Of a DNA stretch of 64,000 nt, positions 1-64,000 are shown one piece after another. Position 1 is the stretch's first letter. Each line of letters starts with the position of its first letter. The stretch spans positions 13,622,225-13,686,224 of the forward strand of contig OY720347.1 of the NCBI GenBank assembly GCA_963082975.1. Reading direction: 5' to 3'. The DNA is from Labia minor. Taxonomy: Eukaryota; Arthropoda; Insecta; Dermaptera; Spongiphoridae. The notes beneath the pieces were generated by a model. It saw nothing but the letters and a program-made list of their open reading frames with translations. It made no database searches and was not told the DNA's origin. A program made the translations under genes and the position numbers.

Positions 1-96
1 AAAGGGTTAACGATCTCGATGGTCTTGAACCTGTACCTTGTCAGCCTTGGACTTCGAGGCTTCCTAAAATGGCCCAACCTGATCTCGATTATATTG
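1..96 (+). CDS. SCYL2: SCYL2 exon a (partial): pseudokinase activation segment up to the APE motif
   Basis: The frame starts at base 3 and is open for 31 codons, ending in DLDYI. Base 96 is the first base of a split codon. The donor at 97 is GTAAGT. The peptide is proline-rich (PVPCQPW) and corresponds to the SCYL2 stretch just before the APE motif of the pseudokinase C-lobe. The exon probably continues upstream of the window. Joining to 17771 gives G|CG, Ala, so the sequence reads DYI-APE as expected for a kinase activation segment end. Confidence 0.85.
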
Positions 97-1838
97 GTAA
101 GTTATCTTTATTTATTTTCTCAAATTTTAACAATTATTTATTTTAATCCAAATGTTCTTCTCTTCTTTAATGGAAAAGAAAAAAATATAAAAGAACACTA
201 TAAACTAGGAAAAAAAACTTTATTAAACACATTAGGACAATGTCTCATTATTCATTATGTTTCCTAATTGTGAAAATAATTATAAAGATTTAAAATTAAT
301 ATATACACCTTATATAAAATGTTATGATAAAAAAAATAGGTAAATTTTTAATCTTAGATTAATGCTTAACGTTGTATATTATTAAATTTTTCACCCAGTA
401 TACAAAGTTAACATGAAATATTATTATCGTTTGCATAAATCTATTCCCTTAAAGAGACTAAAGTTATGGATAGACATTTTTTTTATTTTTATATTTATAA
501 TACTGTTATTCTATTTGTTTTTTGAGAATTTCACAACCACCATATCACCAGATTCGAAACAATTTAATTTTTCATTTGATAAACAAAATCATTTATTAAT
601 AATTAAATAAATCAAATTATAATACACAAATATATTACTTTAAAAAAAAATTGTAATTAATTCATATATCTACTTACAATAAACTATTAAAAACAGAAAT
701 TGAATTTAATATAATAATATACATAAAATATAGATTCAATTGATGTTAATAAATTTGTTGAAAAGTCAATTGTGACAGAATTGAATTTTAGGGTACAATC
801 AATTGAATTTGAAACTCCTGTTTTAAAGTAATCAGTAACCCTCCCTTACTATTATTTTTTTTTTTAAACTTGACTCGATTGAACCCTTTTAATTTAGTTA
901 AATAAATTTGAATGCATGATTAAATCTATTGATCCCTGGTTAATGAAAACTATATTTGGAAAGAATTCAACAAAAGAAATCGGTTGTGTATTTTTATTTA
1001 CAATCAATGGCTTCATTGAAAACCATTCAAAAAGAATTATCATGGTTTGCTATGGGAGAATAGTATTTGTGTCTTTGACCCTAATCATCTCTTCTTTTCA
1101 TGAAAAAAATCACAATATGTAATTAATTTGGTCTTTCATTCATAGATTAAATTAAATTACCATATAAGAAAGGAAATTAACTAAAATTTAAAAAATAACC
1201 ATCAATAATTAAATTATAAAATAAAATGAAAAATAGAGAAAAAATAGAAAAATATGTTTTTTAATATTTTTTAATATTTAGAGTATTTAAAAAAATTTCA
1301 TTTTAAATAAATAAATAAATTTTGATAAAAGGTAATTGAAACTAACGAACAATCTCACTGAAAGATTAGAATCTTTGTGAATGGTGGAAAAACCTGTCTT
1401 CAAAACTACAATGTTTTCTGTTAATAATTCATTAAATTATTTAAATAAACATATCTCCACCATGATGATGATAATAATAATAAATATGTTTGTTTTTTTA
1501 TACAAAATAATCATAAAAACAAAAATAAATAGAAGAAATAATTTTTGCTGAACTCTTAGAAAAACCTTCATAAGCATTTTATAACATTTGCATTATTTTT
1601 AGACTAATGATGAGAGCTCCTTCTCATTTAATTTCTCTTTTTCAACAGATTCAGCAGAAAATGATGTCTTTTATTTGTTTAATTTTTATCAAAATTGTTC
1701 CTAAATATTTACATATAATTCAATATATAAAATTCTGCTGCCATATTTATTTTAATTTCCTCTATTTAGTTATAGAATATTAAGATTATAATCAATCGCT
1801 AAGTTTATATATTAGTATATGCCATTTCATATATATTA

Positions 1839-2506
1839 GGTCTGTTCAAAGGAAAAGGTGAATTTTGAATTTTCTCAGGTTGTGTTCATTTGATTATCGA
1901 AATTTTTTTTTGTTATGTTGGTATATATATGTTTCTCATATGTTGACATTATCAGCCATTTTGGATTAGTAGTTTGTTTTGATAACTGTAAAAGTTAATC
2001 ACGTTTTGTGTGTTCTTCGATTTTTTACTTAAAAAAAATAAAGAATACTACAAGGAAGTTATGCAACGTTTGTGTGAAGCAATACGACTCAAACGATCGG
2101 AATTGTGAAAAAACAAATCATGAATACTGCATCACGTTAGTGCACCAGCTCAACATTATTGCTTGTTCGTGATTTTTTGGCCAAAAATAACACTGTAATC
2201 ATGCCTCAACCACCGTATTTACCAGATGTGGTTCCCTGCGACTTTTTCCTATTCCCACAACTGAAGAGACCATTGAAAGGAAAGCGCTTTGCCACAATTG
2301 ATGAGATAAAGTCGGAATTGAAGAACGAGCTGATGACCATACCGAAAATCGCATTTCAGAAGTACTTCAACGACGATTGGAAGAAGAGCTGGCATAAGTA
2401 CATTATATCTGAGGGGAATTACTTTGAAGGGGACTAAATGGATATTAATGAATATATAAATACTTCTCAATATAATTCAAAATTCACCTTTTCTTTTGAA
2501 CAAACA
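1839..2506 (+). mobile_element. mariner (DD34D) deletion derivative with broken transposase end
   Basis: Near-identical terminal inverted repeats of about 30 bp (GTTCAAA-GGAAAAGGTGAATTTTGAATT type) lie at 1839-1872 and 2474-2506. Inside is the C-terminal third of a mariner transposase: EYYKEVMQRLCEAIRLKRSE from about 2043, then, after a frameshift, RDFLAKNNTVIMPQPPY, DFFLFPQLKRPLKGKRFAT and SEGNYFEGD, ending at 2437. The N-terminal two thirds are missing. The second catalytic Asp, expected in an HDNAP-like motif, is lost (HHVSAP), while the Asp of PCDFF remains. The element is dead. Confidence 0.85.
2043..2437 (+). pseudogene. mariner transposase C-terminal remnant, frameshifted
   Basis: Two frames are needed: one from about 2043 to 2150, and one from 2159 to the TAA at 2437. 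Compared with intact mariner transposases of about 345 residues, only about 130 C-terminal residues remain. The motif LPDVVPCDFFLFPQLKRPL and the terminal GNYFEGD are diagnostic of mariners. The first (DEKW) catalytic region is absent. Confidence 0.8.
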
Positions 2507-3068
2507 ATATATATTGTGTATATATACATCTAGTAATAGTATATCAAGTGGATCAATGTAAATTTAGGCAAAAGTTAGAGATTTAAAAGATTCAAAACTT
2601 TGTAGCTACTCGTTCTACAATAAATAGGTTAAAAAAACAGTGCGCACACACAAGAATATCTCCGACAAATTAGTACTTGATAATACCACTAAATGAAGTA
2701 CGACAACGTGTCAAAGAAAAAACTATTATATTATAAACAATTAAAATAGTTAATAAATTTAAATAATAAAAAACAATAATTCAAAAATTGTAAATAGATT
2801 TTTAAAAATATAATTAATAAATAAATAAATAAAAAATATAAAAAGGAAAAATATTGCAAATAGAAAATTTATAAAGATCAAAGATGCTTAGTAAAAACCA
2901 AACCGTAATCGTATCTATTATTTAATATTTCATTTACATTCTTTCTCATTCTCTAAAACGACAAAAATATGATTTAACTAAGACTAAAATTAAGATTTAT
3001 AACAAAATTTTATATTATATGAAAATCAAAATGACAATGACAAAGATCAAATTCTATATATTATAGTC

Positions 3069-3300
3069 CAGATGTGGCCAAACTTTTAGCTTTTAGGGGC
3101 TACTTTTTGAATAAAATATAGTCTGCGGTCGACTATGGATATGGGCAAATAATTTTAAAATTTTAGAAGATAATTAAAGAAGTCATTATATCGCCGATTT
3201 AAATTGCAAGCCTCCACTTTTGGTCAAAAATTACATTTTCACACTATTAGAAGGAAAAAAAAAACCTGACATTGGCTATGAAACACTTTCGCTTGACAGA
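3069..3300. mobile_element. possible hAT-like MITE remnant
   Basis: The sequence starts CAGATGTGGCCAAACTTTTA, a type of terminus common in short hAT MITEs, followed by GGGGCTACTTTTTGAATAAAA. I see no matching right terminus or target-site duplication, so it may be truncated. Confidence 0.35.
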
Positions 3301-4049
3301 ATGAATTGAAATGTTGAATCTTGAATATGATTATCTATTTAATATGTAATAAATAAATATTTGCTTTATTATTTTAATTCTAATAATTACATTTACTTCT
3401 ATTATTTTTTTTAATTGAATATAACAAGTTGGTTGTTCTCTTCCAATTTGATTGAGCGAACAAGTTTGAAATGTTGAATCTTGACACAATCGTTTTATTT
3501 CAATTGAATTTATTTTTATATATTTATCTTATATAATAATATAATTATCTATTTATTATGTAATAAATAAATATATTTTATATATATATTATTTTTGATT
3601 AACGAATAAAAAAATTAAAATATATAATGTTTGTAATAAAGTGCTAAAAAATAGGAAAAAATTATATATTATTAATTATATAGTCAAATACTAAAATATA
3701 GAAATGTTAAATCAATAATATATTTATATATGTTCTTAGATATATGAAAGATATGTTAGTTTTAATTATTATAATAATATTAATAAAAAAAAATTGTAAA
3801 TGGAAGGGCTGATATTTTTCATTTAAATTTATAATTTCAATTAAAATAAATACTTCATTTTGGAATGAATATGAGAGGAGGGGGAGGTAGAGCCGAAATT
3901 TGGGTAGAGTAGAGTAGTCTAGGACTAAACGGTGTTTTATGAAAGGGAAGCCCTTGGATAAAAAGTATATAAATTATCGGGATAAGAAAAATATAAAAAT
4001 ATGGTATATAAAAGATGTAATAACATATAGGATGATTATGATCTAAAAT

Positions 4050-4330
4050 TATTTTTTAATAAATTTAAAAATAATATCTCGGGTAGCGAGTAGATTCTTT
4101 TCTTTAAACCCAGTAGAAAAGAATTCTATTTCAGGGATTGGCGTCCCTGCCCTCACGTGAGCTCATGATTTCTTCTAAATCCCTCTTCTACCTGGAGGAA
4201 TCATGTCCTTTACCCATTGACGCCTTTCCATCCATTCCCTTCCTCTTACTCTCCCCCCCTCCCCTGAACATTCAAAAAAATCAAATTTATTTGGATGAAG
4301 GAGAATACCTAGCATAGCTTCATTAAAAAG
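4050..4330. repeat. unclassified interspersed repeat, copy 1
   Basis: The stretch beginning TTTAATAAATTTAAAAATAA and running through GGATTGGCG, CACGTGAGCTCATGATTT and AATCATGTCCTTTACC recurs in the same orientation at about 5625-5900. The two copies stay in register over about 280 bp with many substitutions. No terminal inverted repeat or pol III box is seen. It could be a SINE or a LINE fragment; I do not recognise the family. Confidence 0.6.
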
Positions 4331-4355
4331 AAAAAAAAATTGAAATCTTGTCTCT

Positions 4356-4425
4356 TATAGGAGACTCTAAAGAGTCTCCTATATATATTTGAATTAACCC
4401 CCTTCGGGGGTTAATTCAAATATAT
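4356..4425. repeat. two adjacent perfect hairpins
   Basis: The first hairpin is a 13-bp perfect stem (4356-4368 with 4371-4383) and a 2-nt loop, TATAGGAGACTCT in the left arm. The second is a 20-bp perfect stem (4383-4402 with 4406-4425) around CCCCC-TTC-GGGGG, which also reads as a C(TTCG)G tetraloop. They overlap by one base. Perfect stems in otherwise decayed intron sequence suggest a recent origin or a conserved structure. No T-tract follows, so it is not a terminator-like signal. Confidence 0.9.
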
Positions 4426-4894
4426 CCAGATTACGTCAATTCTCCGACTAGCAAAACCCGGTATATTCACGAGTGAGACATGTCTTAAGTGTCTCTGAGA
4501 GGACCCACCTCCTCAACGCTTCATATTAGTAAAAATTTGGAACTCATATTTATATTACACTTTGGAGAATTAGAAAAAACATAAAAATCAATGTTTTTCA
4601 TTTTATTAAAATTTTTGACTAAATGTTATAAATTGTGACCAAGACCAATCCATTGACGATAATTTTAGCCAGATTCTAAATAAAATTGATTTTTTGTATC
4701 ATTAAATGGAAATTTTTAATTAATTTTAATATTGCTTTATTTTTACAGTTCAACAAAAACCTTGCCTCATAACAACAGATAAAACCTATACGAATAGATT
4801 CATCATGAAATGTAGATTCATTTTCACTACTATTATATAATTTTACGGTGCTTCGTTGATTAAATATTAATTATTGAATTTTGACAGATTGAAA

Positions 4895-5045
4895 AGATTT
4901 GCCGCCATGTTGACCCCCCTCCGCCACCTCTTCTCACCTCCCCACCCACCCTCCCTCCTGGCCTGCCGGTGAGCTTCGAGCGCAATCAGTTCGCATTCCC
5001 TTTCCAGTCGAAGACGTTGATCGGCATCACCATCGAAATCATCCC
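4895..5045 (-). other. GC-rich island; possible antisense exon, unproven
   Basis: About 150 bp of clearly GC-rich sequence sits in AT-rich intron. On the minus strand it reads in one open frame (RLRLERECELIALEAHRQ and so on) and contains a possible donor GGAG|GTGAGA at about 4930. No good acceptor is visible on its other side. I do not recognise the peptide. It could equally be a GC-rich repeat fragment. Confidence 0.25.
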
Positions 5046-5624
5046 TCAATCAAGAATTAATTGTAAATTTATTTATTCCTATTAATTTAAATGAAGTTTA
5101 ATAAATTTTAAAAAAGATTCAAATAAAAATTTAATCTTATAAAATATAGATTTTTAACTTTTTACTGATATATTAATTATATATATTTAAAAAATTTCGC
5201 CCCCACCTCCAATGCTTTGCTTCTCGGTGACCTTGAAGGGGACAGCATAGCAATCTCTTGCTTACCCCCAATGGATGAGATTCAACTGCCTTTGACTTTA
5301 TTTTCAAAATAAATTATATTATTTCCTCTTTGTTAAATGAAATTATATACAAATTAATTATACTACGTATTATACGACAAATAAATTAATACGAATTATT
5401 TTAATAAATCGATTTAACCAACTTTTCCATCCCAATCATTCCTTCTTTTTTGTATTTTAACATTGAAACATTTTTCCTGCTATTCTATTCTATTTTCAAA
5501 TTTTATATTCAAAAATAAATAACTTAAAATAACATAAAAATTACTTGAAAAGGAAGGAAATAATTTTATTTTTTATATATATGAAGCAATAAGAAAAAAT
5601 TGAATAAGTTTCATGAAATGTAAA

Positions 5625-5900
5625 ATTAATTTTTAATAAATTTAAAAATAATATTCTGGGTAACGGGTAGATTCTTTTCTATAATCCCAGTAGAAAAGAA
5701 TTATCTTCAGGGATTGGCGTTACTACCCTCACGTGAGCTCATGATTTTTTCTCCCTTCTCCCATGGAAAAATCATGTCCTTTACCTTTTAACTTTTTTCT
5801 ATCAGTTACCTTACTAGTCCCCCTCTGATCTTTAGTAAAATTCAACCTTATTTAGAGGAAGAAGAATATCACTTATCAATTCTTTAAATAAGAAAATAAG
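5625..5900. repeat. unclassified interspersed repeat, copy 2
   Basis: Second copy of the repeat at 4050-4330, in direct orientation. Shared blocks include GTAGATTCTTTTCT, CAGTAGAAAAGAATT, CAGGGATTGGCG and CTCACGTGAGCTCATGATTT. The copies are about 1.57 kb apart. Confidence 0.6.
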
Positions 5901-6869
5901 CTTAGTTAGGGGATTCATTATATATACAGGTATATTATATTTAAATTTCTCACTTTCAATTATGAAATATTTAATTTGCAATGTTACTTTCACGTGCATT
6001 ATTTGACCTGATATAACTATTAGATATCTTCATCATTTCTTCTTCTTTCTTAATATAAGAAAATTTCTAACTCCTTTAATATATTAAAATGGACGAATCG
6101 AATGTGAGTTAAGTTAACATACAATTATGTAAAAACCATATTTACTTTTGTCAAAAAAAAGATTTTCATATATTTTAAAGAGCATCCAATATAATTAAAT
6201 TACAGCGGACCCAAAACAATATCCTGAGTATAATAACTAAGGCACCTCGGTATCTACCAGTTAGACTATTACATAGAGATCTCAAATTGCGCACAATAGA
6301 GGAAGTGATTAAATACATTTCTAATTATTTGAGGATGATGCTTCTAGTTTAAACATGAAATGGAAAGTATGCATGTTTTCAATTCATTGTCAAAAACTGT
6401 TATTTCGGAGTGAAAATTTAGACTCGGTAAAGGAAATTCTGGTTGAACACTTTCAGAAAGGATAAAATTATATATTCATTTGTATAAAATTATTTCAGAA
6501 TATAAATGATTGTATATATATATAGTCCATTGCGTTTACGAATTTGTTTTATTAAAGATTTCTTGCGTTTAAATTTCTTATTGTAATTAACAGGTTTTTA
6601 TCCTGTGTGAACAAATAAATTTATTTTCAAACCAAGTCTTGTGTTAAATTCCAATCTTATTTCAATTTGTAGGTATATTTATATTATCGTAAATATACTT
6701 AGAAATATTTATAAAAATTTTAACATTTCTATATAAAATAAATATTTGAACTGTATTTACTCATAATGTGATTACATTGTTATTCGTAAATATATTTATT
6801 CATAGATGACTTAAATCACGCGAATGTTCTAACAAATTGTAATAAATACTTGATTTAAGTAAACAAATA

Positions 6870-7153
6870 AAAAAAGACATCTGATTTTGTACGTAAGGAC
6901 AACGCCTATCAAGTCGGTTATATCAATGAGGTGTCCTATGATCAGTAGAACGGGTCCTCTCAGCCTTTACCTTGATTTTCTTGATTGGAGGCGCTATCAA
7001 GTAGCTTTTCCCCAATGTCGTTCCCGGAGGCTGGGTTGACTCCGTCCCATCGACCCCAGCTAAGGAAATTCCCTTGCCAGGCCCGGGACTTGAACCCGGG
7101 ACCTTGTGAATGCGAGGCAGGATCGCTACCCACATACCCAATGGCGCCCTTAA
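6870..7153 (-). repeat. tRNA-derived SINE, copy 1, with 13-bp target-site duplication
   Basis: On the minus strand the element starts GGCGCCATTGGG. It has an A-box-like TGGGTATGTGG (9 of 11 positions) and a B box GGTTCAAGTCC (plus-strand positions 7086-7096), the internal RNA polymerase III promoter of tRNA-type SINEs. It runs through a non-tRNA body to a T-rich tail. It is flanked by AAGTAAACAAATA at 6857-6869 and 7154-7166. A second copy lies at 35762-36037. The T-run at the 3' end, instead of poly(A), is a feature of both copies. Confidence 0.88.
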
Positions 7154-7757
7154 AAGTAAACAAATATAAGAAATGAAATTTAAAAAAAAATCTTTCACCT
7201 TTGGTCAGAACTTTTAATTACAATCTTGTTTGTTCTTGTAGAGGTCTGAATGAATAATTAAATGATGACAATGAGTAATCGAAGAGATGATGGCCACTAA
7301 AGACTCACCACACAAACTCTGCTTGATATTGTTCTAGCTTTAGTCTTTATTAGATAGAGAGGCAGATGGTGAGAGGTGAAGGGATGGAAGAAGGGAAATG
7401 GGGATGGAGGTGGTTGAGGTGTTGCGGTGGGCCAGGCAAAGCACGATCTGTAATAAGACTCTTTACCTTCCAATTGACTTTGGAGATGAAACAACCAAAG
7501 GGAAATTCAAGTTTATTATCCGAATGGAAATTAAAATATCACTTGGCTTTTAAATAAATATTATCTTTAATAGAAACAATAATATTAGCAAATAAAAATT
7601 TTACACTTATTATTTAATTAATTATTCATTTATTATAACTTATTATTTATTCATTTATTATTCATTGAATTTTTATATTTAATAAGTGTAAACAATAATG
7701 GGAGATTTCCATTAAATTTAAATATACTTAGATATAAAATAAATTTTTATACTTTTT

Positions 7758-7890
7758 ACTAGCTCGACAGAGATAGTATTGCGATCATGAAAATTTTTGA
7801 TGTTGAGATTTTGATGTTTTTAAACGTTTTGAAGGTCCCTGAGTCAATTTCACTAAGGTTGAGAAAAATGTCTGTGTGTGTGGGTGGGTA

Positions 7891-7927
<37 letters not shown>

Positions 7928-8392
7928 AGACAAGATTACGCAAAAACGATTTGAGCTAGAATAATGAAATTTGGTATACGGGCATTATTCAAAATTCGTA
8001 GTTTTCTATCAGCCTTTGAGAAATGTAGCTCAACCGGAAGAGGGTCATTACCTACAAAGTTTTGATTTGTTTTCCTCTAAAGTCACCCTAAAAATAAAGA
8101 TATAGGTTTGATAGTTTTTCACATGATTAAAAATTGTATAAAACTGCTATATATAGAATTTCAGCTTCATTGAATCGCCGAAAGTACCAGAATTCATTTT
8201 TTAACTCTGCACATCACGCTCCAAAACGTGACGTGGTGCCATCAACAAAGTGCCAAAAACGCGCTGGTTTAATATATATTGATTAATTTTAATTTATAAT
8301 TTAATTAATTAAATTTAATTTAAATATAATATATGTATTAATTAATTCAATTCAAATATGCGAGATAGTCGAGTGGAGACACTCCAGCTTAT
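7758..8392 (+). mobile_element. Helentron-like (HINE/DINE-1-like) non-autonomous element, family A copy 1
   Basis: The 5' end is ACTAGCTCG, followed by GAGATAGTATTGCGATC. A GT/GTAT microsatellite (7868-7927), a conserved core (GAAATTTGGTATACGGGCAT and GTAGCTCAACCGGAAGAG) and an AT-rich segment follow. The 3' subterminal repeat GCGAGATAGT (8360-8369) is inverted to the family's 5' ACTATCTCGC. Then CGAG, a hairpin TGGAG-ACA-CTCCA (8374-8386) and GCTTATT. There is no coding capacity. The layout of subterminal inverted repeats, an internal microsatellite and a 3' hairpin is that described for Helentron-associated elements. The assignment is inference. Confidence 0.75.
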
Positions 8393-9582
8393 TATATAAT
8401 ATTTTAACTATCAGGGGATTTTTTTATCATCGGCTATATATGTTCAAATATCAACCATACCATATTTTTTTTCTTCTCAGAAATTGAGAAATTTGATATT
8501 CTATTTTTATTTGTAAACGATTCATGCGTGAAAAATAAAAAAAATTGCAATCATTTTATTTTTTTATTTTTTTTTTTTGAAAGAAAAAGAATCTTTATTT
8601 AAATATTAAAGAGCTCCCACTCTTATTATAATACTTGTTATAGAGATACAATGGCATCAATTAAAAGTTGATTAAATTACTGTATTTCATTACAATATTC
8701 AATTTTAATTACATCATTGTACTAAATTAACAAAAAATAAAAAAAAATAATTATATGTTAATTTATATTGATTATGAGGTATAAAATTGAAAATAAAATG
8801 GTATTTGGAAATTGAGGCAATTATAAATTCAATATTTGGAAATGATCATTAATTTTATTCGATTTCTCTTGTTTTTTATGTCTAAAATATATTTTTAATG
8901 AAAATAAATATTTTTATATATAAGATGTATAAATAGTGTTTTTGTAATTATCACATTTTCTATTTCGCAAGAAGTACAATAGATGCAATTTTCTCGATAT
9001 TTTTTTTTAAACTAAACATTAAATTATACATATTGAAAAAATAAAATGAAAAATTTATCTTAAAATAATTTTGATGTCTTTTTTTTAAATTTGAATTTGA
9101 ATAGAGGGAACAGAGTGATGAAAAATAGAAATGATGATAAAAAACATTAAATAATAAAAATGAAAAGTTATTTATTATAATATTAGAAAAAAAAATAATC
9201 TGAGGTAACATTGAAAGTAAGAATTTAACACAAAATCAAAAGGAATCAAACCCAAGATAAATGGAATTTTTCAATATTTTAAATAATCATATAGGTAGGC
9301 ACAAATCGACCAAACTTTACTTTTGGAAAAACAATTATTAATTAAAATAATAATATTAATAATAATAATAATGTTTTATAAACTTGTTTATCTCATATTT
9401 AATTTTTTGTTCAGTTCTATTTTTGTTCTTTATTTTCATTGAAATAAAACAATTAATATTTTATTTAATATTTTCTTTGTTTCACATATTTTTTAAATAC
9501 TCAAATGAAATCTTAGAACTTACTAATCTTGTTTTTTCAAATTATTAATGTGTTTATTTTTTTATGTTACATATTTTTTTTA

Positions 9583-10228
9583 TACAGGGTTATTCAGAAC
9601 TTAAGAGCAGATTTCAAACATTTATTTCTTCCAAACTACAAAAGATAGAAATATGATTCTAACGTTAATAGATAGAGAAAAGTTTACAATTACAATTTTA
9701 CAATTATGGTATGCATTCAAGCACAACAAATGTCAAAACAGTGGTTCATTTCTTGCCACACACGAATCCGCTGGTCTTTGGTTATCGAATTCACTGCTTT
9801 AATAATCCGATGTCGTAGATCTTCAAGAGTGTCAGGCGAGATTCTCGTTCGATGTGCGTGAACGTCCCGTGCTTTCCCCTTTGCAGATGCAACCATCTTC
9901 TACGAATTTTCGATGCCACTCATAAATTAGCTTATGACATGGTCGTTGTTTATTAAATTGACGGCGCAATTTTCGCTGAACTACAACAATGGACTCTAGT
10001 TTTGTCCATTGTAGAACACAAAAAGAGTTCTCCGGTGATGTCGACGCTATTTCACTACAGACTGTCACCAGAACAAACAACAGCGCCAATGCGGCCATGA
10101 TTGGAACTTTAATAAATTGTAAACTTTTCTCTATCCATTAACGATACAATCATGTTTCCATCTTTTGTAGTTTGGAACAAATATATGTTTGCTCACACAT
10201 CTGCTCTTTCTTTTTGAATAACCCTATA
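9583..10228 (-). mobile_element. IS630/Tc1-mariner relative (DUF4817 type), internally deleted, long TIRs
   Basis: Imperfect terminal inverted repeats of about 100 bp carry AGGGTTATTC at both tips and a shared inner block CCAAACTACAAAAGAT and TAGAGAAAAGTTTACAATT. TA flanks each end. On the minus strand a helix-turn-helix region reads ENSFCVLQWTKLESIVVVQR, PCHKLIYEWHRKFVEDGCIC and KGESTGRSRTSNENLA, then a stop. The C-terminus follows as TLEDLRHRIIKAVNSI and VWQEM. The catalytic middle is missing. Confidence 0.85.
9719..10060 (-). pseudogene. DUF4817-type transposase, N-terminus joined to C-terminus
   Basis: The DNA-binding N-terminal part (about 75 residues from ENSFCVLQW) ends in a stop at about 9832. 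The C-terminal 40 residues (TLEDLRHRI to the end near 9719) follow almost at once, in a frame broken by the deletion. None of the catalytic D/D/E motifs remain, so the element can only be mobilised in trans, if at all. Confidence 0.8.
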
Positions 10229-11435
10229 TAATAAAAATTTAAAATAATTCTTTTTTTTTTCAATTCTTTCAAAGAAATGTAAAGTGTCGGAAAAATTAGA
10301 TACATACAACTACTAATTTTCCTAGAATGTTTTATAAAATATTTGAAAAAATTAATATAAAAAAGTCAAGGCTAATACGCACGTATATTCGTGTATAAAA
10401 AAAGAGAGATTCAGTATATGAAAAGAATTAATTCACAGAATTTTCTATTCTTCCTTTTTTTTTCGTGTCAGATCACAAGATAAAAAGCAAATTCTTGCAT
10501 TATTATACATATTTCTGAAATGTGTATAATATTATACTTTATATATATATATATATATCTATTTCGATAAAAAAAAAATAAAAAAGATGGAAATTTTCTC
10601 CTTTCGGGTTTATTTCAAGAAGTTATTTTTTTCTTTTTTTTTTTGACAATAAGAATTAAGGATTAACACTATTCGACTACGATATAAAATAATTTTTATT
10701 TTTAAAATTATTAAACTATAAATTAGCTAATAGAATCATCATCATTATTGAATATTATCAAAATAAGATAAAATAGATTTATTTAATAGCAATAAATTTA
10801 TATGATTTACATAAGTTTGTCATTATAATGTAGAATAAATAATGATTCAATTCGAAACTAATGAAATAATTACAATTGAATATATAAAAAAAAAATGATG
10901 ATTGGTGATGTAAATTGATCTTGTTTAAAAATTTGAAAGCAAGTTGAAAAGCTTTTAAGCCTTCATTACCTTTTTTGACTCACAAGCGAAAATTTTATTT
11001 GATGGACAGTTTTTTTTTTTTTTTACTCCTTTAACATGCTTCGACGATTTTTTTTTTGCTTTGTGTGTGTGTGTGTGTGTGTGTGTCAATAAGCAACGAA
11101 ATAGAGGCTAAATATATATATATATATTTATTGAACTTATATTAAATTTTTTTAAAAAAACGAATCTCTTTTGATTCGTATATTTTCTACCCAATAGCAA
11201 ATTTGTTCAATCCCACACTTTTTCTCAATCATTCAATAAGTATAAGAATCTCATAAATTTAAATTTATTGTAAACTTTTTTTTTGAGGGGGAGGACATAA
11301 AAGTAAATAAATATAGAAAATGACATTTAATAAAATTTTTCTAAAATATCACTTGTTTCATTTGTTTATCTTTTCTATTTAATTCTTCTATTTTATGGTA
11401 TATAAATTGCATATGCCAATTTATCTAATATTTTT

Positions 11436-11986
11436 ACTATCTCGCCGTTTTGAAGGTTCCTGAATCATTTTCAATAAAGTTGAAAAAAATGTCTCTCTCT
11501 CTGTGTGTGTATATATATATATATATATGTGTGTGTATATATGTAGGCAAGATTACGCAAAAAGGGTATGAGCTAGAATCATGAAATTTGGTACATGGGC
11601 ATTATTCAAAATTCGTAGTTTTCTATTAACTTTTGAGAAATGTAGCTCAAACGAAAGAGGGTCATTACCTACAACGTTTTGATTTTTTTTCCTCTAAAGT
11701 GACCGTAAAAATAAAGATGTAGGTTTGATAGTTTTTCACATGATTAAAAATTGTATAAAACTGCTATATATAGAATTTCAGCTTGATTGAATCTCTGAAA
11801 GTACCCGAATTAATTTTTTAACTATGCAAATCACGCGCCATCAACAAATAGCCAAACATGCGCTGATTTAATAAATATTATTTATTAATTTTAATTTATA
11901 ATTATTTAAATTTAATTTAAATATAATATATGTTATTTAATCCAATTCAAATTTGCGAGATTGTCGAGTGGAGACACTCCAGCTTA
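11436..11986 (+). mobile_element. Helentron-like element, family A copy 2
   Basis: It starts ACTATCTCGCC at 11436. It shares the microsatellite (GTGTGTATATAT), the core (GAAATTTGGTACATGGGCAT, GTAGCTCAAACGAAAGAG) and the 3' end with copy 1. The 3' subterminal repeat is GCGAGATTGT (11955-11964, one change), then CGAG and the same TGGAGACACTCCA hairpin and GCTTATT. The 5' region just after the terminus is shorter than in copy 1. Confidence 0.75.
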
Positions 11987-12520
11987 TTACAAATATTGTA
12001 CCATCATATCATCCAAAGACAAGTATGCCCGCTTTAATTTACATTACCTAGAATATTATTATTAAGGTCTCCCCAGTCGATCATGTTTAAAGACTCGATT
12101 ATTATCAAACTTTATAAACATTATGATAAAGTTTATAGAAATTGAAGGTACTACATATATACATATCCATAAATGAAATATGTCAATTTATCATCATTTT
12201 TCTTTATAATCTCTTTTTTTATTTATTTATTCTCCATCATGTATTTTCTTAAATTGTCTTACCAGCCCCTTTTTCAGTCAAGCTAATCTTTTTTTTCCCT
12301 TTTTGTCAATTTCTTTCTTTTTTTTTATTCTACTTGTTGTTTTATTTATTTCTATTTTCAATAAAAAGCTTGCTGGTAGTTTTTTTCCTCAAAAAATATT
12401 TAAAAATACATTTGTATACAATATATTTAGTCTATTTTTTTCATTCAATTGTTCAGATTTGAACAAAATTATTATTAATTAATAAATTATTAAGATAGGA
12501 TCAACATCAACGGTCTATAT

Positions 12521-12736
12521 CAGTGATTCTCAACCTTTTTTTTTTACCGCGGCACACTTTTAACGGTTTAAAAATTTGGCGGCACTTAAAGAAAAAGATA
12601 AGTGTTAAAGTTTACCATATTGAATAAAACGGTTTACCTTTTTTTAGAAACAAATTGAAAAAAAGTCGGAAATGTTTAAGAACCTAGTCCCAAAAACGTT
12701 TTACCTTTTTTGCGGCATAGTGGTTGAGAATCACTG
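12521..12736. mobile_element. hAT-type MITE (216 bp) with TIR and 8-bp duplication
   Basis: The termini are CAGTGATTCTCAACC and GGTTGAGAATCACTG, perfect over 15 bp. Flanks GTCTATAT (12513-12520) and GTCTATTT (12737-12744) match at 7 of 8 positions. The interior has ACCGCGGCACACTTTTAACG and TTTTACCTTTTTTGCGGCAT. No coding capacity. Confidence 0.9.
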
Positions 12737-13106
12737 GTCTATTTAATCTTTATTTCTCTATTTAATTAAAATAAAAAATAAAATATTAATAATTATGTTA
12801 TCACATACTTCAAGAGAAAAATCTATTTATGGAAAATTATTTAAATTCGTTTTTAATCAAAGTAATCATATTATCATCTCTCTTCATCTCTTTGGGTGGG
12901 CGTGTGAGAGAGTATATTAAGTGTCTATCTTCATTCCTTTTTTTTTCTTTTAAAATCAAGTTGCTTCAAGTGATGATGATAGACGAAGGAGTTCAACGCA
13001 TATTCAACAGGCGTAAATCGACTTGAAACTAAGTCCCGATGCAGATGAGTTTTCTTCCTTTCCTCTTACTACCACCCACCCTCATCCCACCCCACCTCTT
13101 TTCTCT

Positions 13107-13285
13107 CTCTAGAATATTTCCTGGCGCGTACCCCTACGGTAAACCCCAGTTTCGAGACCAAAAGGACTTTCAACGGACTTGCTAAGCCAGCAGACGGGCC
13201 GGGACGAGATCCCAGGGCTTGAGTATTGATCCAGAGCCTACCTGTTGACAACGTTACGCCCAACTGGTTGCCCGCACGCGCCTTA
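13107..13285 (-). repeat. possible second SINE-like element
   Basis: A GC-rich unit bounded by GGCGCG/CGCGCC. On the minus strand it starts GGCGCGTGCGGGCAACCAG and has GGGATCTCGTCCCGG, only a weak B-box resemblance. The composition contrasts with the intron. No second copy is present in the window to confirm it. Confidence 0.35.
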
Positions 13286-13690
13286 TCTATTTATTTAAAT
13301 ATATACTTGCTATCATCTCCTTCCTACCATCCCCACTTGCAAATACCACTGTCAAGAAATGTTGGGTGAAAACTTGGAGGTATCCAGTTTTTGTCACCAG
13401 TCATTTCAATTTCTCTCTCTCTCTTTGAAACAAATAATATTTCTATTTAATTTTTATAATCTCTATAAACTCGTACTTATTATTTTGTATATTTAAATTG
13501 ATAAATGTACATAGATAAAATTATATGGATATTTACAAATATAACAAAAAAACAACAAACTTATAACTTTTAATATAATTTTATTTAAATATTTAGTTCA
13601 ATAGATAATTAAAAACAAATTTTATACATTTAAAATAATAAAATAAATAAATTTTTAATTTTTTTATACATATATTTATATACAATTTTA

Positions 13691-14075
13691 GGTAATTGTT
13701 TAGTCTAACCGATAAATGATGGATTTTTATAAAACTTTACCAGTAGATTTCTTTTTTTATTCAAAACAAACTTTTCTTAATAAGTATGTGGCGGTCGCTT
13801 CTAGTTTACGAGATACAAATTATTAAAGTTTACATATAAACTAGTTATGAATGAGCAGCCATTTAATAATGTTTTATTTACTAATCCACTAATTATTAAC
13901 TTATTCAGTAATTTTTGGTTTTTATAAGTTCGGTTTACATATAGAAAAATTATTTAATTAATTAATTTTTTAATCTTTTTATACACAAACTGAACTTATA
14001 AAACCAGAAAATTAGCGGAGCCCTCTGGTGGTCAAATAATAAAACATGGTAGGTAAATAGAATATCAATTGGTTA
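13691..14075 (+). mobile_element. TIR repeat, family E copy 1 (right end missing)
   Basis: It begins GGTAATTGTTTAGTCTAACC and continues with AAACTTTACCAGTAGATT, GGCGGTCGCTTCTAGTTT, GAATGAGCAGCCATTT and GAGCCCTCTGGTGGTCAAAT. The same order occurs in reverse at 57850-58320, and the outer parts occur at 61543-61857. No transposase is visible. Confidence 0.7.
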
Positions 14076-15972
14076 CACTTAAAGAGACAATAAAAAAAAC
14101 AAATACAATATTTCAATAAAAATACAAATCTACTTATGCTCTGTTAGTTGAAAAATTATTTTTTAGAAAATCTCTCTCGTTCTTTGATTATTTGATGTTT
14201 CATTAGTTTTTGTTAAACAAGTACTTGCGGGTTGAATCTTGTGAATTTTTTTAAATAAATACTTCTATTTCTATTATCAAAATCATAAATTTATAAGATT
14301 TCTCAATTTTTTTAAAAGTTTATATATTTTAAAAATGTGGTTTTCAACTTCCGAGATCCTAAAAGGGGTTGATTGATAGTATGACCTCTTTTCCGCTCCC
14401 CAAAATAAAATTCTAATATCTCTTAATAAATTATTCAATCATTTCTTTTCGATAGTTCAAGTGAAATAAAATGAATTTAAAAATCAATTTTTATTAGAAA
14501 ATTTAATGTTTTTGAAATGTAAAAACAATTTATTTAACTTTGGTATTAAAGTTCATAAGTTTGTAATCCCACACTCACTTTGTTCCTTGGAAACAAAACA
14601 AACTTTAGAATATTTGTTTAAGAAAGTGCGACTTGAATTGTTAATTCAATACAGAAAGAGAGAATATCATAACAACGCCAACAACAAATAATAAATTTCA
14701 ATTTTAGTAAATATCTAAAGTCAGAATTTTGTAGGATTTGTTTTGGTAAAAATTATCTTCCAACTGTCTTTATAGGAAGGTACTATTTCTAGTTTTATTA
14801 ATAAAATGCCTTCTTAAAATAATTAAATATTATTTATTTATTAAAAAAAAAAATTATAATTGAATTTATATATTTCCAAATGAAAAATATCAAAACTAAA
14901 ATAAAATAACACATTAAAGGCGGGAGTCGTAATACTACGATTAAAAATATTTCTTGTAGTTTTAAGAGTTTAAATAAACTTTTTTAAACCTAATTTTTTT
15001 ATGATTACAAAAAGAAACAAAAACAAGGCGGGCGGGCACCGCGTTCGTCAAGATCATCCCCCTTTTATGTGATATTTTACATATCTTATCTTATTTTATT
15101 ATACTAGCAAAACTAAATGCGCCCAACGTTTTTCGTTGAATATGAAGCAATTCATCCATAAACTTTGTCAGGCTTATAGAAAAATTATTTTATTTGTTTT
15201 TATTATAAATTTATAAATTGTAATGAAATTTAATTAAAACGTGTGTTTTTTGTAATTAGAAAAAAATAATTAATTGAAATATGTTTATTTATTTTCAGAG
15301 TATCTCCCTTCAACTTATACTCCAATGTATATAATAACTAAATAGTAAATACCAAACAAACAAATAAATAAATTTTAATTTCTACCGAATAAATATTCAA
15401 TTGTAAAAATTGAAATATATATAATTTAAATTATTATTAATATTTATCTAAAATTTATTATCAGTAAATATGACAATATCAGTAAATGTGTTGACTTTTA
15501 AATTTCTCTAGAAAGAATAAATAAAATGTATTGTGTATTCTAGGTAAATGAATAAATATCGTATAGTATTTTTTTTTTATTTTTGATTATATTGATTAAA
15601 TTTTGTTTTATTTTATTAGTAAAATACAAATATATTCAAAAAAAAATTTTTTATTTACTCCTTAGATAACGCTCACTATTTTTTCATTATATTAAAATAT
15701 AATTTAGGTTATAGCTTAATGAACAAATAGATAAGTTGTTATATGAACAATAGTTAATTAAGAAGTTTATATACTATAAATATTAGTACTAACCGATCAA
15801 TCACCGATCAGACATGGGTAAAGTTAATATGTATATTTTATTTATCTACACTTCTACATTTATTTTCTGTTTAAATATATTGTAATAAAACAACTTTTAA
15901 AAAGATTTCAAGCTTTTAGTGAAATTAATTAAATAGTGTATCGGTGCATTTGTCATATCTCATTTGTTAAAA

Positions 15973-16428
15973 ATAAGCTGGAGTGTCTCCATTCGATTAT
16001 CTCGCAATTTGAATTGGATTAAATAACAATAATATATTATATTTAAATTAAATTTAATTAATTATAAATTATCAATTAAAATTAATAAATAATATTTATT
16101 AAACCAGCCCATGTTTGGCTCTTTGTTGATGGCACCACGTCACGTGTTGGCGCGTGATTTGCAGCGATTCGATCAAGCTGAAATTCTATATATAGCAGTT
16201 TTATACAATTTTTAATTATGTGAAAACTATCAAACATATATCTTTATTTTTACGGTCACTTTAGAGGAAAAAAAATCAAAACGTTGTAGGTAATGACCCT
16301 CTTCCGGTTGAGCTACATTTTTCAAAAGTTGATAGAAAACTACTTATTTTGAATAATACCCATGTACCAAATTTCAAACCTTTTTTACGTAATCTTCTCT
16401 ATATACATACACACATAGGCGAGATAGT
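15973..16428 (-). mobile_element. Helentron-like element, family A copy 3
   Basis: Reverse orientation: AATAAGCTGGAGTGTCTCCA at the left is the 3' end with its hairpin. ATTATCTCGC (15996-16005) is the 3' subterminal repeat. GCGAGATAGT (16419-16428) is the 5' end. The segment between the microsatellite and the 5' end is missing, so the 5' repeat directly abuts the GT-rich tract. The core matches copies 1 and 2. Confidence 0.73.
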
Positions 16429-17225
16429 ATTTATGAAATAATAAATATCATTATAAGTAAAATGATATCAGAAAAAATATTAAGAATAATTAAGTATTAG
16501 ATAATAAATAATAATTGATGAATAATCAATGGAAGAGATTTGTAAAGACTATTTTTTGAAAAGTTATTGAAACAAATTTATTTGTTGTATAATTTCTGAG
16601 GACAAAAAAAAGATTTTTTTAAATTATATCTTGTGAAATGAACGGTTATACAAAATAAATAATGAAAAACTGGAAAAAAAAATTGTTTATAATTTTTTAA
16701 TTATTAAATGAAAAATTACGCGCTATAAGCATTGGTTAAAAATAAATAATCTTCCACTTCTGTGAACATAATTAATTATTTTAATTAGAAAATTTTATTT
16801 TTTGCAACTTAGCATTATACAATTATATTTTGATATTTTTTATAATAAAAAATTATAATATTAATTTTCATATCTTCAAATCAGCCCGAAACAGTTTTCA
16901 ATTTGTTTGAATTTAACAACTATTTTTAATAATTTACTAATTTAGCAAAACTATAATAATCTTATGTTTTTTTTTCTTATTTACAAAAATCATGCAACTA
17001 TATTTTTGTTTTTAATAAAATTAAAAAAAAATGGAGTAATTCGAATTTAAAAAACATTAATTATTTTATTAATTGAAATGAATGTAATATTTAGATATTA
17101 AATAGAAAATGAATTTATTTTAATATAATAATAAAATTAATATATAATAGTAATATATTATATTCATTATGAATGGATTCACTGGACCTAAGAAGGAAGA
17201 AGAAAAATTGAACAGTTTAAAATCT

Positions 17226-17620
17226 TATTAAGAGAACTACTTATATACCACAAATTATATTTTAATAAGAAATCATTTTTTTTAATTACCGAGCGGAGGC
17301 TCGCTGTCTTGGTACTTTTATTTATAATAAAAGAGAAGATATAAGGAAGCGGTAGCTGGTCTTGGTGACGTCATTTGTGACGTCATATCTATTTAAATTA
17401 AGAAAAAACTAATGAAGATGATTTTTTCCGAAGAAGAAACCAATACAGATCGATTTTTCTTTATAAATACTATCTATGGTGTGAATTTCAAAAAAAATCG
17501 TTATAGGGGTTTCTGAGAACCCATTTACATAGATAGATAGATATATACAATTTTAGTTAGCATAATAAGATTAGATAGATTAAGAGAACTACTTATAAAC
17601 TACAAATTATATTTTAATAT
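17226..17620. repeat. about 40-bp direct repeat flanking a Helentron-C-like fragment
   Basis: ATTAAGAGAACTACTTATA and CACAAATTATATTTTAATA-like sequence occurs at about 17227-17266 and again at about 17579-17618. Between them lies a fragment with TGACGTCAT repeats and ACTAATGAAGATGATTTTT, as in Helentron-like family C, and a CGAGC-GGAG-GCTCG hairpin at about 17290. The direct repeat may be a long local duplication. Confidence 0.6.
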
Positions 17621-17770
17621 CAATAATATATATTTTGGGAATGTATTACATATAATTTTTTTAAAAAAATGTAACAATTATTAAATATATTTATTACTTG
17701 CCTAAAAATATTAAATTTTCAATTGTAAAAAAAATGATTAATAGTAAAAATTTTGTTAATTTGTTTTAAG

Positions 17771-17916
17771 CGCCTGAGACGCAATCCACCTCTACGTGTT
17801 CTATCTTGAGCGATATGTTCTCTTTGGGCTTGGTGATCTGTGCAACTTTCAACCACGGAAAACAACTCATTCAAGCGAATCATAGTACTTCATCTTATTT
17901 GAAACAGCTTGAACAG
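17771..17916 (+). CDS. SCYL2: SCYL2 exon b: APE motif and kinase subdomain IX
   Basis: The acceptor is TTGTTTTAAG just before 17771 and the donor GTATTA at 17917. The exon is 146 nt: two bases complete the Ala codon, then 48 codons. It contains APE and SDMFSLG, the counterpart of the D-x-W-S-x-G motif of subdomain IX, where the Asp caps the catalytic loop in kinases. It ends in SSSYLKQLEQ. An in-frame TAA lies directly upstream (17768-17770) inside the intron, which helps fix the acceptor. The polypyrimidine tract is short but TTTT-rich. Confidence 0.92.
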
Positions 17917-18576
17917 GTATTATTATTGTTGTTGTTTTTTTTATTTATTTTAAAACTTGTCTAATTATCTACATATATAATATTTCTATGGCTTCATTAT
18001 ATTCCTGCTTGTTGAGTGTCTCTTGATTCTTAGAAAAGTATTTCATGGAAACCCCTGTAACAATCTAACTAAGAAATCTTGTTTAATGTGTATATATGGT
18101 TGCATAATTAACAGGCGCTTCAAAAGTTTTTTTTTTAATTTAAAATGATTAAAACATTTTCACTTTTTTTTTAACTAAAAATAATTAATCAATAAAATGT
18201 AAAATATTAAATTTTGTAGAATAAATATATACATTTTTACAGAGGAAGATAACATTGAAAATGAAAAAGATATTTTATTTTAACTATTAAATTTTTCTCT
18301 TTTAAAATACTCTTTAATTGAGGAGAAAAGAGATCCATGAAATACTATTATTGTGAATTTATTATAATATAATGATATAATTACAAAAAAATCATTTTTG
18401 ATCATTTTATTATTTTCACCGTAAGAATTGAAAATAATTGATTTTAGTTTATTATAGGAACAATCAAGAAATGAAAAAAGACTGTTAATATTGAAGTCAA
18501 GGATAATTAAACAAATTAGCGTCATATAGATATATTTTCCTACTTTTAAAACATTGTAATATATTTTATGTTTCAG
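17917..18576 (+). other. SCYL2 intron 2 (660 nt)
   Basis: AT-rich sequence with no recognisable element. Open frames on the minus strand here (for example 18280-18630) have a lysine/asparagine/phenylalanine-heavy composition expected from AT-rich DNA and overlap the next exon in antisense; I take them as chance. Confidence 0.7.
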
Positions 18577-18710
18577 TTGGAAGAACAAGTGAATGCTGTG
18601 GTGCCAAAAAAAATTCCTGTGCCCGTTCAAGAGGCGACTGTTCGTTTGTTAAATCGTGAGGCACGAGAACGACCTACAGCACAACTGCTTTCCCTTATTA
18701 AATATTTCAG
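18577..18710 (+). CDS. SCYL2: SCYL2 exon c: end of the pseudokinase domain (subdomain XI)
   Basis: The acceptor is ATGTTTCAG and the donor GTGAGT at 18711. The exon is 134 nt, 44 codons plus two bases. The peptide begins LEEQVNAVVP and contains NREARERPTAQLL. The Arg before Pro-Thr is the conserved Arg of subdomain XI that packs against the APE Glu. It ends SLIKYF and then AG of a Ser codon completed by 26193. This is where the kinase fold of SCYL2 ends. Confidence 0.92.
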
Positions 18711-18737
18711 GTGAGTTGATCTTTACAAATATTACTA

Positions 18738-18968
18738 CACTAGCTGCTCAGAGCGCCTTCGGCGCTCTTCACACCTAGACGGGGGCTCCGCCCCCTGTAC
18801 CCCCGAGTGGTACATAGTATTTGGTTGAAAGTAGTAAAAGGTTTTCATCCATTTTGTTTCAATCAATATATTTCATAAAACATTCATTTCTTTTTGTGTT
18901 CTTATTTAAAATATATTTTTATTTAATCAGTAAATTAATTATATATTTTATTATTGTATATGGTATAT
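18738..18968. repeat. unclassified repeat F, copy 1, with GC-rich hairpins
   Basis: It starts CTAGCTGCTC, then a hairpin GAGCGCC-TTC-GGCGCTC and a hairpin GGGGGC-TCC-GCCCCC, then TGTACCCCCGAGTGGTACAT and AGTATTTGGTTGAAAG, followed by AT-rich sequence with AACATTCATTTC and AATCAGTAAATTAAT. A second copy, with less of the GC-rich head, is at 44641-44822. Confidence 0.65.
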
Positions 18969-18974
18969 ATATGT

Positions 18975-19900
18975 ATGTGGCTCAAAGATACTCGAAAGTT
19001 CTTGGCCGCAACAACCACATTTCTCCAAGTGTCCCTATCCTGAGCCCTTGTCCCATCTCTCTTACGTCCCTTCCTACGCGTCATTGGTTTTCCAAGCGGA
19101 CGTTTTCCAATCGGTCTCCCCACCAATATCTTTTTCCTCTCCCATTCTAGCCACGTGCCCTGCCTATCGCAGCTTTTTCCCTTTTATAATCCTAACTATT
19201 TCTGAAGATGCAGAGAGGCCATGCAATTTCTTGTTATGCAGTCTCCCCCATTCCCCGGTGACCTCATCTTTCTTTGGCCAATAAATGCAGGGAATAATCC
19301 TATCCTACAGGCAAAATAATTTTTTTATATATTCCCTTTGATATAATTTTGATGAGATAAACCTCTTTATTGCAAGATAACAGGCGTTTCCCGATTGCAA
19401 CTCCGATTTAAATTCTTCTCAAATATTATTATCCTTTGTGATTACATTCAATTTTTCAACATATTCAAATTCTACATTTTGTATCTTAAGATTTTGTATG
19501 TTAATACTCTTCCTCTTTGTTACTAAATATTTTTTCTTATCACTATTAATTTCAAACCTCCATTAATATTTCCTCGCTATCTGTAATTGCAATTGCCGAA
19601 TCTCCTATTATATTTAAGTCGTCTGGGTAACCTAATATTTTACAATTGATTTCCGTATCTTATTTTTTCTTTACTACCTTCAAGACAAATTTGAAGATCA
19701 AAATTTGAAAAAGTTTATGCTGATCTATATTGAGTCATGCGTATGTTTTACTAAAGTCTACAAATAATTAGTGAACAGAAATATTGAATTCGCGATTTTT
19801 TTCCTAATATCTGTCATAATGAAAATATCTTAATTAATGTTGATCGATTTGGCCTGAACCCGCAATGATATCTCCTAATATTTCCTCCGCCTATGGTTCT
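18975..19900 (-). mobile_element. non-LTR retrotransposon (LINE) 3' end, copy 1, decayed
   Basis: On the minus strand the C-terminal tail reads VGRPIGKRPLGKP, then DRDTWRNVVVAAKNFRV, typical of the end of reverse transcriptase proteins of a LINE group common in arthropods. Upstream are blocks for FKYL-like and LSGNACYLA-like motifs (plus 19370-19460) and a further region to about 19900. Stops and frameshifts are present. A closer copy is at 43150-43745. Confidence 0.7.
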
Positions 19901-20744
19901 TAAGTATTTTCTATTTTATAATAGTGAAATAGAGTATAATATTTCTTGATCATTACATTTTGATATTTTATTTTCATTGCTAGATTATTATTGAATATTT
20001 TTAATTATAATGAAACTTGAGAAAATGCACTTGAGACAATTTATAAAAATTAACGGTATAAAACTATAGATAAATTACCAATATATACATTCATTAATAG
20101 TATTAATTTAAATTAATTGATTTATTTGTTTTTTTATTATTAAGTTCATTTATTAATTTTTTTAGATCATAGTTATTTTCCTCCCTTAAAAGAAACTTAT
20201 CTAATTCTGTGGTGCTAGGGGATTTGAAAATTATTCGTCGCAATATGAAGATTTCGCTTACAGTTTCTGTCATGTCCGACCTCCGTCCAACAGTTATTTC
20301 CCTCAAGTTTCTTGCTTCGCTTAATCATGTGATCTATATATTTAATTTTTTTTGATTCATTGTAATAAAATTTAAACAAATAAAAATTTTCACTTTGTTA
20401 ATTTATATAAATTTCAAATTAAACTGATTGTGAGTGATACGCTTTGCCAATACTTTGAATAATTTGTGTATAGAAATATTGAATGTTCTTAGCGAGATTT
20501 TTTAACCTTTCACTTTCAAATAGAAAAGAAGAAACATATTCAAATATATAGAAAGAATAAATAAAAATTAAGTTAATATAAATATGATCTAAATATTTTA
20601 TTAAATTAATTAAAATGGGAACTTTTAGAATAAATTATCTAATTGAATTGATATTTGAATATTAGAATTTAAAATAAAAAGGGAAATATTATAATAATTC
20701 TTTGATTGGGAATAGCTATGATAATTCATTGTTTGAAATGATTC

Positions 20745-20952
20745 CGCTAGGCCGACAGTGAGCCGCGAGCTGCTCTTGAATGAACAACACGGAGAATTAT
20801 ATAAACTTTAAAAAATTAATTTCTGCGGTTATTGTTGACATATAAATAAAATTTATAGCCTATGTTACTCTAGGGGTATATAAGAATATTGTGATGTAAT
20901 TTCATAGAAATCGGTTCAGCCAATTCAGAGTCTATAAAATAGTAATTTTCCG

Positions 20953-20984
<32 letters not shown>

Positions 20985-21100
20985 TGAAAAATTCTAAAGT
21001 CACTTTTGGATTCTAGAGGTCATGAAACGCGAAGATATGCAAAAATTTTTAAATTCTGAGCAATGTGCAGACAAAAACCTTTTTTTATATATATAGATTA
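20745..21100 (+). repeat. unclassified repeat with GACA tract and TATA tail
   Basis: It contains GAGCCGCGAGCTGCTC, CATAGAAATCGGTTCAGCCA, a perfect (GACA)n tract at about 20955-20984, GGTCATGAAACGCGAAGATA and a 3' TATATATATAGATTATAG. The ATCGGTTCAGCC block followed by a GACA tract is common in arthropod interspersed repeats. A weaker reversed copy is at about 29370-29500. Confidence 0.55.
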
Positions 21101-22815
21101 TAGTTTTTTATACTATTTTATTATCGAGGCAGAAGGGCATTTATTAATAAACCTTAGGTATAAACTTATATACTATATATATATATAATGTTGAAGAATT
21201 TTTAATATATTAAATCTCTTAATTTAATTTCATCTCCTTAATCTTAATATTAAATCTACAAACTCCTTTAAGATAATTGATTTTCCAATAAATCCTGAAG
21301 AACATTCCTGAACGCCTTCAATAACTTTTAATCCCTTAAATTCTTAATTAAATTTTTGTTTACATTTTATATTAATTTAATTTATTAATAATAATATTAA
21401 TTGTTTTATTAGAAAATAATTCTCTATATATATATATATAGAAAGAGAAAATACTTGAATATTAAATTTATTTATTTTTACATTTTTATTTCAATTTTTT
21501 TTATTTTTATCTTAATAATTTTATGTTTTCTTACACATTTTTTTAAATATTTAATTTCCTTTTATAAATCTAACAAAAATTAATTAATTTTCTTCATTTT
21601 TTTAAAAAATAATGTAAAACGTTCATAAATAAAACAAAATTACTTTTTTTTAGTAATATACGAAATACATTAAAATTTCTTCGTTAAAAGCATTCAAAGA
21701 GTTACACTTTTCATATCCCTAAAATCCCATAAATCAACTAATCATATTTGAACTTTTTAATATCCCATTTTCTCATTTCATAAAATCATTTTAGATAATA
21801 ATACAAATAATAAAAAATATAGTTTTTTTTATCATTTGAATTGAAACAAAATTTTTCTTAAAAGACTTGGAATTCTATTTAAACAAATTCCATACTAATT
21901 AGTGAGAACATTCCTACCTTAAAGGGGATCTATTGCATTAGGAAGGGTAGTTAATCTATTTCCAAGAATACTCCAATTAGCTAAATTCATATGATATTAA
22001 GATAAATTGCATACATTAACCATCCTAAAATGTTGTACTTGTAAGCTCAAAAAGTTCTGAAAAGTAAAATCGATTTTTTAAGCAAACTCTTACTTTGAAA
22101 CGTTAATAAAAATAAAAATCTTTAATATTTAACCTTTAATATTCCTTTATTCTTTTTATTTACATAGTATATTTTAAGAATTATATTTATTAATATTAAC
22201 ATAATTAAATTATTTATTCATTTGGAATAGACTTAGAAAATAGACAGGTTTTATTTATAAAGTCAATAAAAATGTCCTTAAAATAAAAAAAATGGTATAA
22301 AGAGAGAGGAATGTTTAATTTATTATTTATTTTATACTATATTTATACCGAATCTGTTTTAATTCATTTGATTAAATCAAATCAAATAGAATGTATGTTG
22401 AAAATTATTAGTATCTTTCCTATAAATATATTTCTACTAATTATTGTTTCTTTTTGAATTCTAAATTAATTATAAGTTTATTTATCTAGAAAATCATATA
22501 ATATCAATAATAATAATTAATAAAGAAAATAAAAGTTTGATATAAATATAAATAAATAACTAGTAAATAAATAGTCAAAAACATAAACACAAAAAAGAAT
22601 TGCAGTAAATATATTTTTTTTTTATTTTTATTTTTTATACCATAAAGTAATAAAATATTACGTTTTATAGACGAAATATTTCTAGAGTATCCAAAAAGTT
22701 TACCTTAATACGCTCCTTTATTTATTTATTTTTTAATATTTAATAAAAACAAATTCTATTTATATAAGATAATCAAATTTTCTCTTATGAGATTTTATGT
22801 TTACTATGTTCATGG

Positions 22816-23025
22816 CAGGGGTGTCAATCTCATAGGTACATTTAGGCCAAACAAACAAGGTTTAACTTTAGGCGGCCGCCAAATTTTTTTAAAAAAGTCC
22901 AAAGTCTGATCGCGAAAAGCATTTTACCTTTTTTTAGAGACAAATTGAAAATTTTTTTAAAGTGGTCGATGGCCGAAAAAATAGCTGTCGCGGGCCAAAT
23001 GGGGCCCGCGAGTTTTTCACCCCTG
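22816..23025. mobile_element. hAT-like MITE (210 bp)
   Basis: The termini are CAGGGGTG and CACCCCTG. The interior has GGCCAAACAAACAAGG, GGCGGCCGCCAAATTT and GCGGGCCAAATGGGGCCCGC, a wording typical of short hAT MITEs. The 8-bp flanks (GTTCATGG and ATTTAGAG) do not match, so the duplication has decayed or an end is misplaced. Confidence 0.7.
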
Positions 23026-23787
23026 ATTTAGAGAAATTATTTGGAGTTGTTTTATTTTTGTTTTTATATTATTCAAGTTCTTTTTTTTCATTGATTCTTT
23101 GTTAGTAGGATCAACATTATTATTATTATATGATAAAAGCTGTCAAAATCCTTTTCAACATTTCCTCAAAGGATTCACGTCTCATTTAGATAAGATTGAG
23201 AACTTGATCGTATGTGAACACTTGAGTTCAAAATAATTTATTCTATTCATTCTAACTTAATCTATTTAATTATAAAGCTTAATGAATTAATTCTATTATA
23301 TATATTATACAATGATTTTTATTCTTGAAATTTTTTTGATACTCGTACATACATCTTGTCCCCAATTTTACTCATAAATTTTTGACCAATCTCCTTTTTT
23401 TTCCAATAATCCAATATCGTTTCTTTTTAAGACTTTTCGCACTTCTAACTACTTTACTCTTGTTTCTCTGCTCCTTTGGGACAATCTTTAAAAATAATTT
23501 CTTACCATCAATATTATGGCATTCAATTTAAGTGTCCATACCATTTTTATATTCCATTTTTTCAATAATTATATATAAATTGTTTGTGAATATTTTAACT
23601 TTATTTTTCTTCTGTTATGATTATTTATTTATTTATTTTTTTTATTCTTGTATAAAAGTTCTTATTAAAATTTTTAGAAATACTATTTTTTTTTTTTGTA
23701 TTTTATTGCATGGAACAAGATTTTGCTCAAATGAAACATTATCATGTTATGTCATATTATTCCTTTTCTTTTCTTTTCTATAACTTG

Positions 23788-23789
<2 letters not shown>

Positions 23790-23836
<47 letters not shown>
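23790..23836. repeat. (TA)n microsatellite
   Basis: About 23 uninterrupted TA units. The same frame lies inside a chance open frame (YIYIYIYI), which is not a gene. Confidence 0.95.
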
Positions 23837-23839
<3 letters not shown>

Positions 23840-24599
23840 GCATTTTTATAGTAAATTTGTTTCGGATGTTCATTTTGGTAAACAATAGAGCAATATTAGA
23901 GGAGAGAGAGCAAATAAAATAAAAGTTATCTCATCTAATAAATTTGATTTCATATCTCAACGATCAATTTTAGATCTCTACTCTAAAAAAAAATTTTTTA
24001 TATATTTTGAATTGAATTGTTGAATAAAAAATAATTTCATAATAAAACTTTATAATTTTATATATAATAAAATATTATTATTGTTCATATAATAAGAAAA
24101 TAGATATATTAAATCTTATTATTAGTGAATTTTTATTGATAGGTATACCTAAACATTAATATATATAATCCCGGTTTGGCAATACTGAATATAAAAAAAA
24201 TTATTTACTATAATACATTAATCTTATCTTTATCTTTTTTTTAACACGAACACTAAAACTATTCTTGTCAGCTAAAATCATGATCCACGAATTATATTTA
24301 TATAAAATAGAAACGATTATTTTCTCCATATTTACAACTTCACTTAATTTTTTATTTTTTTATTTTTCATAAACATTTACTTAATCCAATTTAATTTATT
24401 AATTATATGTTCAATACATTAATATATGCTTTAATTTTATTTTTAAAAATTAAAAATAATATTAATACAAATTCTACAAATACTCGATAGAAAAATTATA
24501 TACCTACCTTATAAAATGAATAATATTTCTTTATTTGATTTGAAAACCTAATTCAATACAAAATCCCTAGTAGTAGAAGTTGTAGTAAAATGATATTTT

Positions 24600-25700
24600 G
24601 AAAGGATTAAACTAAATACATTGATAACACACACAAATAGGTATACGTACACACAAGGATAAATACTACATATATTATAAGGGTACCAATAATTGCTCAG
24701 TATTATAATAATACACACAGTACACATTCCCAGTATATTATTTAAATGCTCAGTAGAAAAAAAATTACACACAGTATAAAACTAAATACTCAGTAAAAAA
24801 TCAAAATGCCTAGTAAAAAAATCAAATGATCAGTAAAATAACTAAATGCCCAGTAAAAAACACTTTTTGCTAAGTAAAAATTATTAAAGAACAGTAAAAT
24901 CTGAAACCGTTGTGTAAAAATAAATGTTTATATGGGGTTGTAAATAGTAAGATGGATATTTTTAAATAATTTTGAAATCAAAAATATTGTATTAAATATA
25001 ATATATAAAATATAATTATATAATATAATAATAATAATAATAATAATAATATAATACACTAATAAAAATGAAAAATTACTTACCTTTATTTTATAAAGTA
25101 TATAAAATAGATAATAAAAATATTATAATAATATAAATGTAAATTAAATATAAATAATATATTATTAAATATTGTTTTATTTATAACTAAAATATACATA
25201 GCCAATACTTACAATACATATTGCCTTGTATATACCGGTAAAAATGCTTTCCTAATTTCACATTTTTTGTTTTAGAACCACTGAAAATTTTTGTGAGCCG
25301 AAATATTTTCTTGTATCAATATTTCAAAATTAATTTAAATTATAAATCTACATAAAAAAGTAAATAATAACAAATTCATTATTTTTTATTGAGCCATATA
25401 ATACCAGAAATAAATAGATTTAAATAATTTTTTTAAATAATGTAAATTTTAAAAAAAAAAAAAATTAAAATAATATATTTAAATAATTAAATACAATGGA
25501 GGAAATCATCAATATTATAATACAGAAAATTGTGCATTCAGTGATTTATACTGTGCAGTCAATGATATTTACTAAGCATTCAGTGATTTTTACTGTGCAA
25601 TCAGTGATATTGATACAGAGCATCAAATACTGAACGATTTTATTTATTTTACTGTTCATGAATTAATGAGCAATTTAAAATATTTTACCGTGCAAAAAAC
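24600..25700. repeat. foldback-like structure: inverted arrays of a short degenerate repeat
   Basis: From about 24660 to 24910 a unit of about 20-24 bp recurs, consensus near AAATGCTCAGTAAAAAAACT (units at about 24745, 24785, 24805, 24825 and 24847). From about 25540 to 25700 the reverse complement recurs (TTTTTACTGTGCATTCAGTG type). The two arrays face each other across about 600 bp of AT-rich sequence containing (TAA)n at 25026-25052. Arms built of tandem repeats recall foldback transposons, but no coding part is seen. Confidence 0.65.
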
Positions 25701-26192
25701 AATAAATTCGAATTTTTTACGGATCAAAAATGTATTAAAATAGTGAGCAATTAATTTATTGCGATTTTATATCTACAAATTTGTTAAATATAACAAAGTA
25801 GCTGGTATACACTTTTAGTATCAACAATAAATGTTTCAAATTGATCTAAAATTAAAAATAATCTATTTTCTTAATTTTTTCTCTTAAAAGATTGCAAATA
25901 AATATTAATTAATATTGATTTATTAAATATGAATAACCCATAAAGTATAAAATTTTTAACAAAATCTTATTTGTCAATATTTGCTTAAATTTATTTAGTA
26001 GATCTTAATAACGGATTTATTGGAAATAAGTAAAGATAAGCTATCACTTTACATAGTATTTGTTTCTCATAAAGAAAAGAAAACAAAGGTTTTTGTTAAA
26101 TCTAACATTTTTTTTTCATTCACCACTAAAATATCGATTCTATTGTTGGAGATAACGAATGGCTCTGAATTGATGGTTGGATTTGTTTGCAG

Positions 26193-26307
26193 TGATCCGG
26201 CTGTACATGCGCTGCAATTCCTCGATGTGATTAATATGAAAGACCCCACGCAGAAAAGTCATTTCTATCGCAGTACTCTCAAAGATGTGCTGCTTTCCAT
26301 TCCTAAG
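26193..26307 (+). CDS. SCYL2: SCYL2 exon d: linker from pseudokinase to HEAT-like repeats
   Basis: The acceptor is GTTTGCAG and the donor GTTAGT at 26308. The exon is 115 nt: one base completing Ser, then 38 codons. The peptide has DPAVHALQFLD, QKSHFYRSTLKDVL and ends LLSIPK. The QKS-x-F-[YF] and VL-x-x-[IL]PK pattern is typical of SCY1-family proteins directly after the kinase domain. A longer open frame starting at 26020 is intron read-through and is not part of the exon. Confidence 0.92.
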
Positions 26308-26407
26308 GTTAGTATTGATTGGGGTCTTTATTTTTATTCTTTTTTCCCAAAATAATATAACTTCTAGAGAGAGAAATTCTCCTCCTACCACAAAGTTCAA
26401 TAAGAGT

Positions 26408-26439
<32 letters not shown>

Positions 26440-26679
26440 TTCCTCGTTTAAAAAATAACTAATTACTTATTTTTAATAATCTCTTTTAATACTATTTTTT
26501 TATTCCATTTAATAAATTTAAAAGAAGCTATCAGTATTATCCTTTGATCTAATATAGTTTAGTCTTGATTAAATTCATTTTCTATTTGGATAAAAATAAA
26601 TCATAAAAGAAAGTCTAAAGAAATTTTAATAACCTCACATATATTAATATAATATTTATATTATAATTTTAATATATAC

Positions 26680-27555
26680 TAGTGATTCTCAACCTGAGCG
26701 ATCGACATCTTAAAGGGGGCGATTATTTCACTATGCGATTTTGGGGGGCGAAATCATTTTCAACTCTAAATAAGTTGACCTGTGGCCAGGTCCGAACCGA
26801 CCGACGGTTTGAAATAAATTAATTTCCAGCTACAGAAACAATTTCAAATAATTTTTATATATCTATTAATGTAATAAAAAACAGATATGAATATAACATA
26901 AATATTTTTAATTTTATTTTATTTATAATATATATTTAAGACCAGGCTGTGACGTCATATAATTTTAAATCAAGAAAAAACTAATAAATATGATTTTTCT
27001 CGAGGATAAAACCAAAACAAAGTACATGATTCGTGGTGATATGTAAAAAATCTCCTCATGTGAAATTTGGTGTGAAAATAACCCTTCCCTTCCTATCGTC
27101 GATCACTAATACTACCACTTCCGGTTTCCGGATTTGCACCAAAAGTTGATCAATTCATCCCACTGATGCATTAAGTAAATATACCAAATTTCATCAAAAT
27201 CGGTTGAGCCGTTCAGGCTGTACATATCTATACGGACGGACGGACGGACAGATATCATGCTAAAAATACTTTTTTCTGTTAAGAAAATGCATGATTCGTG
27301 GAGATATGTAAAAATCTCCACATGTGAAATTTGGTGAGAAAACAATACCTCCCTTACTATCGTCGGTCGGTAAAAAAGGTAAGATGATTTTGCGATCAGG
27401 CTTTTTAAACATTTCAGCTTTTTTTCAATATGGTTCTAAAAATAAAAAAAAGGTAAGATGATTTTGAATTTTTATCTGTTAAAAATTATAGAGGGGCGAA
27501 TTATGAAGTCGGCCTTACGAAATGGGCGTTTGGTCCAAAAAGGTTGAGAACGCTA
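26680..27555. mobile_element. hAT-like MITE, family D, interrupted by a Helentron-like element
   Basis: The termini are TAGTGATTCTCAACC at 26680 and GGTTGAGAACGCTA ending at 27555. Flanks ATATATAC (26672-26679) and AGATATAC (27556-27563) agree at 7 of 8 positions, as expected for the 8-bp duplication of hAT elements. Inside, blocks such as CATTTTCAACTCTAAATAA and GGTAAGATGATTTTGCGATC recur in the copy at 38429. The interruption is 26774-27373. Confidence 0.8.
26774..27373 (-). mobile_element. Helentron-like element, family C copy 1, full length, nested
   Basis: Read on the minus strand, the 5' end is ACCGACCGACG (plus 27361-27371). The 3' subterminal repeat is CGTCGGTCGG (plus 26797-26806), then TTCG, a perfect hairpin GACCTG-GCCA-CAGGTC (plus 26777-26792) and AACTTAT. 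It has a GACG microsatellite. The uninterrupted MITE at 38429 reads through this point (CTCTAAATAAAAGGTAAGAT in reverse complement), which fixes the edges to within a few bases. Confidence 0.77.
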
Positions 27556-29369
27556 AGATATACATTTAAATATCCTGTGTTTTTTTTAAATATATTCGTA
27601 TACAAAGTAGATAAAATTGTTTCATTTTTTTCGAATGTAATAGTTAATACTTTCGTATTTACTACCTCTTCATTAAATATGTATCTACGAAATGAAGAAA
27701 AAAAAATTAAAATCCTTCTGGATTATTATAAAAACAAAGTTATATACATAAATTTTCACTTAATTTTTTAAATAAAACAGTGAATTAAACAAAAATTATC
27801 CTATATTATTAAACAAATTAAAAATTTTCTTTATATTTATTAATATGAATTAATTAAAATTGTAATATATAAACAGTACAACTTTTTCAAGTAAAATTTG
27901 ACTAACGTGAATGGGTATTATCAAGTTTTCCTTGGCAGATCATTATTAAATTATTGCTAGAGTCATTCGTGCCCACTACGTCATTTATGACCAATTAAAA
28001 GGATTTTAGACTATTTTGTTTTTAAATATTTATTTAGAAATCTCTTGATGAAACTATTTTTTGGAGATGTATTCATAGGGTTGTCTACTGTCCTTTTTTT
28101 TTAAGAAGGACAATCCTTTTTTAATGCCTGGTTACCTTTGTTATTTTTTTAAAATAGGAAAGTACGCCTTTTGTCCTTTTTTCAGATATTGTTCACACAA
28201 AGCTAATTTATTTTATTGTTATATTAATTTAATTCATCTGATTCCATGCTTTACCCTTAATTACTGATTTAGACTATACATATACATTATTTTTACAAAA
28301 AAAAAACAAACAAATAAATATTCTTGTTCATGTGCTTACTTTTGTCACAAGATGGTGTTACTCCGTAATTAGCATAGGGGTATTTTTTCCTCCAATATTA
28401 TTATTACATAAAATGCTTGAATTTTCTACAATTCTTTTTCATTTTCATTGGTTCAAATCTCTTCTCTCAGAAGAACACTCAGAATAATTATAATGTCAAA
28501 AAGTTTCATCTTCTTGACAAAATCTTTCAATCCGGTCCTTTTAATGGTCATAGTTTGATTGCACTTTTTTCCCACACCAATTTGGTTTCTTAGTTGTTCG
28601 CTGAAAATGTGTTTCCTTTGTTGAAACATACACCAAAATATTTATTTATATTTATCGATTACCTCCTGTTCTACCCCACTCCACTTCCAACTTCCTTTGT
28701 TTTTTTTCTCTTTTGTTCTTTTTAAATATCAAAATATTGGTCTTTTTTGTATTTATTTCTTAATATTGATTATAATATGTAAAGTGACGGAAAAAAGAAA
28801 ACTAGTCTAGCGAAGTAGGCACTGCGCCTTTCTTAACAGCAACCTGCAAAGCAATTGTGAAAGAATGTCTATCTATATGCCTGGATGCTTTAATTTTTTT
28901 TTTTGTTATTTTTAATACATAATCATATATTTTTATTGAATTAAGGGGAGATAATAATTATAATAAAATTATTATAAAAGAATAAAATATTATTGTGTAA
29001 TTAATAAGTAAATAATAAATTTCCTATTAATTTATTTTATCAATTGAAAAACCTATAAAAATATCTTATAATAATTTTACAAGATAAATTTAATTAAATA
29101 TGCATTAAATGATTATTAAATCATTTGAAATTTTTATATAGAGATCAAAATAAAAAATACCATAAATAGTATATTTATATGAATTTTATTAATCAAATCG
29201 AGTTGAAATGATCAATTTTTAAAAATCATCTCAGATGCTATAAATTATGTATTATATATCTATTAAATGAAAATACATCATATACATATAGGTAAATAAA
29301 AAGGTTTTTTATCTAAACATTGCTCATAATTTAAAAATGTTTGCATGTCTTCAGGTTTCATTACCTGAA

Positions 29370-29500
29370 ACAAAAGTGATTAGAATTCTTCATTCCTGTC
29401 TGTATTTTTGTCTATTCGGGAAATTGTGACGTTATAAATTCAAAATTGTCTGAACCGATTATAATGAAATTTCATCACAACTTACAATTATATTATATCA
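29370..29500 (-). repeat. remnant of the GACA-tract repeat
   Basis: On the minus strand it reads AATTTCATTATAATCGGTTC, then AGACAATTTTGAATTTATAA and an ACAGACAGG remnant, matching 20870-20990 in order. Confidence 0.45.
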
Positions 29501-29680
29501 ATATATAATCAAAAATCAAAGAAATTAATTTTTAAAAATTGAATAATTAACTAATGCTCATACCTTACAACCTTACATAAAATTTTTAATTTTTAAAAAA
29601 ATGGATCTAAGACAGATATTGAAAATTGAAGCGGAATCTAATACGGATAATATGTTTCTTTATTCTATTCCTAAAAATAT

Positions 29681-30176
29681 TAGCTGGGGCTAGGCACAGA
29701 ACCAACCGACGATTTGAAATAAATTAATTTACAAACTATATATATATATATAAAGTATCAAAAAAAAATATTTTTAAAACTTGAAATAAAATATCTAGAT
29801 TATATTATCTTGGTTTTTATTTTTAATTTAATTACTCAATTATTAATTACTACTATATTTTAAGTGAAATATTTTCCGACAATGAATATAAAATTAATAT
29901 TTTGTAACTACTACTTCCAGTCTCTGGTTATACTCCAAAAGTTGATGAATTCATGCTACTGATGCATTAATTAAATATAATAAATTTTAGCAAAATTTGT
30001 TGTGCCATTCAATCTGTACACGTCTATACGTAAACACAGACGGACAGACGGTCAGACATGCTAAAAATACTTTTTTTCTGTTAACAAAATGTATGGATTC
30101 GTGGAGATATGTAAAAATCTCATCATGTAAAATTTGTTGTGAAAACAATACCTTACCTTCCTATCGTCGGTCGTTA
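29681..30176 (-). mobile_element. Helentron-like element, family C copy 2
   Basis: It starts with a decayed hairpin region (TAGCTGGGGCTAGG) and AACCGACGAT near 29702, and ends with ATCGTCGGTCGTT (about 30163-30175). The body holds CAGACGGACAGACGG and GGATTCGTGGAGATATGTAA as in copies 1 and 3. It lacks part of the TGACGTCAT region. Confidence 0.7.
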
Positions 30177-31997
30177 AAAATGACACAAAATACTGTTGGC
30201 TTTCCTAAATGAATCTAATTTTTGAAGATGTCCTTTTTGGAACTTTAGGGTTGGCAACCCTTGTACTGTGTACATATTTAAATTACATATTTACAAATAT
30301 AAATAATAAACTACCTTATAGATTACGGGTCTATTAAATTTAACTTATTCTATAAATAAAGCATACTCATACAAAAATAAAAGCTTTATTAATAAATACT
30401 TTATAATATTTATAATATCTATCATAGTATTTTACTTGGTAAAAAAAAATTATAATTATAATAATTTCAATGGAGTAAAATATTTATATTGTAGATAATT
30501 TTATTTAAATATTTAATTGCCAATATAAAAAGATCTATAAATTATTCTGTGTGTACATAGAAAAGTTTGTTTTAATTAGTTGCTTCAGCCATCATTTTGG
30601 TGAATTAATTATTGATCCTATTGGTTATTTTAGTAGCTCTTCGATGACTAGCATTTACTCGGAAGTCTCTTCTCTTTTCCACCCAGACAGAATTTAATTA
30701 TACCATGTCAACTCTATATTTAATATCAAATAAATTTAGATCAAAATATCTATTGAATTATTTATTTATTTATTTTTTGTGCTTCATAAGAACAAAAAGG
30801 AAAACATTTTTAGAAAAATAAACATATAATTTTCAATTTTTTTTTCTTCTTTCTTTGACTTTTATGATTATTAGTATGAATTCAAAAAGAAAGAAAGAGT
30901 ATCTTTGTTTTATAAAGTGAAATTGGATAGTAATGTATAAGATAGGTATATATGTAGTACATATCGAGAATTGATAAAATTAATTGGTAATTTAATATTT
31001 TAAGTCTACTGATCAATTATCATCTAAAAATAAATAGAAATAAGAATAATCATTAAAATTTAAAAATTTTAATTAAATATTTGCTAAATAACTACTAATA
31101 AATAAAAGGAAAGAATGATTTTAGTGTTGAAATGAGTGGTTATAAATTTAACAAATAAATTCTCTGATGCAATGTACAAAAGAATAAGAATAATTAAAAC
31201 TCTTTGACAATCCAACAAAATGAAACTTTGACTAGTGTATCACATGAATTGTTAGTATAAAGTAAGTGGAAAAAGTAACTTACTATTCTCTACTGCCAAG
31301 ACACAGACATGAAGTGTTTTTATATGTTGTTTTAAGAGAGAATGAGATGAGGTTGTCTAGTTTAGTTTTTACTAAAATAAACCTATAATCCAATTTCCAT
31401 TCAGGTTTTATTTATTCTGTGTTTATTTGGATTTTAAAAATTGGTGAAAATATCATGACTAATAATATCTATTAGAAAAAAAGAGAAGAGAAAGAAATAA
31501 TCATTCATTAAGTAGTATTATATATATAAAAGCCATAATCACTCACTCACTCTTTCAGTAACCATATGTTGCTATGGAAACATATATATATATATATATG
31601 CGAAGTGAAAGTTAGCCCTCGGACCCTCGAAGGGCATTGTTTACATGCGTTGCAAAATGTTTTTCTACCTATCAAAAATCACCCCTAGACACCCCTCCAC
31701 AGCCTTTAAATATATATAATATGCCTATATTTCATTCTTTAAATCCAATTTCTTCTTGGTGTTTAGATTTGTTGATAAATTAGCTCTTATTAATATATTT
31801 ATAGATAATCACTATTTTTCAATATTATCTATTAATATAAACTATTATATAATTAGTATATTTGTTATAAAATAAATAATTTTGTTCATCTCCTTTACAA
31901 ATTAATGGTTCATTTCTTCTAGCAAACTTAAAAACTATCCTCGCTAATATCAAGGTTGAGATTTGAGATATCTTCATAAGTACCAATTTACCATTAT

Positions 31998-32563
31998 ACT
32001 ACTAGGGTCAAAAAGTTCGCGGAATGGTCGCTTATAGTCAAGTATTTCTTAGCTGAAAGGGAAATTTTTGTTTGTGAGGTTGGCATAACTGGTAGTGAAT
32101 GTGCTTTTGAGGTTAGCAGGCAGTTGTAGTTGGTTCCGTGCGTTCGGTGTTTAATATTGTAGATCGTAGTTTCTTTCTTTCGTCGGATTGTGCAATGTCG
32201 TCATTAGAGCAGCGTGGCAGTATTAAATTCTGTGTGTTGCTGGAGAAATCACCCTCGGAGACTCTTGAGATGCTAAAAAAAGCATACGAAAATTCTGCGA
32301 TGAAGAAAACAGCAGTTTACGAGTGGCATAAGCGTTTTCGCGACGGTCGCACTAGTCAGAGGTGATTGAAAATGGGACGGAGCGGCTGAAGGAACTTTCA
32401 AAAAACGGCTTTCAAGAGTGTTTCCAACAATTATATGAACGGTGGAATAAATGTGTAGATGCAGGAGGAGAGTATTTTGAAGGGAAATAATGTAAGAATG
32501 TTATAAATATTTTTAATAAATTTTTAATAACCAATTCCGCGAACTTTTTGACCCTAGTAGTAT
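31998..32563 (+). mobile_element. mariner deletion derivative with intact TIRs
   Basis: Perfect terminal inverted repeats of about 27 bp start CTAGGGTCAAAAAGTTCGCG at about 32002 and end at about 32560. The repeat extends outward through TACTA. A start codon at 32195 opens a mariner N-terminal helix-turn-helix (MSSLEQRGSIKF, KKTAVYEWHKRFRDGR) that stops at 32365. The C-terminal tail (VIENGTERLKELSKNGFQEC, GGEYFEGK) follows at once in another frame, ending at 32490. The whole catalytic region is deleted. Confidence 0.9.
32195..32490 (+). pseudogene. mariner transposase, N- and C-terminal pieces only
   Basis: The N-terminal piece is about 56 residues, from the ATG at 32195 to the TGA at 32363-32365. 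The C-terminal piece is 43 residues from 32362 to the TAA at 32490, one frame over. Intact mariners have about 345 residues. The junction AGTCAGAG|GTGATTG marks the deletion. Confidence 0.85.
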
Positions 32564-34014
32564 ATATATATATATTATATTATATATATAAAAGCCATAA
32601 TCACTGTGTTTATTCAATGGATACGTTTACAAAAAAAATCAATAAATTGTAATTTGATTTTTATGTATTTTAAAAAAAGAATTTTATTGAAAACTAGATT
32701 TTGTATGTTTTCTTATTAGAATGTTTGAAAAAATATATTTTGGCAATAATTTTCTAAACAGTCTTAAACAGTCTTTTTTAAACCATTAATTTTAATTTTT
32801 GTAAGTATATTAATTTTATTTAATTAAAATAAAATAAATGGATTATATATTTGCAAACTTTCATACAGATATAACAATGGAACCTTAATTCAAAAAAAGA
32901 CGCTTGAATTGAGGAAAACTCACATTTAAACCAACAAAACGGTTATTCAAAAAAATCCGCCCAACCCTTTGTCATGGATTCCACATAGGCAACAGCCGAT
33001 AGATTAGAGCAACCAACAAATGTCAATCTTAAACATAAACATATCGACATAATAGATCGTGTTTTTAATTTTCTAATATCCAGGACCAGAACTGGCAATA
33101 ACATCATAATAAAAATTAAAGAAAACCCCGCAAGGCAGATTACTATTAAATGATCATTGGTATATGAAAAATAGTTTTCAAAGAACTATTTAATTAATTG
33201 CTGCGTGCAAAAACTGTTTTCAACGGGTTCATCTAGTCTTTTTATATTTTTGAAGAGTAGGTACCATTCTTACAAAAAAATGCATAATTTATATAAATTA
33301 TAATTTTTTCAATTTTTTTTTTTAATAAAATTAATAAAAATGTTGACAATGATGGATTTAATAAATAAATTTAAATTAAGATTTAAAAACTTATATGATA
33401 AGAGATTAATTTATCTCAATAAAATATTATTTCGATAGGTATGGGATAATTTATTTATGAAATTTGATTAAGAATTGTCCTAACTAAGGGATTCCATTCA
33501 AAAAAGGTTCTGGAAAATAAAAATATAAGAAATTGTTCTCAAGAAAAAAATTGGAAGGTAATATCTTCTTTCATGGTGAAGATAATATAGGGATTCAATA
33601 ATAACTACATTTGCCTTTATCATCTATTATATAATATTTTCTAAGAAAACATTTTTCCTACTCTTTTTCGTCTAATTATTTTCTTCCTCTCTCTCTATTC
33701 TCCATTCATGTTCATGAATTCATGAGAAAGAACATTAATATTCAATAAATAAGAAAAATTGTGTTTTATCGATTGTAGAAGATTTGTTTCTATAAAGATA
33801 TTAGAATATGAATGTTTGATTTTTAAAATTGGTCTTTCATTTTTATTTGAATCGATTATAATTGGATTTACTTAATAAACCTTTTATTTTTTTGAATGTT
33901 AATCAAAGTTTTATTGTTTTTCTTTTTACGAAAAAAAAATGTAAAGTAAAGGTCATCTTTCTTTTAATTAAAAATCATTTTGTACAGAAACTCTCTAAAA
34001 AAATTCTATAGGGA

Positions 34015-34888
34015 ACTTGAATTAATAATGAGCGTTTTTTTCGAAATTTGCGGATTTATTTTCAAATAATGGTTACAAATGTTTTAATCAAAGTATTGTC
34101 CATCGCTGGTCAGTACTTTTCCCCAATTTTCTGGCAATTTTCGGATGCCAGCTCGAAAAACGACTCCTCTTTTGAGGCAATCCAATCATCGACCCATTTT
34201 TTGCATTGTTCTTTTGAAGTGAACTTCTGCTGGGACAGACCATGTGTCATCCACCGGAATAAGTAATAGTCCGAAGGAGCAATGTCTGGAGAATACGGCG
34301 GATGTGGTAAGACTTTGCATTTCAGTGTTTCTAGGTAGGTTTTCACTGATATTGCAACATGTCGTCGAGCGTTGTCATGAAGCAAAATCACTTTGTCGTG
34401 CCTTTCTTCGATATCCGGCCGTTTTTGCTTCAGTGCGCGACTTAACGCATTCCTGAAGCGTTTGGTATTGATCTACATTGAGTAGTGATTCCAATTCTTC
34501 GTCTTCAAACTTTTTGGGTTGACCCGGCCGTTTCTTGTCTTCGAGCTCAAAATCACTACTTTTAAAGCGACCAAACCATCTCCGACACGATTGTTCAAAT
34601 AGACCATACTCGCTATAATCTTCCACTAAAATTCGATGACTCTCGGCCGCACTTTTCATTACTTTAATAATGAAGAGAAGAACTCCCCGCAAAAACACTT
34701 TATCTGGTAAGAAATTGGACATGTTCGAAACAATATTTAGTACTGTTGTTTACATTTCAACCAAATGATACAAGCTGTTCAAGACGACCATAGACTGTAG
34801 GTTTTAGCGGGAAAACATTGCAAACTGGAATATTGAAACATACACTAGTGGCGGCCTCTTGTGCGAAACGCTCATTATTAATTCAAGT
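34015..34888 (-). mobile_element. mariner deletion derivative, one third missing
   Basis: A 23-bp perfect inverted repeat (34015-34037 with 34866-34888, ending AATAATGAGCGTTT) marks the ends. On the minus strand an N-terminal part (MSNFLPDKVFLRGVLL, SCRRWFGRFKSSDFELED, RPGQPKKFEDEELESLL) runs from 34722. It is followed directly by the C-terminal catalytic part (KVILLHDNARRHVAI, PHPPYSPDIAPSDYYLF) to about 34110. The HDN and PSD aspartates are present. The middle, with the first Asp, is deleted and the frame is shifted. Confidence 0.88.
34110..34722 (-). pseudogene. mariner transposase missing its middle, frameshifted
   Basis: The N-terminal frame (34375-34722) ends shortly after TLQECVKSR, then changes to an out-of-frame read-through. 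The C-terminal frame begins with ALKQKRPDIEERHDKVILL upstream of the HDNARRH motif and ends near GEKY. The first catalytic Asp (DEKW motif) is missing. The two helix-turn-helix motifs look largely intact, so a DNA-binding peptide is conceivable. Confidence 0.82.
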
Positions 34889-35761
34889 ATCTTATAATAA
34901 TATAAATTAAGTTTAAAATAAATAATATTATTTTTATATTCTCTTAAATTTATTGAATACAAAGAGACTGTTATTTGCATAACTTGCATTTTCTTCAATC
35001 ACACACTTTTATTTTAAAACTTCAGATAAATATATACAATCCATCGAAGCTCGCTCAAATCCATATTTATAATGTTACTACTCTATTTTGTCAATTTCTT
35101 TCAACTCAAGTCCCATTTAATTTCAATTTAATACGATAAGAATATTTACTTTTCAATACAATAACGAATATTAAATCGTGTTCATAGTCAGTTATCATTG
35201 TAAAAAGGAAAAAAAAATCATTAAAAATAAAAAATTTAAAAAAAATTCTAAGAATAAAAAAATGATATTATTTGGTGATTGGTGTCCCCTGTTACCATTT
35301 CACCTTCCTGTGTCAATTTCACAATTCTGAGTGAAATAACGGAAGTCAACATAGAAATTTACTCGGTGAGGAAACGAGAAGAAATTCAAGATAAGATGGT
35401 TGTGAGAAGAGAGCACAATTTTGTTTTGTTTGTTTCACTTAAAAACGATCGTGATTTATCATTGATTGGATATACGACACTACCCCTAAAATCAATAAAG
35501 AGTTTTGAAATTATTTTTTTATTATTAATATATTCAAATAAAATATGAACTAGATCTTCGGTTAGCGAATAAATGTTGTATTTGTATGATTCATTCAGCG
35601 AATCTCTTCTACATTTTTGTTAATATACATATGTATACCCTTCCTACAAGTCTACTTTTTTTTAATTATAATTTTCTTAGTAATCTTTCTTTTCACAAAA
35701 TGTTTATGTTAAAAATATTTGAAAAATTTAAAGTCATATTCAATTATATTTAAATTAGATA

Positions 35762-36037
35762 ATAAAAAAAACCTCTGACATTCTACACAAGGACGTCGGT
35801 TATATCAATTAAGTGTCCTATGATCATTAGAACAAGTCCTATCAACCTTTACCTTGATTTTTTTGATCGGAGGCACTACTTTTGATTAAGTAGCTTTCCC
35901 AATTTTGATCCCAGAGACTGGGCTGACTTGGTCCCATAAGCCCCAGCTAGAGAAATTCTCCAGCCAAGCTTGGGACTTTAACCCGGGACCACCAGAATGT
36001 GAACCCGCTACGCTCCCACCTACCATGTGGCGCCTTT
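35762..36037 (-). repeat. tRNA-derived SINE, copy 2
   Basis: Same element as 6870-7153 in the same orientation: GGCGCCACATGG head, B box with one change (plus-strand 35973-35983), AGCTGGGGC and CTCCGATC blocks, the tail region around TATATCAA and GGTTATATCAAT, and a T-run at its 3' end. AATTAGATA at 35753-35761 and 36038-36046 is a likely 9-bp target-site duplication. Confidence 0.85.
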
Positions 36038-37244
36038 AATTAGATATTTTCAAATAAAACTTAATAAAATTTTTATATAAATTATTTACTTATTTAAGTA
36101 TTTGATTTACTCCTCTCCTCTTCTTTATGGAGTTTACGGGTTTCTGTAAATTATTTAAATTTTTTTTATTTCTATTATATACCATAATATATCTAAATAT
36201 ATATAACAAAAAAGTAAAATAACAAAAACAACATGATCCAAATTCATTATCCTCCTGAAAAATGATCTACTGGTAATTCCTAAAATACATTTTGTATTTT
36301 TTATAGTACTATATATGTATATACTTGTATATAAAATAAAGTCAGTTCGTAAAAAAAAATATTTTTCTTTAATCTATCTTTGCTTTTGATGATTCACATG
36401 GATCACAAATATTAAATCTATCTTTCAATTATTATGATTATTTTTTTAATTAATACAAATTTTAATCAACAAGAAATTTTAGTTAATAACAACAAATAAA
36501 GTTTTTATATGTATTTACAAATAAATATATATGAAAAATTTATTAAACAAAGAAAGAACATAAAAGAGAGAAGTTATTTTAATTGTTTTTTTTGTCTGCT
36601 AACATAAAACTTTAATCAAAAAGATATAAAAACATCCTGATTGAAGAGCGTAGTTGGCCTATAAGAACAAGTTATTAGATTACATTAGGAAATTAATGAA
36701 CAAAAGGAAAGAGTAAACATTCGTCATAAAGGAATACATTTATAGATAAATATAGTATGTATGTACATACATACATACCATATGTATCTATATAGAATAT
36801 AACATATAATAAGCAAACAAGGCTTGGGGCTGGCTTAGTAAAATAAAGTAAAGAAGCATTTGTTTGTTTTTTATTTATTTATTTATTTTTTTTTTGTTTA
36901 TTATAGTATATAGGAACATTATTTTATTTAAAACTACCTAACCGTTAAATGATTTTTAGAATATTAAAATTTTAAATCAAAGAAAAACTAATGTATTAAT
37001 TCTCAATGCTCATAGAATTGTAATTATGTAAATTGAAAGAAACCAAAATAATTTTCTTTGTGTATATCTATTAATTATTTATCATTTTGTATACTATTTA
37101 TAATGATAATAGGTAAATATGAATGGTTGTGAATGAAGAGGGAAGGGAGAATCTATAGTCATTACAAATATTGTAACATTTTAATATAGAAAATATGTAT
37201 ATATGTATAACAAAAATTTAGAATATTATAAATAGACAATGCAA

Positions 37245-37283
<39 letters not shown>

Positions 37284-37413
37284 CTTGATCGTTGGGCAAG
37301 TATAGGTATATTTTAAAATTATCTTGTTATTTTTCTAATCATACCTATTGCATATCTTGACTTGATTATGGTTGCCTAAATAGTAGGCGTAAAAATCATG
37401 TAATCATTTATTT

Positions 37414-37683
37414 GAGGGGTTCTCAACCTTTCAGGCTCTATGCCCCCTTAGAACACTGATGTGAGGTCACGCCTCTCCCCCTGTCTCAGAGTAGGAAAAT
37501 CATCTGAAAAAAATTGGAAAAATATCGGAAATGTTCAAAAAGTTTGGCCTGAAAATCATCTAACCTTTTTTTTTACAACAAAATTTTCAAAAGTTTGCGG
37601 GCACTTGAAATGCCTTCGCGGGCACTTGATATGCTCGCCCCCCCCCTAGAATGTTCTCACGTCTCCCAGGTTGAGGACCTTTG
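37414..37683. mobile_element. hAT-type MITE (270 bp) with 8-bp duplication
   Basis: The termini are GAGGGGTTCTCAACC and GGTTGAGGACCTTTG. The flanks ATTTATTT (37406-37413) and ATTGATTT (37684-37691) match at 7 of 8. The interior has GGAAAATCATCTGAAAAAAA and GCGGGCACTTGA twice. Noncoding. Confidence 0.85.
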
Positions 37684-38004
37684 ATTGATTTATTTATTTT
37701 TGTTTTTTATAAATTAGATTTCTAAATGTTTTATTTGCAATTGTATTTTTAATTTTAAAAAAATAAATCTAAAGTATTAAATCATGTGATAAAATAATAA
37801 ATAATTTATTTATGTTTTATATATAAATGTAAATCAATTTATTTATTTATTTATTTAATTGAATTTAATCATTTACTTATCATACTTTCAATCTTCACAT
37901 GTGTTTCTATTTAAATGACATTACTGGAGGTATTAGAACAAAAAAGAATACCATAAAAATAATGAATTTCATGATTAACTTATATTTCAAATTAAACTGC
38001 AATA

Positions 38005-38320
38005 TTTTTTACTTATCTATTCCTGTGACTCGAAAGTTTTTAATTCTCTCCCAATTCCCTAACATCAACCATCATAATATTTTTTCCCTCGATCCCTTTT
38101 CTACCAACTAAGTGACATTCTCCATTAACAATCTTTTCACCAATATTTGTTCCCCATCTATTCTAGCCACTTGCCCATAAACATAACTATTTTTAGAGAT
38201 ATAACTGATTCAGTCGCCTTCATTCATCAGTAATTTCATTCGTTTTTGTTACGAATAATTCATTAAATCTATTCTTGTCCGCTAAATCCATGGACCACGC
38301 TTTGCATCCATATAATATTT
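38005..38320 (-). mobile_element. LINE 3' end remnant, copy 3
   Basis: On the plus strand it carries ACTCGAAAGTTTTTAATTCT, ACCAATATTTGTTCCCCATC, TATTCTAGCCACTTGCCC and CTATTCTTGTCCGCTAAAT, in the same order as the minus-strand LINE copies at 18975 and 43150. It is heavily mutated. Confidence 0.55.
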
Positions 38321-38428
38321 AATATAAGTATATATAATATATATATAGCTAGCTATATTTGCTATTGATATTACTTTAGAAGATCCATTATTAGATGTTC
38401 GGAGACTAAATTATTTGATAGTTTAGAG

Positions 38429-38783
38429 TAGCGTTTCTCAACCTTTTTGGACCAAACGCCTACTTCGTAAGGCCGGCTACATAATTCGCCCTCCTATAAA
38501 TTTTAAAATTGCATGATAATTCCTGGGTAAGGTAGGTACACTTGGTGATACTTAGAGCCATATTGAAAAATCGAGTTTCAGAACTTGATCGCAAAATCAT
38601 CTTACCCTTTTTTTAGGACCATATTGAAAAAAATTGAAAAAAAGTGGAAATATTTAAAAGCCTGATCGCAAAATCATCTTACCTTTTATTTAGAGTTGAA
38701 AATGAGTTCGCCTTCCAAAAATAAGTACCGCCCCCCAAAAGCGTATAGTCAAATAATCGCCCTCTTTAAGATGTCGATCACCT
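38429..38783. mobile_element. hAT-like MITE, family D, uninterrupted copy
   Basis: It starts TAGCGTTTCTCAACCTTTTT and ends GATGTCGATCACCT. Flanks GTTTAGAG (38421-38428) and GTTTAGAT (38784-38791) agree at 7 of 8. It is the reverse complement of the family D element at 26680-27555 without the Helentron-like insert. Its far terminus has lost the TTGAGAATCACT tip seen there. Confidence 0.78.
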
Positions 38784-39637
38784 GTTTAGATTAGATAGTT
38801 TAAAGTAATGTTTAAAGTTAAGAGTTATTTTTAGAGTGCAAAAAATTTATATAGAAAATTCTTTTTAGATAGTTTATTATTGTAATATATGTAATTATAT
38901 TTCTTTTAGATTTATTTATGTTAATTAAGTAAATACGTTGAGATTTACTTTTATTATTATTATTATTAAAATTGTATATAATATATAATAGTAAAGTATA
39001 AATCCATGATTGCCCCAAATAGTATTGGTTCTCGATTATACGAGTATGAAAATTTTAAAGAGATCTTTTCTCTACTGGTTTCTCATTATTCACTTTTTTA
39101 TTTATCTGATAAAATATAATAATGAAAAATGTATTCTCTCAATCCCATAATTAAAATCCTGTTTAATTTTCATTTTCATTCAAAATATAAATAATAATTG
39201 ATTGGCCTGAACAGGCGGATGAGCTTATATTTTCCACTACGAAAGTTTCCTGCTCATACGAAGAACATTCTCATAATTGTATTGTAGAGAATACGACTAG
39301 AAACTCTCTCCGACAACCGACTAACGATTGACATCCTAAAATTTGTTTGTGGTTCAAGTATTCGTTTCAAAACAACCGAGCAGAATATTTTAGCAGAGTA
39401 CTCCGCTCGAAAGGAATTGAATGAAATTTCCTCTTCATTATTGTTACTAATAATATTCACTTTTCTCTCATTTTTTTTTTACTTGGTTTATTTTACTCTC
39501 ATTAATAACAAAATCTGATTTTGAGTTAAATGCATATCGTTAACGTATCTCTATTTCTCTTTGTTCTAAAATTAGCAACTAACTACCTATCTACTAGTAT
39601 ATAGTATATACCTACAAATATAATATATATTATATTG

Positions 39638-39669
<32 letters not shown>

Positions 39670-40773
39670 TATGTATAATTTTTACTTTTATTTTATAAAA
39701 TATCCCGGGTTTAGTTATTTTTTATTTTAATTATTCATTTCTTTGACAAAAGGGGCTTTATAATATAGATGGTATTCACAAGAATTAAGTGCTTGATTAT
39801 TCTCTTTAAATTAACGAGGGGAAAATAAACCTCCCACCATATTACTTATATAATTTTCAAAACATTATTAGTTGACAAAGTTTTTTAATAATTTTCACTC
39901 TTAATAACCTTTCTCCTTCCATGTGAGATTATAAATGATTTCAGGAGAGTGAAAATGACGCTGATCTTTATGAAAGCAATATGAAAAAAAAAAAATTTAA
40001 ATCTGAATTTTAATTTATTTACGTTATAAATAAATAAATACTGAATGATATCTAAATACAGCAACAATCTTAAAATTTGAAATCGATTTGGAAAAAATAT
40101 TTTTACTACTACCAAGAATAATAGTTCATAATTATCTTTTAAGATGGATCGTTTTGGGACAATTCAGGTCATGCAAAAAAAGAAGAAGAAATTAGTGTAT
40201 TAAAAGAAAAAAGAAAAAAATTATTAAAATGGAATTTTCAAACTCTATTATATTATAATGGGAGTTGATGGTGATAAATGAAAATGTCCTAGGATAATGA
40301 AAAGATCGTTTATGGATTATTGATTTATGGACTTTTATAACAATCATTTTTTTTTTCTTATCTTTAATGATATTTCTGCTAAGAAATGTAACTATTATCG
40401 TAAAAAAGATTAAATATTATTTCTTTTTTTTATTTAATCAAAATTTAAATTTAATTTGAATAAAAAATTAATTGGCACTCTATTTTCAGTTTAATCTAAA
40501 TCCTGAAACGTGTCTTAATAATAATAATAATTATTATTTATTTTAATATTTTTTTTTCACAAATTGATTAAATTAAATAAATATTATTATAATAGATCTT
40601 AAATTAATCTAATTTATTAAAAAATAAAGAACTGAAAGTTTTTATAGAAAATCATTATCGATTGATCTTATAAATTTTATAATCTATTTAGATATTAGGT
40701 CAAATTTATACACAATCAGCTTTCAAACACACACACACACACACACAACTGCACTTAGTGGAAAAGAGGAAGT

Positions 40774-41095
40774 GTTCAAACCACCTGGGCGAGAAAAAGT
40801 TGACGGAATGATATTCGCTGACATACTTAAAAAAGTCAAGTGTGACCCAAACTTGAAGAAACTGTGTTACTCAACGGGGACATGCATTTGAGGCTGAACA
40901 AAGCTGCAGATGAGGAGAATACTGAATATCAAACATCAGTGGAAAAATCTCTCTTTGTCAAGGTTAAAGTAAAGTTTATTACTCACCAAAGGTTGGTGGA
41001 AATTAGAGATCTTGAGGAGATAACAAACCGGGGCGAAATCTGTAAAGCACTATCTAAAATACTGGGGGGGGGGGGAGAAAGTAGACAGCACTAAT
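40774..41095 (+). pseudogene. R1-like gag (ORF1) fragment
   Basis: Two overlapping frames carry the gag-like motifs KPPGREKVDGMIFADILKK and KFITHQRLVEIRDLEEITNR; a GGGGGGG run near 41070 breaks the frame. The EIRDL-[DE]-E-[IV]T motif is typical of R1-clade gag proteins upstream of the CCHC knuckles. Confidence 0.7.
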
Positions 41096-41269
41096 AAACC
41101 TGCCGGCGATCGGGTAATGAAAATCATCAAAGAGGAAAAATTCGTATTGGATGGGTTGTGTATCGGGTTTGTGTGAAATTCAATCCTACAAAGTGTGACT
41201 TTGAGCACGTAGCCAGACAATGCCGAGATAAACCAAGAAATTAAAGACCTATTAAAGTAGTAGTAGATG

Positions 41270-41900
41270 TTACACTTTTGGCTATAGAAGGTAAACGGCG
41301 AAAGAGAGGCGCCATGAAATACTGTATGAAAGTGGCGCTTGATGTTAAAAACGCCGTTAACTCCAGACAATGGATGTACAAATACACGATATATATGTAT
41401 GAGTATATACGAGGTGCTTGCTAAATTCGAAATTCCTATGTACAATATCTCAGAAGAATTGTAGATAATACCTCAGCGATAGGAAACCAGCCTTTATAAC
41501 ACAGACACAGGCTAAATATACCGTAATGGCGGGAGTTTTGCAGGCCTCAATACTTGGGTCGTTGCTTTGGAACATCATGTACGATGGTGTCTTCAGGCTT
41601 CGGCTTCCTGATGGCGCGCCGGTCATGGGATTTGCTGATGATGTTTCGACAATATCTTGAGAAGGTCACTAGAATTTGCGATGAAGCGGTGGCTGTGATT
41701 CGAGATTGGCTGAGTTTTGTGGGATTTGAGTTGGCTGCTCACAAGATTAAAGTCGTATTGATCACTTGCAAAACGTTAAAAAGACTTTCATCATCAGAGT
41801 CGGATCGGATGAAATTGTGTCGCCTCCCTATACAAGATATCTGGAAGTTTTCTCTGAATATAGTATGTAAGATTTTGCAGTGATAAGATGTCCAGGGTGA
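41270..41900 (+). pseudogene. R1-like reverse transcriptase fragment
   Basis: The palm motif reads GFADDVSTI near 41628-41655, with a frameshift beside it. Upstream LDVKNAV corresponds to the first catalytic Asp block (LDVKNAF in intact elements). The part downstream to about 41900 (EAVAVIRDWLSFVGFEL, AHKIKVVLITCK) is the thumb-side segment. Not functional. Confidence 0.75.
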
Positions 41901-42538
41901 GTGCAGCCCTGTCATGGATAATACCAAACACCAGAGGCCCTAGAATGCTACTTGGGTGTGGGTGATCAGATCGATCATATTATATATTCTGACGAAGCCA
42001 TGAGAGTGAAATCAACGACCTGTATAGTTGAGCCTCAACAGGTTTATCATAGATGCGCTATCAAAGTGACAAGTGTTTTCTGAACAATATCAGCGGAAGC
42101 AGCTTATGTGGTAACGAAACCCACACTGTTCATGGGGTACTCTGTAACTAATGAATTACAATCCGAGCTAAAGTTACCTCTGGAAACCTGATATTTACAT
42201 GTAAACTATTATTCGTAAAACATTTACTAAAACAAACTTTTCCTAGTAGATTAATATGAAAATATATATTTTGTTCATATTAAAATTATATTAATATGTA
42301 TAGAAGATATTTCACACATGAATCTGTTTAGTTAAAATCACTAAGAATTTGTAGAAATGATAAATAGGAATTTGCAAAATACATGACTCGTATTATATAA
42401 ATGAAACTATAAAAAAAAAGAAAAATAATATAATATTAATTTTATTTTATAATATATATGATAATTATAAAAAAAAATCATGGGATAATGATCATAAAAT
42501 ATTCATATTTATTAAAATATATTTATTATTTATTTTAG

Positions 42539-42684
42539 AAATTATGGTTTCAACATATATGGCCAAGCCTACAACAGGAAATGAAAACTTCAGAAGTTTT
42601 AGCAGCGGTACTTCAACCAATCATTTTTTTAATTCAAAAATGTACTGCTGAAGAATACGAAACTGTGATTCTTCCATCCTTCAG
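42539..42684 (+). CDS. SCYL2: SCYL2 exon e: HEAT-like helical repeat region
   Basis: The acceptor is TTTATTTTAG and the donor GTATAT at 42685. The exon is 146 nt, 48 codons plus two bases. The peptide starts KLWFQHIWPSLQQEM and ends TAEEYETVILPSF, then AG of a split Arg codon. The EEY-x-x-[VL]ILP motif matches the SCYL2 helical-repeat segment. Only 149 nt separate this exon from the next. Confidence 0.93.
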
Positions 42685-42687
42685 GTA

Positions 42688-42830
42688 TATTAATTTATTT
42701 TTTATTCAGATTATATTTGGATTATAAAATTTATTTTAAAAAATATATTTTATATTATTGTAATTTAAAAAAAAATCAGATATTCTTGGAAAATGGAATA
42801 TATATATTTAATTTTTATTTTCTTTTTTTT
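42688..42830 (+). other. SCYL2 intron 5 (149 nt, 42685-42833)
   Basis: A very short intron compared with its neighbours. It holds only AT-rich sequence, a branch region and an 11-nt T-rich tract before the CAG at 42831-42833. No repeat has inserted here. Confidence 0.85.
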
Positions 42831-42833
42831 CAG

Positions 42834-42987
42834 AATGGTTTTTTCTATTCCTAAAACTATTCAGGCTACAGTAACATTATTAGAAAATTTACATGTGATT
42901 TTAGAAAAAACCCCCCGAGAAGATATTCGTAGTGAAGTATTACCAATGCTTTTTCACGCGTTCGAAAGTGCTACGATACAAGTTCAG
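42834..42987 (+). CDS. SCYL2: SCYL2 exon f: HEAT-like helical repeat region
   Basis: The acceptor is a long T tract followed by CAG (42823-42833) and the donor GTAGGA at 42988. The exon is 154 nt: one base completing Arg, then 51 codons. The peptide includes PKTIQATVTLLENLHVIL and KTPREDIRSEVLPMLFHAFE, ending TIQVQ. The segment KTP-x-[ED][ED]I-x-x-x-VLPM is characteristic of SCYL2 (HEAT-repeat turn). An open frame starting at the ATG at 42793 includes intron sequence; the splice acceptor, not that ATG, defines the exon start. Confidence 0.93.
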
Positions 42988-43149
42988 GTAGGAAATTGAT
43001 ATTACTATTTTTTTTTTAAATGTAATAATATTAATTTATTTAGATATGATTTACAATTTGCATGAGAATTAAAAATTTATTTTTTCTTTATTTCTATAAA
43101 ACTTATTAATCGAATAGAAATATTTTTTTTTATCTATTACTATCTATCT

Positions 43150-43745
43150 CTGTGGCTCTACGGAACTCGAAAGTTCTTGGCCGCAGCAACCACACCCTTC
43201 CAATCTCTAACCTCTCCCATCTCTCTCACATCCCTTCCCACATTATTCACCCACCGCCTCCTTGGTCTCCCAAGCGGACGTTTCCCACTCGATCCCCCTA
43301 CCAATATATTTTTCGCCATTCTTTTCTCCCCCATTCTAGCCACGTGTCGTTCCAACCGCACAGCCTTCTCGATTTTATAATTCTAACTATATCTGAAGAT
43401 GCATAGAGGTCATGCAATTCCTCGTTATGCAGTCTCCGCCATTCCCACCTCATTTTTCTTTGGTCCATAAATGCTTCGCAGAATCCTATTCTCAAATGCT
43501 CTAAATCTACTCTCGTCACCTAAGGTCACCTATAATACAACCAGTAAAATAATTGTTTTATATATTTTAATTTTAATCCCCTTTGATAATAATTTTGACG
43601 CGATAAGCCCCTTTATCGTATGATAACAGGCGCTTCCCGAAAGTAACCTTACTTTAAACTCTTCTCGAATATTATTATCTTTCTTTATTACAAAACCTAA
43701 GTATTTAAATTTTTCTACATTTTCAAATTCTATATATATTACTAT
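43150..43745 (-). mobile_element. LINE 3' end with reverse-transcriptase C-terminus, copy 2
   Basis: On the minus strand, in shifting frames: KYLGFVI-like and NNIREEFKV (about 43660-43720), GSACYHTIKG-like, FENRILRSI and HNEELHDLYASSDIVRIIKS, RHVARMGEKRMAKNILVG, SGKRPLGRPRRRWVNNVG and VVAAAKNFRVP at the end (about 43160). The order is that of a LINE reverse transcriptase C-terminus. The copy has frameshifts and no upstream RT domain, so it is 5'-truncated. Confidence 0.8.
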
Positions 43746-44640
43746 AAATAGATATATATATATTCATTAAATGTTTTCTTTTTTATACTAACTAAACTAC
43801 TTTTTCTATTTTTAAAAGTTGATTTAATATTTAAAATTCATAAAAAAAAAGAAAATCCTTATATTTCATTGAATCGTATCGTTCGTTCATGCTTCATTTT
43901 ATAAATAAATAATTTAATTTTCAAATGCAAATATTTCATTATTGATTGAGAATTAATAAATAGAGAGCCAAGTTAAAATTTACATTGCTATTTGTTGTTA
44001 TATTCAAATACATAAATGATATTTTCCTGATATGATTTTCAAAAGTTGGTGAAAATGAATAGACGTCAAATTGTTATTTAGAAAATCAATGATTACATAT
44101 TTATATTATATACGATGAATTATTATTATTAATATTATTATTATTATTATTATAATTATTATTATTTATATTATTCAATTCATTTACAAAACTTCGAATC
44201 ATTCATTCTCTAATTATTAATAATTTTTTTGCTTTTGTTTTTATTCTATTTTAATTAACTTTATAAAATATTTTACAAGAATTTATATTTTACAATAGTA
44301 GAGAGGTAACTCTTCACAATCAATTTTATTTTTAAAACAAAATTACTCTCATCTCTCTTCTATATTTTGAAAATGAAATGCATTATCAGATTAATATAAA
44401 TAAACATATCTCAAAGTAAATATTAATTTTACCACATATTCGTTAAATTAAAAAATAAAACCTATTAACTGGGTACCCGCATATGACTTTGATTCTCAGT
44501 TGATATATATATTATATATATATATAATATATGATATTTCTAATCATTTAAATATATTTATGAATACATAATTACATGAAAGAGAGGGGTCGATAATAAT
44601 AATAATTTTTTGAAAAACTTCAATTATATTTAATATACTC

Positions 44641-44822
44641 GTACTAGCTGCTGCTCTGCCCCCTGTACCCCCGAAGTGGTACATAGTATTTGGTTGAAAG
44701 TCTGTTTTTATTTATTTGATTTCATTCAGGATATTATAACATTCATTTCCTTTTTGTGTTTTTAATTTATTTTTTAATTTAATCAGTAAATTAATGAAAT
44801 TTTTTATTGTATATGTTATAAT
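44641..44822. repeat. unclassified repeat F, copy 2
   Basis: It shares CTAGCTGCT, CCCCCTGTACCCCCGA, GTGGTACATAGTATTTGG, AACATTCATTTC and TTTAATCAGTAAATTAAT with 18738-18968 in the same orientation. Most of the hairpin-bearing head is deleted. Confidence 0.65.
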
Positions 44823-45764
44823 AGATTATAATATTCCTTAATAAAAAATTTATTTAATTTAAATTTTTGAAAATTTCACCTAAAATAAATTAATTTAAAA
44901 TATGTGTAGTAATTATTTTAGAACTCTTAGAAACTAACTTTTCTATAGTACATAAATGATGAAGTTACATTCTAGTACATGTTCATTTCGAATGAGTAAT
45001 CTTTGAAGTTGACTTACTGCTTTGCTATTTAAATTTTGACAAGAGCCTTGAATTGGAAGACGCTCGCTTAAATAGAAATTGCAGTTTCACGTGAATGAAT
45101 CAAACTTTACTCAAAAAAAGTTATATTATATTTAAAATTTATAATTTTAAAAAAGAATTTGTGGTACTAATTTAAATCGTTATTTAAAATTGTAGTATAT
45201 GCCATTAATTAAATTTTTTTTTAAAAAAAAATCCCTACTCCTTTCATATAACATATAAAATTGTAATATCAATTCCAGTTTCTTTCATTGCTACCAATTA
45301 TGATATGATTGAAATCTCATCTTTGAATCTTCATTAATTATGGTTTGATTTGGATGAGTGATTTTCAAAGTAAGCATTCCATTGAGATCAGTACATGTTC
45401 TCAAAGTCAAGATGCTGTTTCAAAGCAAAGGAAGAAAGTCAGAGAAGTCGAATGAAAGAAAATTGGAAAATAAAACGAATTACCTTTCTACCTACAGTCT
45501 CTCAATAAATTAATTCTTATTTTATTTATAATATTTAAATTAGGAATATATAAGTAATATTTAAATATTTAACTATTTTAAAAATTTATTTTTTTTCAAA
45601 ATTATTAACTTATACACTTGAATATAAAAATTAAAATACTTATTCAAATAATATTTTGTTTTTAATATGTATATGAATTTCTAAAATCTAAATATATTAA
45701 AAAATTAAAGTTTATTTGTTTGTAAAACATAAAAATACTTATTAAATTATTAGCCGTTTGCATC

Positions 45765-45832
45765 ATCATATATGCTGCCGTCGGCATAAAACTCTTCTTA
45801 GAGGGACAGGCGACTTCTAACTGCACGAGAAT
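45765..45832 (+). rRNA. 18S rRNA gene fragment (pseudogene)
   Basis: The stretch CTTCTTAGAGGGACAGGCGA and CTTCTAACTGCACGAGAATGA (45793-45834) closely matches the highly conserved 18S rRNA 3'-domain region with TTCTTAGAGGGACA and the nearby CCGCACGAGATTGAG. The preceding GCTGCCGTCGGCATAAA fits the variable stem just upstream. Only about 70 bp is present, without neighbours, so it is a stray piece, not a working rRNA gene. Confidence 0.75.
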
Positions 45833-47929
45833 GATTAGTAATAATAATTTATAGGAATTTTTGGTTCAAATATTTGCAAAGCAACACAATGTTTAAATAT
45901 AAAATTAATAAATTTATTCATATCGTCGTAATATTTTTTTTTTTCAATATTTAATAATAACAAAACAAAATTTTAATACGTTTCTTTTTATGTTTATTAT
46001 GTTTAATAAATTCTCTATTATGATAAAAAATAATATTAATATCAAAAATTAGAATATTTCAATTTGTATTAAATTTTTTTTTATAAAATAACGTTTTTCT
46101 CATGGACTAAAAATAATAAAATATAATATGTATTTATGTTAAGTAAATGTTATTATTGAATAATAATTATTATATTATATTTATAAATAGATAATTTTTA
46201 TTAATATGAGATTTTATATTGTACTCATATTATCTTCATAAAAAGGTTTTATTTTATACATTTGTTTAATTTTCTCTCGAGGACATATATAAAAAAATGA
46301 ACCTTTCTTTATGCCATTTGAGGGGAAAATTCCCCCTACTTCATCGACGCTAGTGCTGATTAATAAGAATTAATTATAATGCTACAAAATATTCCTAATT
46401 ACTTTCACAAAATGAAAAAATATAACTATAACCTGAATTCAATATTTATGCTTCAGAATCCGTTGAAAAAAAATTAATCGGAACAATACAAAAGGAGTTA
46501 GTTACTAAAAGTAATTAATCGTTAATTAATTGCAATTAATTAATTATAATTCAATTATATTTCTTCTATACCATCTAGGAATCGATTGAAATATCTATAA
46601 AAATTTTCAAAAGTCTATCTCAATATTAAGATGATGAAAAATCGATTTCAATTTGTCAAAAGAGACAGACGCCAAGTGAAGTTAAGAAAAACGTTATAAA
46701 AATTGTAAATTCATAATGTTACAGGCATTTCATACATACATACATAGATCATTATATATATTGATAACAAAAGTAATTTTTAAAATAAAATAGTATGGCT
46801 CTTTAGTTATTTTCTAAAGATTATTTATAAATTTCTAATAAGGGTAATGAAAAAGGTTGGTTAAAAATTCCTAGGACTCTTTTATAATTTCTTAATTCAA
46901 TTTTTAGAAAGTAAATAAAATTATAAAATTCCCCTTATAAAAACATCTTTTATTTTGAAGATTTGTTATTATTATTTGTGAAATTTCTATATATTCATAT
47001 TCCTACTTTAAAATAAATATTATATTGAAAACTTGTTGACAGCCCCTTGCTCTAAATGGGTTGCTTATCTAACTGTTTCTATCTGTGTCCTGTGCTCTGC
47101 TTGGCCTGAATGCACAGTCTCTGCCCTCAGGGTTTGAATAATCAATAATAAGCTTTTAGTATCAAACTTTACTGAGTCCATTTGGATAAAGTTGTCTTTC
47201 ATTAAGGCAAACTTTGTTGAATACCTTCGGGATTTTTCAATAGTTTCCTATTAAATGGAAACAATAACTGAGACAATAAAAAAAAAGGTTCTCCTATAAT
47301 AATAGAATAAAATTGAAATTCTAGAATATTTGATATTTTTACTTGTGATATGATAATAACAAATTCTATTTTTATTGATAAATGAACTTCTGATATCATT
47401 AAACATTGACTTTTTTTTCTACATTCATTTTTAAACAAATAATTATCATCGTTAGTATAAAAGAAATACCATTCCATCTCTCCTAACTATCAATTAATTT
47501 TGTGAAAAAGAAAAAAAATCAATTTAATGGTTGAACTTTTTTTTTCTGAAATATAAAAAGTTTTTAAATCTCAATTATCATTGAGTATTATAAATTATAT
47601 TTAATTTTGGATATCAAGATTCAATTAAATTTTTAAATTATTTTTTATAAAATTCATTTTAATTTAAATCAATGATTAATTAAAGATATAATAGTAATTC
47701 AAATTATACAAAATAGTTTTAATTAATAAAAATACAATGAAACACATACCATAAAAAATAAAACTAAAATAAAACGAGTAAGTACTTAAAAATTAAAAAA
47801 TTGACAAAGATTTATTATATAACTAAATACATTGGAATTTGTTATTTCAAAGGCGAAAATTCCTGATGATTGGTGATGTAACAACTAAAATGCGCTTAAA
47901 GAAAATTAGTATATACGAGGGCTCTCTCT

Positions 47930-48240
47930 GTTCATAAAAGACCGAATTTTAGTAATAAAATATTTATTACAATACTTACAATTTTACAAATGCTTGTCCC
48001 CTTCAAAGTACTCCCCGTTGCTTGCTATGCACCGTTCCCAGCTCCACTGTTCAAATGCTCCTTGGAACTCGTTTTGTGTGATGTTGTTTAGCTGTGCCAG
48101 CGATTTCTCTTGAATTTCCGGTACACCTTGAAAACTGCGACCTTTTAAGGTAGATTTTAGTTTTGGCAATAGGAAGAAATTCGCTGGGGCCAGATCTGAA
48201 GAGTATGGAGGATGTGGAAGAACAATTTTTAATCATGTTA
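47930..48240 (-). mobile_element. mariner C-terminal fragment, truncated
   Basis: On the minus strand: KIVLPHPPYSSDLAPANFFL, KLKSTLKGRSFQGVPEIQE and SNGEYFEGDKHL, ending near 47984, followed by an outer end with TCTGTTCATAAAAGACCGAA. The third catalytic Asp (APSD in relatives) is replaced (APAN). The 5' part is gone and a Helentron-like element begins at about 48245. Confidence 0.8.
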
Positions 48241-48244
48241 ACAT

Positions 48245-48611
48245 ATATTATATTTTTATAAATTAAATTATAAATTAAAATTAATACATAATTTTTATTA
48301 AAACTGTGCGTGTTTGGCTATCTATCAAAAATATATCATTATTTTTACAGTCAGTTTAGAGGAAAAAAAGGATAACGTTGTAGGTAATGTTCCTCTTCCA
48401 AAAGATCTACATTACTCAAAAGTTGATAAAATTTTGAATAATGCCCGTGTACCAAATTTCATTATTCTAGCTCAAACCATTTTTGCGTAGTCTTGTCTAC
48501 ATATATATACACACACACAGACATTTTTCTCAATCTTACAAAGTGCAAATGACTCAGGGACCTTCAAAAAAACATCAAAATCACAACATCGAAAATTTCT
48601 GACGAGATAGT
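48245..48611 (-). mobile_element. Helentron-like element, family A copy 4, 3' end missing
   Basis: The 5' end is CGAGATAGT on the plus strand at 48603-48611. It holds the CA microsatellite and the core (GTGTACCAAATTTCATTATT, GTAGGTAATGTTCCTCTTCC). The 3' subterminal repeat and hairpin are absent. The element runs directly into a truncated mariner on its left at about 48240. Confidence 0.7.
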
Positions 48612-48816
48612 AAAAATTTAGAATAAGTTTTTGTTCGTTTATTTTTAATTAATACAATTATTTATATTCTAAATATAGTACATATTTATAATCATTTATC
48701 TTTATTTATTTTAGTTAATAGTTAAAGTTATTAAGTTAGTTTATTTTAGTTGAAGCTTTTCATTTTTTTTCTTTCTCGTGGAGGTTTATTGACTCTTTTC
48801 TTGGTTGATTTTACAG

Positions 48817-49066
48817 AGTGCAGCTCTGGTAGCAGTGACGAATGTCAGTGAATATATGGACGAGAGTGCCATACGAATGATGGTGCTACCAAAAACCAAG
48901 GCTGTTTATGAGAAGAATCCTGGGGATTTGAAAATCACAATGAATGTGTTGTCATGCGTAGAGAAAACCCTCGATCGTCTCGACAAAGCTCAAATTATAG
49001 ATGAAGTGCTACCATTACTCTGGGACGTGCGCCTTCAAGATCCTGAAATCACCCTCAGGGTTGTAA
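48817..49066 (+). CDS. SCYL2: SCYL2 exon g: HEAT-like helical repeat region, tandem donor
   Basis: The acceptor is GATTTTACAG. The exon starts SAALVAVTNVSEYMD and contains VLPKTKAVYEKNPGDLKI, VLSCVEKTLDRLDKAQ and IIDEVLPLLW. Two overlapping GTAAGT donors follow, at 49063 and 49067. Only the second gives the phase needed to join 62544: GTT-GTA-A|AC gives VVN, then IYRLMLSDKK, which fits SCYL2. With the second donor the exon is 250 nt, 83 codons plus one base. With the first donor the next exon would hit TGA after four codons. Confidence 0.92.
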
Positions 49067-50084
49067 GTAAGTATACCAGATATATTATTATTATTATTAT
49101 TATTTCCTATAGGATAGAATTTTTTTACTAACAATAAGAGAATAATCTAAATAAATATTTATTTAAAAAAAAGTTCATCTTTAAAATTTTGTTTAACTAT
49201 TTATTTATTTTTAGAGTTGTATGTTCATAATCTTGAAAACTATTCGAATAGTTTAATTCCCCCTGGATTTTACTTTGACATATATGACGTCCATGTTTAT
49301 TTAAAATTATAATTTTTGGCCCACACACACACACATAACTAAGTATCAGGTTATTTTTGTGATAAGTAATGTATTTTTTTTATTACAGAAAAAAATAATT
49401 AAATTATGTTAAAATATTAAATTATTGTAGGAGTTAAAAAAAATAATAATAATACAATTTTATATTTTAAAGAATTTATTATGTTTTATATAGAATTGTG
49501 AAATATTATTATTTCATATTGAAAACTGAATAGAATTTTTAATTTGTTTAATGAAATGAAAAAAAAATAAAATAATAATTATTAAAACGTGAAATTATAT
49601 ATTTAAACTAGAAAAATTAAAAAATAAATAAATAATAATATTAAATGGACTAAAATCTAGAAAATATTTATTTATTATATACTTTGGTTAATACCACCAT
49701 TATCTAAAAAATCAAACCTAAATAAAAAAATATATTATACTTATATATATAAAATAATAAATATATCTATCTATTGTTTATTGTGTATATAATTTGTAAA
49801 CTATTGAACTTGAAAGTTTTTGGCTGTAAAAATCATATTCTTATCCTCTTTATTATATTATTATTCATGATTATAATTACATGTATTATACATGATACAC
49901 ATACTCTCTCTTCTCCCCCCCCCACACACACAGATACATCTGATTCATAATGTTGATAAAATAAACATTAATTAGATATGTAGAATTTTTCACAATTTGG
50001 TATTACAATTTCTAATTTTTTTTTAATATTTTTTTAATATTATTATCTAAAGTATACTCTAGACTCTAGATTTATATATATACT

Positions 50085-50640
50085 GTGGAACCTCGTGTTA
50101 TGTGTCATAAGAACTGCACCTCATTGTTTGATTTAGATCACCACATTGTATTTTTCTTAAAACTCATTCACAAAGCATGCATGAGAAGTTGTCACAAAAA
50201 GAACACTCAACTCAACTTTCTCAATGTAGAGACTTGTGGTTTTAGAAAGAAACTTAGAGGATGTTTCGAAGAAATTGTATCACCAGAAAAATCTCTAGGC
50301 CTTTATATAGTTGAAATTCGTAGCAGAAAATAGCGTGTATTCTCTCGTTTCGAGTTGAAACATTTAATACATGAGCAACACGATAAGCTAAACGGATGAA
50401 GTTAAGAGCAAGAAAAAGAAACGGAGGACTTGAGACATTCAAGAACATAGTCAATATGGATAAAACTAAAACAATTTGTAAAAGAAATACTGAAGAAACA
50501 GCAGTAGTATTTAGAGTTTTCATTTATTTGATAACATTTCATTTCAACTCCTTCTTGCTAAAAAGTCGTCAAATTCAGTTGCCAATTATCTAGTTATTTC
50601 TTTAAGAGAAAATCTGATGAATGTTTCTCACCAATATCAT
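50085..50640. other. unidentified stretch of lower AT content
   Basis: Open frames of 65-89 codons exist on both strands (for example 50085-50333 +). The composition is more balanced than in neighbouring intron. I find no motif I recognise. It sits next to a DUF4817-type transposon and may be part of a decayed element. Confidence 0.3.
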
Positions 50641-50659
50641 CGAGAAAACGTATAAACGA

Positions 50660-51414
50660 TAGGGTTATTTATGCAATAAGATATCGGGGAAATGGCCTTT
50701 GCTGGCACATACGGATCCTTTCGTCTAAATTTTTCATTACGTTTCTGGCTGAATTTCGTTTAATTTCTACTTGGAATGCACGTGTGGTTGTGAGTAGTAG
50801 GATGACATAGATCTTTGACTTCAAATAACCCCATAGGAAGAGTTAAATCACATGATCTAGGAGGCCAATTATAATCACCGAAAAAAACGAGAGAGTACAC
50901 GACCAGGAAATGTCTCATGCAGTAATTGAATTGTTCCTTTGGCTGTATCGGATGTGGCACCTTCTTGGTGAAATTACATATTAACCACATCAATAGCCTT
51001 AATTTCGGCAGAAAGAACTGTGTTAGCATGTCGCGTTATCGAGTACCAGTCCCATTTTAAAAAAAATATTGTCCAAGGATGCCTTCTACCCAAAATCCAC
51101 ACCAAACAGTGACACTTTTTGGGTGAATTTGTTGTTCACCAATCACATGTGGGTTCTCCAAACCCCAAATACGGCATTGTTGGTGATTAACAAAGCCATC
51201 GAGGTGAAAATGAGCTCCATCACTTAGGATTATTTTACTGACGCCAAACTATCATTATTTTCAAAATATTTTTCAATAATGAAAACACGTTGTTGTATCG
51301 TATAACGGTCCATTTTCACTAACTCTAAACTCTCAAGATTTCAAGATTATCAACAACTTTTAGCAAAAATAACCCCAAATTCAAATCTTATGTTAATTTT
51401 GGGACACCCTGTAT
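50660..51414 (-). mobile_element. DUF4817-type transposon, decayed
   Basis: On the minus strand, from about 51310: MDRYTIQQRVFIIEKYFENN, then, after a deletion, IILSDGAHFHLDGFVNHQQC, RIWGLENPHVIGEQQIHPKS, VTVWCGFWVEGILGQYFF, a frameshifted LLHETFPGRVLSR-like part and DYNWPPRSCDL. The order is that of the transposases with DEAHF / QDGA / WPPRSCDLTP motifs. The first catalytic region reads SDGAHF instead of DEAHF and the second FHQEGAT. The right tip GGGACACCCTGTATTTA resembles the usual terminus; the left tip is not found. Confidence 0.82.
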
Positions 51415-52867
51415 TTAGTATATTTATATAAATGGTTATTGATACAAACTATCATTAATATTTATATTCCAAAAAGATAATATATTGGTATAACACACTC
51501 AAACTATCACAAGAGACTAATAGACAAAAGGATTAAACCATTCTCATAGTTATTATAAGTATCCATATATTTTCATTTAATTTTATTTTATTTTCATTCG
51601 TTAAAGTCATTTTGGAAAATATTATCATAGTAGATGTTTCTCAATTTTCGTGATATTATGATTAAAATTAAAGAACTAATTTCTATTTCATTATCATCAA
51701 TCAGAATGTTATTCAAATATGCATACTTTAATATTAATATTATTTTATTTAAAATCTAATTACTTGTTTGTTTTTTTTGGTAATATACACAAAAAATGAG
51801 TTATTATTAAAATAAATGAAACTTTTTAGTTTATCAATCATTATTTTTTCTTTTATTATTTTTTGAAATTTGAATTTGTTAAATTTTATTACGAATTTAT
51901 AATTCAAAATTAATACATAAAAATAACCACAATTGTATATATATATAAAAAATGATATTTTAAGATGTCATCCACTTTCTAAGAAATTTTAGATTAATGT
52001 TCTTTTCTTAGATTCCAATTAAGATGATGAAGATTAACTATAGTATAGTGGCAGATAAATTTTTAGGGGTAATTGCGTATTCAGAGCGTGCAAAATGATT
52101 AATGATCTTCTTCTTGTTCATCTTATAACTTTGGGTTAATTAAAAATGGTCACTCAATTGGATTCTTGTTTAATATTCTTCTTCAATTCAAATTTAATTG
52201 AAAATAGCCAAGAACAATTGAGATAAAAGTATTTGGATTATCTATTTGCCCGGGCACACACCAGATAGATAATCGATATTCATACAGATTCATTATCCAA
52301 TCCTGATAATTGACAAAATTTCATATTTTAAATATTTAATAGATCATGTCAATTTCTAAACAAGTTTTGGAATAATTGATCTCTTGATATTGTACAACTG
52401 AATTCTTTAAAAACCATTCAATCAATAATCATTTAAATTTGTTGTTCATGACTTTAATGCTTTTAAGTTATTTACAGTTTGTTTATCTTTTTATTTAATT
52501 TAATTACAATATGGAAGTAATACATTACATTTAACAATCTATTTAGTAAAGTTTTGAATAATTGGTTTTTAGGTTAACAGATTTGCACATTTTGCACTTA
52601 GTTACATAAAAGTACATAAAAGTAAAAAGTATTTTTGAAAATTCAATCAAATGATACTTACTTCATAAATATTAAAGTATTACTTGGACATTTTCTCCAA
52701 AAATATGAAATCCCATTTGTAAAATGTTTTTATATTTATTTATTTGCTGACTAGTCAATAAACTTTATTTTTAGAGGAAATTAATATAATTATAATACAT
52801 ATTATTATAATATATATTGGAAGATATAGAAGAAATTTATTTTTTTGATGAAGAAGAATAGAAAATA

Positions 52868-53125
52868 TTATTAAAACATCTCCTCTTCCGGATGAACTAC
52901 ATTTCTCAAAATTTGATAGAAAACTACCAATTTTGAATAATGTCCGTGTACCAAATTTCATTATTCTATAGTTCAAACATCTTGTCTACATACAAACACA
53001 CACACAAATAGACATTTTTCTCAACCTTAGTGAAAATGACTCAGGGGCCTTTAAAACGTACAAAAACATCAAAATCTCGACATCGAAAATTTTTATGATC
53101 GCAATACCATCTCTGACGTGATAAT
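52868..53125 (-). mobile_element. Helentron-like element, family A copy 5, 5' part only
   Basis: It matches the 5' half of family A in reverse: CTCCTCTTCCGGATGAAC, GTGTACCAAATTTCATTATT, a CA microsatellite, ATTTTTCTCAACCTTAGTGA and ATCGCAATACCATCTCTGAC. The terminal repeat is decayed. It is truncated on the left inside the core. Confidence 0.65.
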
Positions 53126-53889
53126 AAAAACATTGAGATTCGCAGATTTTCAAACTAAAAACAAAAAAATTATTTCTGATCCAGAATCTTTTAGAATTTT
53201 CCAATATCTAAAAATATTAAATTTATTAAAAGACACTTGCAATTTTAATATTAACAAAAAAAAAAAAAAAATTAAAGAATTATGAGAAAACGATTAAAGA
53301 CCATTTGACACGGGGGTTGATTACTAAATGTCTCCTTTAATCGGAAATCCTCCATGGCGTTTTTCCCTTAAGACTTTTAATCAAGATGATTGACATGAAG
53401 AAGGATGAGAGCAGAGAAGAGAAGCGATTTCTTCAACCAGTATACATAAACAAATTAACTCATCCTATGAAGGGCTTAATAATAACAATGATCCCGTTGA
53501 GAAATTCCAACCAAAAGATTAATATAGTCATATTTAGAAAATTAAGTTGAATTTATAAGATTATCGGAGATAATATATCTACTATAAAAGGAAATAAATA
53601 TAACAAAATATTAATATTAGGTTATTATTATTTTTTTTAATTTGTTCTTTGAGCATTTCGCTTTTATTAATATTTAAATAGTATAATTAACCTCCTTCTT
53701 TAGAAAAAAGTTATAAAATATCTACATATATTATTTAGATATCTCTTCCAGTGATGTATTGGTAATATAAGAATTAAGGGAACGCATAGTGGGTGCAAAA
53801 AAAGTCTTATTTTCAGCAAACTATTTTTTTCCATATAAGTTTTAATTTTTTCTTATTCTTACTATACAAAGTATTAATGTACACAAAAT

Positions 53890-55079
53890 AAGCGGGAGTG
53901 TCCTCCCCTAGACTTTCCCGCATATAAATAGGTATAAAGAGTTGTGAATGAATATTTAGAATGTGTAAACTTGGTATTGATAAAGAGCCAGTTCGTATTA
54001 GTTTATTGGTGTCAAATTTGATATTTGGTAACATTTATATATATATATATATATATATAGAATAAAGTGCTACTTCCGGTTAACTGATATTTTAAATGTA
54101 AAAAAAACAGATATGGATATAATATAAATATTTTTAATTTTATTTTATTTATAATATATAAGGGCTGGCTGTGACGTCATGAAGTGCTGTGTGACGTCAT
54201 ATAATTTTAAATTAAGAAAAAACTAATGAAGATGATTTTTCTCGAGGATAAAACCAATACAAAGTGCATAACACGTGGAGATATGTCCTCACGTGAAATT
54301 TGATATGAAAATAACCCTTCACTTCCTCTCTTCGATCGACAATACTAGCACTTCCGGTTTCCGGATTTGCACCAAAAGTTGATCAATTCATCCAACTGAT
54401 GTATTAAGTAAATATACCAAATTTCATCAAAATCCGTTGTGCCGTTCAGGCTGTACACATCTATACGGAAGCACGGACAGACGGACGGACGGACGGACAG
54501 ACATCATGCTAAAAATACTTTTTTCTGTTAAGAAAATGCATGATTCGTGGAGATATGTACCTAAAAATATCCATAGGTGAAATTTGGTGTGAAAACAATA
54601 CCTCCCTTACTATCGTCGGTCGGCAAAAAAGAAACGCTACTTGTATAGGTAAAATGTCACTTCCGCTAGTCAGATCATGATGAAATTTGGTATCTCAATT
54701 TTTTTCATATTTTTAAATCTATATACAAAATATGAAGCAAATATCTCGAAGCAAACTGGTACTTTACTTGAAAGGTAAACGCAACCAGTGTAGGTAAAGT
54801 ACCACTTCCGGTTAACCGATTTAGACGAAATTTTGATAGAAATCTACAAACTGTCAATAATATCGGTGTACCAAATTTCGAAGTTCTAGCTTGATTAGTT
54901 TTTGAGTAAATTTGCTTACAGACATTACATACATACATACATACACACACACAGACATAATTCGAAAAATGGTATTTTCCGACTCAGGGAGGTCTAAAAC
55001 GTCAAGATCTATCGAAATCTCGAAGTCGAAATTTTTGACGATTCCAATACTTCCCTTATACGAAGTATGCGGGAAAGTA
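53890..55079 (-). mobile_element. Helentron-like element, family B, full length, inside a hAT MITE
   Basis: On the minus strand the 5' end is ACTTTCCCGC (plus 55069-55078). The 3' end has GCGGGAAAGT (plus 53912-53921), then CTAG, a GGGAG-GACA-CTCCC hairpin (plus 53894-53907) and GCTTATT. It has a CA/CATA microsatellite and a core with GTGTACCAAATTTC. It interrupts the hAT MITE 53749-55207, whose uninterrupted copy is at 56309-56575, so the insertion edges are visible. A family C element sits inside it. Confidence 0.78.
54095..54627 (-). mobile_element. Helentron-like element, family C copy 3, 3' end missing
   Basis: It carries the family C body: TGTGACGTCAT twice, GAAGATGATTTTTCTCGAGG, ACTTCCGGTTTCCGGATTTG, ATTTCATCAAAATCCGTTGT, a GACG/GACA tract and CATGATTCGTGGAGATATGT. 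It ends at the 5' terminal repeat CGTCGGTCGG on the plus strand (54614-54623). The hairpin end present in copy 1 is not found. It lies within family B. Confidence 0.68.
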
Positions 55080-55211
55080 AAAAGAAATTCTAATAGTAGA
55101 TTTAACTGGGAGTTGTCGGGACATGAAAAAGTACTGAAACGCGTTTCGGTTCTGAAAAAAGTTAAGGGAACGTCGTTCCCCCGCGTTCCCCTCTCAATAC
55201 ACCACTATTCT

Positions 55212-55380
55212 CTCTTAAAAGTTCTTTGTCGCAGCAATCGCATTCCTCCAACCGTTCCTAGCAGGAATAACAACAGTCCAAATACTATACAATCCCAACT
55301 CTCTCAAATCTCCCCCCACCCTTCTCACTCATTTGTCTACCAACCTATCGCTATGATCTTTCCAAGTTTTTTCGAAAAAG
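55212..55380 (-). mobile_element. LINE 3' end remnant, copy 4
   Basis: AAAAGTTCTTTGTCGCAGCA and ATCGCATTCCTCCAACC match the 3' tip of the LINE copies (GAAAGTTCTTGGCCGCAGCA). It begins just outside the hAT MITE ending at 55207. Little more can be aligned by eye. Confidence 0.5.
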
Positions 55381-56308
55381 TTAAGACTACAAAATTCCAA
55401 ATTCCACTTTTCTCGAAGATTCAACATTGTATTATATTATCATTCTTCGGGTACACTTATCAACAATGAATTAATATTAGTTTTATATATTAAAAAAAAT
55501 TATTACAATAAATATTGAAATTATTGTTAATTTTCTTCAATAGAACAAATTACAATCTATCAATACAGTTTTCAATTTTTGAAAAAGGGCGAATTTCAAT
55601 AAAATTTAGTTTAAAAATAAAACTTTTTTCTTTTTATTTGACAGAGCTATTAAAAAAATGGTTTAAAATTAGGAACATGAATTTTGCATATGTAAATATA
55701 AATAATGCATAACCTTAATATATAATACTTTTACTTAAGTCATATTTTTATTTTAATTATATTAATTATGTGTGTGTGTTAAAATATTTTAGTAATATAA
55801 ACAAGAAGAAAAATAATAATAATAACAATAACACATTAATGCACATTTTGAATTTTTTTTTTCCTATAAAATCGAATTCTCTCATAGAATTAGTAGTAGT
55901 AGTAGTAGTAATGGTAGTAGTATATTACTAAAAATAAAATAATTTCATCGTTATAACACAGTTGAACATATTTGCTTCACATCGAAATTAAACAATATCA
56001 GACATATCTAGTTTGTACATAAATGCTCAAGGGCAGTAGTAATATTCCAATATTACGATTTACGAGAGATAAATTGCCATCTAATATTTACGTAACCAGC
56101 CACGATATATTGACATTTTTGTTTGATTAATTATTTTATCATTTTATAGAAAATTAAAATGTTTTAAATTGAATATTTAAAGAAGAAAATTATTGTCTAC
56201 ATTTTCTATAGATAATATAACTATTACCTAATATTTTCCAATTGGTATTATATATTATTACTAATATAATATATAAATATTAAATTAAATATATTAAGAA
56301 GGTATATT

Positions 56309-56575
56309 CAGTGATGTATTGGCAAAATAAGAAGTAAGAGAACGCATAGTGGGAGTAAAAAAAGTCTTATTTTCAGCAAACTATTTTTTTCCATATAAGT
56401 TTTTATTTTTCTTATTCTTACTATACAAAATATTTACAACACAAAAAAAAAAAGAAATTCTAACAGTAGATTTAAGTGGGAGTTGTCAGGATATGAAAAA
56501 GTACTGGAACGCGCCGTTCTGAAAAAAAGATAAGGGAACGTCGTTCCCCTGCGTTCCCCTCCCAATACATCACTG
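56309..56575. mobile_element. hAT-type MITE, family H copy 2, intact, perfect duplication
   Basis: CAGTGATGTATTGG and CCAATACATCACTG are perfect 14-bp termini. GGTATATT flanks both sides exactly (56301-56308 and 56576-56583). The interior has AACGCATAGTGGGAG and AACGTCGTTCCCCTGCG. It is 267 bp, noncoding, and probably young. Confidence 0.93.
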
Positions 56576-57359
56576 GGTATATTAATGTTTAATAAAAAAT
56601 ATAAAATTTTTATTGAAAAATAATTTTTATTTTTACAATTTCAATTATATTTGATATTATTTTCTTATTGGAATTTTCATATATAATACTTATATTCTAA
56701 TAAATATTTCTTTTATAATCTAAAGTAGATATTATTTTTATTTTTAATGCATTTCACTTGTGTTTTAAAATTATATCTAAAAATCGAAATAAATGCTATT
56801 TAAATTGGCGGATTTCTAAGATTTCCGACCAATTTCTGCTCCGAAGGTCTTTACTTGAATTCACAAATGATATGATGATATGTAGTAAAAAAAATTCAAG
56901 TGGTTTGCTTTGAATATCAAACGACTTGACGTAGACTTAATGAGCTCACTCCCCCTCTCTTTCTCCTTTTCTTAATGGGTAATTTACCAGGAGAGAGTGA
57001 AGATAATTAAATATTTTAACAAAAAGTTTTTTACACGTTAAGTTGATGTTGAAGTTTTCGTTTAAAAGTTTGATCAATGAGAATAGTTATCATAAAAATG
57101 CTTCAGCCCTAATTAAAATTATTACCTCCAGGAATCTTTGAAAATGATACAAATGATACCCAAAAGAGAAATGATTGTCATTTTTTCAAAAGAATTCAAC
57201 TTAAAACATTTTTAAACAAGTCATTTGTAAGTGATTGATTAATTAAATAATGAAATGAATATAAAATATATTTAATTATAAATTATAAATTTTAAACTAA
57301 TAAATAATGAAATTGGAAATAATTAATCATTTAATTTCTGTTTCGTGTACAAGAGTATC

Positions 57360-57640
57360 TAATCAAAAACATACCTGTTAAAAAGGGGGCCAAGTTCCTA
57401 TCGTCTATTTGTTTGCCTAAAAGAGGGTTCAAATCCATCCCAATGCCAAGTTTAGATGCACTTTAAAATCAATCATAATAATTTTCATCAACAGCCTGAT
57501 CCACTGGTAAACAAACATTTGGCATTCCCAAGAATCGCCATCACACCCAGTCCTCCGCCTCCTGCATCCAGACACGCCACTTTATTCGCGTCAACGGTCC
57601 ATCTGGCCGAAATTCACTTTACCATACACCCAACTTAAAA
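57360..57640. other. GC-richer stretch with a B-box-like motif
   Basis: GGGTTCAAATCC at about 57425-57436 fits the tRNA/SINE B box (GGTTCRANYCC). No convincing A box is seen upstream. From 57495 to 57635 the sequence is CCT-rich (ACACCCAGTCCTCCGCCTCC) and unlike the surrounding intron. It might be a worn SINE of another family. Confidence 0.35.
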
Positions 57641-57697
57641 TATGGAATAGTTGTTAAAATACGTAGGTACTTGGTTTAAAATATCTAAAATTATAAT

Positions 57698-57812
57698 ACT
57701 TAGAAATTTGAACTTGGCAGGTTTTCGTGCTGTACATAACACTAGATTATTTGTATAATTATATTTATTATTTATATGTATAAATTAACCTGCCAAGTTC
57801 AAATTTCTAAGT
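57698..57812. repeat. perfect 26-bp inverted repeat with 63-nt loop
   Basis: The arms are at 57698-57723 and 57787-57812, centred on GAACTTGGCAGGTT and AACCTGCCAAGTTC, with no mismatch. The loop is AT-rich. It could be a small MITE or foldback unit, placed directly beside family E copy 2. Confidence 0.9.
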
Positions 57813-57849
57813 GATTTCTTTTTTAATTCCAAGTTACATTTAAATTATC

Positions 57850-58320
57850 AAATGGTTCGGTCGCTTAGAGTTTCTGAGATAAAAATGATTAAAATTTACA
57901 TATAAATCCATTGACATTCAATTTAATTTAATTTATATTTATGTTTTCTTCATTTGGCCAGGAGAGGGCTTCACTAATTTTCGGGGTTATTTTCAGTTCG
58001 GTTGGGATGTATGAAAATTAAAAAATTAATTAACTAAATAATTTTCCTATTATCCAAACCAAATCGAAAAAACCGAAAATTAGTGAATAAGTGAATAATT
58101 AGTGAATTAGTCAAAAACAAAACATTATTAATAATAAATGGTTGCTCATTTGGACGTTGATAACTAGAGTTTATCTCTTAAAATTTAATATTTTTTATCT
58201 CGGAATCTAGAAGCGACCGAGAAATGTTGCACAAAGAAAGTTTCTTTGGAAATAAAAAAGCAATACACTGTTAAAGTTTTATACAAATCTTTGGAACTTC
58301 CGTTTTTGTAAACAATTACC
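57850..58320 (-). mobile_element. TIR repeat, family E copy 2 (left outer end missing)
   Basis: Reverse orientation. The right end is GTAAACAATTACC at 58320. Inner inverted repeats read TCGGTCGCTTAGAGTTTCTG on the left and TCTAGAAGCGACCGAG on the right. The interior matches copy 1 (AATGGTTGCTCATTT, AGGGCTTCACTAATTTTCGG). It adjoins the separate 26-bp inverted repeat at 57698-57812. Confidence 0.7.
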
Positions 58321-58831
58321 AAAAGTTTATAGGTAATATTTAAAAATAATAAATAATTTTGTAAATTTTATATCCATTTAAAAAAAAATAAAAAAAAAAT
58401 TTTAAACTTGATTTTATTTTATTTAGAAGAGCCAAAATAAATGAAATACACACGACATAGTATAAGTATTTATTTATCATTATTAAATAAAATTTTATCG
58501 TGCGTCAATGATATTAATTTTAATATTTGCTTAAATAAAAGAGAAATAAACACCAAAATGACATTTTCTCTATAAAATTAATTTCACTAAACCTAAATAA
58601 ATGTCTAATAAATTACATATTGTGTTTGATAAAAGTTTTACAATTAGTAAATATGAAAATTGATTTCAGTTTAATTTGGATTTCATTTAAATAATAATAT
58701 AATGAACCGAAATAAATTATCTATTGACTTCTTTCTATATATTAATATAAAATTATATATTTTTTTAAGAAGGTAATTTCGTTATATTATTTTTATGAAA
58801 TATTTTTATATAATTCATAAATTTATTATAA

Positions 58832-59762
58832 TAGGTTGGGGAAAAAGAAATCCATTATTTTTACGTGAACTTCAAGACTTTATTTAACATGTTTTGCATT
58901 GTCCGATTTAGGTCAAATATGCACCATTTTGTTCTATAATTTGTTGCCATTTTAATGGTAGCTTCATTATGCCTCTCTCATAAAAGTCTTGGTCCTTATT
59001 AGCAAAAAACTCCAGCAATTGATTTTCACACTCTTCCCTTGATGCCAATTTCTTATCACTAAAACACGCTTTGACCACGATCGCTTTCGCATAATGTTGT
59101 CGTATGTGACCCATTTCTCATCCCCAGTCACCATCCGTTTAAGAAATGGGTTGATTTCATTACGTTTGGCCAAGGCTTCGCAGATGGAAATTCGATCCAT
59201 CATGTTTTTTGGTGTTAATTGGTGTGGCACCCAAACATCAAGCTTTTTTTTAAACCCAGCTTTGTGCAAATGGTTTAAAACTGTTTTTTGGTCGATCTTT
59301 AACTCCTGGGCGATGCTACGACTACTAACATGCCGGTCCACTTCGATGATTTCAGTGACTTTGTCGACATTTTCGACGACGGGCCTGCCTGTGCGAGGGG
59401 CATCCTTAACGTCAAAAATACCCGAACGGAATAGACGAAACCAAAATTGCGCGTAATTAGCTGTTACAGTATCGGGACCATAAACACTATTCACATTTTC
59501 AGCCGCCTGACTTGCATTTTCGCCCTTATCAAAGAAAAACTGTAAAATGTACCGAATTTTCTCTTTGTTGACTTCCATCTTTAACGCCGTGTAACTCAGA
59601 ACTGAATGGACAAAACAAAAAACTGCAAACGAATTCTTTTAGTGCGAACTGTTACCTTGACAACGAGCATAAATTTGAAATTGTTTGATTGATAATTTAC
59701 GAGATATCGATCACTACAGCCATCTACCGAAAAAATAATGGATTTCTTTTTCCCCAACCTAA
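58832..59762 (-). mobile_element. mariner (cecropia-like) with large internal deletion
   Basis: The termini AGGTTGGGGAAAAAGAAATC and its inverse match over about 30 bp, with TA-rich flanks. On the minus strand the transposase starts at 59578 (MEVNKEKIRYILQFFFDKG) and reads cleanly through both helix-turn-helix domains and the first catalytic Asp (VTGDEKWVTYDN) to RKRSWSKR. It then jumps to SDKKLASREECENQLLEF and ends GAYLT at about 58914. The second and third catalytic Asp are deleted. Of the mariners here it is the best preserved. Confidence 0.92.
58914..59578 (-). pseudogene. mariner transposase lacking its catalytic centre
   Basis: About 170 N-terminal residues are uninterrupted: the DNA-binding domain, the linker with TPKNMMDRISICEAL and the DEKW region. 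The C-terminal 55-60 residues follow in another frame. The long intact DNA-binding half could still make a peptide that binds mariner ends; that is only a possibility. Confidence 0.88.
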
Positions 59763-60284
59763 TATTACCATATTATATATTATGGATTAGTTAGTTAATT
59801 ATAATTCTATTAAAGATTAAGAAACCTGAGTTCAAATCATATAAGTTATTATTATTATTATTATTTATATCCAAATAAAATGTGTTAGATTATTAGATCT
59901 ACCCTTCAAAAAAAAAGTAGCTTAATTATGACTAAATGTATGTAAATGTGGATTATCTATTTATGAATACGATAGGAAAAAAAATTATATTTTATTATTT
60001 AATTATTTTTCTTTAATAGCTTAGTCATTTAATTTAGTTGTTGCCGTATGGTCGGGAAAAGGCAACGCATTCCTTTGCAGCTTTTCTTTAATTAAAAGGA
60101 ATTAAGAAAATACTATAAGAGTGCCGTTAAAATTTAATTAAGCATATAGCCCAAAAATATTTAAAAGGATTTAAAACAAAAATTAAAATTAGCAAATGAA
60201 ATGAAATGGAAAATTCATACATTAGAATTGTTCTTTTTTTATGTCTTAATTGATTAATTAAAGTTTTTAATTTTTTTATGTTTT

Positions 60285-60764
60285 ACGAGGACAGGTCAAT
60301 AAGACCGTGACTTTTTGAATGAACAATTATTTTATTTTTCAAAGAAGTCTTCTTTGAGCTCTATTCACTTTGCCCAACGTTTCTCCAATATTTTTATCCC
60401 TTCCAAAAAATAAGATTTGTCGAGGACATCAAAATAGGTATTTGTTTGTGAGATTTCATCGTCGGAGTCAAATGTCTTTTTGGAAATAAGAAATAGTCAC
60501 TCGGGGCTAAACTCGGAGAATAGGGCGGATGACGAAGCAATTCGTATCCTAATTCATGGATTTTCATGGAATTTCACTTTTTTCCATTTTCTTCTTCAAT
60601 CACAAGATAGTCTGCTATTAATGGATGTAAAACAAAAACTAAAAGACCCAGCTGGTTAAATTTCGACATGAGTCAGCTGATGGTTGCCTGCTGACAGAAA
60701 CAGTGTTGCCATTTCATTTAAGAGACGTGAAATTCAAAAAACGGACTTATTGACCTGCCTTCGT
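60285..60764 (-). mobile_element. mariner remnant with TIRs, internally deleted
   Basis: The ends share CAGGTCAATAAG-[AT]-CCGT in inverted orientation (60290 and about 60741-60758). On the minus strand ELGYELLRHPPYSPSLAPSD and YFLFPKRH are visible, with the PSD aspartate kept. The N-terminal and middle parts are absent. Confidence 0.8.
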
Positions 60765-61542
60765 GTAAATTTTAATACAAATAATCAATCAAATGTAAAT
60801 TTAATATAGATTTTTAAATATTATGAGATATTATCATAATATTTAAACAGAAAAAAATTACAATAACCAACTATAATGTTTTAAAATATTCAAATATATT
60901 ATATACATATATAAATTAAGAATAAATTATTAACTTTTATTTTTATAATATGGATATATGAAACTAAATAAATTAGATTTAATACTAATATAAATATAAT
61001 TATCTTATTTTGAATCCGAATCTATTTTAGAACTTTAAGGCTAAAGGGAAAATATATTTTCTTATTAAGAATCCAATTAAAACAAACCCTTGGGTTCCAT
61101 TATTTTAATGAAAACAGATTATTTTATTATACATTTAATAGAATGTGTCTCAGTGTTAATCACTATGTTTGATTTTTCTTTCGGAGATAACTCTTGAGAA
61201 ACTATACAATTAATAATAATAATATGGATTAAAATATGTTAAAAGTAAAATAATTTAAAAATGGTTATCAATAAAATTTTAATTAAAATTAATATATTCT
61301 ATGAATTAATGATATAAGAAATTTTTAAGTTTGCTTTATAAAAATATCATATGTTGATTCAAAAAGTTTAAATTAAAAATACCAAGCTTGATAAAATTAT
61401 TATAAATAAATTAATTTCAAATTGATTAAATGATCAAAAGTTTTAAAAAAACGAAATTGGGGGGTTGGAGGATTTAGAATGATAAAAGTGTTATTCTTTT
61501 CAGAGTTTTACATTTTATTGAAAGATCTTTAGTTAGTTATTT

Positions 61543-61857
61543 GGTAATTGTTTTGTCTAACCGATGTATGAAGGATTTTCATAAAACTTTACCATATTAA
61601 AATTATTTAATTAAGTAATTAATTTTTTAATCTTCTTATATCCATATCCATGCCGAACTTATAAAAACCCAAAATTAGTGGAGCCCTTTGGTGGTCAAAT
61701 AATAAAACATGGTAAATAGAATATCAATGAATTTATATGTGTAAACTTTAATACTGCCATATACTGCTTAAGGAAAGTTTGTTTTGAATCAAAAAAGGAA
61801 TCTACTGGTAAAGTTCTATCAAAATCCATCATACATCGGTTAGACTAAACAATTACC
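61543..61857. mobile_element. TIR repeat, family E copy 3, short form with both ends
   Basis: GGTAATTGTTTTGTCTAACC at the left and GGTTAGACTAAACAATTACC at the right face each other, each continuing for about 50 bp (ending in AAACTTTACCA / TGGTAAAGTT). The middle holds GAGCCCTTTGGTGGTCAAAT. This copy defines both ends of family E. Confidence 0.78.
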
Positions 61858-62543
61858 ATAAAAATTATTTTAAAAAAATTGTTAATATATATAATTACCT
61901 TATACTATGTATTATTTATTGCCTTTAGGAAAATGTAATACAGGTAATATATATACAATACAATATAAATAAATAATATCAAATAAAAAAAAAAATTAAT
62001 ATATAAATGATAAAATGGATTAAATTATCCAAAGGGCTAACCATAAGCCTCTCTCTTGTTTGCCATAAGGTTTCTACTGCAGGCTATTATCATTGGTTAT
62101 TATTTCAAATGAATCCATAGCTTGATTGTATTATGTAAAATAATATACTAAATAAATTTAAATGAAAAAAAAAATATAATTAAATAAATTCAACTATTGT
62201 TCAATTTGTATAAAAGGTTTTTGTTTCTTAGTCCATTAAGATTTATTTTTACTTCACAACCCACGCTTTTGTTTTATTTTGATTGATTCACTTAACCTTT
62301 CTTTGCTCCACATTCCCTTCCCCCCCCCCCTTTCCATTTATTTATTTTTTCCTTCTATTTTGCATTTTATTCTTTTTTTTCCTCACTTTTTATTGAATAT
62401 AAATCGTCCAACTTGATCATTCGAGTAAATTGACACACATGGAATGTTTAATTTTATTGACGAGGGATGGTGTGGGTGGGAATAGTAGGCGAGATGAGTG
62501 CTTTCATCATGATTTTATATGTCGTTGTGAATTCTATTTACAG

Positions 62544-62712
62544 ACATTTATCGGTTGATGTTGAGTGACAAGAAGTACGGCCTTTCGGTGAATCTGATGG
62601 CCACTCGTGTAATGCCCTCGCTTCTGCCTCAGACTGTCAATCCGTCTTTAAATCTTGAGCAATTTACGAATTTGTTGGAGGTTCTCCAGGAGATGCTCGA
62701 TCACATAGACAG
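62544..62712 (+). CDS. SCYL2: SCYL2 exon h: helical repeat region, continues beyond the window
   Basis: The acceptor is CTATTTACAG and the donor GTCAGT at 62713. The exon is 169 nt: two bases completing Asn, 55 codons, then AG of the next codon. The peptide has IYRLMLSDKKYGLSVNLMA, RVMPSLLPQTVNPSLNLEQF and LLEVLQEMLDHID. The KK-x-G-[IL] and VLPHLIP-like/NLNL-x-QF patterns match the SCYL2 helical repeat near the end of the folded region. The next exon is not in the window. Confidence 0.93.
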
Positions 62713-63097
62713 GTCAGTAACATTTTTTTTTCTTTCTATTTGAAAGCAAATACATCCTTCAAATAAATTTTAATATATTATAAAAAATATTTACTTACTT
62801 ATAATTAAAATAAATTTAAAATTTTATTCTCACAATTACATAACGTTAATTAATACCTAATTTAACATAATTTTAAAATCATTATTAGCTTTACTTTTCT
62901 AAATTTATATTCTCTCTCTCTCTATATATATATATATAGGTATATATATATATATAATCCTAAAAAAGAATATCAAAATTTTAAAAAATCTATCTCATTA
63001 GAACTAATCTTGATTAAGAAAACAAAAATATTTTTCTAAATTTTCAAAAAATTTCTACAATTAAATTATTAAAATGCCCATAGTGCAATGTAAATAA

Positions 63098-63165
63098 TAT
63101 TCAACAGGCGTACGGTACTTGATAAAGACTGCAGAATAAGCAGTTGAAACGTTGTACATTTATTT
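63098..63165 (+). repeat. Penelope-like tail motif, hammerhead-like fold
   Basis: TATTCAACAGGCGTA is followed by CTTGATAAAGACTGC, AGAATAA and GCAGTTGAAACGTTG. The CTGC/GCAG stem closed by GAAACG resembles the GAAAC side of hammerhead ribozymes found in Penelope-like elements, but the CTGATGA core is imperfect (CTTGATAAAGA). The 15-mer at its start recurs at 13001-13015. Confidence 0.4.
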
Positions 63166-63721
63166 TACTAAATAAATAGATTATACAAATATGGGGTGTA
63201 TTAATAAAAATCCCTTTAATATTCTTAAAAACCACAAAAGTTTTAATAAATATATTCGTGAATATATTCAACAAATTTTAACTACAAACTAGTCATGATT
63301 ATTTGTTAAAAAATAATTGTTTATCTTACTATTTTACTTACTATTTTCTTGAAATTTCGATTAAAAAAAAAATAATTTTTTTTATTTCATATTTTCATAA
63401 ATTCTTTCTTATTATTTAAAATTAATAAATTAATTTTTAAAGAGTAGAGTTTAAATGAAACTTATTTTCTATTGTATTATTAATAACAGCATTTCTCTCT
63501 AAACTAGATTTAATATTTTATCTTATTTTATTTTTTTTTTAAATATGTTTTTTTTTATTAAAAATTGTTATATATTATATATATTTAGGAAATTTCGAAA
63601 TTAAAATGTTCTTTTGTTCCACTTCTAGTAATAAACAATAAATGTATTTGCCACATTTTATTTCAATCCAATGATTCGTATCCATTTTTACTTTCACTTA
63701 CCTATATATATATAAAATATA

Positions 63722-64000
63722 TAGTAAGGGGAAGTATTGCGATCGTGCAAAAATTCGATTTTGAGTTTTCAACGGAAATACACGTTTTGAGGTCCCCTGA
63801 GTCCAACAAACATGCGGGACGCAAAATGGTCTGTGTGTGTGTGTGTATGTGATCACTCTAGCTCAGAAACGACAAACTGTCCGAAACTGAAACTCCGAAT
63901 TTAGAATAGGTATGTTACAGCAACTTTTTCGTTAAAATCAGTTGACCGGAAGTGCCACTTTACATCATTGATTTTACACTTTTTTGCGGTTTTCTCCAAA
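63722..64000 (+). mobile_element. Helentron-like element, 5' part, runs out of the window
   Basis: It contains GGGGAAGTATTGCGATCGTG, TTTTGAGGTCCCCTGAGTCC, a GT microsatellite and ATCACTCTAGCTCAGAAACG, and GACCGGAAGTGCCACTTTAC. The order matches the 5' half of families A and B, closer to B. A clear 5' terminal repeat is not visible. Confidence 0.6.

Follow-up and report, generated by a model that had tools for sequence, protein, structure and literature searches.

The elements closest to those described here are DINE-1/INE-1 of Drosophila, for which the available part of Yang and Barbash (2008; PMC2374699) tabulates repeats that differ between species, reports stems that differ between species in a way suggesting compensatory mutations, and considers that the hairpin may be a terminator. 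Differing repeats with compensating stems are thus already known, and, given that 2008 description, the coupling of the two ends proposed in a preliminary description of the present DNA is an independent rediscovery in another animal. For Helentrons and their associated HINEs, the portion of Thomas et al. (2014; PMC4067079) at hand gives RGSPH as the Helentron signature and RGLPH as the Helitron signature. In one canonical Helitron, according to the accessible text on Helraiser (PMC4778049), the hairpin acts as a terminator whose loss raises read-through.

The stretch analyzed here (the window) comes from a 604-Mb assembly of 71 contigs, in which it occupies contig C5:13622225-13686224; it is 64 kb long, AT-rich and free of N. 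It holds copies of three families, A, B and C, all without coding capacity, and we are highly confident that these are non-autonomous Helentron-associated elements (HINEs, DINE-1-like). The preliminary description had made the same assignment, and it is supported: the elements have subterminal repeats, a 3′ hairpin, a microsatellite block and, in A and B, a partial inverted repeat on the 5′ side; they insert between T residues and lack coding capacity; and the same genome has Rep/helicase loci, two of them with A's 3′ terminus as their end.

As far as the available text of PMC2374699 goes, the three families share with DINE-1/INE-1 species-varying subterminal inverted repeats, T|T insertion, the lack of an open reading frame, a partial inverted repeat beside the 5′ repeat, a block-A microsatellite, and a 3′ hairpin a few nucleotides after the 3′ repeat. 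They differ in repeat length (10-13 nt here, 13 in DINE-1), hairpin length (5-6 bp versus 7-11) and microsatellite (TG/TATG in A versus GTCY, although C has GTCC), and, unlike DINE-1, B is a chimera of two families. With HINEs and Helentrons, as presented in the part of PMC4067079 at hand, they share T-rich insertion with a variable number of terminal T residues, subterminal repeats, a 3′ palindrome, and the occurrence of non-autonomous families beside coding elements; the 3′ repeat of mite HINEs lies about 38-60 nt from the end versus 23-27 here. Helraiser is alike in that its 3′ hairpin serves as transposition terminator and read-through captures flanking DNA, but it has canonical Helitron ends and is a reconstructed bat element (PMC4778049, same portion).

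The end plan of the window families

The window holds five A copies, including two fragments, together with the following features of families A, B and C:

7758..8393, + strand: A1, family A copy 1, full length; 5′ repeat damaged (ACTAgCTCGaC)
7770..7777, + strand: A1 5′ partial inverted repeat arm GAGATAGT, which pairs with the 5′ subterminal repeat
8360..8393, + strand: A1 3′ end, consisting of GCGAGATAGT (8360-8369), CGAG, the hairpin TGGAG/ACA/CTCCA (8374-8386) and GCTTATT
11436..11988, + strand: A2, family A copy 2; 5′ inverted-repeat arm deleted
15972..16428, − strand: A3, family A copy 3; 5′ side partly deleted
48239..48611, − strand: A4, family A copy 4; 3′ end lost
52882..53125, − strand: A5, family A copy 5; 5′ part only, both 5′ hairpin arms kept
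63725..63860, + strand: fragment (block A and its microsatellite) of another A/B relative
53888..55078, − strand: B element, with A-related ends and C-derived body
55066-55078 (5′ subterminal repeat), 53912-53924 (its 3′ copy), 53894-53907 (hairpin) and 53888-53893 (GCTTAT), − strand: parts of B
55049..55055, − strand: GGGAAGT, the 5′ partial inverted repeat arm of B, which lacks one base for a complete match
54095..54623, − strand: C-derived segment within B, with C-type 5′ end TTTTTTgCCGACCGACG and no C 3′ end
26770..27371, − strand: C1, family C element; 5′ ACCGACCGACG, 3′ CGTCGGTCGG-TTCG-GACCTG/GCCA/CAGGTC-AACTTAT
29684..30175, − strand: C2, family C copy 2; old and decayed, hairpin broken

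The common layout first proposed (an inverted copy of the 5′ terminus, 4 nt, a 5-6 bp hairpin, then CTTAT) was recovered by a scan that knew nothing of the families. A hit had to combine a 10-nt repeat matched at 9/10 positions, a gap of 3-5 nt, a perfect stem no shorter than 5 bp, CTTAT, and an inverted copy of the repeat lying 150-2500 nt upstream. The scan returned four distinct ends in the window, those of A2, A3, B and C1, and none besides; 60 first-order Markov shuffles of the window gave a mean of 0.017 and a maximum of 1 (one match in total). Reading of the ends agrees for these four. The layout does not hold for the copy at 7758: A1 escaped the scan owing to one substitution plus one insertion in its 5′ repeat, a repeat that is intact in the sampled genome copies of A (the best genome relatives of A1 are about 90% identical across 635 nt). 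When CTTAT was dropped and a 10/10 repeat with a stem of at least 6 bp was required instead, the scan picked up C1 together with a single unrelated palindromic pair (4161/5737), and the shuffles averaged 0.067. That pair belongs to another repeat, in two copies of which a palindromic CTCACGTGAG stands next to a hairpin of 6 bp.

The 5′ repeat matches its inverted 3′ copy at 9/10 positions in A2 and in A3, 13/13 in B and 11/11 in C1, and in all three families the 3′ copy is internal by 23-27 nt and followed by the hairpin. Folding gives the end hairpins modest support against shuffles, with predicted z-scores at the 3′ ends of −1.4 (A1), −1.7 (A2), −2.3 (A3), −3.0 (B) and −1.6 (C1), and at the 5′ ends of −1.75 (A1) and −2.15 (B). 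In the best predicted fold of the B 3′ end, the repeat pairs with a hairpin arm and the hairpin itself does not form.

A further feature, absent from the preliminary description, is a potential hairpin at the 5′ end of A, ACTATCTC-GCCA-GAGATAGT, with all 8/8 pairs kept in 23/30 A loci. Its arm adds to the two repeat copies, so that the repeat word occurs three times in A and nearly so in B. A limited literature search, within the text available to it, found no prior statement of this three-fold use or of an amplified chimera with A ends and a C body. In C, whose block-A microsatellite is GTCC, inspection revealed no 5′ partial inverted repeat arm.

The three families had been described as different in sequence, which is too simple: A and B are sister lineages, and B holds a C-derived segment of 529 nt that is 85% identical to C. 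The outer 5′ part and the 3′ plan of B are common with A, and the block-A core score is 64 versus at most 36 in 300 base shuffles. Block-A likeness to C1 is weak, the scores of A1, A2 and B being reached by 1, 8 and 18 of 300 base shuffles, whereas C1 and D1 are alike, their score being reached by 0/300. B is also a family in its own right, given the near-full-length copies elsewhere in the genome: at least 23 others match 1191-1193 of 1193 nt at 94-98% identity (40 scored of 839 candidates). The ten best-scoring copies after the window's own all have both ends (10/10), TTTTT|ACTTTCCCGCATA and GCTTATTT. To judge from the copies' sequences, B looks like a recent burst.

Comparison of A with B also bears on how the ends change. 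As first claimed, the repeat changes at both ends together, since both A-B substitutions in the 10-bp repeat are present at both ends. The accompanying claim that the hairpin arms compensate stands for the outermost pair between A and B (T-A to G-C), but not for the other pairs, and the C hairpin is not comparable with the A and B hairpins in this respect.

Several other repeats accompany these families. In C1 the 5′ 90 nt recur farther inside the element as a decayed duplicate (27016-27104 and 27281-27369), traces of which are seen in B's C segment. The repeat pair 20889-21109 (−) and 29270-29480 (+), with a GTCT microsatellite and a C-like core, is probably another DINE-1-like family. Mariner-type transposase remains, a sign of an animal and probably insect source, lie at 58970-59638 (−) and 34110-34469 (−), with Pfam matches to PF17906 (HTH_48), PF01498 (below cut-off) and PF13358 (DDE_3); the longest closed frame among those listed for the window (223 aa) is mariner-like, as, presumably, is the frame following A4, which has no Pfam match. 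Short scattered frames between 42539 and 62740 (+) resemble exons of what we take to be a SCYL2-like gene (the three tested gave no Pfam match); if so, some of the elements would lie in its introns.

Ends and insertion sites across the genome

Searched at two or fewer mismatches, the genome holds 23,574 A, 2,706 B and 21,608 C 3′ ends, and the reversed controls 0. We cut out 30 A and 30 C loci from 40 scored of 8728 (A) and 3159 (C) candidates. Both samples include the window copy; three of the A loci (L011, L015 and L022) belong to one tandem triplication, and two of the C loci (L060 and L061) have one flank in common. The A, B and C samples consist of best-scoring copies and are thus biased toward intact ends. 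Within that limit the ends agree among the genome copies of each family (30 A, 30 C and 10 B loci): the 5′ and 3′ ends are each present in 30/30 A loci, and in 27/30 and 29/30 C loci, respectively. CTTAT as a fixed ending, as first proposed, largely holds for C (AACTTAT in 26/29) but not for A, whose loci end in CTAAT in 26/30 cases, CTTAT in 3/30 and CTTTT in 1/30.

Swapped 3′ ends were nearly absent (0 cases of the A repeat joined to the B hairpin and 1 of the reverse combination), although these were searched as exact matches only and are therefore not on an equal footing with the two-mismatch counts. The changes noticed within family copies (for example, L017 and L030) affect one end, by inspection rather than systematic count. 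Some A copies stand head to tail with a few T-rich bases between them (L007 and L009), and contig C6:12634384-12636615 carries the tandem A triplication with a spacer. Outside this genome, pattern searches of viral contigs, in a collection without eukaryote genomes, gave 0 and 0 relatives; in a genome-contig collection without eukaryotes the pattern occurred in two bacterial contigs, which we took as chance.

The insertion sites agree with the class assignment. The 5′ flank ends in TT in 30/30 A and 27/27 C loci, the 3′ flank starts with T in 29/30 and 29/29, and repeats from flank to flank consist of T only in 29/30 and 25/26. Insertion is thus between T residues with no other target change, the exact number of T residues being ambiguous, and no constant duplication beyond T was seen in the sampled loci. 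One coding copy appears to be inserted into the T run of a B copy. Two paralogous empty sites are found in the window:

56309..56574, − strand: copy, lacking B, of the inverted-repeat MITE that B occupies (paralogous empty site)
38420..38790, + strand: copy, lacking C, of the MITE-like repeat that C1 occupies (paralogous empty site)

The MITE at 56309-56574 bears its own 8-bp duplication, AATATACC (read by eye); B is flanked by 5 + 4 T residues and the empty copy has 11. The empty site of C1 has CCTTTTATTTAG, in which TTAT is common to C1's own end. From this single site the AT of C's CTTAT could have been taken for host sequence, a reading ruled out by the 26/29 C loci with AACTTAT: as this precedes differing flanks, CTTAT is part of C and the C1 site reflects microhomology.

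Rep/helicase loci and a candidate partner for A

A Helitron_like_N profile search of the genome gave 104 matches from 126 candidates, and both Helitron- and Helentron-type proteins are present. Within contig C5:46739897-46792979, such matches recur at spacings of about 9.8 and 5.7 kb, as though a decayed element were arrayed in tandem. We read four ten-kb Rep stretches of three groups: H1 (L083 and L085), H3 and K. H1 has an open 1652-aa frame encoding a canonical-type Rep/helicase with an equal PF14214 score at seven places; its two copies are 99.7% alike, and H1 was probably active recently. H1 and H3 carry RGLPH, and we rejected both as partners of A, B or C on that signature, the ends of H1 also being different.

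The K locus has Rep, PIF1 and DUF6570 matches and the RGSPH signature, a likeness to Helentrons; as in Helitron2, it appears to have asymmetrical terminal inverted repeats and has a Rep/helicase frame without an endonuclease match (both after the part of PMC4067079 at hand). Its 5′ start is a T run followed by ACCACGTTTTT, with an inverted copy seemingly about 40 nt before the 3′ boundary (by eye), a boundary that rests on one other, interrupted copy. Although K is of Helentron/Helitron2 type, we rejected it as partner, its repeat ACCACGTTTTT not being that of A, B or C.

Downstream 3-kb stretches were then read at six further Rep loci (L093, L094 and L096-L099). The A 3′ end is present at two of the six, L093 (contig C1:47868109) and L098 (contig C1:44698381); no A, B or C end occurs within 3 kb downstream of L094, L096, L097 or L099, whose true ends may lie farther away. 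The last 249 nt up to A's end are 99.2% identical between the two loci, which diverge beyond. Their Rep domains score 88.5 and 86.6 bits against PF14214, and in both the tail resembles a C48 (Ulp1) protease (E 0.0015 and 0.0053, below the Pfam cut-off), a point in which they differ from Helentrons as described in the accessible part of PMC4067079. L098 also matches UvrD_C_2, a helicase C-terminus (above cut-off), and Exo_endo_phos_2 weakly (E 3.9e-4, below cut-off), the latter resembling the endonuclease that follows the helicase in Helentrons (same part of that paper).

Upstream of contig C1:47868109, two stretches of A body, one 95% identical (A nt about 116-268) and the other 92% (A nt about 374-542), lie in the right order and orientation, and the 5′ stretch contains a high-copy repeat. 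The junction after A nt 542 recurs at contig C60:24378-25006, the only one of 40 scored places to run more than 4 nt past it (the 40 excluded the contig C1 locus itself), and the post-junction sequence is also found, in a second arrangement, just before an A copy at contig C4:39029182. In a third relative of the 3′ region, at contig C1:7258177 (91%), the match stops where A's shared end starts, so this locus lacks the A terminus or is truncated.

By itself, the A end of L093 might have been a deletion copy of A inserted there, but L098 has the same boundary, so the A end is the 3′ boundary of L093. It may still derive from such a copy: GTTACTAT, which precedes A's end in both coding loci, resembles an A 5′ end. 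An autonomous partner for A is likely, though not proven. The search for a Rep/helicase element with matching ends, suggested in the preliminary description, found A's 3′ terminus at two coding loci, whereas for B and C no autonomous partner was found among the Rep loci read. None of the three outcomes that the preliminary description named as refuting was seen: the ends agree among the sampled loci, no constant duplication goes beyond T, and there are coding loci with A's 3′ terminus.

Mechanism and alternative explanations

If the class assignment is right, a Helentron Rep/helicase made elsewhere in the genome would nick at the 5′ boundary, which is rich in T; there, in A and B, the repeat could fold into a hairpin with the neighboring inverted arm. 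The helicase would then peel one strand off, the 3′ subterminal copy, the hairpin and CTTAT/CTAAT would mark termination, and the strand or a circle would enter between T residues, with no constant duplication of any other target base. Each family would keep its own repeat at both ends because both are read in one transposition. We infer that nicking, termination and end reading are all carried out by the Rep protein.

Inverted repeats, small size and high copy number would also suit TIR-type cut-and-paste MITEs, for which the TT on both sides could be a 2-bp duplication, and the available part of PMC2374699 discussed this reading for DINE-1. We consider it very unlikely here: the repeat near the 3′ end is internal and followed by a hairpin in each family, the boundary T count varies and the empty sites need no duplication, and the coding loci with A's 3′ end have Rep, helicase and endonuclease matches. 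Mobilization of A, B and C by canonical Helitrons (5′ TC, 3′ CTRR, A|T insertion) appears extremely improbable. The genome does contain open H1-type Rep/helicases, and the H1 3′ end also has a hairpin, but A, B and C lack TC/CTRR ends and insert between T residues, and the signature of H1 and H3 and the ends of H1 point elsewhere.

Within the Helentron reading, the cause of the coupled ends is less certain. We lean toward recognition of both ends by one protein. The possible, though less probable, alternative is that the coupled change reflects separate descent of whole elements rather than selection by a recognizing protein; the apparent burst of B fits this, and descent alone would be expected to leave swapped 3′ ends nearly absent. 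Against it, both A-B repeat substitutions are mirrored at the two ends whereas the within-family changes noticed are one-ended, and such mirroring calls for a reason. As originally suggested, a transposase with family-specific end recognition may supply one, although the few swapped ends would be equally expected under separate descent.

More speculatively, the 5′ arm may act as a strand-structure switch with two mutually exclusive partners, the neighboring arm or the 3′ copy, an idea we regard as rather unlikely. The copies of the repeat word show matched differences between A and B, and the neighboring arm of B lacks one base. Were the switch real, the origin hairpin would serve nicking and the end-to-end stem termination or circle closure, and each family's sequence would be its own password; B, which has an internal C-type 5′ end and moves as a unit, would then do so without products running from the C start to the B end.

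To our knowledge, which end sequences the Helentron Rep protein reads has not been tested so far. For such a test the genome analyzed here is useful material: its Helentron-type 3′ ends number in the tens of thousands, two DINE-1-like lineages that differ in their end codes reside side by side, one family is chimeric, and there is a locus that is a candidate partner.
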